A stretch of DNA of 49,906 nucleotides from a virus, in the IMG/VR virus record IMGVR_UViG_3300013094_000079, positions 1 through 49,906 of that record; one strand, given 5' to 3'. The translations under genes were made by a program, and so were the position numbers. Below are positions 1 to 49,906 of this stretch, in pieces. Under the pieces are notes generated by a model, which worked only from the letters and a program-made list of their open reading frames with translations, was not told the DNA's origin and made no database searches. Each line of letters begins with the position of its first letter. Within the stretch, counting starts at the first letter, position 1.

Positions 1-1266
1 CGTCTTATTATCAATATGGCTCCTCGGCATACTAAGTCTGAGTTTGCATCTTACCTTTTGCCTAGTTGGTTCCTTGGTAACTATCCTGATAAAAAAGTTA
101 TCCAGTCGAGTAACACTGCCGATCTGGCTGTTGGATTTGGTAGAAAAGTTCGTAATTTGGTGGATAGCGAGCAATACGATTCTATCTTTCCTGGTATTGC
201 TTTGGCTGCTGACAGTAAGGCCGCTGGTAAGTGGAACACCAATGCTCAGGGGGAGTATATTGCAATTGGTGTAGGGGGTACGATGACGGGTAAGGGTGCG
301 GACTTAATGATCATAGATGATCCTCATTCGGAGCAAGAGGCTAGGTTGGCTCAAGGAGATCCGACTGTTTTTGATTCTGTGTTTGAATGGTATACGTCTG
401 GGCCGCGTCAGCGTTTGCAGCCGGGTGGGAGGATAGTGATTGTGATGACTCGTTGGTCTGATAAAGATTTAACGGGGAAGATACTTAGGAACGCGGCGGG
501 TGAGGATTGGGAAGTTATAGAGTTGCCTGCAATTATGCCGTCTGGTAATCCGTTATGGCCTGAGTTTTGGCCGCTTAAAGAGTTGATGTCGGTGAAGGAG
601 GAGATTGGTGTTTATAAATGGAACGCCCAGTACCAACAGCAACCGACGGGAGAAGAGGGTGCAATTATTAAGCGGGAATCGTGGAAGAGGTGGAAGAGTG
701 ATATGCCGCCGCCTTGTGATTTTATTATTCAGAGCTGGGATACGGCGTTTACAAAATCGGAGCGGGCGGACTATTCTGCGTGTACGACCTGGGGTGTGTT
801 TAGTTTAAATGAAGACCCAACTGATAAGCATATTATTCTTCTTGATGCGTATAGAGATAAGTTGGAGTTTCCAGAATTAAAGAAAGCGGCACTAGAAGGA
901 TATAAGGAGTGGCAGCCGGACGCGTTTATTGTTGAAGCAAAAGCTGCTGGTGCGCCGTTGGTTTTTGAATTAAGATCTATGGGTATTCCGGTCAGTGAAT
1001 ATACGCCGACCCGCGGGAACGATAAGTTTGTACGTCTAAACAGCGTGGCGGATTTATTTTCTAGTGGAAAAGTCTGGGCGCCAGATAAGAGGTGGGCGGA
1101 TGATGTGATTGAAGAGATGGCGAGGTTTCCTAATGCGGAGCACGATGACTATGTGGATAGTTCAAGCCAGGCATTGATCAGGTTTCGACAAGGTGGGTTC
1201 TTAAGACTTCCAAGTGATGAGGAAGATGAGCCTAAATATTTCAGACGCAAGAAAGCATATTATTAA
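1..1266 (+). CDS. terL: Terminase large subunit, 5' end outside window
   Basis: This is the ATPase-nuclease motor that pumps phage DNA into the prohead and cuts the concatemer. The reading frame is open to base 1, and five codons precede the ATG at 16, so the true start lies upstream. A Walker A-like PRHTKSE sits at visible residues 8-14, which family alignments place near residue 50-80, so roughly that many residues are missing. Walker B (IIDDP) follows near residue 104. The C-terminal RNase H-like nuclease is marked by D247 in SWDTAF, E312 in IVEAKAAG and the acidic HDDYVD near 381-386. The 3' end is complete and the next gene starts 8 bases on. The Walker A has T in place of the usual G before KS, which is tolerated in this family. 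Assignment is secure. Confidence 0.95.
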   Translation, partial: RLIINMAPRHTKSEFASYLLPSWFLGNYPDKKVIQSSNTADLAVGFGRKVRNLVDSEQYDSIFPGIALAADSKAAGKWNTNAQGEYIAIGVGGTMTGKGADLMIIDDPHSEQEARLAQGDPTVFDSVFEWYTSGPRQRLQPGGRIVIVMTRWSDKDLTGKILRNAAGEDWEVIELPAIMPSGNPLWPEFWPLKELMSVKEEIGVYKWNAQYQQQPTGEEGAIIKRESWKRWKSDMPPPCDFIIQSWDTAFTKSERADYSACTTWGVFSLNEDPTDKHIILLDAYRDKLEFPELKKAALEGYKEWQPDAFIVEAKAAGAPLVFELRSMGIPVSEYTPTRGNDKFVRLNSVADLFSSGKVWAPDKRWADDVIEEMARFPNAEHDDYVDSSSQALIRFRQGGFLRLPSDEEDEPKYFRRKKAYY

Positions 1267-1274
1267 GGTGATCT

Positions 1275-2072
1275 ATGGGTGAAAATGAAAGAGTCTATCC
1301 AATTCATGGCGGCTATTACCCACCTGGGACTGCGCCTGAATTACATTTAGCGGCTTATAAATATGCGGCTAAGAAAGGTTTAAATCTTAAATCTCCAGAA
1401 TATTACTTGCCCGATACAAAAGAAATAACTAAAGACAATTACATACCAGCGCGGCGTGTCTCTCATAAAACAAAAGATGGCGTAGAGACGTTAGATACTG
1501 GGTATGACAAACAGACAATGGGTAAACTACTAGATGCTTATAAAGTAGCTAATAAACAATTTGGTGTACCTATGATGCACCCTAATAAGATAACGGCTAT
1601 GGCGCTAGAAGAAGGTCGTTCTAATTTTGGTTTTAATGACTTTGATGAAAATAATAAACACGCAATGAATGTTTATAAAGCGTTGATCAAGCAAGGGTTT
1701 GATCCGTATGCAGCGGGTTTTCCTGCGGCAATTTTAGATAAACAACAAACGGCAGCTCGTTTAAATAAACCTTATTTTGAAGTTTGGAACGGTACTGGGA
1801 CAGCAGCAAAGAACTATAACCAAAGAGTCAATAAAGCATTGGAGGTAGTAGATCATCCAAAAAATCAAGAGCTTAAACAATTTATTCAAGATAAACTAGG
1901 ATATGTACAACCAGCGCCACAAAAAACAGCGTTGCAAGTAAATCCATTACTTCAAGTAAATCAACAACCAAATATTCAACCTACACAACCACCACCTGTG
2001 GATACGGTAGCGCAAAATATCACAGATATGCCAAGCGATTTTAAAGTTGGCGGAAGAGTAAGATTAATTTAA
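1275..2072 (+). CDS. Putative lysozyme-like / transglycosylase-fold protein
   Basis: A 265-residue protein lies between terminase and portal, with an AAGGTGA-type ribosome site. The middle resembles the lysozyme or soluble transglycosylase fold: a candidate catalytic Glu in ALEEGRSNFGF (E112/E113) and, about 60 residues on, WNGTGTAAKNYNQRV (from W171), which resembles the YNG-x-G...Y-x-x-RV signature of that fold. If correct it would be a virion-associated murein hydrolase that helps DNA entry. The last 60 residues are rich in Pro and Gln and end in a VGGRVRLI tail that belongs to a motif recurring in this genome. No signal peptide is seen. The lysozyme call rests on motif resemblance only; it could be an inactive structural relative. 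Confidence 0.45.
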   Translation: MGENERVYPIHGGYYPPGTAPELHLAAYKYAAKKGLNLKSPEYYLPDTKEITKDNYIPARRVSHKTKDGVETLDTGYDKQTMGKLLDAYKVANKQFGVPMMHPNKITAMALEEGRSNFGFNDFDENNKHAMNVYKALIKQGFDPYAAGFPAAILDKQQTAARLNKPYFEVWNGTGTAAKNYNQRVNKALEVVDHPKNQELKQFIQDKLGYVQPAPQKTALQVNPLLQVNQQPNIQPTQPPPVDTVAQNITDMPSDFKVGGRVRLI

Positions 2073-2081
2073 AGGTGAACT

Positions 2082-4604
2082 ATGTTAGATAAAGCACTGT
2101 ATTCAAACGTCCCTCAGCTCAATACGGTTGAGCCTGATATAGAGATTGAAGTTGAAAATCCAGAAGCAATGCACATTGGCATTGGCGGGCTGGAAATAGA
2201 TTTAGAGCCGGACAAACAATTGTCGGATGACTTTGATGCCAACTTGGCCGAAGAGATGGATGAAGGAGAACTTCAATCCCTGGCTGGAAAGCTGATGCAA
2301 GAAGTAGACGATGATGTTCATTCCAGAAAAGACTGGGCTGAAACATATGTGAAAGGTCTCGAAGTATTGGGGATGAAATATGAAGAAAGAACGGAACCTT
2401 GGAACGGCGCTTGTGGTGTTTTCAGCACGGTGCTTACAGAAGCTGGGATTAGATTCCAAGCGGAAACAATTACTGAAACGTTTCCTGCGGCTGGCCCGGT
2501 AAAGACGGAAATAATGGGGGCGATAGATCGCCTCAAGATGGAAGCATCTCAACGTGTGGGCAACCACATGAATTATTATTTAACAGAAAAGATGCCGGAG
2601 TACAGGCCTGAGCATGAAAGACTGTTACTTAATTTAGGATTAATTGGAACGGCGTTCAAAAAAGTTTATCCTGACATGGCCCTTGGTAGGCCGGTTGCGA
2701 TGTATGTCGGCGCAGAAGATTTAATCATGCCGTATGGGTCTAGCGGGGTTATGCATTGTGAGCGCGTCACGCATATGATGCGCAAAACAAAGAATGAAGT
2801 CCACAGATTACAAGTGGCTGGCTTTTACCGGGACATAGATCTTGGTGAACCCATGAATATACAGACGGACATTGAGAAAAAGAAAGCCGATGAGGCCGGA
2901 TACTCAATGACGGATGACGATAGATACCATTTAGCAGAAATTCATGTGGATTGTGTGATGCCAGGGGATGAACATCCAGATGAAATAGCTCTTCCATACG
3001 TTATTACGATTGAAAGAGGGACTAGAAAAGTACTTTCTATCCGCAGAAACTGGAAAAAAGACGATAAAAAGTACCTTAAAAGGCAGCATTTTGTTCAATA
3101 TACGTATATTCCGGGCTTTGGCGCCTATGGATTTGGCCTTATTCACTTAATTGGTGGTTATGCTCGCGCCGGTACGATGATTATTCGTCAATTGGTTGAC
3201 GCTGGATCACTGGCTAACCTGCCTGGCGGATTAAAAGCTCGTGGATTGCGCGTAAAAGGCGACGATACACCTATTGCACCAGGAGAATTCAGGGATGTAG
3301 ACGTACCGGGCGGGTCAATCAAAGACAACATCATGACGTTGCCTTATAAAGAACCAAGCCAGGTGCTTGCTACGCTACTTGCTACGATTACGGATGAGGC
3401 AAGAAAGCTTGGATCTATTTCTGATATGAACATCAGTGATATGTCGGCCAATGCTCCTGTTGGAACGACGCTAGCTCTATTAGAAAGACAGTTAAAAACC
3501 ATGAGCGCGGTGCAGGCCAGGGTTCATTATTCAATGAAGCAGGAGTTTAAGTTACTCAAGCCTTTGATTCGTGACTTTGCACCCAAGGATTATGAATATG
3601 ATCCAGAAAATGCAGATAAAAGCGCCAAGCAAAGCGACTATGACATGGTGGAAGTTATACCAGTCAGCGATCCCAATAGCTCTACGATGGCGCAGCGTCT
3701 TATGCAGTACCAAGCTGCCATGCAAATGGCACAAGGCGCGCCACAGATTTACAACTTACCTAAATTACACAGGCAAATGCTTGATGTAATTGGAATACCA
3801 AACGCCGCGGATATTGTTCCCACTGAAGACGATCAAAAACCCAAAGATCCTATCTCAGAAAACATGGGCTTCTTAAAAGGAAAGCCTACCAAGGCGTTTA
3901 TCTATCAAGATCATGCGTCTCATATACAGGTTCATCAGTCTATGATGCAAGATCCGCAGCTCCAAGCGCAGATTGGTCAAAGTCCTATGGGCCAACAAAT
4001 GATGCCTGCAATCATGGCGCACATTGCAGAGCACTTAGCTTTCCAATATAGAGAAAGAATAGAACAGCAGCTTGGCGTACCGCTTCCCCCGCCGGATCAA
4101 GAGTTGCCACAAGATGTGGAAGTGCAATTGTCGGCATTGGTTGCGCAAGCGGCTCAGCAAGTTTTACAACAAAGCCAAAGTCAAGCGGCCCAACAACAGG
4201 CCCAGCAGCAACAGCAAGATCCTTTGATTCAAATGCAACAAGCTCAGCTTCAAATTCAACAACAAGAGGCTGCAACAAAAGCAAAGAAAGTGGACGGAGA
4301 TCTTGCCATCAAACAAGCAGAGCTACAAATCAAAGCTCAACAATCTCAACAAAAAGGAAATCCTCAGCTTGATGCGCAAATCAAAATGGCGCAAGCACAG
4401 CAACAACTGCAAACGTCTCAGCAAGAGCATCAACAAAACATTGCGTTTAATTCACAACAGCATGCACAAAGCTTAAAACAACAAGATGAACAAAACCGTG
4501 TTCGCTTACAGCAAGAGCAGCAATTGGCTCAGTTAAGAATGATGCAAGAAGTTCAGAAAATGCAATTGGCAAAAGAAAACGTTAAACAGAAAAAGGATGA
4601 ATGA
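2082..4604 (+). CDS. Portal protein
   Basis: An 840-residue protein directly after the terminase region, matching the size and content of large podovirus portals. The portal is the dodecameric ring at one head vertex through which DNA enters and leaves. Residues about 80-590 carry the portal-like core, including SRKDWAETYVKGLEVLGMK near the start and the later LGSISDMNISDMSANAPVG stretch typical of this family. From about residue 680 to the end the chain is extremely rich in Gln and Ala with regular heptads, probably a long coiled-coil or disordered barrel extension. It overlaps the next small gene by four bases (ATGA), indicating coupled translation. The call is from overall resemblance and position. 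Confidence 0.88.
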   Translation: MLDKALYSNVPQLNTVEPDIEIEVENPEAMHIGIGGLEIDLEPDKQLSDDFDANLAEEMDEGELQSLAGKLMQEVDDDVHSRKDWAETYVKGLEVLGMKYEERTEPWNGACGVFSTVLTEAGIRFQAETITETFPAAGPVKTEIMGAIDRLKMEASQRVGNHMNYYLTEKMPEYRPEHERLLLNLGLIGTAFKKVYPDMALGRPVAMYVGAEDLIMPYGSSGVMHCERVTHMMRKTKNEVHRLQVAGFYRDIDLGEPMNIQTDIEKKKADEAGYSMTDDDRYHLAEIHVDCVMPGDEHPDEIALPYVITIERGTRKVLSIRRNWKKDDKKYLKRQHFVQYTYIPGFGAYGFGLIHLIGGYARAGTMIIRQLVDAGSLANLPGGLKARGLRVKGDDTPIAPGEFRDVDVPGGSIKDNIMTLPYKEPSQVLATLLATITDEARKLGSISDMNISDMSANAPVGTTLALLERQLKTMSAVQARVHYSMKQEFKLLKPLIRDFAPKDYEYDPENADKSAKQSDYDMVEVIPVSDPNSSTMAQRLMQYQAAMQMAQGAPQIYNLPKLHRQMLDVIGIPNAADIVPTEDDQKPKDPISENMGFLKGKPTKAFIYQDHASHIQVHQSMMQDPQLQAQIGQSPMGQQMMPAIMAHIAEHLAFQYRERIEQQLGVPLPPPDQELPQDVEVQLSALVAQAAQQVLQQSQSQAAQQQAQQQQQDPLIQMQQAQLQIQQQEAATKAKKVDGDLAIKQAELQIKAQQSQQKGNPQLDAQIKMAQAQQQLQTSQQEHQQNIAFNSQQHAQSLKQQDEQNRVRLQQEQQLAQLRMMQEVQKMQLAKENVKQKKDE

Positions 4605-4804
4605 TGGAAAAAAAAATACTAGAACATTTATTGTCAAAAATTAAATTGATAGAAGAACAATACGGAATTGCTTTGAGCGGAAAAAGCGCGAGGGATTATT
4701 CAGAGTATTCAGAAATGTGTGGTGTTTTAAAAGGGTTATCGCTTTGTAAAAGCGAAATAGACACCATGATGAGACGGTTTGTTGAAGACGAAGATTTGGA
4801 ATAA
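4601..4804 (+). CDS. Small hypothetical protein
   Basis: A 67-residue charged protein whose ATG overlaps the portal stop by four bases. It is mostly helical in appearance (alternating Lys/Glu and Leu/Ile, e.g. LLSKIKLIEEQYGIAL) and ends in an acidic tail, VEDEDLE. No known domain was recognised. Coupled translation with the portal suggests it is made with the head proteins, but no role can be assigned. It is followed by an unusually long 66-base gap. Confidence 0.7.
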   Translation: MMEKKILEHLLSKIKLIEEQYGIALSGKSARDYSEYSEMCGVLKGLSLCKSEIDTMMRRFVEDEDLE

Positions 4805-4812
4805 CCCGGCAA

Positions 4813-4856
4813 ACCGATATGGCGGGGGCGTATCGGTAAGCTTTCATGTAGCCCCC
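4813..4856 (+). promoter_or_regulatory. Candidate H-type RNA pseudoknot before the co-chaperonin gene
   Basis: The mRNA leader can form a 7-bp stem, ACCGATA (4813-4819) with TATCGGT (4831-4837). Its 11-base loop carries GGGGGC (4824-4829), which is complementary to GCCCCC (4851-4856) downstream. The two helices together make a classic H-type pseudoknot. The second helix ends three bases before the GGAGG ribosome site (4860-4864) of the GroES-like gene. This suggests translational control of the co-chaperonin. The pairing is read directly from the sequence; function is inferred. Confidence 0.45.
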
Positions 4857-4870
4857 TGCGGAGGAAAACT

Positions 4871-5275
4871 ATGGACTTTAATGTTCAAGCCGTAGACTTG
4901 TCTGGAATACTTAACAAAAAAGCAGAAGACAAGGCTACACAATTACCTGACCCTATGACGTTTCATTTGTTAACGGTACTGCCGGAAATAGATGAAAAGT
5001 TTGAAGGAGAAGGTGAATTAATTAAAGCATCTCAAACCATGCACTATGAAGAAGTACTGACACCAGTATTATTTGTAGTGAAGTTGGGCCCTGATGCATA
5101 CAAAGATACGACCAGATTCCCGTCTGGCCCGTCATGCAAAGTCGGTGACTTTGTTATTGTCCGTCCCAATTCTGGTACACGGATTAAGATACACGGCAAA
5201 GAATTTCGCTTGATCAAGGACGATCAAGTGGAGGCTACCGTGCAAGATCCCCGTGGCATTCAACGCGCAGCTTAA
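4871..5275 (+). CDS. GroES-like co-chaperonin
   Basis: A 134-residue protein with the GroES (Cpn10) pattern. It has an N-terminal lead, a middle strand (TPVLFVVKLGPDAYKD) where GroES has its GxVVAVGxG strand, and then CKVGDFVIV followed by SGTRIKIHGKEFRLI, equivalent to the KVGDxVLF...GTEVKxDGxEYLI block. GroES forms the heptameric lid of GroEL; phage versions (T4 gp31 and relatives) adapt the host chaperonin to fold the phage capsid protein. The stretch equivalent to the GroEL-binding mobile loop (around residues 40-65) differs from host GroES, as in other phage versions. Its place between portal and scaffold fits a capsid-folding role. A strong GGAGG ribosome site and a possible pseudoknot precede it. 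Confidence 0.8.
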   Translation: MDFNVQAVDLSGILNKKAEDKATQLPDPMTFHLLTVLPEIDEKFEGEGELIKASQTMHYEEVLTPVLFVVKLGPDAYKDTTRFPSGPSCKVGDFVIVRPNSGTRIKIHGKEFRLIKDDQVEATVQDPRGIQRAA

Positions 5276-5284
5276 GGAGTAATC

Positions 5285-6199
5285 ATGGCTGAAAACAGAA
5301 CATTTAAATTTCCTGATGAAGTAGAACAAGAGGAAGATCAAAAACCAAACATTGAAGTGGTTGATGATACGCCGGAGCCAGATCGTGGCCGTGTGCCCGC
5401 GGACGAACCGCCTAAAGAATTTTCCGATGATGAGTTGGAAACTTACAACGATTCAGTAAAGAAAAGAATTAAACACTTTACTAAGGGTTATCACGATGAG
5501 CGCCGGGCCAAAGAAGCGGCTTTTCGTGAGCGGGAGGAAGCTTTAAAACTGGCTCAAAACGTTGTTGAAGAAAACAAAAAGCTCAAAGGATCTTTGACTC
5601 AAGGACAAACGGCGCTGCTAGAGCAGGCCAAAAAAGTCGTTGATAACGAGATCCAAACGGCCAAAACAAAGTACAAAAACGCTTATGAGTTGGGGGATGC
5701 AGAAGCCTTAGCTGAGGCACAAAGTGAACTAACTGCCGTATCAATTAAGGCAGAACGTTTACAAAATTTTAAACCAGCCCCTTTACAAGAAGAAAGAAAT
5801 GAGGTACAAACGCAGGTAACGCAACCACCGCAGCTAGACCGAAAGGCGGAGGCGTGGAAAGATAAGAATCGTTGGTTCGGCTCAGATCGGCGCATGACCA
5901 GTTATGCGCTTGCCATACATGAGGAACTTACGCAGGATGAGCGCATGAATCCATCCAGCGATGAGTATTACCGAAGAATTGATTCCGAAATGCGTACTAG
6001 GTTCCCAGATGCCTTTGATAGCGATACTGAAGTGGATGCATCTCCTCCACCTAAGAAATCAATAGTTGCACCTGCGTCTAGAAGTACAGCGTCGAAAAAA
6101 ATCGTACTTACTACAAGTCAGGTAAACATCGCCAAACGGCTTGGTGTCTCATTAGAGGACTATGCCCGTCAGGTTGCTAAACAAAGATCAGGAGCTTAA
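5285..6199 (+). CDS. Probable capsid scaffolding protein
   Basis: A 304-residue, highly charged protein. The first 50 residues are acidic and disordered, residues about 55-160 form a long Lys/Glu/Ala-rich coiled-coil segment, and the chain ends in a small helical domain (TTSQVNIAKRLGVSLEDYARQ) typical of phage scaffold C-termini that contact the capsid protein. Scaffold proteins template prohead assembly and leave before or during packaging. The position between portal and capsid genes supports the call. Ribosome site is AAGGAG eight bases upstream. There is no separate protease gene in view, so how the scaffold is removed is unknown. Confidence 0.78.
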   Translation: MAENRTFKFPDEVEQEEDQKPNIEVVDDTPEPDRGRVPADEPPKEFSDDELETYNDSVKKRIKHFTKGYHDERRAKEAAFREREEALKLAQNVVEENKKLKGSLTQGQTALLEQAKKVVDNEIQTAKTKYKNAYELGDAEALAEAQSELTAVSIKAERLQNFKPAPLQEERNEVQTQVTQPPQLDRKAEAWKDKNRWFGSDRRMTSYALAIHEELTQDERMNPSSDEYYRRIDSEMRTRFPDAFDSDTEVDASPPPKKSIVAPASRSTASKKIVLTTSQVNIAKRLGVSLEDYARQVAKQRSGA

Positions 6200-6201
6200 A
6201 A

Positions 6202-6651
6202 ATGTCAGAACAAAATCGTAAACCAAGAGAAGTCGAAACTCGTGCAAATGTCCAGCGTCCAGATGCATGGAGACCACCTGAGCAATTGCCAATGCCTGAT
6301 CCGCGACCAGGCTGGGAACACAGGTATATCCGCATTAGTATGGTTGGAAACAATGATCCTAAGAATATTTCTATGAGACTGCGTGAGGGTTATGAGCCTT
6401 GCAAGTCTGAAGATTATCCTGAGTTAATGATGCACGAAGTGCAAGACGGACGATTTAAAGGTGGCATTGAAGTTGGCGGATTATTGTTATGCAGAATCCC
6501 TGCTGAGTTTGTTAAGCAAGCGTCAGATTACTACGCAAACCAAAACAAAGCTCAAATGGAATCTGTTGACAATACATTCATGCGCAATAGTGATCCAAGG
6601 ATGCCTCTGTTTAAAGACAGACGTTCCGAGGTGACATTCGGTAAAAATTAA
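6202..6651 (+). CDS. Conserved head-region protein, unknown function
   Basis: A 149-residue protein, two bases after the scaffold gene. The start is rich in Arg and Pro (DAWRPPEQLPMPDPRPGW), followed by a compact alpha/beta part with IRISMVGNNDPKNISMRL and GGIEVGGLLLCRIPAEF. The same type of protein occurs beside the scaffold and capsid genes in many environmental podoviruses, judging from memory, which suggests a virion or assembly role. No enzyme motif is visible. Function is not assigned. Confidence 0.72.
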   Translation: MSEQNRKPREVETRANVQRPDAWRPPEQLPMPDPRPGWEHRYIRISMVGNNDPKNISMRLREGYEPCKSEDYPELMMHEVQDGRFKGGIEVGGLLLCRIPAEFVKQASDYYANQNKAQMESVDNTFMRNSDPRMPLFKDRRSEVTFGKN

Positions 6652-6667
6652 TTTTTTGGAGATTTAA

Positions 6668-7567
6668 ATGGCATATCCTATCGTTCCCGCAGCTTACGGT
6701 CTAAAACCCGTATCGCTAGCTGGTGGTAGAGTGTTTTCTGGTTCTACCAGACTCATTCCTATCGCTTCAAACTATGGCTACAACTTGTTCAACGGCGACG
6801 TTGTTACAGCAAGCGGTGGTTCATTAGTTGTTACAACTCTTGGCGCGGCGACCTCACCCGTTGCTGGTACTATTGGTGTTTTTCTTGGCGCTCAATACGT
6901 CAATACACTTAGCCAAACAGTACGTGCACAGTTTTATGCAGCTAACACAATCACTAACGTACTTTATGGGCCTAACAGCTTGCAAGGTTATGTTGTTGAT
7001 GATCCTTATGCTGTATTCCAAGCTGTTGTATTAACACAAGGTACTTCCGCTTCTAACACACCTGGAACTACTGTTGGTTATGTAAACCCATCTTTCATTG
7101 GGTCTAACATGCTTTTGGTAACAAACGGTTCTAACGGTGGTTCTGCCTCCGGTAGTACTTCAACTGGTGACTCAGCAATGGGCCTAGTTGGTGGTGTTGT
7201 TACTTCTGGTACACAAGGTAATACTCGTGTTACTTCTACAGCACCTTTCCGTGTTGTTAACGTAGTTCCAGATACAGCAGTTACTGTTACAGCTACAAGT
7301 GGTACAGCTACTTCTTCCAGCGCAACACTGACAATGACAACTTCTAACACGGCTATTAGCCCTGGTATGCAGTTAATCATTCCTGGTGTTACTGGAGCTT
7401 TGGCATCAAACTTCCTTACAGTAACTAACGTGAGCACAACAACTTTAACGTTGTCTGCTTCAATCACCGTCCCAGCAGGAACAGCTTTGTCCTTTGTTGG
7501 TTACCCTGAAGTGCAAGTACAGTGGAACTTCGGTTATCACGGTTACTTAAACGCAACAGCAGCTTAA
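6668..7567 (+). CDS. Probable capsid decoration / head structural protein
   Basis: A 299-residue protein immediately before the capsid gene. The N-terminal part (AYPIVPAAYGLKPVSLAGGRVFSG..., IPIASNYGYNLFNGDVV) resembles small head-decoration proteins of podoviruses that coat the capsid surface. Residues about 195-280 are a Thr/Ser-rich beta module (ISPGMQLIIPGVTG...LTLSASITVPAG) that looks inserted just before a conserved C-terminal strand (YPEVQVQWNFGYHGY). Related modules occur in other structural proteins of this genome (see findings). Ribosome site GGAG lies nine bases upstream. Role in decoration is inferred from position and composition. Confidence 0.7.
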   Translation: MAYPIVPAAYGLKPVSLAGGRVFSGSTRLIPIASNYGYNLFNGDVVTASGGSLVVTTLGAATSPVAGTIGVFLGAQYVNTLSQTVRAQFYAANTITNVLYGPNSLQGYVVDDPYAVFQAVVLTQGTSASNTPGTTVGYVNPSFIGSNMLLVTNGSNGGSASGSTSTGDSAMGLVGGVVTSGTQGNTRVTSTAPFRVVNVVPDTAVTVTATSGTATSSSATLTMTTSNTAISPGMQLIIPGVTGALASNFLTVTNVSTTTLTLSASITVPAGTALSFVGYPEVQVQWNFGYHGYLNATAA

Positions 7568-7582
7568 TAAAGGAGCTAACAA

Positions 7583-8485
7583 ATGGCTATTTCACGCGCA
7601 CAACTATTGAAAGAATTGCTCCCCGGATTGAATGCATTGTTCGGATTGGAGTACGCACGCTACGGCGAAGAGCACAAAGAGATCTACGAAACAGAGACCT
7701 CTGAGCGTTCATTCGAAGAAGAGACCAAACTTTCTGGTTTCTCCGCAGCTCCTGTTAAGAACGAGGGCGCCGCCATTGCTTATGACAATGCGCAAGAAGC
7801 TTGGACAACTCGTTATAACCACGAAACCATTGCTTTGGGTTTTTCAATCACTGAAGAAGCGATTGAAGATAACTTGTACGACAGCTTGTCTGCTCGTTAC
7901 ACCAAAGGTTTGGCTCGCGCAATGGCATACACCAAGCAAGTAAAAGCTGCATCTGTTTTAAACAACGGATTCAACAATGCTTATCCTGGTGGTGATGGCG
8001 TATCTTTGTTTAATGCTAATCACCCATTGGTGAACGGCGGTGTTAACGGAAACACTCCATCTACTCCTGCTGATTTGAATGAGACTTCTTTAGAGAATGC
8101 TGTTATTCAAATCGCTGCATGGACAGATGAGCGTGGTTTATTGATCGCTGCTAAGCCCAAGAAGTTGATTGTTCCACCAGCACTACAGTTCGTTGCAACA
8201 CGTTTGCTCGAAACTAAACTGCGCGTTGGTACAAACAACAATGACATTAACGCTTTAGAGAACAATGGTTCTGTACCAGAAGGATACACAATCAATCACT
8301 TCTTGACAGCGCCTAATGCATGGTTCTTGACAACAGACGTACCTAACGGACTTAAACACTTCGAGCGTACACCATTGCAAAATTCAATGGATGGTGACTT
8401 CGATACAGGGAACGTTAGATATAAAAGCCGTGAGCGTTATAGCTTTGGTTGGTCTGACCCACTTGGTATTTACGGAACTTATTGA
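7583..8485 (+). CDS. Major capsid protein
   Basis: A 300-residue protein resembling the Mu gpT-like branch of HK97-fold capsid proteins. Typical features are the N-terminal SRAQLLKELLPGLNALFGLEY, the ETETSERSFEEETKLSGF strand-helix region, the ITEEAIEDNLYDSL helix, the DGVSLFNANHPL loop, and the C-terminal FDTGNVRYKSRERYSFGWSDP segment. It forms the icosahedral shell. The gene has a good AAGGAG site and is followed 27 bases later by a strong intrinsic terminator, which would set a high, separately terminated transcript. No N-terminal delta domain is fused, consistent with the separate scaffold gene. Confidence 0.93.
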   Translation: MAISRAQLLKELLPGLNALFGLEYARYGEEHKEIYETETSERSFEEETKLSGFSAAPVKNEGAAIAYDNAQEAWTTRYNHETIALGFSITEEAIEDNLYDSLSARYTKGLARAMAYTKQVKAASVLNNGFNNAYPGGDGVSLFNANHPLVNGGVNGNTPSTPADLNETSLENAVIQIAAWTDERGLLIAAKPKKLIVPPALQFVATRLLETKLRVGTNNNDINALENNGSVPEGYTINHFLTAPNAWFLTTDVPNGLKHFERTPLQNSMDGDFDTGNVRYKSRERYSFGWSDPLGIYGTY

Positions 8486-8512
8486 TTTTATTAGTAAAAT
8501 CAGTATAGTTTT

Positions 8513-8533
8513 AAGGGGCTTCGGCCCCTTTTT
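8513..8533 (+). terminator. Rho-independent terminator after capsid gene
   Basis: AAGGGGC (8513-8519), a TTCG tetraloop and GCCCCTT (8524-8530) form a perfect 7-bp stem closed by the very stable C(UUCG)G loop. A T-run follows. It ends the head operon transcript. Confidence 0.9.
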
Positions 8534-8538
8534 CTTTG

Positions 8539-8547
8539 TGTTATAAT
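8539..8547 (+). promoter_or_regulatory. Candidate extended -10 promoter for the HNH gene
   Basis: TGTTATAAT gives a perfect TATAAT at 8542-8547 with the TG extension. There is no good -35 box upstream, because the terminator stem occupies that place. It sits 28 bases before the HNH start, so the endonuclease gene may have its own transcript behind the terminator. Confidence 0.4.
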
Positions 8548-8574
8548 TTCCAGTATCGTATAACAGGAGTTGAT

Positions 8575-9141
8575 ATGGAATATCCAAATAACAGATCGGA
8601 AGCAAAGAAAAAGGGTGCTACTCATTACTTTACTGGGCAGCCATGCAGTCGTGGTCATATAGCGCTACGCAAAACTAAAGGCACTTGCATTGAATGCATG
8701 AAAGAAGACTGGAAGATTGATAATGAGAAGAGGAAAGAAAAGCCAAAGTCTGAGGCGGCAAAAGAAGCTGGTCGCAGGTACTATGAAAAGAATAAAGAAA
8801 TGGTAAAAGCCAGGGCAAATGCAAGACCCTCAGAAGAAAGAAGAGCGCATAGAAATAAACACAAACAATCCAATCCAGAGTTATATAAAGCGCTGACAAG
8901 CGTTCGCAAGCGTAGACATCGTGAAGCTACTCCGGTTTGGATCACGGCAGAGCAGAAGCTGGCTATGCGTGAGATGTATTTACAGGCCCAAAAGTTAACT
9001 AAAATTACTGGCGAAAGATATGTAGTGGATCATATTATTCCACTGATCTCGCCGGACGTTTGCGGCCTCCATGTGCCGTGGAATTTAAGAGTCATTACGC
9101 AAGAGGAAAATCTTAAAAAGTCAAACAAATTTCTTGATTAA
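8575..9141 (+). CDS. HNH endonuclease (probable homing endonuclease)
   Basis: 188 residues from the ATG at 8575, chosen because AGGAG lies at 8565-8569; an in-frame TTG at 8536 has no such site. The N-terminal part holds a C-x4-H...C-x2-C cluster (CSRGH, CIEC) like a zinc-binding finger, the middle is very basic, and the C-terminus carries an HNH core: YVVDHIIPL, then WNLRVITQEENLKKSNK. Such free-standing endonucleases cut related phage genomes and spread their own gene. It lies between two structural genes with its own terminator upstream and promoter-like site, as expected of a late insertion into a head operon. Target site is unknown. Confidence 0.85.
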   Translation: MEYPNNRSEAKKKGATHYFTGQPCSRGHIALRKTKGTCIECMKEDWKIDNEKRKEKPKSEAAKEAGRRYYEKNKEMVKARANARPSEERRAHRNKHKQSNPELYKALTSVRKRRHREATPVWITAEQKLAMREMYLQAQKLTKITGERYVVDHIIPLISPDVCGLHVPWNLRVITQEENLKKSNKFLD

Positions 9142-9161
9142 TTCTTGATTTCGTGTATTAT
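9134..9161 (+). promoter_or_regulatory. Candidate sigma-70 promoter before the 236-aa structural gene
   Basis: TTGATT (9134-9139) and TATTAT (9156-9161) are spaced by 16 bases. A direct repeat TTCTTGATT occurs at 9131-9139 and 9142-9150. This would restart transcription of structural genes after the HNH insertion. Read by eye only. Confidence 0.3.
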
Positions 9162-9179
9162 CTATGCATCTGGGATTTC

Positions 9180-9227
9180 AACCTTGTTGCCACTGGCCCA
9201 GCAGACGATGCAACGATTAACAAGGTT
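9180..9227 (+). repeat. Inverted repeat in the leader of the next structural gene
   Basis: AACCTTGTT (9180-9188) and AACAAGGTT (9219-9227) are perfect 9-base inverted arms around a 30-base loop. They lie in the untranslated leader 23 bases before the ATG at 9251. They could form an mRNA stem or be a protein site; no T-run follows, so a terminator is unlikely. Confidence 0.4.
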
Positions 9228-9250
9228 TCTTTTGCATAAGGACTCATATC

Positions 9251-9961
9251 ATGGGACGTAGTACATTCGAAGGGCCAATTCTGGCAGCCGATCAACGTTT
9301 TGGACCTCAGCGTGATGCTGGTAACGTCCTATTAACGCAATCAATTTTTTTAGATTATTCAAAGACCACAAACCAAGCCGCTGGTTATGCTGGTGGTTCT
9401 GGTGTATTTGCAACATCAAATACCATTCCTAACTCAGTAGCAACTATTTGGGCTCCTCAGTCTGGTGTATTTAGCAATACAGGTCCATCAGTTACAAGTA
9501 ATACCCCCACTGCTGATGCTTCCGGTACAAATTATCGCGGCGCAGTATTTTTATTGCCACAAGGTTCATATATACAAAATATTTATTTTGACAATATTGT
9601 TCAACCTACAGACGGCACAAATGCAGTAACCGCAATCCAGCCTTACATTTCTAACGATTTTGCTACATCTGCTGGTGTATACGCAACTTCTGGCTCAATT
9701 ACTGGTTCAAGCATTGGTCGCACAACAGCTACATTTACAGCAACTCAGTATGCAAATGCTCAGTCCATGTTGCAAGATGTGCAAAACATCCAACCCGGTC
9801 AACAACCTACATGGTTTAGCCAATTGGTTGTTACGTTGAAACTAACTGTTGCTTCACTTACTTCTGTTAACGCAGGTAAGATGAATATTATTGTTCAGTA
9901 TGTTCAACCGGATACTAATATTGGTAACGGAACTACTTACCCATACGGTAACTTCGACTAA
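9251..9961 (+). CDS. Virion structural protein, unknown type
   Basis: A 236-residue protein starting GRSTFEGPILAADQRFGP. It is rich in Ser, Thr, Asn and Gly with predicted beta strands, no charged helices and no membrane segment, as usual for a capsid-surface or tail protein. Near the end KMNIIVQYVQPDTNIGN closes a beta-rich domain. It has its own leader (109 bases with an inverted repeat) and its own terminator directly downstream, so it is probably made in large amounts. No family was identified with confidence; a minor capsid or decoration protein is the likeliest role by position after the capsid gene. Confidence 0.7.
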   Translation: MGRSTFEGPILAADQRFGPQRDAGNVLLTQSIFLDYSKTTNQAAGYAGGSGVFATSNTIPNSVATIWAPQSGVFSNTGPSVTSNTPTADASGTNYRGAVFLLPQGSYIQNIYFDNIVQPTDGTNAVTAIQPYISNDFATSAGVYATSGSITGSSIGRTTATFTATQYANAQSMLQDVQNIQPGQQPTWFSQLVVTLKLTVASLTSVNAGKMNIIVQYVQPDTNIGNGTTYPYGNFD

Positions 9962-9966
9962 TAGCT

Positions 9967-9992
9967 AGGGGGGGCACTGTCCCCCCTTTCTT
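9967..9992 (+). terminator. Probable Rho-independent terminator
   Basis: A run of seven G after A9967 pairs with six C and T (9981-9987) around a short CACTG loop. A weak T-rich tail follows (TTTCTTTA). It lies six bases after the preceding stop codon. Confidence 0.7.
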
Positions 9993-10011
9993 TAATCTAA
10001 TAGGGGTTTTC

Positions 10012-12576
10012 ATGGGTTTATCATTACGTAATTTTTTCTTTTCTCAGAAAGACAACTACAACCAAAACGCTGTTGGCTTTGCCAATCAAGGTATTCAAAC
10101 ACCTACGATGGATTGGGAAGGTATTGATGGAGCAGCACAATTCATTGCCCCACAACGCTTGCGTGATGTTGTTGGTAAGTTAAAAGTATCTCAATCACAA
10201 AATATTTATGACGCTGACTTTGAGTACGGCGTTCAGCCTCTTCGTTGGGAAAACGTGATTCAAAACGTATCTGGACAAGCTTATATTGTTCAAAACCCAG
10301 GTTTAGGTGGCGTATCAATGAACATTGGTGGAGGTAATACTCCAGGCGACATTACGATTCGTCAAAGCCGTCCTTACCACAGATATCAGCCAGGTAAGAC
10401 TTTTTACATGGCATCCAACGTTAATTTTGGTTCTTCTGTAACTGGGCAGTACCAACGTGTTGGTATCTTTGATGACTCTAACGGCATATTCTTTATGCAG
10501 TATGGCGCAACATCAACTGCTAACCCATACGCAATGAGTGTTGTTATTCGTTCCGACTCTGGGGGTTTACCCGTAGATACTGTTTTTTCAGCAGATACAT
10601 GGAACGGCAATAAACAAATTCGTGATGCTTTGGACTGGACTAAGGTTCAAATGATATGGATGGAATACGCATGGTACGGAGCAGGTGCTTTGCGTTGGGG
10701 CGTAGTTCTTAACGGTGAGCCCTACATCCTTCATCAAGTAGGTGCTGGTAATGGCGCTTATACAGGTAACCCACAAACTACTCCTTGGAGCCGTACAGGT
10801 AACTTGCCAGTACGCTATGAGCAAAGGGATACGGGTAGTGCAACATCTTCACTAATGACTCACTACGGTGTTTCTGTGCTTATTGAAGGTTCAATTGATA
10901 GACAACGTGGATTTACCTATTCATACGGTAATGATGCTAAAACTCAAAATCGTACAGTTCCATCTTCTGCTATTCGTTATCCTGCAATGTCATTTAGGAT
11001 GAGAGCAATTGGCTCTGATATTTTTGATAATACTAATGCGGCTTGTACTGGTGGCTCTGCTCAGACACTAACAATCAGTGCGGCAACTCCTGCCATATCT
11101 TCTGTGGTTGGTCAGCCCAATAGCGGACAAGCTTTGGTTACATTTGCATCTGCTCACGGTTATGCAGTGACTAACCCAGCTAACGCTAACAGCCCAGCTC
11201 AATATGTAACTTTTAGTTCGTTTACGGAAACAGCGACGATTGCTACAGGTAATTACGCATTCTCTGGTACAACTTTGACTGTAACTACAGCAGTCGCTAC
11301 TGGCGCTTTGCAACCTGGACAAGTATTGTCTGGTACAGGTGTTACAGGTTCTCCTACAATTGTCGCTCAATTAACTGCTACTAGTTCTGCAATTGGTTCA
11401 CAAGCTTTTGCAAGTGGCGGCGCAGTAGGTTCAAGCGTAGTTGTATTGGCAGCAGGTACATCGTTTGCCGTAGGTCAATTATTTGCTGGTACAGGAGTTC
11501 CTGCTACTACATTTATCACTGCGGTTAACGGCGCTACGATTACTATTAACAAGGCGTTTACAGCTCAAGCTTCAGGCACATATACATCTTATGCTCCAGG
11601 CGGTCTTGGTACATATCAAGTTAGCTCTACACAGACTACAGGTACAGGTACTCTTACTGCTACAACAACATATGCAGCTCAAACTTGGTTAATCCAGCAA
11701 GTACCAACAACAACTACCATGATCCTACCAATTCAGTTGGTAAATGGCGCAACATTAACATCTACACCTACAGCTACATACTGGGGTGTAAATCAGTGGG
11801 TTGGTAAGTTTGTATACTACCAAGCTAGTTTACCTGCTATCAGTGCTATTGCCGCAGCCACAAGCTCAACAATTGCTGGTTTGACTCAATACTCTGTTGT
11901 AGTTACTTTTGCTTCTGCCCACGGGTTAAAGCAAGGTGATGTGATTATTATTTCTGGATCAAGCCCAACTACTTATAACGGTATTTGGTCTGTTACGATT
12001 CCAGTAACAAACCCAACAACAACTATATCAATCACAATTGGTACTACTACTCCTGGTGCTTATGTGTCTGGTGCTTCAGCAGTATCTCCATACACAGGTC
12101 GCATTACATCTAACACAACAAGCGCAATTACATTTGGTGATGTAGTGACTGGACAGCCACTAATGAATCCTCCCACATCTGGTAATAGCTATCAGATTGG
12201 ATTGATTGACCGCGGTCAGTTGTTACCCGCAACACTTCTGTTGAATTCTTCTGCAACTTGTTTGGTTGAATTAATTTCTAGTACACCTACTAATCAGTTG
12301 TCATTACAAAATGCAAACTTTGTTGCTTTGAGTACATTGGGTTCATATAACTCATTTGCCGAACAAGATTTAAGTGCAATTCAATGTTCTGGTGGCGAGG
12401 TTGTGTACGCATTCTCTACCCCTCCTAATGGTTTGCAACAGCTTGATTTAAGTAATTTCTTCCCTGTATTGACTAACGTAAGGGGTAACGTAGCGGACAT
12501 TTTGACTGTTGCGGTAACTTCTTCTGCTGGTGCTACAGTACAGGTTAACGTAGTTGCTCAGGAAGCGATGGCATAA
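10012..12576 (+). CDS. Large virion structural protein with beta modules
   Basis: An 854-residue protein. Residues 1-345 look like one globular unit with many aromatic residues (MIWMEYAWYGAGALRWGVVLNG, DTGSATSSLMTHYGVSV) and resemble large capsid- or tail-associated proteins of aquatic phages. From about 345 to 700 the chain is a string of Thr/Ser/Gly-rich beta modules of two kinds: LQPGQVLSGTGVTGSP and FAVGQLFAGTGVPATT units, and TFASAHG units (twice, the second running into KQGDVIIISG and YNGIWSV). The last 150 residues return to a denser globular part. Ribosome site AGGGG lies close upstream. No enzymatic motif seen; role in the capsid or tail surface is inferred. Confidence 0.72.
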   Translation: MGLSLRNFFFSQKDNYNQNAVGFANQGIQTPTMDWEGIDGAAQFIAPQRLRDVVGKLKVSQSQNIYDADFEYGVQPLRWENVIQNVSGQAYIVQNPGLGGVSMNIGGGNTPGDITIRQSRPYHRYQPGKTFYMASNVNFGSSVTGQYQRVGIFDDSNGIFFMQYGATSTANPYAMSVVIRSDSGGLPVDTVFSADTWNGNKQIRDALDWTKVQMIWMEYAWYGAGALRWGVVLNGEPYILHQVGAGNGAYTGNPQTTPWSRTGNLPVRYEQRDTGSATSSLMTHYGVSVLIEGSIDRQRGFTYSYGNDAKTQNRTVPSSAIRYPAMSFRMRAIGSDIFDNTNAACTGGSAQTLTISAATPAISSVVGQPNSGQALVTFASAHGYAVTNPANANSPAQYVTFSSFTETATIATGNYAFSGTTLTVTTAVATGALQPGQVLSGTGVTGSPTIVAQLTATSSAIGSQAFASGGAVGSSVVVLAAGTSFAVGQLFAGTGVPATTFITAVNGATITINKAFTAQASGTYTSYAPGGLGTYQVSSTQTTGTGTLTATTTYAAQTWLIQQVPTTTTMILPIQLVNGATLTSTPTATYWGVNQWVGKFVYYQASLPAISAIAAATSSTIAGLTQYSVVVTFASAHGLKQGDVIIISGSSPTTYNGIWSVTIPVTNPTTTISITIGTTTPGAYVSGASAVSPYTGRITSNTTSAITFGDVVTGQPLMNPPTSGNSYQIGLIDRGQLLPATLLLNSSATCLVELISSTPTNQLSLQNANFVALSTLGSYNSFAEQDLSAIQCSGGEVVYAFSTPPNGLQQLDLSNFFPVLTNVRGNVADILTVAVTSSAGATVQVNVVAQEAMA

Positions 12577-12577
12577 A

Positions 12578-12823
12578 ATGGCAAGGTCACCAGCATGGCA
12601 ACGCAAGGAGGGGAAGAACCCGAACGGGGGGCTAAACGCCAAGGGGCGGGCTTCTGCGAAGAAGGAAGGACACAACCTTAAGCCTCCTCAGCCACAAGGC
12701 GGGCCAAGGAAAAAGTCATTTTGCGCGCGCATGGAAGGGATGAAAAGAGAATTGACAAGTTCAGAAACAGCAAACGATCCAAATAGTCGTATCAACAAAA
12801 GTTTAAGAAAATGGAAATGCTAA
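12578..12823 (+). CDS. Small basic conserved phage protein
   Basis: 81 residues from ATG 12578, two bases after the previous stop; the in-frame ATG at 12554 would lie inside the upstream gene. The sequence is strongly basic and low in hydrophobic residues: ARSPAWQRKEGKNPNGGLNAKGRASAKKEGHN then PRKKSFCARMEGM. This SPAWQRKEGKNP-x-GGLNAKGR pattern occurs in many tailed phages (I recall it as a domain of unknown function). The likely role is nucleic-acid contact or virion packaging, which is inference from charge. Overlap by one base with the next gene's upstream context indicates tight coupling. Confidence 0.7.
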   Translation: MARSPAWQRKEGKNPNGGLNAKGRASAKKEGHNLKPPQPQGGPRKKSFCARMEGMKRELTSSETANDPNSRINKSLRKWKC

Positions 12824-13063
12824 ATGGATCCGATGATTGTTTGGAATGCAATTTTATCTTTTGTAATTGGAATAATTAGTTTCTTTTTAAAAGATAAATT
12901 TGCAGAATTAAAAAGACTTGAAATTCTGTTGAACAAAACCAGAGAGGAGGTTGCACGTGAATACGTCACCAACGCAGAAGTTAATCGAATTACAGACCAC
13001 ATTGATCAACGCTTTAACAGGCTTGAAGAAAAGATTGATCAGCTTATTCGTCAAAAAGGTTGA
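12824..13063 (+). CDS. Small membrane-anchored coiled-coil protein
   Basis: 79 residues beginning directly after the preceding stop codon. Residues about 5-23 (IVWNAILSFVIGIISFFL) form one membrane helix, and the rest is a charged coiled coil (FAELKRLEILLNKTREEVAREY, then RLEEKIDQLIRQKG). This architecture is common in phage accessory proteins near structural genes, including XhlA-like lysis helpers, although the true lysis cassette here is 15 kb away. No family can be fixed. It overlaps the TTG at 13060 but precedes the ATG at 13069 of the next gene by five bases. Confidence 0.7.
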   Translation: MDPMIVWNAILSFVIGIISFFLKDKFAELKRLEILLNKTREEVAREYVTNAEVNRITDHIDQRFNRLEEKIDQLIRQKG

Positions 13064-13068
13064 CAAAG

Positions 13069-13719
13069 ATGCCAAGTCATAGTAAAAAACAACATGACTT
13101 TATGGAAGCAATAGCCCATAATAAGGCTTTTGCAAAGAAGGTGCATGTTCCACAATCCGTGGGGCATGATTTTGCAGAAGCCGACAAAGGCAAACATTTT
13201 AAAAGAGGTGGTGATATGGCAATGAATCCTAAAGCGGCTATGCTGTCCAAAATAATGGGCGCAGCGGCTCGTACTCCTAGAAGACCTATGGCTCCAGCAA
13301 TGGCAGCTCCCATGCCTGGTGCTATGCCAGGAATGGCTCACGGTGGTTTAACAAAAACCCATCATAAACATTTAGCTCATCACCACTTGGCGATGGCTGA
13401 ACACCACATGCATATGCATAAGGGTGGAGAAATGCATGAGCCACACTCAAAAGATATGGGCGAAAAAGCTCTTAAGCATGGCGGCAAAGCAATGAAAGAG
13501 CATCACTACGCTAAAGGCGGCCATGTTCCCGGTCAATATCCATTGGGTGAGCCCATGAAAAAAGTTTCTGCTGGCGGCAAGAGATCTCACGGCGAGCATT
13601 CAATTCAAGAGCGTGGACATACTCGTGCAATTGAAGAAAAGATGAAGGGTAATACTGTTGGTAACGGCCCAATCGTTAATGCTAAAAAGCATGGCGGAAA
13701 AATTCATCATAAAAAATAA
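13069..13719 (+). CDS. Histidine/glycine-rich protein, DUF3008-like N-terminus
   Basis: 216 residues from the ATG at 13069 (PSHSKKQHDFMEAI...); an in-frame TTG lies at 13060. The N-terminal 40 residues, with AHNKAFAKKVHVPQSVGHDF, look like the short PxxSKxQxxFM motif family seen in many phages. The rest is low complexity: Met/Ala/Pro-rich (90-115), then His-rich with many HGG and KGG steps (HHKHLAHHHLAMAEHHMHMHKGG) and a C-terminus of KHGGKIHHKK. Such density of His suggests metal binding. It starts a run of small GG-motif proteins. Function unknown; likely a virion-internal basic protein. Confidence 0.65.
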   Translation: MPSHSKKQHDFMEAIAHNKAFAKKVHVPQSVGHDFAEADKGKHFKRGGDMAMNPKAAMLSKIMGAAARTPRRPMAPAMAAPMPGAMPGMAHGGLTKTHHKHLAHHHLAMAEHHMHMHKGGEMHEPHSKDMGEKALKHGGKAMKEHHYAKGGHVPGQYPLGEPMKKVSAGGKRSHGEHSIQERGHTRAIEEKMKGNTVGNGPIVNAKKHGGKIHHKK

Positions 13720-13728
13720 GGATTAAAC

Positions 13729-13914
13729 ATGAAACACGAACATCATCCAGAGCACAAGCACATGGTTCACCACATGAAAGAGCATGAGGTGAACGGTCAC
13801 AAGCATCATCACCATCATTATGGTGAGCATGCAAGTGGTCATGCAAAATACCATGAGGTTGTTGAGCATTTGCACGATCACCAAGAAAGTATGTGCCACG
13901 GCGGTAAAGCCTGA
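13729..13914 (+). CDS. Extremely histidine-rich small protein
   Basis: 61 residues, of which 21 are His, including five in a row (residues 26-30), so it carries a natural hexahistidine-like tag. The remaining residues are mostly Glu, Lys and Met, and the chain ends in CHGGKA. A ribosome site AAGGA lies eight bases upstream, and codon use follows the neighbours, which supports real translation. Probable metal (zinc, nickel, copper) binding, inferred from composition. No homologous family was recognised. Confidence 0.65.
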   Translation: MKHEHHPEHKHMVHHMKEHEVNGHKHHHHHYGEHASGHAKYHEVVEHLHDHQESMCHGGKA

Positions 13915-13926
13915 TAAGGGGTTGTT

Positions 13927-14772
13927 ATGAGACGCAAATCTAAGCATTTTTACGAAGGCGGTTCGTCTGACGACGATCAATCTTTTTCAGATAATAGTGA
14001 TTTGACCGATCCCAGAGACCCTGCCAGTGGGCCAATAAACCCCACTAGGCCAAGCGCCGCTCCAAGTGCTGCCCCAATCGCCCCTGCTGATGATAGTTCT
14101 TCAATAGAAGATGAAAGCGATAGAGGGTCAATGACGCCTGAACAGCAGGCCAACTCTAATGCAACAAACCCAGCTCCAAAAAAGCCAAAAATTGTTACAA
14201 AAGAAGAGCTTGCTAAGTCTGGTTTAAGCTTAAGAGACTACATGAACAAACAACAAGGTTTGACGCGTAGAGAATCTCCTAAGTCTGTAACTGTAGAAAA
14301 AACTACAATTTCTAAACCAAACCCCTCTACTTCTTCTGCTACGACCGCCAAAGTTTCTATGGCCGATTTAGAAAAGAAACATGCGGGACTTAGAAAGCAG
14401 CTTGAAGAATCTGATAAACCCTTGGAAGAAGTTCATCCCGAACAATATCTTATTAATCCTACTGGCGGAATGTTTAAAGCTGCCGCTGGATTGGCCAGAA
14501 GTTTGGGCAGAGGGGCTGCGGAAAAGGCGGGTACGGAGCTTGCAAAACGTGGTGCAGAAAAAGCTGTGTCTACAGTTGCAAAAAAGGCCAAACTTAAAGA
14601 ATATTACCCCCATGAGCTTACACCTCAACTTCGTAGTGTAGAAAAAGAAGTTAAAAGATTAACTGGCCCCACAAGCAAGAATGCTAAAGGTGGAATGATT
14701 AATAAATCCAAAGCATCTAGCCGTGCCGATGGTATAGCTAAAAAAGGTCATACTAGAGGAAGGATGTGTTGA
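13927..14772 (+). CDS. Hypothetical protein with basic GG-motif C-terminus
   Basis: 281 residues. Residues 1-150 are disordered and rich in Ser, Asp, Pro and Lys, starting RRKSKHFYEGGSSDDDQSF. Residues about 180-225 form an Ala/Gly/Lys-rich amphipathic region (GGMFKAAAGLARSLGRGA). The C-terminus is NAKGGMINKSKASSRADG then IAKKGHTRGRMC. That SRADGxAxKGxTRG ending recurs in small proteins of many phages, in my memory, always of unknown role. A coupled gene starts one base after the stop. Possibly a DNA-binding internal or assembly protein; uncertain. Confidence 0.6.
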   Translation: MRRKSKHFYEGGSSDDDQSFSDNSDLTDPRDPASGPINPTRPSAAPSAAPIAPADDSSSIEDESDRGSMTPEQQANSNATNPAPKKPKIVTKEELAKSGLSLRDYMNKQQGLTRRESPKSVTVEKTTISKPNPSTSSATTAKVSMADLEKKHAGLRKQLEESDKPLEEVHPEQYLINPTGGMFKAAAGLARSLGRGAAEKAGTELAKRGAEKAVSTVAKKAKLKEYYPHELTPQLRSVEKEVKRLTGPTSKNAKGGMINKSKASSRADGIAKKGHTRGRMC

Positions 14773-14773
14773 T

Positions 14774-15043
14774 ATGATGGCAAGTCGTGGCATGGGAGCC
14801 ATTAACCCCTCTAAGATGCCCAAAGGCAAAGTTAAAAAACGTCGTGACAATACTGACTTTGAGCAATTTAAAAAGGGCGGAATGGCTAATCATCCCGGCT
14901 TGTATGCCAATATTCATGCAAAACAGCAAAGGATAGCGGCAGGTTCTGGTGAGCATATGCGTAAGCCAGGATCTAAGGGCGCCCCATCTAAACATGATTT
15001 TGTTGAGTCGGTTAAAACTGCAAAAGTAAGGAAAAAGAAATGA
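14774..15043 (+). CDS. Small basic conserved phage protein
   Basis: 89 residues (a second ATG at 14777 could be used). It contains a FKKGGMANHPGLYANI segment and then HMRKPGSKGAPSKHDF, an AGSGEHMRKPGSKGAP-type motif frequent in small phage proteins of unknown function. The protein has a strong positive charge (K/R-rich ends, VKTAKVRKKK). It overlaps the next gene by four bases (ATGA). Likely nucleic-acid or capsid contact, inferred from charge only. Confidence 0.65.
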   Translation: MMASRGMGAINPSKMPKGKVKKRRDNTDFEQFKKGGMANHPGLYANIHAKQQRIAAGSGEHMRKPGSKGAPSKHDFVESVKTAKVRKKK

Positions 15044-15309
15044 AAATATTTGAAAAACTAGAAGAGCACGCACATCTTTTGTTACAAGAGCTAAGACAAC
15101 ACATGCTTAATCAAATGGGCGTTGGTAATAAAATCAACGAAAATCTTCATGATTTTGTAACTCATTTAGAAACTCATGTTAATTCTTCCGTTATGGAAAC
15201 TCCCCCACAAGTTCCTACTATGGTTGTAACACCTGAGCCAGTAGAGACACCCCCGCAGGTTCCTACTGTAGTTGAGACGCCCGCTCCAGTAGAAACACCT
15301 AGTGCCTAA
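15040..15309 (+). CDS. Small coiled-coil protein with proline repeats
   Basis: 89 residues. The first 50 form an amphipathic helix (KIFEKLEEHAHLLLQELRQH), and the last 40 contain two near copies of ETPPQVPT with PEPV/APVE spacers, a stiff Pro-rich tail. ATGA overlap with the gene before and one-base overlap with the gene after. No domain recognised; possibly a linker or assembly accessory protein. Confidence 0.6.
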   Translation: MKIFEKLEEHAHLLLQELRQHMLNQMGVGNKINENLHDFVTHLETHVNSSVMETPPQVPTMVVTPEPVETPPQVPTVVETPAPVETPSA

Positions 15310-16265
15310 TGTCTACAAACTACGGAACGACTACAGGCACAACGGCCTTTGATCTTGACTTTGCTGAAATAGCTGAGGAGTCTTGGGAGAGGGCTGGGCG
15401 TGAAATGCGTTCCGGCTATGACTTGCGCACCGCGCGCAGGTCAATGAATTTGATGACTATAGAGTGGCAAAACCGTGGCATCAATATGTGGACAATAGAC
15501 CAGGGCACCATTACTCTGCAACAAGGTCTAAACACTTATCCATTGCCCACAGATACGATTGATTTGTTGGATCATGTCATTAGAACAAACGCAAATAGCA
15601 CATCTAATCAATCTGATTTAACGATTACTCGTATTAGTGTTTCTACCTATGCGACCATTCCAAACAAATTAACACAATCTAGACCTATTCAAGTTTGGGT
15701 GCAGAGAATGTCTGGAGAAACGTCTACAACGACTTTGCAGACCGCGGCAGCAGTATCTACCACCGACACAGTAATAACGCTTTCTAGCACGGTAGGATTG
15801 GCTGCAAATGGGTATATACAGCTTGGATCTACAAGCGGTGAAATTATTTATTACTCTTACATATCTGGCAATACATTGCAGAATTGTTTTAGAGCTCAAG
15901 CAAATACTTTGGCTACGTCTTATGTAATAGGCGCTGCTGTATTTGTTCCTAAACTACCGGCGGTAACAGTATGGCCAACACCAGATGGATCTACTACATA
16001 TACTTTTGCGTATTGGCGCTTACGGCGTGTACAGGATGCGGGGAGTGGTCCAAATGTTCAAGATATGAATTTCCGCTTTTTACCAGCAGTGGCCGCTGGA
16101 TTGGCGTACCACATTGCTATGAAGGTACCAGATTTGATGCCAAGAATACAAATGTTAAAAGAAGCTTATGATGAGCAATTTAACATAGCCGCGGGAGAAG
16201 ACAGAGAGAAAGCTGCCATACGTTTTGTTCCTAGACAGCAGTTTATCGGCGGTGGATCTCCATAA
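15309..16265 (+). CDS. Head-tail adaptor protein, P22 gp4-like
   Basis: 318 residues. The N-terminal helical pattern FAEIAEESWERAGREMRSGYD-type, LRTARRSMNLMTIEWQNRG and INMWTIDQGTITLQQGLNTY with YPLPTDTIDLLDHVIR is typical of podovirus adaptor proteins of the P22 gp4 kind, which plug onto the portal and seal the head. Residues about 145-215 are a beta module (VSTTDTVITLSSTVGLAANG) apparently inserted between the two halves, and the C-terminal 80 residues (FLPAVAAGLAYHIAMKVPD) return to helix. It overlaps the next gene's start by one base. Good confidence in the adaptor type, moderate in the exact homology. Confidence 0.75.
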   Translation: MSTNYGTTTGTTAFDLDFAEIAEESWERAGREMRSGYDLRTARRSMNLMTIEWQNRGINMWTIDQGTITLQQGLNTYPLPTDTIDLLDHVIRTNANSTSNQSDLTITRISVSTYATIPNKLTQSRPIQVWVQRMSGETSTTTLQTAAAVSTTDTVITLSSTVGLAANGYIQLGSTSGEIIYYSYISGNTLQNCFRAQANTLATSYVIGAAVFVPKLPAVTVWPTPDGSTTYTFAYWRLRRVQDAGSGPNVQDMNFRFLPAVAAGLAYHIAMKVPDLMPRIQMLKEAYDEQFNIAAGEDREKAAIRFVPRQQFIGGGSP

Positions 16266-16669
16266 TGGGAAATCGTTTCGCGTCCGGCAAATACAGTATT
16301 GCCCAGTGCGATAGGTGCGGTTTCAGGTATAAATTAAAGCAGCTCAAATTTGAAGTTATCAAGACCAAGCTTTATCAGCTTAAAGTTTGTGATGAATGTT
16401 GGGATCCAGATCAGCCTCAACTTCTATTGGGTATGTATCCGGTTGATGATCCGCAGGCGGTTCGCCAGCCTAGAAATGATACGACGTATGTAACCGCCGG
16501 ATTAAACGCAAGTGGATTTCCTACGGGCGGATCAAGGGATACGCAGTGGGGTTGGGCTCCAATAGGAGGATCGCGTGAATATTATGGACAATTTAATCCT
16601 CCATTGCTTACACCCAACAATTTAGTTGCCACAACTGCGGTCGGCACGGTTACAATTTCTACATCTTAA
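16265..16669 (+). CDS. Zinc-ribbon-containing structural-region protein
   Basis: 134 residues. C15/C18 (CDRCG) and C42/C45 (CDEC) form a clear four-cysteine zinc ribbon, followed by WDPDQPQ, a pattern common to a phage protein family encoded next to the adaptor gene. The rest is Gly/Asn/Pro-rich (GLNASGFPTGGSRDTQWGW) and probably extended. The start ATG overlaps the previous stop. A structural or assembly role is inferred from position; DNA binding by the ribbon is possible. Confidence 0.7.
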   Translation: MGNRFASGKYSIAQCDRCGFRYKLKQLKFEVIKTKLYQLKVCDECWDPDQPQLLLGMYPVDDPQAVRQPRNDTTYVTAGLNASGFPTGGSRDTQWGWAPIGGSREYYGQFNPPLLTPNNLVATTAVGTVTISTS

Positions 16670-16681
16670 AGGAGCTTAAAA

Positions 16682-16996
16682 ATGGCTAAAAAAGAAATGG
16701 ACGATGATCTCAAGCAAGACAAAGCTATGATCAAAAAAGCATTTAGAGAACACGATAAACAAGAGCATCCTGGCAAGCATACCAAGATTACTTTGAAAAA
16801 AGGTGGAGCTCTTAAGCCTGTTGATAAGAAAGCTAAACCTGGTTTAGCAAAATTGCCAACAGAAGTGCGCAACAAAATGGGCTACATGAAAAAAGGCGGC
16901 GTGACAAAAGCTTATGCCAAAGGCGGAGTAGTTTCTGGTGAAGAAAAGCTAGTTGGTCGCAATTTGGCCCGCGTAGCAAATCAAGGGAGCAAATAA
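16682..16996 (+). CDS. Small Lys-rich GG-motif protein
   Basis: 104 residues. The first 45 are a charged helix (KKEMDDDLKQDKAMIKKAF), followed by LKKGGALKPVDKK, a central LPTEVRNKMGYMKKGGVTKAYAKGGVV and a C-terminal EEKLVGRNLARVANQGSK. Basic, no hydrophobic core. AAAGGAG site upstream; the stop overlaps the next ATG by one base. Comparable short proteins occur beside adaptor genes in many environmental podoviruses, as I recall, without known function. Confidence 0.65.
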   Translation: MAKKEMDDDLKQDKAMIKKAFREHDKQEHPGKHTKITLKKGGALKPVDKKAKPGLAKLPTEVRNKMGYMKKGGVTKAYAKGGVVSGEEKLVGRNLARVANQGSK

Positions 16997-17322
16997 TGCC
17001 TACAGCCAAAATAGTTCAACCAACTAAAAAAAACAGTCCTGCGATTGTTAAAGCCAAGGGTAAATTCAATGGTTATGCAGATGAGTATGCAAGACCGCAT
17101 ACCATGCAAGATAAGCCAGTAACCGCCAGAAGTATTGATTCTGATAGCAATATACCCAATCCTATTGGTTTAGAAGTAAAGATGCCTACTCGCAAGAATT
17201 GGACTCCATTAAATGGCGGTGTATCTATTGGACATAATAGTGAAGTTAAAACATCTGGTGAAGTAACTAGAGGCAATGGTGCTGCTGAACGCGGCAAAAT
17301 TGCTAGGGGCCCAATGGCATGA
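16996..17322 (+). CDS. Small conserved phage protein
   Basis: 108 residues, rich in Lys, Asn and Thr, without hydrophobic segments. It ends in RGNGAAERGKIARGPMA, an ending type (GxGAAxRGxxARGPMA) seen in other tailed phages. It overlaps the next gene by four bases (ATGA). No function can be given; it belongs to the same translationally coupled block as the adaptor genes. Confidence 0.65.
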   Translation: MPTAKIVQPTKKNSPAIVKAKGKFNGYADEYARPHTMQDKPVTARSIDSDSNIPNPIGLEVKMPTRKNWTPLNGGVSIGHNSEVKTSGEVTRGNGAAERGKIARGPMA

Positions 17323-18428
17323 ACTATAGCCAGCTCGTTACAGAAGTTCAGTCATATTTGGAAAACACATTTCCAATAAATGACATCAATACTTTTATTG
17401 AGCAAACGGAACAAAGAGTATTTAATACGATTCAGTTTCCATCTTTGCGCAAGAATGTAACGGGCACGCTTTCGGCTGGTAATCCTTATTTAACTTGCCC
17501 TAATGATTTTTTAGCTCCTTATTCATTAGCAGTTTTTTCTAATGTAACGGCCAATGCAATATCTGGATCAGTTGGATCAAACACTATTACGGTTAGTACA
17601 AATCCTGGGATATTTGCAGGGCAAAACGTAATAGGAACCGGGATTGGAAATCAGTGCATGGTGATTAGCGTAGTATCATCTATGTCTGGCTATACAGTTA
17701 CTTTGTCACAGGTTAATATTGCTTCAGTAAACGGATTTATTACATTTCAAACAGATTATTCTTATCTGCTAAACAAAGATGTAAACTTTATTAGAGAGTG
17801 TTATTCGACAACTTATTTGAATACACCAAAACATTATGCTTTGTTTGGCCCTCAGTTTGCTTCTCCTTTGTATCTCAGTTTTATATTGGGCCCTACGCCG
17901 GATCAAGCTTACTCGGCCGAGCTGCATTATTTTTACTATCCAGATTCAATAGTACAGTCTGTTATTTCAAACATTTCTGTGCCATCTGCAAATAACGGAT
18001 ATATAAATGGTACTTATTTGAATGTACCTTTAACGGGTAACTCAAACGGCTCTGGCGCGCAGGCGGATATTGTTGTTAGTTCAGGCCAGGTTACTTCTGT
18101 ATCACTTAGAACGGGCGGCTGCCTTTATAACATTGGAGACTCTTTGTCTGCAACGTCTTTGGTTACAACAGGAACGCCGTTTAGCGTAACAGTTAACTCT
18201 GTAGTTAATCCTACGGGGCAATCATGGCTTGGAAATAATTTTGATACTGTGCTTTTATATGGCACATTATTAGAGGCGTACACATACCAAAAAGGCGATA
18301 AAGATCTTATCATTTTTTATGAAAAAAGATACATGGAAGCATTAGCAATTGCTAAGCGCCTTGGTGATGGACTTGAGCGTGAGGACGCTTACAGGTCAGG
18401 TCAATTTAGGATACAACCCGTACAATGA
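17319..18428 (+). CDS. Tail adaptor / tail tubular-type protein
   Basis: 369 residues. The start NYSQLVTEVQSYLENTFPINDINTF-like helix, followed by IEQTEQRVFNTIQFPSLR and a beta part (LTCPNDFLAPYSLAVF), is characteristic of podovirus adaptor proteins between portal ring and tail. Residues about 80-145 carry a beta module (NPGIFAGQNVIGTGIGNQ) and residues 225-285 a second Gly/Ser-rich beta stretch. The end (LLEAYTYQKGDKDLIIFYEKRY) is the usual C-terminal helix pair of this family. It overlaps the next gene by four bases. The general call is good; T7 gp11-like versus other adaptor is undecided. Confidence 0.72.
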   Translation: MNYSQLVTEVQSYLENTFPINDINTFIEQTEQRVFNTIQFPSLRKNVTGTLSAGNPYLTCPNDFLAPYSLAVFSNVTANAISGSVGSNTITVSTNPGIFAGQNVIGTGIGNQCMVISVVSSMSGYTVTLSQVNIASVNGFITFQTDYSYLLNKDVNFIRECYSTTYLNTPKHYALFGPQFASPLYLSFILGPTPDQAYSAELHYFYYPDSIVQSVISNISVPSANNGYINGTYLNVPLTGNSNGSGAQADIVVSSGQVTSVSLRTGGCLYNIGDSLSATSLVTTGTPFSVTVNSVVNPTGQSWLGNNFDTVLLYGTLLEAYTYQKGDKDLIIFYEKRYMEALAIAKRLGDGLEREDAYRSGQFRIQPVQ

Positions 18429-18850
18429 GCATAGTTCAAGGACAAACCACAAGTTTTAAATATCAGCTCTACCAGGGCGGGGTATTTAATATTCCTACAG
18501 ATACCATTAAGATGGCTCTGTACACAGCTAATGCTAACTTGAATTTATCAACTACTTCATATACAAGTGTGAATGAAGTGGTTGGAACGGGTTATACTGC
18601 TGGCGGTCAGATCATGACTGGTTTTAGTTTGAGCTATGATGCCATCAATAGTATTGCTTACATGAATTGGAGCAATGTTATTTGGACTAATGTAGCATTT
18701 ACAGCTAGATGTGCTTTGATATATGATGTTACCGCAAATAATGCATCCATATGCGTTATTGATTTTGGATCCGATAAATATGCCGGGCCTAACTTTACGG
18801 TAACAATGCCAGCCAATTCATCAACAACCGCTTTAATCAGGAGCTCATAA
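18425..18850 (+). CDS. Minor tail / virion protein
   Basis: 141 residues, all-beta in appearance. It starts SIVQGQTTSFKYQLYQGG and contains TIKMALYTANANL, EVVGTGYTAGGQIM, and FTARCALIYDVT followed by ASICVIDFG. This order (FK-LY-G, xxALYxxxA, EVxGTGYxxGG, TARxALIY, DFG) fits a family of small phage tail proteins encoded before the fibres. Overlaps of four bases upstream and one base downstream tie it to the tail operon. Confidence 0.68.
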   Translation: MSIVQGQTTSFKYQLYQGGVFNIPTDTIKMALYTANANLNLSTTSYTSVNEVVGTGYTAGGQIMTGFSLSYDAINSIAYMNWSNVIWTNVAFTARCALIYDVTANNASICVIDFGSDKYAGPNFTVTMPANSSTTALIRSS

Positions 18851-19455
18851 TGACTAACGAAAAATCAGGATTTGGCGATAACGCCGTAGTAACAATGCAA
18901 TCCAATGTCAAAGTACCAGAAGGTATGGGCATTGAGGGTTGGTACCATGTTGTGTGCCGGGACGCACAGGGCAATCTAAAGTGGGAAGAAGAGTTTCCTA
19001 ACTTAGTCGTTGCAGCCGGAAAGCAGCTTATGTTGGATACTCTTTTAAAGGGTTCTGCATATACCGTAGTTGGGCCTTACCTTGGTCTTACCAACGCATC
19101 GTTGACCCCGCTACAGGGTGATGTGATGAGCACGATTATTCCGTCTAAAGAGTTTACTGCTTACACAGTGGGTGGCTCAGCAGTGCGCGGTACAGCGGTA
19201 TTTGCATCTTCTGTAAACAATGGAGTAGCCAGCACAAGCAACGTAGTTTCAAGTACAGCGGCGGCTATTGTTTATACGATCACAGGATCTGGCGGTACAG
19301 TGTACGGCTGTTTCTTAGTAACAGGATCTGGCGCTTCTGCAACACAAGGAAGCACTGCGGGTACTTTGTATTCAGAAGGTAACTTTGCCGTAGCTAAAGC
19401 AACAACGGCTGGCGATACAGTTTCAGTTACATACAGTACATCTGCAACATCTTAA
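18850..19455 (+). CDS. Structural protein preceding tail fibres
   Basis: 201 residues. The first 60 (EGWYHVVCRDAQGNLKWEEEFPNLVV, then GKQLMLDTLLKGSAY) match a widespread small phage tail-region protein, and the remainder is Thr/Ser/Gly-rich beta (VYTITGSGGTVYGCFLVTG). Probably part of the tail tip or fibre attachment, inferred from place. The ATG overlaps the preceding stop by one base. Confidence 0.68.
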   Translation: MTNEKSGFGDNAVVTMQSNVKVPEGMGIEGWYHVVCRDAQGNLKWEEEFPNLVVAAGKQLMLDTLLKGSAYTVVGPYLGLTNASLTPLQGDVMSTIIPSKEFTAYTVGGSAVRGTAVFASSVNNGVASTSNVVSSTAAAIVYTITGSGGTVYGCFLVTGSGASATQGSTAGTLYSEGNFAVAKATTAGDTVSVTYSTSATS

Positions 19456-19465
19456 GGAGTCCTAG

Positions 19466-21157
19466 ATGGCTCTAGTACTGGCGGATAGAGTACTACAGAC
19501 GGGTACGGCTAACACAACTGTTAGCTTTAACTTGACTACTGCTGTATCCGGCTATCAATCATTTGCTGTTATAGGTAATGGAAACACTACCTACTACGGG
19601 GCGTGGGACGGAACAAACTGGGAAGTAGGAATAGGAACGTATTCAACTTCAGGCCCTATCCTGACCCGCACAACAATTATTGTCTCAAGTAATTCCAACG
19701 CTGCGGTTAGCACGTTTGGTAGTGTCATTTCTATATTTGTCACCCAGCCCGCAGAGAAGGCGGTGTATTTAGATGCGAGTGGTAATGCATCTGCATTGGG
19801 TACTATATCCTCGGGTACATGGAATGCAACAACCATAGGAACAGCATACGGCGGAACAGGACTTACATCATTTACAGCAAATGGTGTGGTATATGCGTCT
19901 AGTACAAGTGCTTTGGCTACTGGGTCTTCGTTAACTTGGAATGGCTCTGCACTAGGTATTAGTGGTGCAGAAAATATTGTTGGAACCAATAATAGTACTT
20001 ATACATTTTCCGTTATAAATGATGCTTCTGGACTTTCTTATTCCGGGACTGGAAAAAGATTAGCATTTTTTCGTACTTCATCAGGAGCCAGTTCTGACCA
20101 ACCCGGCATTGATATTGGTTACGACATATCAGGCGGCTCTGGAATTATTGCCGGAAGTACAAACGGTACTGGAACTGCAATAGCATTTTGGACTTATGAC
20201 GGCGCAAGTTGGAGTGAGCGTGGGCGTTTTGCCAAAAGCGGCAACTTTGGTATAAATACAAATAATCCTAGTTATGGACTCGATGTAAACGCAGTTGGTC
20301 GTGTTCAATCTTCTTTTATTGTTGGCCCTGCAACTTATTCTTCTGACCGTTTATTTTATGTCTCTGGAAACAGCGGAACATCTGGCGCATCTCAATTTGG
20401 CGCAGTTATCAATCCAACACTGCCAAATACAGTTACAAGTGCGGCATACGGTTTTTATACCAATCTAAACTTAGCAAGCGGTGCAACAGTCACCAATGCT
20501 TTTGGTTTATATATTGATGCTATGTCTTACGGGACAAGCACAATTACAAACAAGTATGGTTTATATGTAGCTGATACAAATAATAGTTATATTGGTGGAA
20601 AACTAGGTATAGGTACAAATAGTCCTAGCCAGTATCTTGATGTTGCCGCAAGTGGTGCAAATATTCGTCTTTACAATGTGGGCGGCTCAGGAACTAAACT
20701 TCTTTTGTTGGATGCAGGTGGAAACTCTGCGGTAGGACAAACAAGTGGTGCATTGCAATTCTACTCAGGTGGACTTTCTAATTTAACAGCCACTCTTGAT
20801 GGTAGTGGTAATTTGTTGGTTAATAGTACTTCAGCAGTAACAGCTTTTACAAATAGAAAGGTGATTAGGGGCGATGGTTGTTTTTCTACAAATGCCTCTG
20901 TTAATGTAACTGCATTAAATACTAACTTCACTTTATTTAACGGATATACTGCTGGAATTATTACTATTAGAGACAACTCAAGCGGTGGTTCGGCTGTGTG
21001 GCTTTTAGACCCAAACAACGGAAACATACAGATTGCAAGTAACTTGCCAAAAACAATTACTTTTAACTTTAGTGGCTCAACTACTAACATGCAACAAACA
21101 AGTGGATCAGTCACAACCAATTATTCTTATAACATGGTTTTTTCTGCAAACGCATAA
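19466..21157 (+). CDS. Tail fibre protein, first of two paralogues
   Basis: 563 residues. The N-terminal 170 are a particle-binding domain shared with the next gene (about 76 of the first 100 residues identical by eye: ADRVLQTG, SGYQSFAV, NGNTTYYGA, DGTNWEVGIGTYS). It continues with YGGTGLTSFTANG and then Gly/Ser/Asn-rich beta repeats typical of trimeric fibre shafts and receptor domains (GINTNNPSYGLDV, YGLYVADTNNSYIGGKLGIG). It ends FNFSGSTTNMQQTSGSVTTNYS. Fibres bind the host surface. No peptidase auto-cleavage domain was recognised. Ribosome site AAGGAG upstream. Confidence 0.82.
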   Translation: MALVLADRVLQTGTANTTVSFNLTTAVSGYQSFAVIGNGNTTYYGAWDGTNWEVGIGTYSTSGPILTRTTIIVSSNSNAAVSTFGSVISIFVTQPAEKAVYLDASGNASALGTISSGTWNATTIGTAYGGTGLTSFTANGVVYASSTSALATGSSLTWNGSALGISGAENIVGTNNSTYTFSVINDASGLSYSGTGKRLAFFRTSSGASSDQPGIDIGYDISGGSGIIAGSTNGTGTAIAFWTYDGASWSERGRFAKSGNFGINTNNPSYGLDVNAVGRVQSSFIVGPATYSSDRLFYVSGNSGTSGASQFGAVINPTLPNTVTSAAYGFYTNLNLASGATVTNAFGLYIDAMSYGTSTITNKYGLYVADTNNSYIGGKLGIGTNSPSQYLDVAASGANIRLYNVGGSGTKLLLLDAGGNSAVGQTSGALQFYSGGLSNLTATLDGSGNLLVNSTSAVTAFTNRKVIRGDGCFSTNASVNVTALNTNFTLFNGYTAGIITIRDNSSGGSAVWLLDPNNGNIQIASNLPKTITFNFSGSTTNMQQTSGSVTTNYSYNMVFSANA

Positions 21158-21209
21158 ATAAAAAATAATGAAACAAGTAACAGCCCTTCAAGCAAAAGTA
21201 GAATAACAA

Positions 21210-24209
21210 ATGGCCTTAACAATAGCAGATAGAGTTCTACAAACAGGCAGTGCGAATACCACGGCGAGCTTTACGCTGAGCGGTTCTGTTTCTGGTTATC
21301 AATCTTTTGCTGTTGTTGGAAACGGTAACACGACATACTACGGTGCGCAAGACGGTACAAACTGGGAAGTGGGTATTGGCACATACTCAACCACTGGGCC
21401 GACGCTAACAAGAACTACAGTTATTTCATCGAGCAACTCAGGTAGCGCGGTCAGTACATTTACCTCGCCCGTAACAGTGTATGTTACCCAGCCATCCGAG
21501 TATGCAGTATATGTAGCTGGATCAAACATCGTAGTACCTAATAGCGCTATTTTAGGAACGGCTAACGGCGGAACAGGACTTAATACATTCACAGCCAACG
21601 GGATAGTATTTGCCTCAACCACAGCCGTACTAGCTACAGCTACAGGGCTTACTTGGAACGGCACTACGTTTAATGCGTCAAACATTTCTACTGCTGGTTA
21701 TGTGCAAACTTCTATAGCAAGTGGGTATTTATCGTCTTATCAAGCGGCTATAACTACAGCAACTCCAGGCTTAGGAACTTACGGTATTCATTTCAACGGG
21801 CAGACCACTGCCGATTATGCCGCGGGAATTACTTGGAATGGAGGAACGACAACTACCAATGCGCAGGCGGGAATTTATGTACAAGGTTCCGGTTCATACG
21901 GCACAAAAATGTACATTGCTACAACAGATAGCTATGCTACTGGTGCAAAAACTGCAATTAGTATTGACCATACTGGGCTAACAAATTTTGCCCGTGTTAG
22001 GCCAACCGCATTAGGCAATACAATACTCGATATTGGAAACTACAACTCCTATGCCTTGCCTTTAAGTGGTGGCAATATAACAGGACAATTATATGTAAAA
22101 GCTTCAACATCATATTCTAATGCAGCATTACAACTAGGCTATGGTGATAGTAGTACAGGCTCATTTGCATATATACAGCAGTCTTTTCAATACCAAGGGG
22201 GAGGTTATTCTCACTTTATAACATCAAGACATGACGCCGCTGGCGCAACATCTGGCAATGCTTTATTGTTTTATTTAAACGTAGGGACAACTGCAGGGGC
22301 AAGCTCAGCTCCCGGAACGGGAAATTATCTTTCCTATTTTATGAATATAACTTCGCACAATTGGTATGTTAGTAATACTAATTACATGTCTCTATCAAGT
22401 TCTGCCTTATCTGTTACTGGCGCAGTAAATTCAACAACAGCAAATATTACTCCAAACACAACAGGGGTAAGTACAGGTCTTACTGTGGTAAACGGAGATA
22501 TAACAACATATAGATCCGGTGGAACAACAGGTGTAATATTTCTTGGTAGCAGCGGCAGTAAGTATCTTTATTTTGACGGCACAAACTATAATATGCCCGG
22601 TGGAGGTTTAACTTTAAATGGCGCAACTACACTTACTTCATCTAATTATTCAGGATACTCATCTTTTTCTGGAACTGTATCTGGCACAAACATTACGAAT
22701 AACGGTTATTCAAGCTACGGCAACACTGCAACACAAACACTTAGAAACAGTTATTACGGGATATTGTTGGGCAATTCAGTTTCTCACCTAAACGTAATGG
22801 CGGACAGTAGTGGTAATGGCGGTTTTTATAGAGAAAATGGCGGGCAATGGGCTACGTATTGGAATGCAAGCCAAGGTTCTTTAGGAATTGGTGCATCAAC
22901 TACGTCCTCATCTTATACGCTGTATGTAACAGGATCATCATATTCAACTGGAAATATAAGATCGGATGGAGGCACCGGTTTTGTTCTTGGAGGGGCAGGT
23001 ACTTTTGCAAGAGGCTCGGCTGGAACAGGTTATTTAAACGGTCAATATAGTACTGTTGAGACTTCATCTACTACTGGGCCAATTTACTGTATTAATCAAA
23101 CAAGTTATGCTCCAACGTCAACAACTTTAGCAACTATGTACGGTATTGGTTTTACATATGCTCCGAATCTCACAGGAGTAAGTTGGCCTTTTGGCACCGC
23201 CGGTTGGGGAATGTATGTTGCAGCCGGTGGTAGTGCTAGTATATATTTAGACGCAGCCAGTGGCAGAGTTTGTACTGGGTCTTTGTATACAACATCAGCA
23301 AGTTATTCTACATCCGCTTCAATTTTTATTGGGCAGTACGGTGGAGCAACAAGAGGGTATTTATACAACGATACAAGTGGATTTGGGCTTTTAACTTATT
23401 CTGGCAGCTGGGGCCTTCAAGTTACATACGGAACAAATAGTTCTACTGCTTATGGCGCTTTTGCAACCGGGGGAGCTACATATGGAGGGTTCTTTGGAAG
23501 TAGCAATACGTTACGTGTTAACGGCAGTGGTGGCGGTGAATTATTAATAGCTTCTTCAACTACTGCATCTATTCTTGAATTTCAAGTTAGCAGCGGTGGC
23601 AGTTGGCACGTTCAAAACTCCGGTGGTGTTTTTTATATTACTCAAACAAGTGTTGCCGATAGGTTTTATATTAATGGGGCAGCAGTAACAATACCAGGAT
23701 CTTTAAGTAAAGGCAGTGGTACTTTTGATATAGACCACCCGTCCGTGCCAAATATGCGTTTAAGGCATAGTTTTGTTGAAGGGCCAAGAGTTGATTTGAT
23801 TTACCGTGGTCATGCTACATTGACGGTGGGAACTGTAACGGTAGACATGGATATTAATGCCATGAGCCAAGGCGGTCAGACAATGACACCAGGAACTTTT
23901 GTAGCACTAACCCGTGATCCAGACATATATTTGCAAAACACAACAGGATGGAGTCCCGTAAAAGGATCAATTAACGGATCTAAGTTAACCATCATTTGCC
24001 AAGATCAAACCAGTACAGATACTATTTCTTGGATGGTGGTTGCAGAACGCAAAGATCAACACCTGCACGATGATAATATAGAAATGACAGACGATCACGG
24101 TAGGTTAATATTAGAATACAAAAATAATAGAACTTCTGGCCCAACACAGCCCGGAGAAGCAGTTCATGTATATCACGAACCCAGCAATCAAAAATCACCA
24201 ACAGTCTAA
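21210..24209 (+). CDS. Tail fibre protein, second paralogue
   Basis: 999 residues. It starts with the same particle-binding domain as the preceding gene, then a much longer shaft of Ser/Thr/Gly/Tyr-rich beta repeats. The last 170 residues differ: GSGTFDIDHPSVPNMRLRHS, FVEGPRVDLIYRG and DMDINAMSQGGQTMTPGTFVAL. That FDIDHP...HSFxEGPxxDLIYRG block is a known C-terminal domain of many aquatic phage fibres. A polar, charged tail with ERKDQHLHDD follows. Probably the main receptor-binding fibre. The 52 bases before it hold only a 12-codon open frame. Confidence 0.85.
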   Translation: MALTIADRVLQTGSANTTASFTLSGSVSGYQSFAVVGNGNTTYYGAQDGTNWEVGIGTYSTTGPTLTRTTVISSSNSGSAVSTFTSPVTVYVTQPSEYAVYVAGSNIVVPNSAILGTANGGTGLNTFTANGIVFASTTAVLATATGLTWNGTTFNASNISTAGYVQTSIASGYLSSYQAAITTATPGLGTYGIHFNGQTTADYAAGITWNGGTTTTNAQAGIYVQGSGSYGTKMYIATTDSYATGAKTAISIDHTGLTNFARVRPTALGNTILDIGNYNSYALPLSGGNITGQLYVKASTSYSNAALQLGYGDSSTGSFAYIQQSFQYQGGGYSHFITSRHDAAGATSGNALLFYLNVGTTAGASSAPGTGNYLSYFMNITSHNWYVSNTNYMSLSSSALSVTGAVNSTTANITPNTTGVSTGLTVVNGDITTYRSGGTTGVIFLGSSGSKYLYFDGTNYNMPGGGLTLNGATTLTSSNYSGYSSFSGTVSGTNITNNGYSSYGNTATQTLRNSYYGILLGNSVSHLNVMADSSGNGGFYRENGGQWATYWNASQGSLGIGASTTSSSYTLYVTGSSYSTGNIRSDGGTGFVLGGAGTFARGSAGTGYLNGQYSTVETSSTTGPIYCINQTSYAPTSTTLATMYGIGFTYAPNLTGVSWPFGTAGWGMYVAAGGSASIYLDAASGRVCTGSLYTTSASYSTSASIFIGQYGGATRGYLYNDTSGFGLLTYSGSWGLQVTYGTNSSTAYGAFATGGATYGGFFGSSNTLRVNGSGGGELLIASSTTASILEFQVSSGGSWHVQNSGGVFYITQTSVADRFYINGAAVTIPGSLSKGSGTFDIDHPSVPNMRLRHSFVEGPRVDLIYRGHATLTVGTVTVDMDINAMSQGGQTMTPGTFVALTRDPDIYLQNTTGWSPVKGSINGSKLTIICQDQTSTDTISWMVVAERKDQHLHDDNIEMTDDHGRLILEYKNNRTSGPTQPGEAVHVYHEPSNQKSPTV

Positions 24210-24219
24210 AGGAAACAAA

Positions 24220-24564
24220 ATGGCAATTACATACACTCAAGATATATTAAACATGGTGGCTTATCCTACCTATGAATCTCAAACAAACGTAGTGTTCCAA
24301 ATCAATTGGATGCTTATTGGCGTTGATGATGCAACCGGTTTACAAGCAAATAATCCTGCTCAGACTACAGTAACATATGTTGCAGGAGAACCTTTTACAC
24401 CATATAATCAGTTAACGCAAGCAGAAGTTTTGAATTGGATTAACACAAATACTCCGTCAGAATATATGACCGCGTTACAAGCCAATGTGGCAGCTCAAAT
24501 TGCTCAAAAAACACAGCAGCAAACATTGCAACCACCCTGGATACAATCACCAACCGCAACTTAA
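24220..24564 (+). CDS. Small tail-region protein
   Basis: 114 residues from ATG 24220, chosen because AAAGGAAAC precedes it; an in-frame ATG at 24166 lies inside the fibre gene. It starts AITYTQDILNMVAYPTYESQ and contains NVVFQINWMLIGVDDATG and LNWINTNTP, matching a widespread short protein family that follows fibre genes in environmental phages. Role unknown; perhaps a fibre chaperone or tail component. The end is Gln-rich (AQKTQQQTLQPPW). Confidence 0.7.
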   Translation: MAITYTQDILNMVAYPTYESQTNVVFQINWMLIGVDDATGLQANNPAQTTVTYVAGEPFTPYNQLTQAEVLNWINTNTPSEYMTALQANVAAQIAQKTQQQTLQPPWIQSPTAT

Positions 24565-24574
24565 AGGAAAAATC

Positions 24575-24772
24575 ATGGACCAAAAACTAGCCCTCGGCGA
24601 AGTTACCATTGCTGAATTTAACCTTATCATGAAGCTATTGGCTTCTGGTTCAATTGCTGATCACCTCGATCTTTTTATGAGATTTAGAATGATAGGCGTT
24701 GAATTCGATAAGAAAATACAAGCACAGCAGCAATCAAATGCTCCTGTAACATTGGCTCCTCCAGAAGCCTGA
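24575..24772 (+). CDS. Small hypothetical protein after the fibre genes
   Basis: 65 residues from ATG 24575 (AAAGGAAAAATC upstream); the earlier in-frame ATG at 24485 would overlap the previous gene by 80 bases. Content is an amphipathic helix (EVTIAEFNLIMKLLASG) and a Gln/Ala/Pro tail. No family recognised. Six bases separate it from the next start. Confidence 0.6.
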   Translation: MDQKLALGEVTIAEFNLIMKLLASGSIADHLDLFMRFRMIGVEFDKKIQAQQQSNAPVTLAPPEA

Positions 24773-24778
24773 TGACAA

Positions 24779-25657
24779 ATGTTTGGCGCTAATGCCTTTG
24801 CTCAATCCCCATATGCCGCATTTGGTACAGTTTTTCCATTAAGTTTAACTGAGAATACCACGGCAGGGGATAGCAGCGCCCAACAGTCCAATTACTTATA
24901 CAGCTTTAACGAAAACTCTACATCTAACGATACAAATTCTGAGGTAGATGTTTTTTATGAGAGCATACTAGAAAACGTTGGGTCTGCTGATACTAACTCA
25001 GTAACCGCTCAATTCGTTGGTAGTTTAACGGCAGAAAACTTTGGCATTACAGATACGCCAAATATAAGCGCAGCATTTATTACAAGCTTAACAACTGAGA
25101 ATAGCGGGCTTACTGATTCTTATGTCAGCAGCGGCGGATTCAATCCAGTATTAACAACCGAAAACTTTGGCTCTTCAGATGCAAATTCAATGTCGGCACA
25201 GTTTGCCGAGTCGTTGACAGAGAACTTTACGCCCACAGAGACTGAAACTATTGTTACGGTTTATTTGTTTTCACCAAATGAAATTTTTGGTATAGCAGAT
25301 GCGCCAACAATAACTGCTCAGTACATTACAAGTTTAACAACGGAAAACTCTGGGGTTGCTGACTCTCCAACAATCAGCGCTGGGTATGTGCCGGTCTTAA
25401 CCACTGAAAATATTGTGTCTGCTGATGCGCCTGCGATAACAGCCCAGTTTGCAGAGAGCATTGTGGAGAACGTAAACCCCAATGATTCCAGCACCCAGCA
25501 GTCTAACTTCTTAGAAACAATACAAGAAAGTTCAACAATCAATGATTCAAATACCGTTTCTGGATGGGAGCGGATTGATGATAGTCAAGTAACAGTTTGG
25601 ACACCTGTTAACAACTCGGAAGCGCCGGGTTGGAATACTATTAATAACACGCAATAA
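24779..25657 (+). CDS. Tandem-repeat tail protein
   Basis: 292 residues made of about ten to twelve degenerate repeats of 21-22 residues with the core SLTTENSGxxDxxxISAxF. Examples lie near residues 80, 103, 124 and 190, e.g. LTTENSGLTDS, LTTENFGSSDA, LTTENSGVADS, LTTENIVSADA. The C-terminal 30 residues switch to short Trp steps (DDSQVTVWTPV, APGWNTINNTQ). Both repeat types are typical of elongated phage tail or spike accessory proteins. It starts seven bases after the previous stop with no clear ribosome site. Function is inferred from position between fibres. Confidence 0.68.
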   Translation: MFGANAFAQSPYAAFGTVFPLSLTENTTAGDSSAQQSNYLYSFNENSTSNDTNSEVDVFYESILENVGSADTNSVTAQFVGSLTAENFGITDTPNISAAFITSLTTENSGLTDSYVSSGGFNPVLTTENFGSSDANSMSAQFAESLTENFTPTETETIVTVYLFSPNEIFGIADAPTITAQYITSLTTENSGVADSPTISAGYVPVLTTENIVSADAPAITAQFAESIVENVNPNDSSTQQSNFLETIQESSTINDSNTVSGWERIDDSQVTVWTPVNNSEAPGWNTINNTQ

Positions 25658-25666
25658 GGATTAATC

Positions 25667-27070
25667 ATGGCATCATCAATTAATTACACTTCATTACTTG
25701 GCCTAGCGCAACCTGTTGTTGGCCAGGAAGCTGGAACATGGGGCGATGATGTAAACCTTGGCTTAACAAATTATTTGGATTCAGCTATTGCAGGTACGCT
25801 GACTGTATCTTCTTCTTCAGATTTAAACTTAAGCGTATCTAATTATTCTACGGTCAATCCAAATCTTGGTTCTACTTCAGCTCAATACATGATTATAAGT
25901 TGCACTGCAAATTTAAGCGCAGTACAGCATATTAATATTCCACAAACAAGCAAGATGTATCTTGTGTTTAATGCAACCACGGGATCAAGCAATAACATAA
26001 ATGTCCGCGGATATACCGGCGGAACATATACAACGGGCGTTACTTTATTGCCTGGTGAGCGCGCAGTAGTAGCTTATAGCACTGCCGTAAGTGATGTTGT
26101 AAAAGTATCTTCAAACTTCTTTAATGCACAGACAGGAGCATTTACATCAGGCGGATTGGCTTACGCAAACACAAGTAGCACCTTAGCAATATCATCTGCA
26201 TTGACTCAATACGGTGTTTTATACGGTGGTGGCGCAGGAGCCGCCCCATCCGTTACTGCTGTTGGAGCGACCAACCAGCTACTTATTGGCAATACTGGAG
26301 CTGCGCCTAGTTGGGCTAATTTATCAAGCGTAACTGTTGGCACGGCTACAAATGCTACCAATGCAACTAATTTAAGCGGCACCACGCAATATTCACTTCC
26401 ATATCAAAGCGGATCAGGATCTACAAGTTATATAGCGCCTGGAACTAATGGATATGTTTTAAGAAGCTTTTCAACTTCAGGTGCTCCGTATTGGGATTCT
26501 GCATTAAATTTATATGCCGGTGGTGTTAATGTAAACAATGGCGTGGTTAGCAACAATTATTCTTTAGCTATTATAACGGCTGGAGGGGGTGGCACGCAAG
26601 TAGTGTATGCAGGGACAACTGGAGCATATAACCCTTATACCAATATTTTGAGTGTAGCAGGAATAAATTTAATTAATACAAATGCTATTAGTTCATCAAC
26701 TCTTAATGACTATGAGGTAGGGACTTGGACGCCCACATTTTCGTCTCAAAACAATGCTACAGCTATTTCTAGAAATGGCACTCAATATTACACAAAAATA
26801 GGAAATCAAGTAACTCTTTTTGGAAATTTTTTATTTACTGTAATTTCTAACAATATCCTTACAGATTTTCAATTTACTTTGCCTTTTATAGCAAATTCTG
26901 TATTTGCAAATGGTTCTGGATGCGTAGAGGATACCACTGGAGCAAATGGCTCTGTAAGTGTTTTTTATGGAACCACTTCTAAAGCATATATTACTTTTCC
27001 AGCTGCTAGTGCCCTAGTTTCTGGTTCAGATAAAGTTTATTTTTCATTTAGTTATCAAGCAACATTCTAA
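25667..27070 (+). CDS. Third tail-fibre-like protein
   Basis: 467 residues. The N-terminus LLGLAQPVVGQEAGTWGDDVN followed by LGLTNYLDSAIAGTL is a well-known particle-binding start of phage fibre proteins. Middle is Gly/Ser/Thr-rich with GLAYANTSSTLAISS and PSVTAVGATNQLLIGNTG steps. The C-terminus begins LNDYEVGTWTPTF and continues NGTQYYTKIGNQVTLFG, a typical receptor-domain block of fibres that ends in a beta sandwich. Its N-terminus is unrelated to the two paralogous fibres upstream, so the phage may carry more than one kind of host-binding device. AAGGA ribosome site present. Confidence 0.82.
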   Translation: MASSINYTSLLGLAQPVVGQEAGTWGDDVNLGLTNYLDSAIAGTLTVSSSSDLNLSVSNYSTVNPNLGSTSAQYMIISCTANLSAVQHINIPQTSKMYLVFNATTGSSNNINVRGYTGGTYTTGVTLLPGERAVVAYSTAVSDVVKVSSNFFNAQTGAFTSGGLAYANTSSTLAISSALTQYGVLYGGGAGAAPSVTAVGATNQLLIGNTGAAPSWANLSSVTVGTATNATNATNLSGTTQYSLPYQSGSGSTSYIAPGTNGYVLRSFSTSGAPYWDSALNLYAGGVNVNNGVVSNNYSLAIITAGGGGTQVVYAGTTGAYNPYTNILSVAGINLINTNAISSSTLNDYEVGTWTPTFSSQNNATAISRNGTQYYTKIGNQVTLFGNFLFTVISNNILTDFQFTLPFIANSVFANGSGCVEDTTGANGSVSVFYGTTSKAYITFPAASALVSGSDKVYFSFSYQATF

Positions 27071-27079
27071 GGAGTCACA

Positions 27080-27352
27080 ATGACACTTGCATCAACAATA
27101 ATAATTGACAAAGTAGAAACTTTACAAGACGGTACGTTACAAGTAAGGCAAGCAGAAATAATCACTAAGGACGGTGTAGAAATTGCTCGTAACTTTTCTA
27201 GATGGATTCGAACACCAGGGGACACAGCGGCTCAATCAGATCCTAGCCCAGTACCAGCTATTGCTTCGGCAGTATGGACTCCTACCGTAATCTCAGCTTA
27301 TCAAGCAATACAAGCTGCACAAGCCGCGCAAAACGTACATAAAAATATTTAA
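27080..27352 (+). CDS. Small tail-region protein
   Basis: 90 residues. Short beta start (STIIIDKVETLQDGTLQVRQ), then RNFSRWIRTPGDTAAQSD and a helical end (AVWTPTVISAYQAIQAAQ). The pattern of a short beta strand pair, a PGD turn and AxWTPxVIxAYQ recurs in small proteins after fibre genes in other phages. Possibly a fibre-assembly helper, by position. Ribosome site AAGGAG precedes it. Confidence 0.65.
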   Translation: MTLASTIIIDKVETLQDGTLQVRQAEIITKDGVEIARNFSRWIRTPGDTAAQSDPSPVPAIASAVWTPTVISAYQAIQAAQAAQNVHKNI

Positions 27353-27363
27353 TTCATTTGATT

Positions 27364-28010
27364 ATGGAGCCAATTAGTACTTGTCTGGCTGTACTTTCTG
27401 CTGTTAAGCAGGGCGTAGCTATGTACAAAGACTTTAAGGCTACGGGCAAGGAAGCGTACGGTGTTCTGCATGAAATCTCAACAGGGTTAGGTTCTTTCTT
27501 TGAGCACAGTGAAAAAGCCAAAGTAGAAATAAAAGAGAAGGAAAAGAATCCACCCAAGGGTAAATCTATACAAGCACAAGCCTTAGAGAACATCATGGCT
27601 AGGAAGCAGCTTGAGCAGGCAGAGTACGATCTGAGGCAGATGTTGGTGTATGAGAGTCCTCCTGAGTTGGGAGATCTGTGGCATCAATTTGAGAAAGAGA
27701 AAAACAGACTTCATGCTGACAGGGCGAAGTTTGACGCAGCTCAAAAAAAAAGGATGCGAGTGAGGCCAAAGAACGTAAAAGAAAACTGGATAACCTGCAA
27801 TATAAGCTGGTTCTTTGTGCTTGCATAATTGTATTTATGCTTGCTTGTGTGGGGTTAATGTTTTATATTAGGCAAGATTATTTGTATAGAAGACAAGAAG
27901 AGTTGTGGCATATTGAGTTTAAGAAGAACTTTTTGGAAGATGGCAAAGAGCTTGAGTGTTATAAGATATTTAGGCAAACGGGCTACTTGCCCAGATACTG
28001 TAAGGAGTGA
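27364..28010 (+). CDS. Lysis-cassette protein expressed through a -1 frameshift
   Basis: Two reading frames join at a run of nine A (27743-27751). The zero frame from ATG 27364 (EPISTCLAVLSAVKQG...) ends after 154 residues at 27828. A -1 slip on A-AAA-AAA leads into a second open frame that runs to TGA 28010, giving 215 residues. Only the frameshifted form has a membrane helix (about residues 149-169, LVLCACIIVFMLACVGLMFYI) preceded by a very basic charged coiled coil, and it ends three bases before the holin start. The extension has no start codon or ribosome site of its own. Either programmed frameshifting makes soluble and anchored forms, or an A was lost or gained in sequencing. A spanin-like or holin-regulating role is speculative. 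Confidence 0.68.
27742..27752 (+). promoter_or_regulatory. Candidate -1 ribosomal frameshift site
   Basis: In the zero frame the codons are CAA AAA AAA AGG. A AAA AAA (27744-27750) is an ideal slippery heptamer for two lysine tRNAs, and after a -1 slip the next codon is AAG at 27750. No clear downstream stem was found by eye. A homopolymer sequencing error is the main alternative. Confidence 0.55.
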
Positions 28011-28013
28011 ATC

Positions 28014-28520
28014 ATGGATTGGTTAAAAAGCATAGCCCCTACCATAGCAACTGCCATCGGAGGCCCGCTTGGCGGCCTAGCATATGAAGCTGTATCTAAA
28101 GTATTAGGAGTGTCTCAAGACGACGCCCAAAAAATGCTCACAGACGGCAAGCTATCCAGCGATCAAATTGCTGCGGTGCAACAGGCTGAGATTGCGTTAA
28201 AAGCTAAAGCGCAAGAACTAAATCTTAATTTTGAAAAGCTTGCAGTAGAAGACAGAAGTTCTGCTAGACAAATGCAAATTGCTACACAGTCTTGGGTGCC
28301 TCCTTTGCTTGCTGTTTTAATTGTTGCCGTGTGGTCAACTACACAATACTTTATGTTCACTCATGTCATTCCAGACACAATGAGGGAAATGGTATCTAGG
28401 GTGCTTGGCACGATGGATGGCGCCTTGATGTTGGTTTTATCTTTTTACTACGGAAGCTCTTCTGGCTCTCAAGCCAAAGATCAAATGATTCATAACTCAA
28501 CACCAATGGGGCAAAAATGA
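28014..28520 (+). CDS. Holin-like membrane protein
   Basis: 168 residues. A hydrophobic Gly/Ala-rich N-terminus (IAPTIATAIGGPLGGLAYEAV) is followed by a charged central helix, VEDRSSARQMQIATQSW, then a membrane helix near residues 93-115 (VPPLLAVLIVAVWSTTQYFMF) and a third hydrophobic segment near 130-148 (GTMDGALMLVLSFYYGSS). This layout matches the three-segment holin family first described in gene-transfer agents. Holins perforate the inner membrane to release endolysin. It is directly followed by the endolysin with a four-base overlap, which strongly supports the role. Confidence 0.78.
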   Translation: MDWLKSIAPTIATAIGGPLGGLAYEAVSKVLGVSQDDAQKMLTDGKLSSDQIAAVQQAEIALKAKAQELNLNFEKLAVEDRSSARQMQIATQSWVPPLLAVLIVAVWSTTQYFMFTHVIPDTMREMVSRVLGTMDGALMLVLSFYYGSSSGSQAKDQMIHNSTPMGQK

Positions 28521-28936
28521 TTAATTCAAGAGACTTAAATGAACTATTGCCCCAAGTTAAAAGCAGAGTCGATGCTTTTATTAAAGCTTGCAAGGATAAG
28601 GGCATTGATATTTTGGTTACGAGCACTTACAGGGACTTGGAAAGTCAGGACGCACTATATGAACAAGGAAGATCAGCTCCAGGAAAAATTGTTACTAATG
28701 CTAGGGGTGGTGACAGCTATCATAATTGGCGTTGTGCTGTTGATGTTGTCCCTATTGTTGGTGGAAAGCCTGATTGGGATGGTTCTCACCCTGTGTGGGC
28801 AGAAATAGGAAAGATTGGCGCAGAGTGCGGATTGGAATGGGCCGGCAATTGGAAATCATTTAAAGAGCTTGCTCATTTTCAATATACCGGTGGACTTACT
28901 TTGGCTCAACTTAAAGAGGGCGCAACTATTGCGTAA
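28517..28936 (+). CDS. Endolysin, M15-family (VanY-like) peptidase
   Basis: 139 residues. The zinc-peptidase residues are in place: S-Y-H69 (SYHNWRCAVD), D76 in the same motif, and E117 with H120 in KELAHFQ. Helical start with VKSRVDAFIKACKDKG, then ILVTSTYRDLESQDALYEQGRS, which is typical of L-alanyl-D-glutamate peptidase endolysins. It would cut the peptide part of murein for lysis. There is no signal peptide, so export needs the holin just upstream. The usual Gly in SxHxxGxAxD is replaced by Cys (WRCAVD), a small variation. Confidence 0.9.
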   Translation: MINSRDLNELLPQVKSRVDAFIKACKDKGIDILVTSTYRDLESQDALYEQGRSAPGKIVTNARGGDSYHNWRCAVDVVPIVGGKPDWDGSHPVWAEIGKIGAECGLEWAGNWKSFKELAHFQYTGGLTLAQLKEGATIA

Positions 28937-28942
28937 TGAGTA

Positions 28943-31312
28943 ATGCCTTTAAAAGACATCATTATTCGACCAGGTGTAAATAGGGAGAATACTAGATATG
29001 CTACCCAGCTACTGGGTACAAATAACGCTTCCGGTTATTTAACAGGTTGGTATGAAACTCAGCTTGTTAGATTTAGACAAGGAACACCAGAGAAGATGGG
29101 GGGATGGGCTCCTATTTCCACCAATGCTTATCTTGGTATATGCAGATCTTTATGGTCTTGGGTGTCTTTATCGTCAGCAAACTATATTGGCGTAGGAACG
29201 AATCTTAAGTTTTATATTTATAACAACGGTTTATATTACGACATTACTCCAACAAGAGCTATTGATACTCTTTCTAATCCATTTTCTACAACAAGCGCAT
29301 CGCCTTATGTTTTGGTTACAGATAGCGCTTCGGGTTATCTAAATGGGGATTTTGTAACATTTAGCAACTCTACTGCCGTAGGCGGATTAACTCTTAACAA
29401 TATATATCAGCTTAACAAAACTTTATCATTTAATACCACAGGTACTCTTTCTGCTAGTTCTACATCCGTTACTTTGTCAGCGGCGGATACAAGAATAATT
29501 ATTGGTCTTAACGTTACGGGAAATGGTATTTCTGCCGGAACAACTGTTTCTGCAATATCTGGAACTACGCTTACATTATCTTTGGCCACAACCGCTGGCG
29601 CAGGCGGGTTGCAAACTTTATATTTTACAAACCCTGCCAACACTTATGTTATTACGGCAAGCTCTAATGCAAGCTCTAGTGCAACAGGCGGAGGAACGTC
29701 GGTTTCTGCAAAATATCAAATTAACATAGGATCCACTGTATCTCAATCACCATCTGGTGGATGGGGAATTGGGCCCTGGGGAGGAACCGCTACTTCTTCA
29801 TCTGCCGCGACGGGATGGGGGTACGGCACAAGCGGAACACTTAGGCTGTGGTCACAAGATAATTATGGACAAGATCTTGTGTTTTGCCCAATAGGTGGAG
29901 CAATATATTATTGGTCTGCATCAAATACAACTCCATTGAATGTTGCTGGAATAGCTCTTACTTCTGTTCCAAATATTACGATTGTTAATGCAGCGACAAC
30001 AAGTGGATCAACTACTGTTACTTTTACATACACATCTGATTACAGTGGATTGGCAACAGGGCAGTCTGTTACCGGCATTGGAATACCATTTGGAACGACT
30101 GTAGCAACCTATACCAGCGGCACAGGTACCATGACAATAAGTAATGCGGCCACGGCTTCCGGTACTGTTAACTTAGGCGTTGGAGCCTCGGACTGTCCTT
30201 TAACTGCCAACTGGCTACTGGTATCAGATGCAAGTAGATTCTTAATTGTATTTGGAACAAACGATACGGCAAGTACCACATACAACCCGTTGCTCGTAAG
30301 GTGGTCTGATCAAGAAAGTGTGACGACTTGGACGCCAAGCCCAACAAACCAAGCTGGATCATACGTCTTATCACATGGCTCTACGATTGTGACTGCCTTG
30401 CAAATGAATCAACAAATACTTGTGTTTACTGATTCATCCTTGTATGCGATGCAGTACGTTGGAACTCCGGCGGTATGGGGGTTTACCCTTGTAGGAGAAA
30501 CGCAGTCTATTGTCAGTCCTAACGCGGTGGCTTATGCAAACGGAACGGCGTATTGGATGGGGCATGGTAAGTTTTATCAATACGATGGTACGATGAAAAC
30601 GCTGAGTTGCGATCTTAGAAAATACATTTTTGATAACATCAATACCACTCAATACACCCAGGTTTACGCAGGAACCAATGAACAGTTCAATGAAGTATGG
30701 TGGTTTTATACTTCAATTAATTCTCCCAACACTTTAAATGATAGCTATGTTGTTTATAACTACTTAGAAAACATTTGGTATTTTGGATCTTTGTCTCGTA
30801 CAGCTTGGCTAGAAAATGGTTTATATCAGTATCCGCTGGCCGCTACGGGTGCAAACAATACATTGGTTTATCATGAGTACAACAACGACAACAATGAGAC
30901 TGGCGTTGTCAGTGCTATTGATTCGTACATTACATCATCTGAATTTAATATTCAAGACGGTAGCGGTACGGTTTCTTTTATGTGGCGCATATTACCAGAC
31001 TTTACATTCCTGGGAACCACGACAACAGGTTCATCTGCAAACCCCAACCCTGCTGTAACAATAAGTTTATACCCAATGCTTAACGCGGGATCAGGCGTTT
31101 ATTCGCCGCAGTCAGTTGGAGGAAATAGCTATGGTAATGTTAAAGAAACTGTCTATCCTACTTACTCATACACCATAGAACAATTTACAGGTCAGATAAA
31201 TACTCGGCTAAGGGGTAGGAATATGTATTTCAAAATAGAAGGTAATCAGCTAGGCTTAGCATGGCAAGCCGGCATACAAAGATTTGATATGCAATCAGAC
31301 GGGAGAAGATAA
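28943..31312 (+). CDS. Large tail hub / DNA-stabilisation-type structural protein
   Basis: 789 residues. The start IIIRPGVNRENTRYATQLLG, TGWYETQLVRFRQGTPEKMGGW and IGVGTNLKFYIYNNG is the signature of a large podovirus tail-assembly protein; the repeated beta blades recall P22 gp10-like hub proteins, but this homology is not certain. Two inserted beta modules occur at about residues 165-230 (IIIGLNVTGNGISAGTTVS) and 345-410 (LATGQSVTGIGIPFGTTV). The second half has propeller-like blades (TALQMNQQILVFTDSSLYAM, AYWMGHGKFYQYDGTMKTL). It ends with QLGLAWQAGIQRFDMQSDGRR. It starts six bases after the endolysin stop. Confidence 0.75.
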   Translation: MPLKDIIIRPGVNRENTRYATQLLGTNNASGYLTGWYETQLVRFRQGTPEKMGGWAPISTNAYLGICRSLWSWVSLSSANYIGVGTNLKFYIYNNGLYYDITPTRAIDTLSNPFSTTSASPYVLVTDSASGYLNGDFVTFSNSTAVGGLTLNNIYQLNKTLSFNTTGTLSASSTSVTLSAADTRIIIGLNVTGNGISAGTTVSAISGTTLTLSLATTAGAGGLQTLYFTNPANTYVITASSNASSSATGGGTSVSAKYQINIGSTVSQSPSGGWGIGPWGGTATSSSAATGWGYGTSGTLRLWSQDNYGQDLVFCPIGGAIYYWSASNTTPLNVAGIALTSVPNITIVNAATTSGSTTVTFTYTSDYSGLATGQSVTGIGIPFGTTVATYTSGTGTMTISNAATASGTVNLGVGASDCPLTANWLLVSDASRFLIVFGTNDTASTTYNPLLVRWSDQESVTTWTPSPTNQAGSYVLSHGSTIVTALQMNQQILVFTDSSLYAMQYVGTPAVWGFTLVGETQSIVSPNAVAYANGTAYWMGHGKFYQYDGTMKTLSCDLRKYIFDNINTTQYTQVYAGTNEQFNEVWWFYTSINSPNTLNDSYVVYNYLENIWYFGSLSRTAWLENGLYQYPLAATGANNTLVYHEYNNDNNETGVVSAIDSYITSSEFNIQDGSGTVSFMWRILPDFTFLGTTTTGSSANPNPAVTISLYPMLNAGSGVYSPQSVGGNSYGNVKETVYPTYSYTIEQFTGQINTRLRGRNMYFKIEGNQLGLAWQAGIQRFDMQSDGRR

Positions 31313-31569
31313 TGGGATTACTACAGAATCAAAATCCACCTGCGTTTCCTTTGCCTCCAGCGCAGTACGATCAGGCTTATATGAATAAACTGATTAATAT
31401 ATTGCGTTTATTTTTAAACCAAGTAGATGCTCAGCAGATCATATCTATTAACGGAATAATATTTAGTACAAAGTATTTGCCAACGCAGACCAGCTTATCT
31501 ACGCTTAGATCTGGAGAAGTTTATGTGGATACCAGCGCAGGTAATGTATTAAAGATTAAATACCCATGA
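31312..31569 (+). CDS. Small structural protein
   Basis: 85 residues: Pro-rich start (NPPAFPLPPAQYDQAYM), a helix LINILRLFLNQVD, and a beta end LRSGEVYVDTSAGNVLKIKYP. The layout PxPPxxYxxxYM...LxxGEVYV...LKI recurs in small podovirus tail proteins. It overlaps the gene before by one base and the gene after by four. Role unknown. Confidence 0.68.
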   Translation: MGLLQNQNPPAFPLPPAQYDQAYMNKLINILRLFLNQVDAQQIISINGIIFSTKYLPTQTSLSTLRSGEVYVDTSAGNVLKIKYP

Positions 31570-31964
31570 GAATAGAGCTGCCCACAGAAATCTTTAAAAA
31601 AGATCTTGAACTCAAACAAGATGGGTTTGACTGGAGAAAAGCTTATCTTATGGTTTCTAAATCTGTAGAAGACAGAACTGGCACGGTTATAAGAGACGGC
31701 AATACTTTGTTTTGGTTGATATATGGGCTACCCCATAGAGGCACATTGTCTGTTATTAATGCAGATAGCAATAATAATCTTATGAAAAACTTTCAGCATT
31801 GTTTGCTTGGTTTGCAAGTTGGCAAATATGAATTGATTAATCTATATACCAATAATGTAAATTTATTTCATGCAGCCGAGAAGTTTGGTTATAAGGTTGA
31901 ATTTAAGAAAAACAAAAAATCCAAAAATGCTTATTCTGGATTAATTTATCTGGGAGAAATGTAA
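31566..31964 (+). CDS. GNAT-like or T7 gp13-like internal protein
   Basis: 132 residues. The pattern of a helical N-terminus, then TLFWLIYGLPHRGTLSVINAD, a helix NLMKNFQHCLLGLQVGKYELINLYTNN and NLFHAAEKFGYKVEFKKN recalls acetyltransferase-like internal proteins of podoviruses (T7 gp13 has a similar size and place before the ejection proteins). No clear acetyl-CoA loop (Q/RxxGxG/A) is seen, so catalysis is doubtful. It overlaps its neighbours by four bases and one base. Confidence 0.45.
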   Translation: MRIELPTEIFKKDLELKQDGFDWRKAYLMVSKSVEDRTGTVIRDGNTLFWLIYGLPHRGTLSVINADSNNNLMKNFQHCLLGLQVGKYELINLYTNNVNLFHAAEKFGYKVEFKKNKKSKNAYSGLIYLGEM

Positions 31965-33946
31965 TGGGTTTTTTTCAAGATTTAGCAAGCGGGAATATAG
32001 ATCAAGCATTTGGTAGTGATCTAACAGGCAGCGGCTCCCTTGTTGCTACGGTTGGGACGGCAATAAGTCAAGCGGGTCAAAAGCTCATCAACGGTGTAAA
32101 CAATACCATCAATACTGTTTTAAATAATCCTTTGCCTATCATTGAAGCTACGGCTTTGAGTATGGCTATAGGGCCGGAGGGGTTTGCGTTGGTTGGAACA
32201 GAGGGAACTGCTATGACTCTGGCCAATGCGGCGGCTACGGCGATAAACGGCGGAGATGCCAAGCAAATATTAACATCCCTTGCAGCAAGCGATGTAGGAC
32301 AATATGTAGGGTCTCAACTTGGTGGGGCAGCGGGAGCAGAGGCTATATCACAAGGACTGGATAAAGCAACATCAGACACCATACAAAATATTGTTACAAG
32401 CGCATCCGCAGGGGCTACTGCTACAGCAATCAAGGGCGGATCTTTTAATCAAGTATTGGTATCAGGTTTTTCTGGCGCCGTTGCCGCGGGCGTAGCCAGT
32501 GAAATTAAAGCGCAGGGAATTACAGGGTTGACCGCCCAAGAAATATCCAACGCAACAAATGCAGCCACTGCCGCAGTATTAAATAAACAAGATATTGGGG
32601 ATGCAATTACAAACTCTGTTAAGGCTACAACTTTAGCGGCGGCAATTACTGAGGCAAAAAATGAAGCAACTTTTCAAGCTAATGCCATCATGGCAAACCA
32701 AGAAAACTACAACAAAAATGCATCTTTAGCCACTAATTTATACAATACACAGATAAAGCCATTGCAAGATCAGCTTCAGATTCAATATGCAACTCTTAAC
32801 AATATAAAAACTTCTTATGCAGATCCTAATTCGGTAATAGGTCCACAAGATCAACAAGCCGTGCAACAAATAGCAGATCAAACAAAAGCATTAGAAAATC
32901 AGTTACAGCCTTTGCAAGATCAGTATTCAATGTATACCAATAATATGGCGAATGCAAATGCAAATATTAATTCTTCAACTACGGCACTTTCTTTTTATAA
33001 CCAATCTATTGCAGATCAAACTGCTCAGTACGAGCAACAGGTTTCTCAAGATTATTCAGGCTTAACCGAACAAATAGCCGATGAAGCCGTAAAAAATGCC
33101 CAAACTAACTTGGTAACAACCGATACAAGCGTTTTGACTAGCACAGAACCTACCCCGCTTCAGACTACAGATATTAATACTTTAGCGACTGCTCAGCCAA
33201 CGAACTTAACCACCACCGATGTGGCCGCGTTAACAACTACTGAACCAACTAGCTTGACCACCACCGATGTGGCCGCGTTAACAACGACTGCGCCGACAAA
33301 CTTGACAACAACTGATCCCGCTACTCTTAAAACAACCCCAATAGACGAAGCCAGTACGCCCGGATCTACGCCTGCCGGAACGGTAAAGAATTCAGATGGA
33401 TCTGTAACCCAAACATTTGACGATGGTAGTACTTTGACAATTGATGAAAACGGAAACGTTATATCAACGACTAATGCTACAGATTCAAGCAATAAATTGC
33501 CTACGCTTGTTATTCCTGCCGTAGTAAATCAAAAGACAAATACTACAACTCCAGTAAATACTACAACGCCGGTAACAACATCAAACCCAACTGTTCCGGT
33601 TACCTCAAATCCTGCGGCATTGACTACTTCTGATATTAAAGCTTTGAGTACTTCCGATGTAAAAGCGTTGACCACATCCGGAAATCAGGGGTTATCTTTT
33701 TCAGATATTACAAAAATAATAACGGCACTTTCTCCGGCGGCAGGATCTTCGGTTCCGACGACAACGGTAACTCCGGTGGCATTTAACCCAGGCAATAAAG
33801 AAAATGTGGCATCTTTATTTGATTTTGCGGTTCCGACGGGGCAGCCTCAGCAAAACAACTCGCCAAATGAAACGCAAAGAATTACAATGGCGTCTACTGG
33901 CGGATCTATAGATGACCTCCTTAAATTACTTGATTGGAAGGGATAG
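31964..33946 (+). CDS. Probable internal virion / ejection protein with Thr-rich repeats
   Basis: 660 residues. Residues 1-240 are Ala/Gly-rich amphipathic helices (LNNPLPIIEATALSMAIGPEG, SAGATATAIKGGSFNQ), typical of proteins that enter the host membrane. Residues 240-380 are a Gln/Asn-rich coiled coil. From about 385 a Thr-rich low-complexity region carries 16-residue repeats (TNLTTTDVAALTTTEP) and LTTSDIKALSTSDVKAL steps. The chain ends MASTGGSIDDLLKLLDWKG with the recurring GG motif. The place after the tail hub and before the other giant proteins suggests a core or ejection protein; this is inference. Confidence 0.65.
   Translation: MGFFQDLASGNIDQAFGSDLTGSGSLVATVGTAISQAGQKLINGVNNTINTVLNNPLPIIEATALSMAIGPEGFALVGTEGTAMTLANAAATAINGGDAKQILTSLAASDVGQYVGSQLGGAAGAEAISQGLDKATSDTIQNIVTSASAGATATAIKGGSFNQVLVSGFSGAVAAGVASEIKAQGITGLTAQEISNATNAATAAVLNKQDIGDAITNSVKATTLAAAITEAKNEATFQANAIMANQENYNKNASLATNLYNTQIKPLQDQLQIQYATLNNIKTSYADPNSVIGPQDQQAVQQIADQTKALENQLQPLQDQYSMYTNNMANANANINSSTTALSFYNQSIADQTAQYEQQVSQDYSGLTEQIADEAVKNAQTNLVTTDTSVLTSTEPTPLQTTDINTLATAQPTNLTTTDVAALTTTEPTSLTTTDVAALTTTAPTNLTTTDPATLKTTPIDEASTPGSTPAGTVKNSDGSVTQTFDDGSTLTIDENGNVISTTNATDSSNKLPTLVIPAVVNQKTNTTTPVNTTTPVTTSNPTVPVTSNPAALTTSDIKALSTSDVKALTTSGNQGLSFSDITKIITALSPAAGSSVPTTTVTPVAFNPGNKENVASLFDFAVPTGQPQQNNSPNETQRITMASTGGSIDDLLKLLDWKG
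33199..33331 (+). repeat. 48-base tandem repeats in the Thr-rich region
   Basis: Three copies with a 48-base period (16 codons). The first two share ACCACCACCGATGTGGCCGC exactly and continue into GTTAACAAC; the third is diverged. This points to recent duplication by slippage or recombination within the coding frame. Confidence 0.75.
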
Positions 33947-33948
33947 TT

Positions 33949-36285
33949 ATGTGGCAAATTAATCCTGCAAGCGGAAATTATGAATATTACCATCCCGACA
34001 CTGATTCTTACACTACAGAAGATGATAGCGGTCAAACTTGGGATCAGTTTAGTTCCTCAGTAACCGGCGGATCTGGAAGCACAAACGCTACGCCGGTTGG
34101 CAATGGTGTGGTTCCAAATGAACAAAGCCCAACAGGATACGTTGATTCCAAAGGTAATTTTGTTAACGCGGATGGAACTCCTTATGCAACTACAACTGGC
34201 AATGGTGTGGTTGCAAACGAGCAGAGCCCAACAGGATACGTTGATGCAAATGGAAACTTTGTTAACCAAGATGGAACTCCTTATGTAAAGCCAAGCACAT
34301 CAAGCAATACTTCTGTGACTGGAACACCATCTGGCTCGGCTAGTACGACGGCCACTGGATCTGGTACGCCGGCCACTGGATCTGGTACGCCCGCGGGAGG
34401 AAATAAAAATGCACCTGATAACGGCGTAACTGCTTTGTTAAAAACATTAGGTATTGATCCCAATAGCTTAACCTCTGGAAACGTTGCTGCCATTGCAGGG
34501 CTTGGAACCATTCTTAATCAATTAACTGGTGGGAATGCCGTACAAACAAATTCTTATCAAGGTTCTATACCTACACTGAGTGCTGTTAGATCCCAGATTG
34601 ATCCAATCAATCAGGGAATAGCAAATGGGTATGGTCAGCAATATTTTACAAATATGAATTATGTATCTCCTAATGATGCTGCTGCGGCAAAAGGGGAGGC
34701 GGATATACAAGCCAAAAACATAGCAGACGCCCAGCAACAAATAGCCAACGGAATACAAGGCCAACTGCCTACATCTCATCCTAGCATTGCTACTAATTGG
34801 CAAAACAGTGCAGGCGTTCCAGTACAGGCTAGTACTGCCGCCACTACGCCAGGCGCAAACTTGATGATGACACCTGCAAACATAGCGGCTATTCAAGATC
34901 AAGTGCAAAGATTGCAAACCAATCCAGGTCTGTATGGGGCGGCTGTCCCAAATGATGTGAATGCAATTGACAATCAACAGCAAGTCGGAGAAGGCGGCGG
35001 TGGAAATGCACATGGTGGAATTATTGGCGCAGCAACAGGGGGCGTTATGCCAACAGGAATAGCAGCAATGGCTCACGGAAGATACCTTGCCGGGCCAACA
35101 GACGGAATGGCCGATAAGCTTAATACATCTATAGACGGTGTACAGCCTGCCAAATTAAGCCACGGTGAATTTGTTATTCCTGCCGATGTGGTATCTCACT
35201 TGGGCAACGGAAACTCTGATGCCGGAGCTAAGAAACTTTACCAAATGATGGATAAAGTAAGGCTTGCTCGTACAGGCAATAAACACCAGGGCAAAGAAAT
35301 AAACCCAGACCATTTTATGCCGGGCGGCATAGCAGGATACGCTAAGGGTGGTGGTATAAAAGGATTTGATGGAACAACAGGATCTGCCGTGACTGCAACG
35401 CCAGGCCAGGGAACAACCAGCAACACTCAGTTAAATCCTACATTTGGGCCAACTGTATCTAATATGGTTGGCCAGGCCAGCGCTATAGCCAACACGCCTG
35501 CTCCCGTATATACAGGTCAATTGGTTGCGGGCCCCACTGAAGATCAAACGCAATATTTTGAAAACGCATCTCAAATAGCACAAACTGGAATTACTCCAAC
35601 TCAGTTTACGACCGAACAGTGGAATAACGATACCGCGAATAAGTATATGAATCCATATGTGCAAAGCGCACTAGATCCTCAGCTCGCTGACTTACAGCGT
35701 TCAGCGGCTATTAATGAGCAGGGAGATTTGAGTAAATTAACTCAAGCAGGTGCATTTGGTGGATCAAGACAAGCTGTATTGCAGGGTCAAGATCAATATA
35801 ACTTGCTTGCAAATCAATCTAATTTGATTGGTCAGGGATATAACACCGCATATAACAATGCAATGAACTCATTCAATACTGCCAACAATACTAATTTACA
35901 AGCTCAGCAAGATCAATCAGCCGCAAACCAAGCCTCTGCTAATTATGCTATGAATGCAAACACAGCGCTTGGAAATGCGGGCGCTACGCAAAGACAAATT
36001 CAACAGGATATGGATACCGCTGCGCTTAATCAGTTTAATCAGCAAGCTCAGTTTCCTTATCAAAGCGAACAATTTTTGCAGTCTATGCTTACAGGTTTGC
36101 CGGTTTCTTCTACTTCTACCACAAACAACACAAGCGGGGCGAGCAATACTGCCGCTTTGATGAATCAATTTTTGTCTTACTACAACACGATCATGAACCC
36201 AGGTGGATCTTCTGGGGCTCAAAGTGGATCAGGTACATCGTCGGGCACAACCAGTTCCGCGTCCGCCGGAACAACACCCAAATAA
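33949..36285 (+). CDS. Probable internal virion / ejection protein
   Basis: 778 residues from ATG 33949 (AAGGGA upstream); the TTG at 33934 lies in the previous gene. Begins WQINPASGNYEYYHPDTDSY. Residues about 50-115 contain a 33-residue duplication (GNGVVPNEQSPTGYVD twice, then GNFVNADGTPY / GNFVNQDGTPY). The centre has GG motifs (AHGGIIGAATGGVMPTGIAA, GYAKGGGIKGF) and SHGEFVIPADVVSHLG. The C-terminal third has TNKYMNPYV-like YMNPYVQSALDPQLADLQRS, AGAFGGSRQAVLQGQ and long Gln/Asn-rich helices, a pattern shared by core proteins of many podoviruses. Role in DNA delivery is inferred. Confidence 0.68.
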   Translation: MWQINPASGNYEYYHPDTDSYTTEDDSGQTWDQFSSSVTGGSGSTNATPVGNGVVPNEQSPTGYVDSKGNFVNADGTPYATTTGNGVVANEQSPTGYVDANGNFVNQDGTPYVKPSTSSNTSVTGTPSGSASTTATGSGTPATGSGTPAGGNKNAPDNGVTALLKTLGIDPNSLTSGNVAAIAGLGTILNQLTGGNAVQTNSYQGSIPTLSAVRSQIDPINQGIANGYGQQYFTNMNYVSPNDAAAAKGEADIQAKNIADAQQQIANGIQGQLPTSHPSIATNWQNSAGVPVQASTAATTPGANLMMTPANIAAIQDQVQRLQTNPGLYGAAVPNDVNAIDNQQQVGEGGGGNAHGGIIGAATGGVMPTGIAAMAHGRYLAGPTDGMADKLNTSIDGVQPAKLSHGEFVIPADVVSHLGNGNSDAGAKKLYQMMDKVRLARTGNKHQGKEINPDHFMPGGIAGYAKGGGIKGFDGTTGSAVTATPGQGTTSNTQLNPTFGPTVSNMVGQASAIANTPAPVYTGQLVAGPTEDQTQYFENASQIAQTGITPTQFTTEQWNNDTANKYMNPYVQSALDPQLADLQRSAAINEQGDLSKLTQAGAFGGSRQAVLQGQDQYNLLANQSNLIGQGYNTAYNNAMNSFNTANNTNLQAQQDQSAANQASANYAMNANTALGNAGATQRQIQQDMDTAALNQFNQQAQFPYQSEQFLQSMLTGLPVSSTSTTNNTSGASNTAALMNQFLSYYNTIMNPGGSSGAQSGSGTSSGTTSSASAGTTPK
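34099..34287 (+). repeat. In-frame duplication of about 99 bases
   Basis: Two consecutive copies encode GNGVV-x-NEQSPTGYVD-x-x-GNFVN-x-DGTPY (starts near 34099 and 34198). Nucleotide identity is high but not complete, so the duplication is not very recent. Confidence 0.7.
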
Positions 36286-36294
36286 GGATTTGAT

Positions 36295-38340
36295 ATGAAT
36301 TTAATCCAAATAGCTGATCGTTTAAAAAACGTACCACTGTCTACACTGGCTCAATATAAAAGCGGATCTAATCCTGATGTTCCTCCTTATATGGCTGTAG
36401 CTGAGATGCAGCGCCGCGATACGATGATGAAACAGTATCAGAACGCTCAAGCCAAGCCGCCTCAAGATACAGTTGCTGATGAGGTAGAGGGAAAATTAAA
36501 TACCAAAAATATGCCCCAGCAAGGTATTGCCGCGGGTATGCCACAAGCTGCACCGCAAACCGCTCCCCCTGGACAGGGAATAGCGCCTCCTCAAATGCCT
36601 CAAGGAGTGACGCCAACACAAATGGCGTCTGGTGGTATAGCTCAAAACAGACAGGCTCAGCAAGAGCTGATGGCTCAATTGCAGCAAGCGTTGCAACAAG
36701 CGTCTCAACAGGCGCCACAGCAACAGGTGCAAGTTCCTCCTGCTCAGCCTATACAGGCTATGCCCATGAACGCATATGCATCTATGGCAAGCGGAACTAT
36801 GCCGTCTGGCCCTTTGGCAACCAATCCCGCCATCAATCAAGATTTAACTCTAGAACAGATTCAACAGCAAGGATCAAACTTGCCAATTGTAGCCGCGCAC
36901 GGTGGATTGATGCACCATGTGCCTGATCATATGTATCGTTTTGCTCCCGGTGGAATCATTGCTTTTAATAGAGGCGACGAGGTTCCTGATTTTCAAGATC
37001 CCAATGCTACAGCATCAGACAATGGCAAAAGCGCAGTGTCTTCAGTAGGAGATTTTTTAAGTGGTATGGCCGGAGGTATTGGTCGTTCTATTGGTTTAGG
37101 GGAAGGCTTAAAGATTGACCCCGCAGCCATAATTGCTGCACAAAAAGCAAAAGAAGCTCCTCCCGGGCCATCACTGGGTGCGCCTGATGTGCCAAGTGGA
37201 AACAACCCGGCCAACTTTCCAGGCAGGGGTTCTCCTCAAATTGCTGTACCGCAAGACAATACCGGTGTTGCGCCTGCCGCACAACCTGCTCCCACGCCCC
37301 CCGCTCCTAAAGCTCCCGTTCCCCAAAAGGCGCAAGCACAACCAGAACAGCCTACTGGCATAGCTACACAGTTACCAAAGCCTAGCAACCAAATTTCCAA
37401 AGTAGCCGAAGAAGCTATGATGGAAGGCATCAAAATGAAAAAAGCAGAAGATGCTGTTGATGAAATTATTAATCTTAAAAAGAAACTGGGTATCACTGGT
37501 GAAGCGGGAGATGCATTGATTGAGCAGGCTATGGAAGCTCATAAACAATATCAAAAAGCAGACCATAGCATGGAGAGATTGCAAAAGATCTTAGCGGCTC
37601 AGGCATACGGTGGATTTAGAGCTGTTGGCGCGGCAGACGTTGACTACCAAGATAAGCAAAGAATGGCAGATCAAGCAGAGTCCGAGAAATATCTTGATAG
37701 GATTATGCAAGCCAAGACGGCCAACAGGGCAGAGAAAATGAGTGTGCTTACAAAAGGTCTTGAAGACACCAAAGAGCACAATAAGAACGCCTCTTCGCTT
37801 GGACAAAACTATCTTAAGAATCAACAAGAAGCCGAAGATAAAAGCGCTACTCTTGCGGAACAAAAAAGATCTAACGATCTTCAAAATAATTATCGCATGG
37901 GAGAGCTTGAGGTTTCCAAAAAACGTTTGGCCAATGAACTTGCAAATCGAGGTTATAACGACAAAGAAATTATTGCAAAACTTCAAGCTGACGCCAAAGA
38001 TCAGGGTAAGCCAATTTCATTTACTGAAGCATTCCAAGCGCTTGCATCTGCAAAATCTGGGGTTGGATTAGAAAGAAATGAAATAAATAGAATTAATGAT
38101 GCAATAAGAAATGAAATAAGTACGCTTGACAAAACTACTAATCCTGAAGAGCAGAAAAAAATAGCTGCAAGAATAGAAGTTTTGAATCAACAGTTATTAA
38201 ATACTGGCAAAAATCAAACTGCTACGCCCGCCATACCCACAATGGCAGAGTTTGTATTGAAAGCAAAGCCATACAATCCTACAATGACGGAAGCCCAGTT
38301 AATCGAAAGATACAAACAACTTTATCCAAATGGCAGATAA
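36295..38340 (+). CDS. Probable internal virion protein, Gln-rich with coiled coil
   Basis: 681 residues. N-terminus NLIQIADRLKNVPLSTLAQY then PDVPPYMAVAEMQRRDTMM is a small helical domain common to podovirus core proteins. Residues 60-180 are rich in Gln, Ala and Pro, with MASGGIAQNRQ. Around 200-225 lies AAHGGLMHHVPDHMYRFAPGG followed by IIAFNRGDEVPDF, again the recurring GG motif. Residues 250-370 are disordered Pro-rich, 370-560 a long charged coiled coil, and the end is NPTMTEAQLIERYKQLYPNG. It overlaps the giant gene by 11 bases, so the two are co-translated. Confidence 0.65.
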   Translation: MNLIQIADRLKNVPLSTLAQYKSGSNPDVPPYMAVAEMQRRDTMMKQYQNAQAKPPQDTVADEVEGKLNTKNMPQQGIAAGMPQAAPQTAPPGQGIAPPQMPQGVTPTQMASGGIAQNRQAQQELMAQLQQALQQASQQAPQQQVQVPPAQPIQAMPMNAYASMASGTMPSGPLATNPAINQDLTLEQIQQQGSNLPIVAAHGGLMHHVPDHMYRFAPGGIIAFNRGDEVPDFQDPNATASDNGKSAVSSVGDFLSGMAGGIGRSIGLGEGLKIDPAAIIAAQKAKEAPPGPSLGAPDVPSGNNPANFPGRGSPQIAVPQDNTGVAPAAQPAPTPPAPKAPVPQKAQAQPEQPTGIATQLPKPSNQISKVAEEAMMEGIKMKKAEDAVDEIINLKKKLGITGEAGDALIEQAMEAHKQYQKADHSMERLQKILAAQAYGGFRAVGAADVDYQDKQRMADQAESEKYLDRIMQAKTANRAEKMSVLTKGLEDTKEHNKNASSLGQNYLKNQQEAEDKSATLAEQKRSNDLQNNYRMGELEVSKKRLANELANRGYNDKEIIAKLQADAKDQGKPISFTEAFQALASAKSGVGLERNEINRINDAIRNEISTLDKTTNPEEQKKIAARIEVLNQQLLNTGKNQTATPAIPTMAEFVLKAKPYNPTMTEAQLIERYKQLYPNGR

Positions 38341-41300
38341 ATTTATTAACCCATTCGATCCTGGGTTTAAAGACCCACAAGATACTTTTGTAAATCCATT
38401 TGATCCCAACTTTGTAGAACCACCCAAGCCGTCTACTAAGCGTACATACGGCGAAGCGGTTAAAGATATTGCCGCCGGAGCGGTATCGGGTATTGGTGGT
38501 TTGGCTAAGTTTGCTCCAGAGGTTTATGGAATAGCTACCGGTGATTTTTCTGATACCGGCTTGATGCACGCGGGCAATAAGCTGCAAGAATATGGTAGCG
38601 AGATGGAATCTGCCGGCCTCAAGGAAAGAAAAAGACAAAGAGAAGAAAAGGTTAAAGAAGCGGAAAAGAGTGGGCAGTTAAGTGCCTTTTTGACCGATGT
38701 AAAAGAAACTGCTAAAGATCCATTTGGCCTTGGTCTTAACTTTATAGCTCAGCAATTACCAGAACAGGTGCCTGCATTGGCAGCGGGATTACTGGGCCCG
38801 GAAGCATCTGCCGGTGTTGCTGCCGCTAGAGCCGCCGCAAGAAAGGCCGTGGGTACTGCCGCTGAGAAAAAGGCTGCCGAGGTCGCTGCTGATGCCGCTA
38901 TTAAGGTTGGATCCAGGGCTGCTATCGGTACGGGCGCAGTGCAGCAAGGCGCTGACGTAGGATCTGAAACATACAAACAGACCTATGACAAAATGATTGC
39001 CGATGGCGTTTCAGAAAAGGAAGCCAAAGAAAGGGCTCTGAAATATGCAAGGCTGGCCGGAGGAGCTGGCGCGTTAATATCTGTTGGAGCTCAAAATATA
39101 CCTGGTGGCAAAAGATTTGAAGAGGCTCTTGCTGGGGCCGCGGGTAAATCTGGTAGTAGATTGGCAAATGCAGGAAAGCTTGCGCTTGGTGAACTTCCAA
39201 GCGAAGAGATTGAAGAGCTCGGTGGACAGCTTGCTCAAAACGTAGCGCAAAAGCAAGTAGATCCTAATGCGTCATTGACAGAAAATCTTGGTCAAACGGC
39301 GTCACAAGCTTTACTGGGTACTGCCGGAACGGCGGGTGCAGTGGGGTTATTACAGAAAACTGAAAAGCAGACGCCTGCCGTTTTGCCTGCCGCTGCGACT
39401 GCCGCTTTGCCCGCTATTCCTGGGCCTACGGCTACACCTACTGCCACTACGCCTCCTAAGCCTGGATTGCCAGCGCCACCTCAAACACCTTTATTGGAAG
39501 GGCCCCAGGCTCCTGAGACTCCTCCTACCGCTCCACCTACTGAGCCGCCTCCTACTGAGCCGCCTAAGCGTCGTAACAACGATGATTTAGCTAAACATTT
39601 TGAGGGGTACCATCAAGGTTTACCTGAGAGCTCAGATACGATATTTCAAAACAGAGATAGGACTACTCCTGCATCTATACAGCAAATGAGCAGCATTGCG
39701 GGAGATCCTGATTACGGAAGGCTGAGTACGTCCAGGACATTTGGCCAGGGCGCTCCTGTAGTTATTACTGATAAAGAGCTGTCACAAGACCATATGGGTC
39801 ATTACGAAATGACAAGTGCAGAGGACGGCTCTAAGATCCCTGTGCGCTACGCTGTTGTAGAGGCGTCTGATATTACTCCATCACACGATTCAAGCGGCCT
39901 AAAGAATCAAGATTACGCAGACATGACCAAGGAGTCTGTGCGCCCCGTTGCGGGCAATGGACGAGTTGCCGGTATACAAGCGGCATACGACCGCGGAACG
40001 GGCAAGTCATACAAAGAATCTTTACTAGAAGATGATGATCACGGTATAAGTAAAGAAGCCATAGCCAACATGAAAGAACCAGTATTGGTTCGCGTTATGC
40101 CTAAGAAGTTTGTAACGCCAAATATAGCTGACGTATCTAACATTTCTGGTGTATCAGGATTATCTGCCGTGGATCAGGCAAAGCAAGATTCACAACGTGT
40201 AGATATTAATGGGCTTGATTTTGATGAAGACGGCGTTCCAACGGCAAAGGCGGTGCAACAGTTTGTTGACTCCATGCCTGTATCCGAGCAGCCAGCGCTT
40301 AAAAATTCACAAGGCCAACCATCTCCTCAAGCGCTAGATCGTTTGATGAACGCGGTGTTTTGGAAAGCTTTTGGACATGAGCCATTGATTGATTTGTACG
40401 GCGGAACGGTTAAGCCAGAAGCCAAGATGATATTAAATGCACTTGGTAAGGTGGCTCCAAAGCTTTCTAAGTTAGAAGGAGCCGGTACATACGACATTCG
40501 TCCAATTATTTTAGAAGCTGCTGAGACGGCAGTAAATGCCAAGCGCATGGGATTAAAGTTAAAAGATATAGCTAAGCAGCAATCTATTGGTACAAATGAA
40601 CATGTACCTAAAATCCTTCAAGCATTTGCTGACGCTGGGTTGTCCGGTAAGAAGATGGCCGAGGCGCTTGACCGCGTTGCTACTGCTGCGCTAGAAGAAC
40701 ACAACAAGTTGTCTAATGATTTGTTTGGTACTGTACCCAAGAAAACATTAAGCGAAATATTTGATAGTTTAAATGATGGGGTGCCTACAGATAAAGATGA
40801 GTTTTTTCAAAAACCTGAGTTAAGCAAACAGGAGGTTTACAATTTATTTAATGGAAAATCAATTGTTGAGGCAGCTCAAATATTGGTTGATATAGCTCAT
40901 GATTCTTACCATAAGGCAATTGCTGAAAAAATATTAAACAAAATACAGCAATATGATCGTCGCGGCGTGCCTATGACCTTCAGTATGAAGTACGTAAGAA
41001 AATCTCAAAGATCTAATGGTCGAGTATTTACATATACAGCAGCGAATCATATTCAAATTGATACTGAAATAAACGGTTTAAAAGGATCTACGTTTGAAAT
41101 TATTGCCCATGAATTGATACACGTTGTTTCAGTTACTGAAATTAAATATCTAGGTAATGATGATCCAAGAGTTAAAGAATTAAATGATTTAAGAGAGCTT
41201 GTAAAAAAGCAATGGAATAAAGACAAAGTAAAAACTTTGTTTAGTCCTGAAGACGAGTTTTCAATTGACTATGCTTTCAAAAAATCAAAAGGTGGTAATT

Positions 41301-44300
41301 ATTATGCAGAATTTATTACCCAAGGATTGACAGATCCTGCGATGCAAAAATATTTATCTACTGTTAAAGTAGGCAATAAGACTGCGCTTACAAAAATGAT
41401 GGAATGGATTCGCAAAGTATTGAATCTATCTCCAGAATATGAAAATGCACTTGATAGATTAATAAGAATATCTACTGCTTTAATTGATAATCCAGCCGTT
41501 GAAACCGCTAAAGAATTAGAAAAAAAAGGATACACATTAGGTGTTCCAACTACTGCGCAAGGCCCCCCTGGAAGGCCAAAATCAAATCCTAAAAGAAATT
41601 TTGATGAACAATTTGAGGCGGACGAATCTCAGCTTCCGCCGAGCAACGCCACTGGCAACGGCAAAGATGCGCTTAATATATTAAAAGCAATGGATAGAGA
41701 GGTAACGCCTCCAGATCCTACTGTAAAAGAAAAGCTAAAAGAATACTGGGATAACGTTAAAGATAATCCAACAACCAAAGCAAAAGAAGGTTGGGATAAG
41801 TTTACCAATTACGTTGAGACAAAAGTGTTTAGCAGCGATGCAGCTTTAAACAATAAGATTAGGAAAAGCATTTTAGATTCCAATCTTAATTTGTCTGACA
41901 AGATTAAGGGCATACTTAATATTAGTTTAAGCCAAACCGTTCATGCTGATGCGCTTGGAAACCTATTTCTTGTTAATGGAAGTTTAAAGTTTGATGCAAA
42001 AACACAAAAGTGGGAAGGCGTCAAATCAAAGAACAACTTTGTTGAGTTGTCTAAAAAACTTGATACGCTTGCTGAAAAATACAAGATGACCAAGGAAGAG
42101 GCAGAGCTTGTTGCTCACTTTGCATTTGAGGCAAAGAGAACCAAGTCACTGGTTAGGTTTAATGAAGAGCTTAAACAAAATAAAGCTATATTAAAGCAGC
42201 TTAAAGAAAGCTATGAAAATCTGCCCGGTCGAAGTTCAGACCCGGCCATTAGAGCGCAACGCGAGCAGTTAAAGGAAATGATCAAAGAGCTTGAGAAAAA
42301 AACAAATCAAAGCAAAAAAATCATTCATTTAACAGATGCTCAAATTAATGTGGGCATGGATTTCTTTAACAAAATGCCAGAGCTAAATGCTGTTGTTGAT
42401 ACATGGAACGGCATCAGAAGAAACACAATTGATTTGTTGGTTGAGACGGGTTTGTGGAGCGAAGAAGAAGCAGACTTTATGATGTCTAACGCAGACTATG
42501 TTCCTTTTTACCGTGACGATCAAATAGAAAAAAATGCAGGGCCTAAAGAGTTTTTATCCGGCTTGATGGTTAAGGCCAAAGAGCCTGGGTTTAAAGGATC
42601 TCAAAAACCTGTGCATGATATTTTTGACAACATGGTTAGGTGGACTCAATACGCGGTTAACAGATCTATTAGAAACAGCTCTGCCGTCGAGTTGATAGAC
42701 GCCGCGAGTTCTATGGGACTGGCGCAAAAAATACCCAGGCCAAGCAGAGATGCAAACAATGTTCGCATATGGAGAGACGGGAAAGAAGAGTTCTACAACA
42801 TGGAAGATCCATTATTTGTGGATGCGTTTAATGGTTTGACTGCTATAGCCATACCCACTGTTAAGTATTTTTCTGCAATAGCTAACTTTTTGCGTAAGTC
42901 TGTGGTGCTTAATCCTTTGTTTGGTATAAGCCAGGTTCCACAAGATGCGTTTGCTGCCATCTTTACATCTGGTCTTAAGCCTCAGTATGCTTTGCGCATT
43001 CCTGCTTTAGCGGTTAAGGAGTTTTACAAAACGCTGCGTCGCACAAGTAAGTCACACGAAGAGTTGAGAAACGTAGGTGCAACCGGTGTTGCTGATTTTT
43101 CTTCTCACGCGGCGCGCATGGATGCAGAGATTTACTCCGGCCTAAAAGCTCCTCCTGGTGGATGGGGTAAGGTCAAAAATATGCTTAACCATATTTCTAT
43201 GGCGTCTGATAACGCCGTTCGACAAGCGGTGTACGAGGCTACGCTTGCTCAGTACGAAAAAAATCCAAATACAAAGGCTTACGCCAAATCACTGGCGCTT
43301 GAGAAGGCGTTTGAAGTTATTAACTTCCGTCGCCGCGGCAGCTCCAAGGCTGTGATGTTTGCAGGCCAGGTCATACCGTTCTTTAATGCGTATCTTGCAG
43401 CTCAGCACGTTGCATATAAAACCATTACCGGCATAGGCATCTCTCCAGGAGAAAGAAAAGCTGCCTTGCAAACGTTAATTGCAACCACGGGTACAGTTAT
43501 GACGCTATCCATGTTGTATGCAATGATGAACGGGGATGACGATGACTACAACAAAAAACCAACCACGGTTCGAGATAGGCTGTTGATGATTCCTGGCACT
43601 GGTGGTTTGAGCATACCGCTGCGCGCAGACTTATTCACCATGCCCAAAGTAATTGCTGAGCATTTGTATTTGCTTATGTCAAACAATGCCACAGAAGATG
43701 GACGCAAGTTTAGAGATTCAGTTGCATCAGGATTGGAAAACTCTTTGCTGTTCTCTATGGCGCCGCAGGCCATAAAGCCATTGATTGAAATACAGTTTAA
43801 TAAAGATTTGTTCCAGGACAGGCCGCTTATTGCTCAAAACTTGCTAAACGAAGAAACATCTAGGCAGTATAACGATAGTACATCTGAGGTAGGAAAGCTT
43901 ATTGGAAGCACTGGTTTGGTTGCTCCAATTAATGCAGATCACTTTATACGCGGTTATTTTGGAACGTTTGGTGGTTTAGCGCTTATGCTAACCAATCATA
44001 TGATCAATGCAAATTCTGATGTAGATGCGCCGTCTATGTCGTTGAATGACGCCATAGCATCTGTGCCGTCTATGAGTGGATTCATGTCCAAGGATAACGC
44101 AAACGGATTTAAGAAAGACTTTTACGTTCTTAAGGATGAAGTGGATAAGGTTGCAGCAACGTACCACGATCTGCAAAAGCGTTCTCCGGATGAGATCCAA
44201 GAGTACGTATCAAGGCCAGAGGTTCAGGCTCGCTTAGGTCTATACAAGTCTGTTGACAGGGTGGGTAGACAGCTTGCTAAGATAAGACAACAGATTTCTT

Positions 44301-44434
44301 ATATAAGAGATTTGCCCAATACTCAAATGGATGCAGATAGAAAACAAGAACTGATAAAAGGATTAAAAGACTCAGAGCTAATGATGCTCAAGTCTATGGA
44401 TCTTAAAACTCTCCGAGCTCAAGCGCAGTTATAA
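38330..44434 (+). CDS. Giant polyvalent protein: ParB-like, zinc peptidase and C-terminal LPD-like domains
   Basis: 2034 residues. Starts with two NPFDPxF copies. Residues 40-350 are Ala/Gly-rich amphipathic helices, as in ejection proteins. A Pro-rich linker (360-420) leads to a DdrB/ParB-superfamily-like domain at about 430-570 (TIFQNRDRTTPASIQQMSSI, YGRLSTSRTFGQGAPVV, RPVAGNGRVAGIQAAYDRG). A zincin motif follows: H927-E928-L-I-H931 with likely third ligand E994 in YYAEFITQ. Residues 1200-1640 are helical. The end (about 1670-1910; AGQVIPFFNAYLAAQHVAYK, TLIATTGTVMTLSMLYAMM) resembles the large polyvalent-protein-associated domain 38. Proteins like this are injected with DNA and act on host defences or DNA. 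The 3' end overlaps the opposite-strand gene by 32 bases. Confidence 0.85.
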   Translation: MADKFINPFDPGFKDPQDTFVNPFDPNFVEPPKPSTKRTYGEAVKDIAAGAVSGIGGLAKFAPEVYGIATGDFSDTGLMHAGNKLQEYGSEMESAGLKERKRQREEKVKEAEKSGQLSAFLTDVKETAKDPFGLGLNFIAQQLPEQVPALAAGLLGPEASAGVAAARAAARKAVGTAAEKKAAEVAADAAIKVGSRAAIGTGAVQQGADVGSETYKQTYDKMIADGVSEKEAKERALKYARLAGGAGALISVGAQNIPGGKRFEEALAGAAGKSGSRLANAGKLALGELPSEEIEELGGQLAQNVAQKQVDPNASLTENLGQTASQALLGTAGTAGAVGLLQKTEKQTPAVLPAAATAALPAIPGPTATPTATTPPKPGLPAPPQTPLLEGPQAPETPPTAPPTEPPPTEPPKRRNNDDLAKHFEGYHQGLPESSDTIFQNRDRTTPASIQQMSSIAGDPDYGRLSTSRTFGQGAPVVITDKELSQDHMGHYEMTSAEDGSKIPVRYAVVEASDITPSHDSSGLKNQDYADMTKESVRPVAGNGRVAGIQAAYDRGTGKSYKESLLEDDDHGISKEAIANMKEPVLVRVMPKKFVTPNIADVSNISGVSGLSAVDQAKQDSQRVDINGLDFDEDGVPTAKAVQQFVDSMPVSEQPALKNSQGQPSPQALDRLMNAVFWKAFGHEPLIDLYGGTVKPEAKMILNALGKVAPKLSKLEGAGTYDIRPIILEAAETAVNAKRMGLKLKDIAKQQSIGTNEHVPKILQAFADAGLSGKKMAEALDRVATAALEEHNKLSNDLFGTVPKKTLSEIFDSLNDGVPTDKDEFFQKPELSKQEVYNLFNGKSIVEAAQILVDIAHDSYHKAIAEKILNKIQQYDRRGVPMTFSMKYVRKSQRSNGRVFTYTAANHIQIDTEINGLKGSTFEIIAHELIHVVSVTEIKYLGNDDPRVKELNDLRELVKKQWNKDKVKTLFSPEDEFSIDYAFKKSKGGNYYAEFITQGLTDPAMQKYLSTVKVGNKTALTKMMEWIRKVLNLSPEYENALDRLIRISTALIDNPAVETAKELEKKGYTLGVPTTAQGPPGRPKSNPKRNFDEQFEADESQLPPSNATGNGKDALNILKAMDREVTPPDPTVKEKLKEYWDNVKDNPTTKAKEGWDKFTNYVETKVFSSDAALNNKIRKSILDSNLNLSDKIKGILNISLSQTVHADALGNLFLVNGSLKFDAKTQKWEGVKSKNNFVELSKKLDTLAEKYKMTKEEAELVAHFAFEAKRTKSLVRFNEELKQNKAILKQLKESYENLPGRSSDPAIRAQREQLKEMIKELEKKTNQSKKIIHLTDAQINVGMDFFNKMPELNAVVDTWNGIRRNTIDLLVETGLWSEEEADFMMSNADYVPFYRDDQIEKNAGPKEFLSGLMVKAKEPGFKGSQKPVHDIFDNMVRWTQYAVNRSIRNSSAVELIDAASSMGLAQKIPRPSRDANNVRIWRDGKEEFYNMEDPLFVDAFNGLTAIAIPTVKYFSAIANFLRKSVVLNPLFGISQVPQDAFAAIFTSGLKPQYALRIPALAVKEFYKTLRRTSKSHEELRNVGATGVADFSSHAARMDAEIYSGLKAPPGGWGKVKNMLNHISMASDNAVRQAVYEATLAQYEKNPNTKAYAKSLALEKAFEVINFRRRGSSKAVMFAGQVIPFFNAYLAAQHVAYKTITGIGISPGERKAALQTLIATTGTVMTLSMLYAMMNGDDDDYNKKPTTVRDRLLMIPGTGGLSIPLRADLFTMPKVIAEHLYLLMSNNATEDGRKFRDSVASGLENSLLFSMAPQAIKPLIEIQFNKDLFQDRPLIAQNLLNEETSRQYNDSTSEVGKLIGSTGLVAPINADHFIRGYFGTFGGLALMLTNHMINANSDVDAPSMSLNDAIASVPSMSGFMSKDNANGFKKDFYVLKDEVDKVAATYHDLQKRSPDEIQEYVSRPEVQARLGLYKSVDRVGRQLAKIRQQISYIRDLPNTQMDADRKQELIKGLKDSELMMLKSMDLKTLRAQAQL

Positions 44435-44693
44435 TTTTTTCTATTGTTAGGGCTAGTGCGTCTGTTTCGTCTAGGCGCATGACGTTCCATATTGCTTTGC
44501 GTCCGTGTATGCCGTTGTGCGAACCCATGTGGCAGTCCCTACATAAAGGGATGGACGTAAACCACTGACCTTGTTTAATCTCGTGGCAGTCGCTCGGTGA
44601 GGATGCGTTGCATATGATACATGGCATCTCTTTTATCCTCTGGATGTGTTTCTTTTCGCAGGATGTGGGTGTTTTCTTGTTTTTGCTTTGCAT
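44403..44693 (-). CDS. Ref-like HNH nuclease-family protein
   Basis: 96 residues. It has C25-x2-C28 (MPCIICN), D35-C36-H37-E38 (DCHEIKQGQW), then IPLC51-x2-C54-H55 and H59...GIH63G, the arrangement of the Ref/HNH family known from phage P1 Ref, a RecA-dependent nuclease, and related phage recombination genes. N-terminal KKHIQRIKEM fits the family start, so the ATG at 44693 is likely right; a TAA lies just before it in frame. It begins 119 bases inside the previous gene, in another frame. It ends the minus-strand operon and is convergent with the giant gene. Confidence 0.75.
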   Translation of the reverse strand: MQSKNKKTPTSCEKKHIQRIKEMPCIICNASSPSDCHEIKQGQWFTSIPLCRDCHMGSHNGIHGRKAIWNVMRLDETDALALTIEKIITALELGEF

Positions 44694-44802
44694 TTAATTC
44701 TTCACAGAAATGGGCCTCTGCCGGTTCGATAGAGGCCCATTTAATACCACAACGGGTGCATCGGAACATTTTCCCCTTGTATACCAATGCACCTTTTTTC
44801 AT
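44575..44802 (-). CDS. Small zinc-finger-like protein overlapping the HNH gene
   Basis: 75 residues. Residues 12-35 hold MFRCTRCGIKWASIEPAEAHFC, a C-x2-C...H-x-C zinc knuckle. The start overlaps the upstream stop by four bases (ATGA), with GGAG eleven bases upstream. The last 38 residues (from AKQKQENTH) lie in a different frame over the start of the HNH gene, an overlap of 119 bases. This could be a genuine overlap or a zinc-finger/HNH fusion split by a frameshift; the natural-looking HNH start favours overlap. Confidence 0.6.
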   Translation of the reverse strand: MKKGALVYKGKMFRCTRCGIKWASIEPAEAHFCEELNAKQKQENTHILRKETHPEDKRDAMYHMQRILTERLPRD

Positions 44803-45080
44803 TTCAACAGCGTCTCCAGTTGATCAATAATTGAATTAGCAATGGTGTCTTCTTCAAAAGATATTTTGTTTGCAGCAGAATTGCCTGAAACAACATCAAT
44901 CGCGTCCATGATACCTTTATCGTATCCGCTATCAAAATCACCCTTGCCGTTAATGATCATTGTAATGGCATCTCGAACCAGTTTGGAAGCTTTTCGTTCT
45001 TGAGCCAATTCCTTCAACTTATCGTATATCTGTGGTGTGAGATGTACGCTGTACGGAATCAACCGTTTACTTGTTTCCAT
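44799..45080 (-). CDS. Ribbon-helix-helix-like regulator
   Basis: 93 residues. The first 45 (LIPYSVHLTPQIYDKLKELA, ERKASKLVRDAITMIING) have the beta strand, helix, turn, helix pattern of ribbon-helix-helix DNA-binding proteins, with the basic strand SVHLTPQ as the likely major-groove contact. The second half, with FDSGYDKGIMDAIDVV, may be for dimerisation. It is a good candidate to bind the palindrome or promoters at 48.6 kb and control this operon, which is inference. It overlaps its neighbours by 22 and four bases. Confidence 0.6.
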   Translation of the reverse strand: METSKRLIPYSVHLTPQIYDKLKELAQERKASKLVRDAITMIINGKGDFDSGYDKGIMDAIDVVSGNSAANKISFEEDTIANSIIDQLETLLK

Positions 45081-45481
45081 GATTGAAATTCCTTAAATAT
45101 AAATTTGTACTGTGCTATGGCGTCCTTGTTGGTTTTAAGCTCAGCCCTGGATTCGATGTTTAATTCCTGCTTAAGCCATGCCGTAGCCGTCTCCTCGCTT
45201 TCATCAAACGTTTGATTGGTTTCAACCAGAAAAGCCCAAAAACCTGGATCTCGGCACAGTATTGCGGAAGACCTAACCAAGTCGGGAGAGTATTCCTGCT
45301 CCCTGTTCATGGGTTTTTCTTCGCCGTTGAGACGAACCATAACAACCTGGTAGCGCGCTCCCACAAAGTCGCGCATCAAGCCATCTGGTATTTCGTCCGG
45401 ATGTATATTCAAAGTCAACATATAGCCGGTTTTATCCTGCTTTAGTGCGACCTTGACCGATTCAAACTGTAAGGTATCCAT
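45059..45481 (-). CDS. Conserved protein of the recombination operon
   Basis: 140 residues from ATG 45481, whose A is shared with the upstream stop codon (TGATG); an in-frame TTG lies one codon earlier. Sequence starts DTLQFESVKVALKQDKTGY and continues MLTLNIHPDEIPDGLMRDF, VGARYQVVMVRLNGEEKPMN and SSAILCRDPGFWAFLVET. This type of protein accompanies ssDNA-annealing genes in other phages, as I recall, with no known activity. No catalytic motif is seen; a DNA-end or annealing accessory role is plausible from context. Confidence 0.68.
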   Translation of the reverse strand: MDTLQFESVKVALKQDKTGYMLTLNIHPDEIPDGLMRDFVGARYQVVMVRLNGEEKPMNREQEYSPDLVRSSAILCRDPGFWAFLVETNQTFDESEETATAWLKQELNIESRAELKTNKDAIAQYKFIFKEFQSWKQVNG

Positions 45482-45750
45482 CAAAAAGGAATATCTTCGC
45501 TGTCGTTTGATTTCGAAGAAGCCGGCTTATCCGATTTATAGTTGTTCCATGACAACCTTAACCACTTGCCGCGACCGGCGTCTGGCATCGTCCAGGCAGA
45601 CAGCTTGATTGTGATTTCATCACCTTGCTCGTCTAGCAACTGTTTTAAAGCGCTGCGCTCCATGATAATTGATCCGTTTAGATTAGGAGCTTTATCACCC
45701 TCCTTCTTAAACTTGTTAACACTTAAACTGCCACTGTTAGGGTATTGCAT
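45481..45750 (-). CDS. Candidate single-stranded DNA-binding accessory with SSB-like tail
   Basis: 89 residues. The body (PNLNGSIIMERSALKQLLDE, ITIKLSAWTMPDAGRGKWLRLSW) is small and beta-rich, and the last nine residues SNDSEDIPF match the acidic DxIPF tip by which SSB proteins recruit repair enzymes. The body does not obviously match an OB fold, so this may be a protein with a borrowed SSB tip. It sits directly behind the ERF annealing gene (14-base overlap) with a strong AAGGAG site. SSB-like function is inferred. Confidence 0.55.
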   Translation of the reverse strand: MQYPNSGSLSVNKFKKEGDKAPNLNGSIIMERSALKQLLDEQGDEITIKLSAWTMPDAGRGKWLRLSWNNYKSDKPASSKSNDSEDIPF

Positions 45751-46495
45751 AAAAAGACTCCTTGTAAATTTTAAATTGCGCCATTAGTTTTGTGTACACA
45801 GACTCTGAATCGGCGCGTAAACGGTCAAAAATAGTTCGGTTAACTCTGAATATAGATATTACATCATCTAAGTTTTTAGCCGTATCCAAGCAGGTTATGG
45901 CTGCATCGTAAACAATCTGAGCCCAGTCTTCTATGTTCGCCGTTGACTGCGCTGTGATCTTGATGTTCCACTCCCCGCCCTTGCCCTCAATCTTAGCGGG
46001 AGGTTTAATCTCGCCAGTCTTCGGGTCTACGGATGATTTAACGATTTGATCGTCTACCTCCGGTTCAGGTTTAGGTTCAGGTTTGGGCTCGGGTTTAAGA
46101 TTGGTTTTGGGCTTTTCAAAAATCGGCTCGCTTGCGTCCACCATGTCCCCCTCGGAGAGCTCAAGCGCCATCATCCATAGGTATCTGCGGTAGTACGTCA
46201 AAGTACCACCCAGGTCTTGTATGGGCTGTCCCTTGGGGTTGTGGGCCATGACAAGCGGCGCCTGAAAGCTTACTGATGCGCCTGTATCTGTTTCAAATAT
46301 CTGAAGAGATGCTATGCCCTCAAAGATTGAAAAATTACCGCATAAGCCTACGCTCAAGAATACATCATGCGCTGTTGGTAAAAAATCACCAAGCTCATAG
46401 TAATCATATCCCGCAAACTTATTCTTACCTGACTTTTTCAAAGGCCTGCGAGCCATTGCAACTCGGGCCTCTTGAAGCTTTTTATACACTGTCAT
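45737..46495 (-). CDS. erf: ERF-family single-strand annealing recombinase
   Basis: 252 residues. The N-terminal 110 residues have the ERF pattern: VYKKLQEARVAMARRPLKKSG, KFAGYDYYELGDFLPTAHDV and GGTLTYYRRYLWMMALEL. These proteins form rings that anneal complementary single strands and promote phage recombination. A stiff Pro/Glu/Lys linker (KPEPKPEPKPEPE, about 130-145) joins a C-terminal helical domain (EDWAQIVYDAAITCLDTAKN). It shares a four-base overlap with the gene before it and 14 bases with the SSB-like gene after it. High confidence. Confidence 0.88.
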   Translation of the reverse strand: MTVYKKLQEARVAMARRPLKKSGKNKFAGYDYYELGDFLPTAHDVFLSVGLCGNFSIFEGIASLQIFETDTGASVSFQAPLVMAHNPKGQPIQDLGGTLTYYRRYLWMMALELSEGDMVDASEPIFEKPKTNLKPEPKPEPKPEPEVDDQIVKSSVDPKTGEIKPPAKIEGKGGEWNIKITAQSTANIEDWAQIVYDAAITCLDTAKNLDDVISIFRVNRTIFDRLRADSESVYTKLMAQFKIYKESFYAIP

Positions 46496-46731
46496 TTATT
46501 TTGCTCCAATAGCTCTGTTAGTTTTACAATTTTTGATTCTAAGAATCCAATGATTCCTCGTTGCTCATATAGAAGCTCTACATTTGCTTTTGATTTCTGA
46601 ATCATTTTGTGATGATCAATTTTCCAAGTACTAAATTCATGTAAAAGCTTGTTATACCTAGCATCATATTCTTGAACCTGCGCTTTCAATTCACGATATG
46701 CTTTTGGATAATCAATCTTTGTTCTGCCCAT
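46492..46731 (-). CDS. Small coiled-coil protein
   Basis: 79 residues, almost entirely charged helix (YPKAYRELKAQVQEYDARYN, ANVELLYEQRGIIGFLESK). No catalytic or metal motif. AGGAG site 8 bases upstream; 20 bases of overlap with the gene before and four with ERF. Possibly a structural partner of the recombinase; unknown. Confidence 0.6.
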   Translation of the reverse strand: MGRTKIDYPKAYRELKAQVQEYDARYNKLLHEFSTWKIDHHKMIQKSKANVELLYEQRGIIGFLESKIVKLTELLEQNK

Positions 46732-46882
46732 TTTCTATGCTCCTGGTTAGTTTTTTGGTTTTAATATACGCAGCTCTCGATCCCATAACTCTTCTTCCTG
46801 TGGAATCTGGACTGTATGCTCTTAGATCTGTTGGGTGATAGCCAATTGTTTTACGAATTGTTTTTACTTTCTTTTGATTCAT
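46712..46882 (-). CDS. Small basic protein, 56 residues
   Basis: ATG 46882 follows the preceding stop codon directly, and TGA lies at 46712-46714. Translation begins NQKKVKTIRKTIGYHPTDLR and continues with GRRVMGSRAAYIKTKKLTR, giving a strongly basic protein without hydrophobic core. The gap it fills (46732-46882) is otherwise the only unexplained space in this tightly packed operon, which supports it. No family recognised; nucleic-acid binding is plausible from charge. Confidence 0.5.
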   Translation of the reverse strand: MNQKKVKTIRKTIGYHPTDLRAYSPDSTGRRVMGSRAAYIKTKKLTRSIENGQNKD

Positions 46883-47773
46883 TTAATCCTCTATTACTTC
46901 TGTTATTGAATCTAAATATTTTTGATGCTGACTACAAAAATCCCTGACTGAGCAGTAGCTCATGCAACGCGTGCGCTCGCCGGCCCGTACATCTATAAAG
47001 TAATCCTTGCCAAGTTGGTTCAGTGCATGAGTAGCATCTTCTTTTGTATCATGTAAAGACTTAGCCCTCTTGCCGCCGACCTTGATTACTGCCCAAGTGG
47101 TTGGCTTCTCCCACATTTCTTCAGGTGTACATTCAGCAATGTTGCCGTCTGTCTCCGATTCAAAGTAAGCCTCGCCGTGCGCCTTCAGTCTCTCGTCAAT
47201 GAAGAGTTCTGCCCGCTCAAACGGCCACAGCATTTGGTCTAGGATCACGATAGGGGCCTGCGGATAGCCTTCCCTATTCACAGCATCCCGGGCGCTCCAA
47301 TCGCGCACTATGGCCACAATACGCAACGCCTTAACGGGTTTATTCTTGGCCTTTTGTAGTAGCCAAGCATAAATGTTGAGCTGCTCTTCCCACTCGGGCT
47401 TATCGTTTTGCACGGCCCAGGCGGTAGTGGTCTTGTAATCATTGATCACAATGCCGTCTTCATAGATTTCTTGCAAATCTATAGCGCCAGATATATTCCA
47501 ACCCTCATGCAGTACATGTACTCGCTCTTCGACGATGTGGTTGTCTGCCTTGCCGTGTTCAAGAATGTTATGAACGGCAGAGCCAAACAGTGACCAAACC
47601 ATAGAGGAAGCGTCTTCTTCGATCTCGTTCCAGTGCATCCTTTTGAGCTGCACAATGCGGGGTGAGTTAATCAGCTCAGTGGCTGAAATATTAGCCTTAC
47701 CCTTGGAGTAAGTGGGGCGGGCCAGTACGTTTAGGATCGTCTCCGGTAGATTAAACTTGTTGGTTATTTTCAT
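46883..47773 (-). CDS. PD-(D/E)XK nuclease with possible iron-sulfur cluster
   Basis: 296 residues, RecB/Cas4-like. Motifs in order: H68 (GSAVHNILEH), D99 (SGAIDLQ), D112-Y-K114 (INDYKTTT) and Q131/Y135 (EEQLNIYAWLL). Near the C-terminus C270, C274 and C280 (RCMSYCSVRDFC) resemble the three-Cys cluster of Cas4/AddB enzymes; a fourth, C215, lies nearer the middle. It probably acts as a 5'-3' exonuclease preparing single strands for the ERF protein, by analogy with phage exonuclease-annealase pairs. Overlaps the preceding gene by four bases. Confidence 0.85.
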   Translation of the reverse strand: MKITNKFNLPETILNVLARPTYSKGKANISATELINSPRIVQLKRMHWNEIEEDASSMVWSLFGSAVHNILEHGKADNHIVEERVHVLHEGWNISGAIDLQEIYEDGIVINDYKTTTAWAVQNDKPEWEEQLNIYAWLLQKAKNKPVKALRIVAIVRDWSARDAVNREGYPQAPIVILDQMLWPFERAELFIDERLKAHGEAYFESETDGNIAECTPEEMWEKPTTWAVIKVGGKRAKSLHDTKEDATHALNQLGKDYFIDVRAGERTRCMSYCSVRDFCSQHQKYLDSITEVIED

Positions 47774-48183
47774 GTTAGATCTCCAAAAACCTGTTGGAAT
47801 TTATCGCCAAACAACTTTGGTTTCGGTTGGATTAATTTAATAATTTCAACGCTACTGTTGTCTTTTGTCCTGGATGTGTGATAGCTACCTTCGCCCCATT
47901 CTTTGCCGAGAATAGAGCAAACGGTAGATTGAATGACGTCTATATCAAACTCGGCTACGGGTACGACTAAGATATTGTCAGTCATTTTGGATAGATATTG
48001 TCTAACGTGATTGGATACCGATCCATGCGGGTAGCGGGCTGGTGCTTTCTTTTTCTTTTCCGGTTCTGCCAACTTTAATGTCCCATGCATTTGTCCGTCC
48101 GGATCAATAACCGCGTATGCGCATCCAAGAGAATCAAGTAAACGAAGCGCATTTTGTAAAGTTTTCTGTTCAATTTCTTTCAT
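47770..48183 (-). CDS. Conserved hypothetical protein of the early operon
   Basis: 137 residues. Two parts: an N-terminal region LRLLDSLGCAYAVIDPDGQM joined by a Lys-rich linker (EKKKKAPARYPHGSVS) to a second domain, ILVVPVAEFDIDVIQSTVCS with GSYHTSRTKDNSSVEII. The second part has a helix-turn-helix-like feel but no clear domain was recognised. Ribosome site AGAGGGA upstream. It lies between regulatory small genes and the nuclease, so a control role is possible. Confidence 0.6.
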   Translation of the reverse strand: MKEIEQKTLQNALRLLDSLGCAYAVIDPDGQMHGTLKLAEPEKKKKAPARYPHGSVSNHVRQYLSKMTDNILVVPVAEFDIDVIQSTVCSILGKEWGEGSYHTSRTKDNSSVEIIKLIQPKPKLFGDKFQQVFGDLT

Positions 48184-48376
48184 TTTTTTCCCTCTCTTTC
48201 ATCATTGCGTCTGCAAATTTGTATGAATATCTTGCGGCAGTACTAGGAGTGCTTTCTGTAATATCTTGAACCGCAGATAGCATACTCATCAAAGCTTGTC
48301 CCGCAAACCAATCCCTTAAATCCATACCCTGTTGATAAGAAGGTTGTTTTTCATTTAATTTTGGAAATGCTTTCAT
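48170..48376 (-). CDS. Small conserved protein with ADAMxxxRE ending
   Basis: 68 residues from ATG 48376, selected because AGGAGG sits six bases upstream; an ATG at 48382 is too close to that site and an earlier one at 48421 lies far inside the previous gene. Core: GMDLRDWFAGQALMSMLSAV, then ARYSYKFADAMMKERE. The RDWFAGQAL...Y-x-x-ADAMxxxRE pattern is widespread in phage early regions without known function. It overlaps its neighbours by 26 and 14 bases. The ending resembles that of the gene before it. Confidence 0.65.
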   Translation of the reverse strand: MKAFPKLNEKQPSYQQGMDLRDWFAGQALMSMLSAVQDITESTPSTAARYSYKFADAMMKEREKNERN

Positions 48377-48599
48377 CTGCATCCTCCTTTGTTTCTCTAA
48401 CTTCAAGCATGGCGTCTGCATATGCGTACCTAGCCATGCATCTGAGTTTGACTGTGGCTGATCTTACAAGGCTTGGATCAAGCCTTTTCCCGCCTGTGTT
48501 GTGAATTTTCAAGTCTCTTATAATGTCTCCCTCTGTTATCTCCTTGGGCAGTTCAGAATCAGGACAATTCGCCGCCAAGTAATCCCGTAATTCAATCAT
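48351..48599 (-). CDS. First gene of the minus-strand operon, small conserved protein
   Basis: 82 residues. Contains IELRDYLAANCPDSELPKE, then RSATVKLRCMARYAYADAML with EVRETKEDADES. The YAYADAMLEVRE ending parallels that of the next gene, suggesting an old duplication or shared domain. Ribosome site AAAGGA and a strong promoter (TTGACA-N17-TATGAT) lie upstream. Function unknown. Confidence 0.62.
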   Translation of the reverse strand: MIELRDYLAANCPDSELPKEITEGDIIRDLKIHNTGGKRLDPSLVRSATVKLRCMARYAYADAMLEVRETKEDADESISKIK

Positions 48600-48631
48600 T
48601 TTTTGTTCCTTTGTATGTTATTGGGGCTTTG

Positions 48632-48660
48632 ATCATATATGTTGTTTTAAATAATGTCAA
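48632..48660 (-). promoter_or_regulatory. Strong sigma-70 promoter for the minus-strand operon
   Basis: On the minus strand TTGACA (48655-48660) and TATGAT (48632-48637) are separated by exactly 17 bases. The start of transcription would be near 48625, giving a short leader before the ATG at 48599. Expected to drive all twelve genes to 44403. Confidence 0.75.
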
Positions 48661-48670
48661 TAGATATAAT
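48642..48670 (+). promoter_or_regulatory. Divergent plus-strand promoter for the nuclease gene
   Basis: TTGTTT (48642-48647) and a perfect TATAAT (48665-48670), spaced by 17 bases. It interlocks with the minus-strand promoter, whose -10 and -35 boxes flank its -35, so both cannot be occupied easily at once. Confidence 0.5.
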
Positions 48671-48696
48671 GCTACCAGAACTAACTATTGTATTCT

Positions 48697-48714
48697 ACGC
48701 CTTTCGAAAGGCGT
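48697..48714. promoter_or_regulatory. Perfect 18-bp palindrome, candidate operator
   Basis: ACGCCTTTCGAAAGGCGT reads identically on both strands. It lies about 20 bases past the expected plus-strand transcription start and 22 bases before the ATG at 48737. A dimeric repressor, such as the RHH protein encoded at 44799-45080, could bind here; an mRNA hairpin is the alternative. Confidence 0.5.
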
Positions 48715-48736
48715 CCAACTATCCAAAAGGTTTAAT

Positions 48737-49024
48737 ATGAGGCGTGCAAATCGTATTGATGAAAACCAAAATATTATTGTTGAGGCCCTACGCAAATCAG
48801 GGGCTTATGTGCGCATTGTGACGATGGGGGACGGCGTGCCTGATCTTTTGGTGGGATATAAGGGATACACATTGCTTTTAGAAGTAAAAGACGGTGATAA
48901 AGCTCCAAGCAAAAGAAAACTTACCGAGGCGGAGCAGAAGTTTTTTGATGAATGGACGGGCGGTTTATTGGCGGTAGTGGAATCTGTTGAAGATGCTCTT
49001 GCAATTTTGAAAGCTTGCGAATAG
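48737..49024 (+). CDS. VRR-NUC domain nuclease
   Basis: 95 residues from ATG 48737 (AAAAGG upstream); the earlier in-frame ATG at 48611 would run through the promoter and palindrome. Motifs of the VRR-NUC fold (PD-(D/E)XK superfamily): helix RIDENQNIIVEALRKSGAYV, G33-V-P-D36-LLVG, and E49-V-K51 (LLLEVKDGDKAPS), then KLTEAEQKFFDEWTGGLLAVV. Stand-alone phage proteins of this kind act in DNA processing and are related to Holliday-junction resolvases. A strong terminator follows. High confidence. Confidence 0.88.
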   Translation: MRRANRIDENQNIIVEALRKSGAYVRIVTMGDGVPDLLVGYKGYTLLLEVKDGDKAPSKRKLTEAEQKFFDEWTGGLLAVVESVEDALAILKACE

Positions 49025-49070
49025 AATGAAGTTTGATTGTTTTTTAGTTCCTTTTTTGATTGATGGTTTT

Positions 49071-49102
49071 TAGGGGTGTCTAACGGCATCCCTATTTTTT
49101 TT
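49071..49102 (+). terminator. Rho-independent terminator after the VRR-NUC gene
   Basis: TAGGGGTGTC (49071-49080) pairs with GGCATCCCTA (49085-49094) in 10 bp with two G-U pairs around a TAAC loop, followed by eight T (49095-49102). It isolates the downstream noncoding region from the nuclease transcript. Confidence 0.85.
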
Positions 49103-49113
49103 GTATACTACGA

Positions 49114-49214
49114 TTGTTGGTGTGTACTGGGTTAGCGCCAATACAATTCTGGTGTTAAAAAATCAGGAAAATGGATCGGGTTAAGAAAACACTGCTTTAT
49201 GTGAACACCAACAA
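49114..49214 (+). ncRNA. Candidate structured RNA A
   Basis: No convincing gene. A 10-bp closing stem, TTGTTGGTGT (49114-49123) with ACACCAACAA (49205-49214), encloses a hairpin TTAGCGCCA (49132-49140) / TGGTGTTAA (49150-49158) containing two G-U pairs. An alternative TGGTGTT/AACACTG pairing is also possible. A TTGTATACT box (49101-49109) just upstream gives a -10 site without a clear -35. G-U pairs favour RNA over DNA function. Pairings were read by eye. Confidence 0.4.
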
Positions 49215-49245
49215 CTTACAAGACTACAAATATTTTTACTTGGGT

Positions 49246-49275
49246 TTGACACAGCCTGAAATTGTTTGCTATACT
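49246..49275 (+). promoter_or_regulatory. Strong sigma-70 promoter in the noncoding region
   Basis: TTGACA (49246-49251), 18-base spacer, TATACT (49270-49275). Transcription would begin near 49282, directly before the three-way-junction RNA and with no start codon and ribosome site combination downstream before the terminator. Confidence 0.7.
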
Positions 49276-49281
49276 AATCGC

Positions 49282-49393
49282 ACAGCAAGGCGTGGAAACC
49301 AAGCTTAAGAGTCGTTAATGAAATCCCGACCCCGAATGGGGTGTCGTACCAAAAGTATGATTTTCCACCGGGGTTTCATTAACGGCTTTTTTT
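49282..49393 (+). ncRNA. Candidate small RNA with three-way junction and own terminator
   Basis: About 112 bases from the expected start to a T-run. Arms 49311-49328 and 49369-49386 pair over 18 bp with two G-U wobbles, the first being GTCGTTAATGAAATCCCG. Inside are hairpins ACCCC-GAAT-GGGGT (49329-49342) and TCGTAC-CAAAA-GTATGA (49344-49360), so the whole folds as a three-way junction. Seven T (49387-49393) follow the closing stem, giving an intrinsic terminator. No coding potential. It matches no RNA family I can recall. A regulatory or decoy RNA is possible; function is unknown. Confidence 0.6.
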
Positions 49394-49412
49394 ATTGTCT
49401 TTCCACTTTTAC

Positions 49413-49650
49413 TGTCGTACTCCGCACGATAGCAGTGTGCCTAAATGGGCAGCCCGGAGTAGAACATACGGCTACCAAACACCCGGTAGATCCGTCCTAG
49501 CCTGTTAGCGAGGGACTAGACAAGATACAGTGAAAGCGGTGGGACAAGCGCTGTATCGAGTGAATCGCTACCTCAATGGAATCTTGGGTTTAGCCTTTGA
49601 ATAAATCAAGTGAGCTACGCTGGAGAGGGGCAGGAAGCCAGGCTATCCAC
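49413..49650 (+). ncRNA. Candidate larger structured RNA region
   Basis: No credible gene in this stretch. Several helices can be read in order: TACTCCG (49418-49424)/CGGAGTA (49455-49461); ACGG+CTACC (49468-49476)/GGTAG (49485-49489)+CCGT (49492-49495); CTAG-CCT (49497-49503)/AGG...CTAG (49511-49519); GATACAGTG (49524-49532)/CGCTGTATC (49549-49557); TAGCCT (49591-49596)/AGGCTA (49640-49645). The loop of the third hairpin has TAGCG (49506-49510), complementary to CGCTA (49566-49570), a possible pseudoknot. Such density suggests an ornate phage RNA. It lies after the terminator of the preceding small RNA, so it needs read-through or another promoter; extent is approximate. Confidence 0.45.
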
Positions 49651-49688
49651 CCTTGGGGAACTTAAAAACGACAAATGCAACACATGGG

Positions 49689-49716
49689 TTGACTACAGAA
49701 CAATCTATTGTATACT
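49689..49716 (+). promoter_or_regulatory. Promoter for the last small gene
   Basis: TTGACT (49689-49694), 16-base spacer, TATACT (49711-49716), within CTATTGTATACT. A similar CTATTGTATTCT occurs at 48685-48696 and TTGTATACT at 49101-49109, so this may be a phage-specific promoter type. AAAAAGGAG before the ATG at 49736 completes the unit. Confidence 0.6.
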
Positions 49717-49735
49717 TCACGAAAAAGGAGAACAA

Positions 49736-49906
49736 ATGAACGAAGAATATGCTTTTCATTCACCGCATAAGCCAAATGTTAAATTCAGACTTGGTAAAGA
49801 TAGCAACATAATTTTTCACTGCCATGTACCAAAGCCGCCCAATGCTTTTCAACGATGGATGTTAAGAACATTGCTAGGAATTTATATGGAGTTAATAAAT
49901 GACTAA
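49736..49906 (+). CDS. Small conserved phage protein
   Basis: 56 residues from ATG 49736 (AAGGAG eight bases upstream) to the TAA that ends the window. The earlier in-frame ATG at 49610 would run through the promoter, so it is not used. The sequence contains AFHSPHKPNVKFRLGKD, then FHCHVPKPPNAFQRWM and LRTLLGIYMELIND. It looks like a small early protein of podoviruses; no domain or function was recognised. The two His and one Cys in FHCH could bind metal. Confidence 0.65.
   Translation: MNEEYAFHSPHKPNVKFRLGKDSNIIFHCHVPKPPNAFQRWMLRTLLGIYMELIND

Follow-up and report, generated by a model that had tools for sequence, protein, structure and literature searches.

A phage region with three separate structured RNA modules, one of which joins a constant head to exchanged bodies

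The prohead (packaging) RNA of phi29, a phage sRNA with pairing between a loop and a remote single strand, is known only from phi29-type phages. Betaproteobacteria-1 (RF02932), which Rfam lists as an sRNA, is an orphan family whose function is unknown. In GOLLD RNAs one end is conserved and the other varies, and tRNA islands lie near GOLLD and ROOL alike (PMC12286853). The putL and putR RNAs of HK022, which are about 70 nt long and fold into two stem-loops, lie immediately downstream of early promoters and need no phage protein for their action (PMC9378689). Here we analyse a region of a viral record of 49,906 bases (the window, meaning this whole stretch of DNA) that contains three RNA modules, blocks 1, 2 and 3; no described phage RNA of such a kind was found in the open-licence literature searched. 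Like GOLLD and ROOL, the RNAs of this locus are phage-encoded and pseudoknotted, have no known function and in some cases have tRNA genes nearby. However, blocks 2 and 3 (110 and 250 nt) are three to eight times smaller, many GOLLD members exceeding 800 nt, the conserved end is 3′ in GOLLD and 5′ in block 3, and the Rfam models of GOLLD and ROOL find no match in the window. An earlier note on this DNA had named these RNAs as the nearest idea while claiming no homology; they serve as an analogy of kind only, no match of sequence or covariance model having been found. Similarly, block 1 resembles the put RNAs as a short structured phage RNA that stands behind promoters and is repeated within a genome, but it is a three-way junction of about 100 nt with an unrelated core. 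Indeed, the two-stem-loop put fold is matched by none of the three blocks, and only the position near promoters agrees. Block 2 shares with the phi29 prohead RNA a loop paired with a distant strand, and differs from it in having its own terminator stem and, in its relatives, no known place beside packaging genes. Betaproteobacteria-1 takes the slot behind block 2 that block 3 takes in the window, as confirmed by Rfam in four loci (L315, which is MW202545, at L315:14131-14248; L209; L254; L273). It has a different consensus structure from block 3, is 120 nt long and lacks the H1-H2-PK1 head described below, and the RF02932 model matches neither block 3 nor anything elsewhere in the window.

The window carries phage genes, with terminase, portal and head genes in its left part and an ERF annealing protein, a PD-(D/E)XK exonuclease and a VRR-type nuclease in its right part. 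About 300 N-terminal profile positions of PHROG 38 are missing from the terminase ORF (window positions 16-1266), so that the gene probably continues beyond the end of the contig; the genome may form a circle in which the RNA locus precedes terminase by some genes. About 630 bases without a conserved gene (49103-49735) lie within the following borders:

48737 to 49024, + strand: VRR-NUC or Holliday-junction-resolvase-like nuclease gene (matches to PHROG 93 and 5702)
49071 to 49101, + strand: intrinsic terminator closing the nuclease transcript (10-bp stem at 49071-49094, then a T run)
49689 to 49716, + strand: promoter of the downstream small gene (TTGACT-N16-TATACT, 10 of 12 positions; identical in the relatives L003 and L149)
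49736 to 49906, + strand: small ORF of 56 aa with an AAGGAG site in front

The earlier note had described these bases as a long noncoding region between a strong terminator and a small gene. The borders and the absence of a convincing gene were both corroborated. The longest ORF within the region has 60 aa (49318-49500), and only 10 of 76 relatives keep its frame open over 55 codons; an open frame of any kind across block 2 plus 240 nt was seen in 4 of 75 relatives, as against about 5 expected from shuffles; and among relatives of block 3 the open frames are scattered over five different frames, none of which is open in the window. The 56-aa ORF has no match in PHROG or Pfam. ARAGORN predicted no tRNA or tmRNA gene in the window, none of the 4227 models of Rfam 15 matched it at or above the gathering score, and a scan of 49000-49906 at E ≤ 10 gave chance-level matches only, the best of which, to a miRNA family, reached 25.4 bits where the gathering score is 54. 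These searches support the earlier note in its view that the sequence matches no recognised RNA class. A single long RNA is not supported. Comparative evidence shows that the region consists of three separate modules read from the + strand, and these occur independently and in differing order in other phages. Using the nuclease as query we collected 69 related viral loci, against which local BLAST found parts of the region kept, not as one unit, and the modules are found again in considerably more than a hundred related phage contigs. The limits of the three foldable blocks given in the earlier note were right to within a few bases.

The fold energy of the whole region is lower than chance (z = -4.6), as it is for block 1 (z = -2.2) and above all block 2 (z = -8.5); since block 3 reaches only z = -1.1, the argument for that block is built on covariation and not on energy. 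In all three blocks base pairing is far better than in shuffled or slid controls, and G-U cells greatly outnumber A-C cells (216:29 in block 2, 156:8 in block 3 and 109:14 in block 1). This excess, which fits an RNA read from the + strand in block 2, argues for selection on RNA rather than on DNA symmetry, just as the earlier note had supposed from the G-U pairs. Covariation, a significant Rfam match and coding conservation, which that note had put forward as ways of overturning its claims, were all looked at: covariation is present, and strong in blocks 2 and 3, and the other two were not found. We regard the conserved folds of the locus RNAs as close to certain.

49115 to 49214, + strand: block 1, a three-way-junction RNA element (outer-stem pairing, hairpin C covariation)

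Block 1 consists of an outer stem (49115-49124 with 49205-49214), hairpin A (49125-49145, with a GGGUUAGCGCC core) and hairpin C (49190-49203, CACUGCUUUAUGUG). A pattern search of viral contigs returned at least 120 stretches, with at least 110 distinct forms among the loci compared. Across 110 distinct relatives the outer stem, the sequence of which differs in nearly every copy, pairs over a mean of 11.6 bp, a value that falls to 1.5 bp once partners are exchanged at random between copies. Hairpin C reads either CAC/GUG or CGC/GCG, its middle pair being A-T in 92 relatives and G-C in 18, with no other combination. Several phages carry more than one copy (three in L124; two each in L121, L149, L257, L303, L118, L089 and L202), and copies are found behind -10-like boxes, directly before genes or between blocks 2 and 3. 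Block 1 appears as a dispersed, multi-copy phage element with the fixed core GGGUUAGCGCC ... CRCUGCUUYAUGYGA, often immediately before genes. For example, it precedes a glutaredoxin-like ORF, identified by eye, in L202 and L262, and a hairpin module, CAACACGCAUGGGGAUUG ... CAGUCCCCAUUCGUGUUG, joins successive copies at L124:1400-1700 (- strand), L149:3880-4150 and L121:6300-6500. A kissing contact between its two hairpin loops (AGCG with UGCU), of the type seen in purine riboswitches, is conceivable, and the element may be a regulatory leader or a spacer.

49246 to 49275, + strand: promoter of block 2 (TTGACA-N18-TATACT, 11 of 12 positions; position conserved in 68 of 76 relatives)
49280 to 49393, + strand: block 2, a stand-alone sRNA of about 110 nt (63-sequence alignment; covariation)
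49292 to 49298, + strand: 5′ strand of the block 2 pseudoknot, GUGGAAA, pairing with 49362-49368
49362 to 49368, + strand: 3′ strand of the block 2 pseudoknot, UUUCCAC, pairing with 49292-49298

Block 2 folds into a 5′ hairpin followed by a terminator stem of about 20 pairs (49308-49327/49370-49389), which encloses one GACCCC/GGGGU hairpin and one variable hairpin and runs into a T run at 49387-49393. A pattern search of viral contigs gave at least 120 stretches, some of them by chance, and filtering for the T run left 79 instances from all loci, two of which were discarded as chance. Because the search pattern fixed GACCCC, GGGGT and CACCGGGG, invariance in those columns is uninformative; the compensating pairs lie outside them. 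In 63 distinct sequences 93.2% of cells are paired, compared with 82.4% in shuffles and 32-58% in slid registers, 296 cells are changed on both sides as against 89, and the covariation score is 0.355 as against 0.160. The pseudoknot, in which the 5′ loop GUGGAAN forms seven pairs with NUUCCAC beside the terminator stem, is paired in 99.1% of cells and shows compensatory changes in three pairs (G-C to A-U; A-U to G-C or C-G; and G-C, A-U, C-G and U-A). The promoter is conserved as well: a -35/-10 pair lies just upstream in 68 of 76 relatives, where 11 were expected and at most 20 occurred in 100 shuffles. This agrees with the TTGACA-N18-TATACT promoter that the earlier note had placed inside the region. 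Both of the strong promoters it counted were found (11/12 and 10/12), although by count alone promoter-like sites are weak evidence, with four in the region against 1.9 ± 1.4 in shuffles.

Model R1 scores block 2 of the window at 83.7 bits, and a block 2 match was present in 33 of 40 whole records searched, at one + strand place each, the extra matches being the same place read on the opposite strand. Searched with R1, 379 Pseudomonadota genomes yielded nothing. All ten pattern matches in bacterial genome contigs were rejected as chance, being GC-rich and without stem or T run. Block 2 is also absent from the cultured phages AP1, PS-1 and Shpa, which were found through their helicase and nuclease, and the APEC phage, found in the same way and scanned by regular expression for block 1 and the head of block 3 only, gave no match. 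A conserved UUUUCCAC behind the terminator was considered as a partner for the block 2 loop and set aside, as by eye it does not covary with the loop variants.

49415 to 49666, + strand: block 3, a pseudoknotted RNA of about 250 nt made of a head and a type-A body (34-sequence alignment)
49416 to 49468, + strand: head of block 3, with H1, H2 and PK1 (39 heads collected by block 2 alone)
49469 to 49674, + strand: body of block 3 and spacer, the exchanged segment (no similarity to L003/L149, both flanks aligning)
49506 to 49511, + strand: 5′ strand of pseudoknot PK2, partner 49565-49570 (paired in every sequence, 100%)
49538 to 49542, + strand: GGUGG strand of pseudoknot PK3, partner CCACC at 49647-49651 (per-sequence and fixed-column pairing)

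A pattern search of viral contigs for the block 3 head returned at least 119 stretches. Aligned over 34 type-A sequences, block 3 has ten helices including three pseudoknots, with 95.1% of cells paired, where shuffles give 76.6% and no slid register exceeds 47%. Both partners are changed in 314 cells as against 98, and the covariation score is 0.489 as against 0.154. In the head, hairpins H1 (49416-49418/49426-49428) and H2 (49438-49441/49448-49451) are accompanied by PK1, which joins the H1 loop (49421-49424) to 49455-49458. As PK1 was part of the search pattern, we tested it on 39 distinct heads gathered only for following block 2. Indeed, it has 21 compensatory cells there, compared with 3 expected and a maximum of 11 in 1000 shuffles; its pairs vary as U-A/C-G/A-U, C-G/G-C, C-G/U-A and G-C/A-U/U-A/C-G, and loop and partner change together (CUCCG/CGGA, CUCCA/UGGA, CCCUC/GAGGG, ACCUC/GAGGU). 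PK2 has five varying pairs, four of them compensatory (CG/UA/UG, AU/UA, GC/AU, CG/UG, GC/UA). For PK3, 170 of 170 cells are paired if the partner register is chosen per sequence, a choice that favours pairing, and 87.6% with fixed columns; its variants include GGTGA/TCACC, GGTGG/CCACC, GGAGG/CCTCC and GGGTG/CACCC. In the window block 3 lacks a clear terminator, and no promoter lies between blocks 2 and 3. Two likenesses were discarded, as connectivity differs and Rfam gives no match: group II introns, brought to mind by GGGUGCAACUCCC in some bodies, and the pistol ribozyme, by its hairpin loop pseudoknot.

Close relatives keep the head of block 3 and replace its body. L003 and L149, in which the nuclease protein is 89% identical to that of the window, are about 81-82% identical to it in DNA over the nuclease gene, a portion of block 1, the whole of block 2 and the head as far as 49468. 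Similarity then ends, and returns at 49675-49728 with 54 bases that are 100% identical. These alignments show an exchanged body flanked by a head and a promoter that were both retained. This natural swap shows head and body to be separable modules, and the role of large phage RNAs thereby becomes directly testable by exchange. The same 5′ head is in fact common to the type-A sequences and to several groups without detectable similarity behind it. Among 77 loci chosen solely for their block 2, about 49 have the common head in the slot that follows it, 10 have the unrelated type F, 8 the unrelated type G and 6 Betaproteobacteria-1, the rest being unclassified; these classes are rough, having been assigned by regular expression with L258 and L273 corrected by hand. 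Types F (CTATCGGG...; L008, L015, L026, L032, L033, L213 and L253) and G (GCGGYRCGTCGGTGGTGG...; L191, L203, L225 and L268) are themselves conserved occupants of the slot. The orphan family Betaproteobacteria-1 thus gains a locus context, and these results suggest that searching directly behind block 2 would yield more unknown phage RNAs. In Acidovorax phage AP1, Betaproteobacteria-1 lies behind the primase gene, and RF02932 gave one sub-threshold match in the 379 Pseudomonadota genomes. Betaproteobacteria are suggested as hosts only by this family and by phage AP1. In MW202545 five tRNA genes (L315:13381-13862) lie directly upstream of block 2 and Betaproteobacteria-1, and a tRNA gene likewise stands just upstream of block 2 in L011. 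UOF78434.1 (MW202545, L315:13968-14195), annotated as a hypothetical protein, covers block 2 together with some of Betaproteobacteria-1, and the ORF is probably spurious.

In the relatives the locus lies within the region of recombination and replication genes and on the same strand as the replication genes, at no fixed operon position. Genes for a ParB-like protein, SF2 helicase and Toprim primase are neighbours in many relatives. The locus stands in front of the ParB-helicase-primase genes in many relatives; in L315, L317, L318 and L330 it stands behind them. This varying position argues against an antiterminator fixed at an operon start and for a mobile RNA gene locus. Large genes behind block 3 in some loci had first been read as a terminase or late operon with block 3 as its leader, and this was dropped because those genes turned out to encode ParB-like protein, helicase and primase, and because the position varies. 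In the window the downstream ORF has its own promoter-like site behind block 3, so block 3 need not be its mRNA leader.

We tentatively favour, at a little short of an even chance, a locus of independent structured RNAs that act in trans early in infection, in which a common docking head is combined with a target-specific body. Block 2, which possesses every element required of an autonomous RNA gene, would be an independent sRNA that starts at a strong promoter and stops at a terminator stem, both its own, with its fold locked by the pairing of the 5′ hairpin loop with the strand at the head of that stem. Block 3 would most likely be made by RNA polymerase reading through the block 2 terminator; with no promoter between the two blocks, read-through from the block 2 or the block 1 start is the simplest source. 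The constant head would then dock on a partner common to all, while the target, either a host factor or a defence, would be set by the body, which phages swap as a cassette. Such a combination of invariant head and exchangeable bodies suggests a shared handle with variable function, and the early-region position together with mosaic exchange is compatible with host takeover or counter-defence. Drift and recombination without target specificity would also generate such a diversity of bodies, and since the RNAs lie on the same strand as their neighbour genes, a role within an operon transcript is possible. A bolder form of the proposal, which we hold as doubtful, is an RNA "cassette locus" in which unrelated bodies are recombined behind a constant sRNA and a pseudoknotted head, so that RNA rather than protein would form the exchangeable effector layer; Betaproteobacteria-1 would be one effector, and others could be, for example, anti-defence or host-takeover RNAs.

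An unlikely alternative, though the best of those weighed here, is cis-acting processive antitermination, in which block 1 or the block 3 head would bind elongating RNA polymerase, as HK022 put does, and allow it to pass terminators such as that of block 2 into downstream genes. Block 1 directly behind -10-like boxes, directly before genes and in more than one copy in several phages would suit such a role, as would the precedent of putL and putR with their small size, promoter-proximal position and independence of phage proteins (PMC9378689), and the strong terminator of block 2 stands directly before block 3. Yet block 3 lies behind this terminator and not before it, blocks 2 and 3 are single-copy and sit at differing operon positions before or after the replication genes, the downstream gene of the window has a promoter of its own, and the two put stem-loops are unlike all three folds. 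Less probable again are RNA-only assemblies or scaffolds like GOLLD and ROOL, with the loop-junction pairing of block 2 and the PK1 loop as intermolecular contacts. The phage origin, the several pseudoknots, a size that is large for the genome and the tRNA genes beside the locus in MW202545 and L011 recall those families, in which GOLLD has its conserved and variable ends and both lie near tRNA islands (PMC12286853); against this, the RNAs are much smaller than the >800 nt of many GOLLD members, Rfam matches neither family, and covariation cannot separate intramolecular from intermolecular contacts. Transcripts that prime or regulate phage DNA replication, as a structured pre-primer like ColE1 RNA I / RNA II, are improbable despite the ParB-like, helicase and primase neighbours in many relatives, for no iterons were seen on reading the region, the window has no sharp GC-skew turn, no antisense partner was found, and mutually unrelated bodies are unexpected for an origin. 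Symmetry selected in DNA, as a packaging site, protein-binding palindromes or ssDNA hairpins, is already largely refuted and scarcely credible. The long perfect arms of block 2 would form cruciforms too, but the excess of G-U over A-C, the pseudoknots and the conserved promoter and T run speak against it.

Whatever their role, block 1, block 2, and block 3 with its head amount to at least three well-supported RNA families. Their secondary structure is clear, several pseudoknots are present, and the members number in the hundreds. All three are absent from Rfam 15 and new relative to it as searched, the literature covered being open-licence papers. In the cultured temperate Pseudomonas phage PS-1, the interval between cro and the helicase gene holds a 614-nt gene-free, repeat-rich stretch (L339:8379-8991), which has the look of a further large structured RNA in a similar position.
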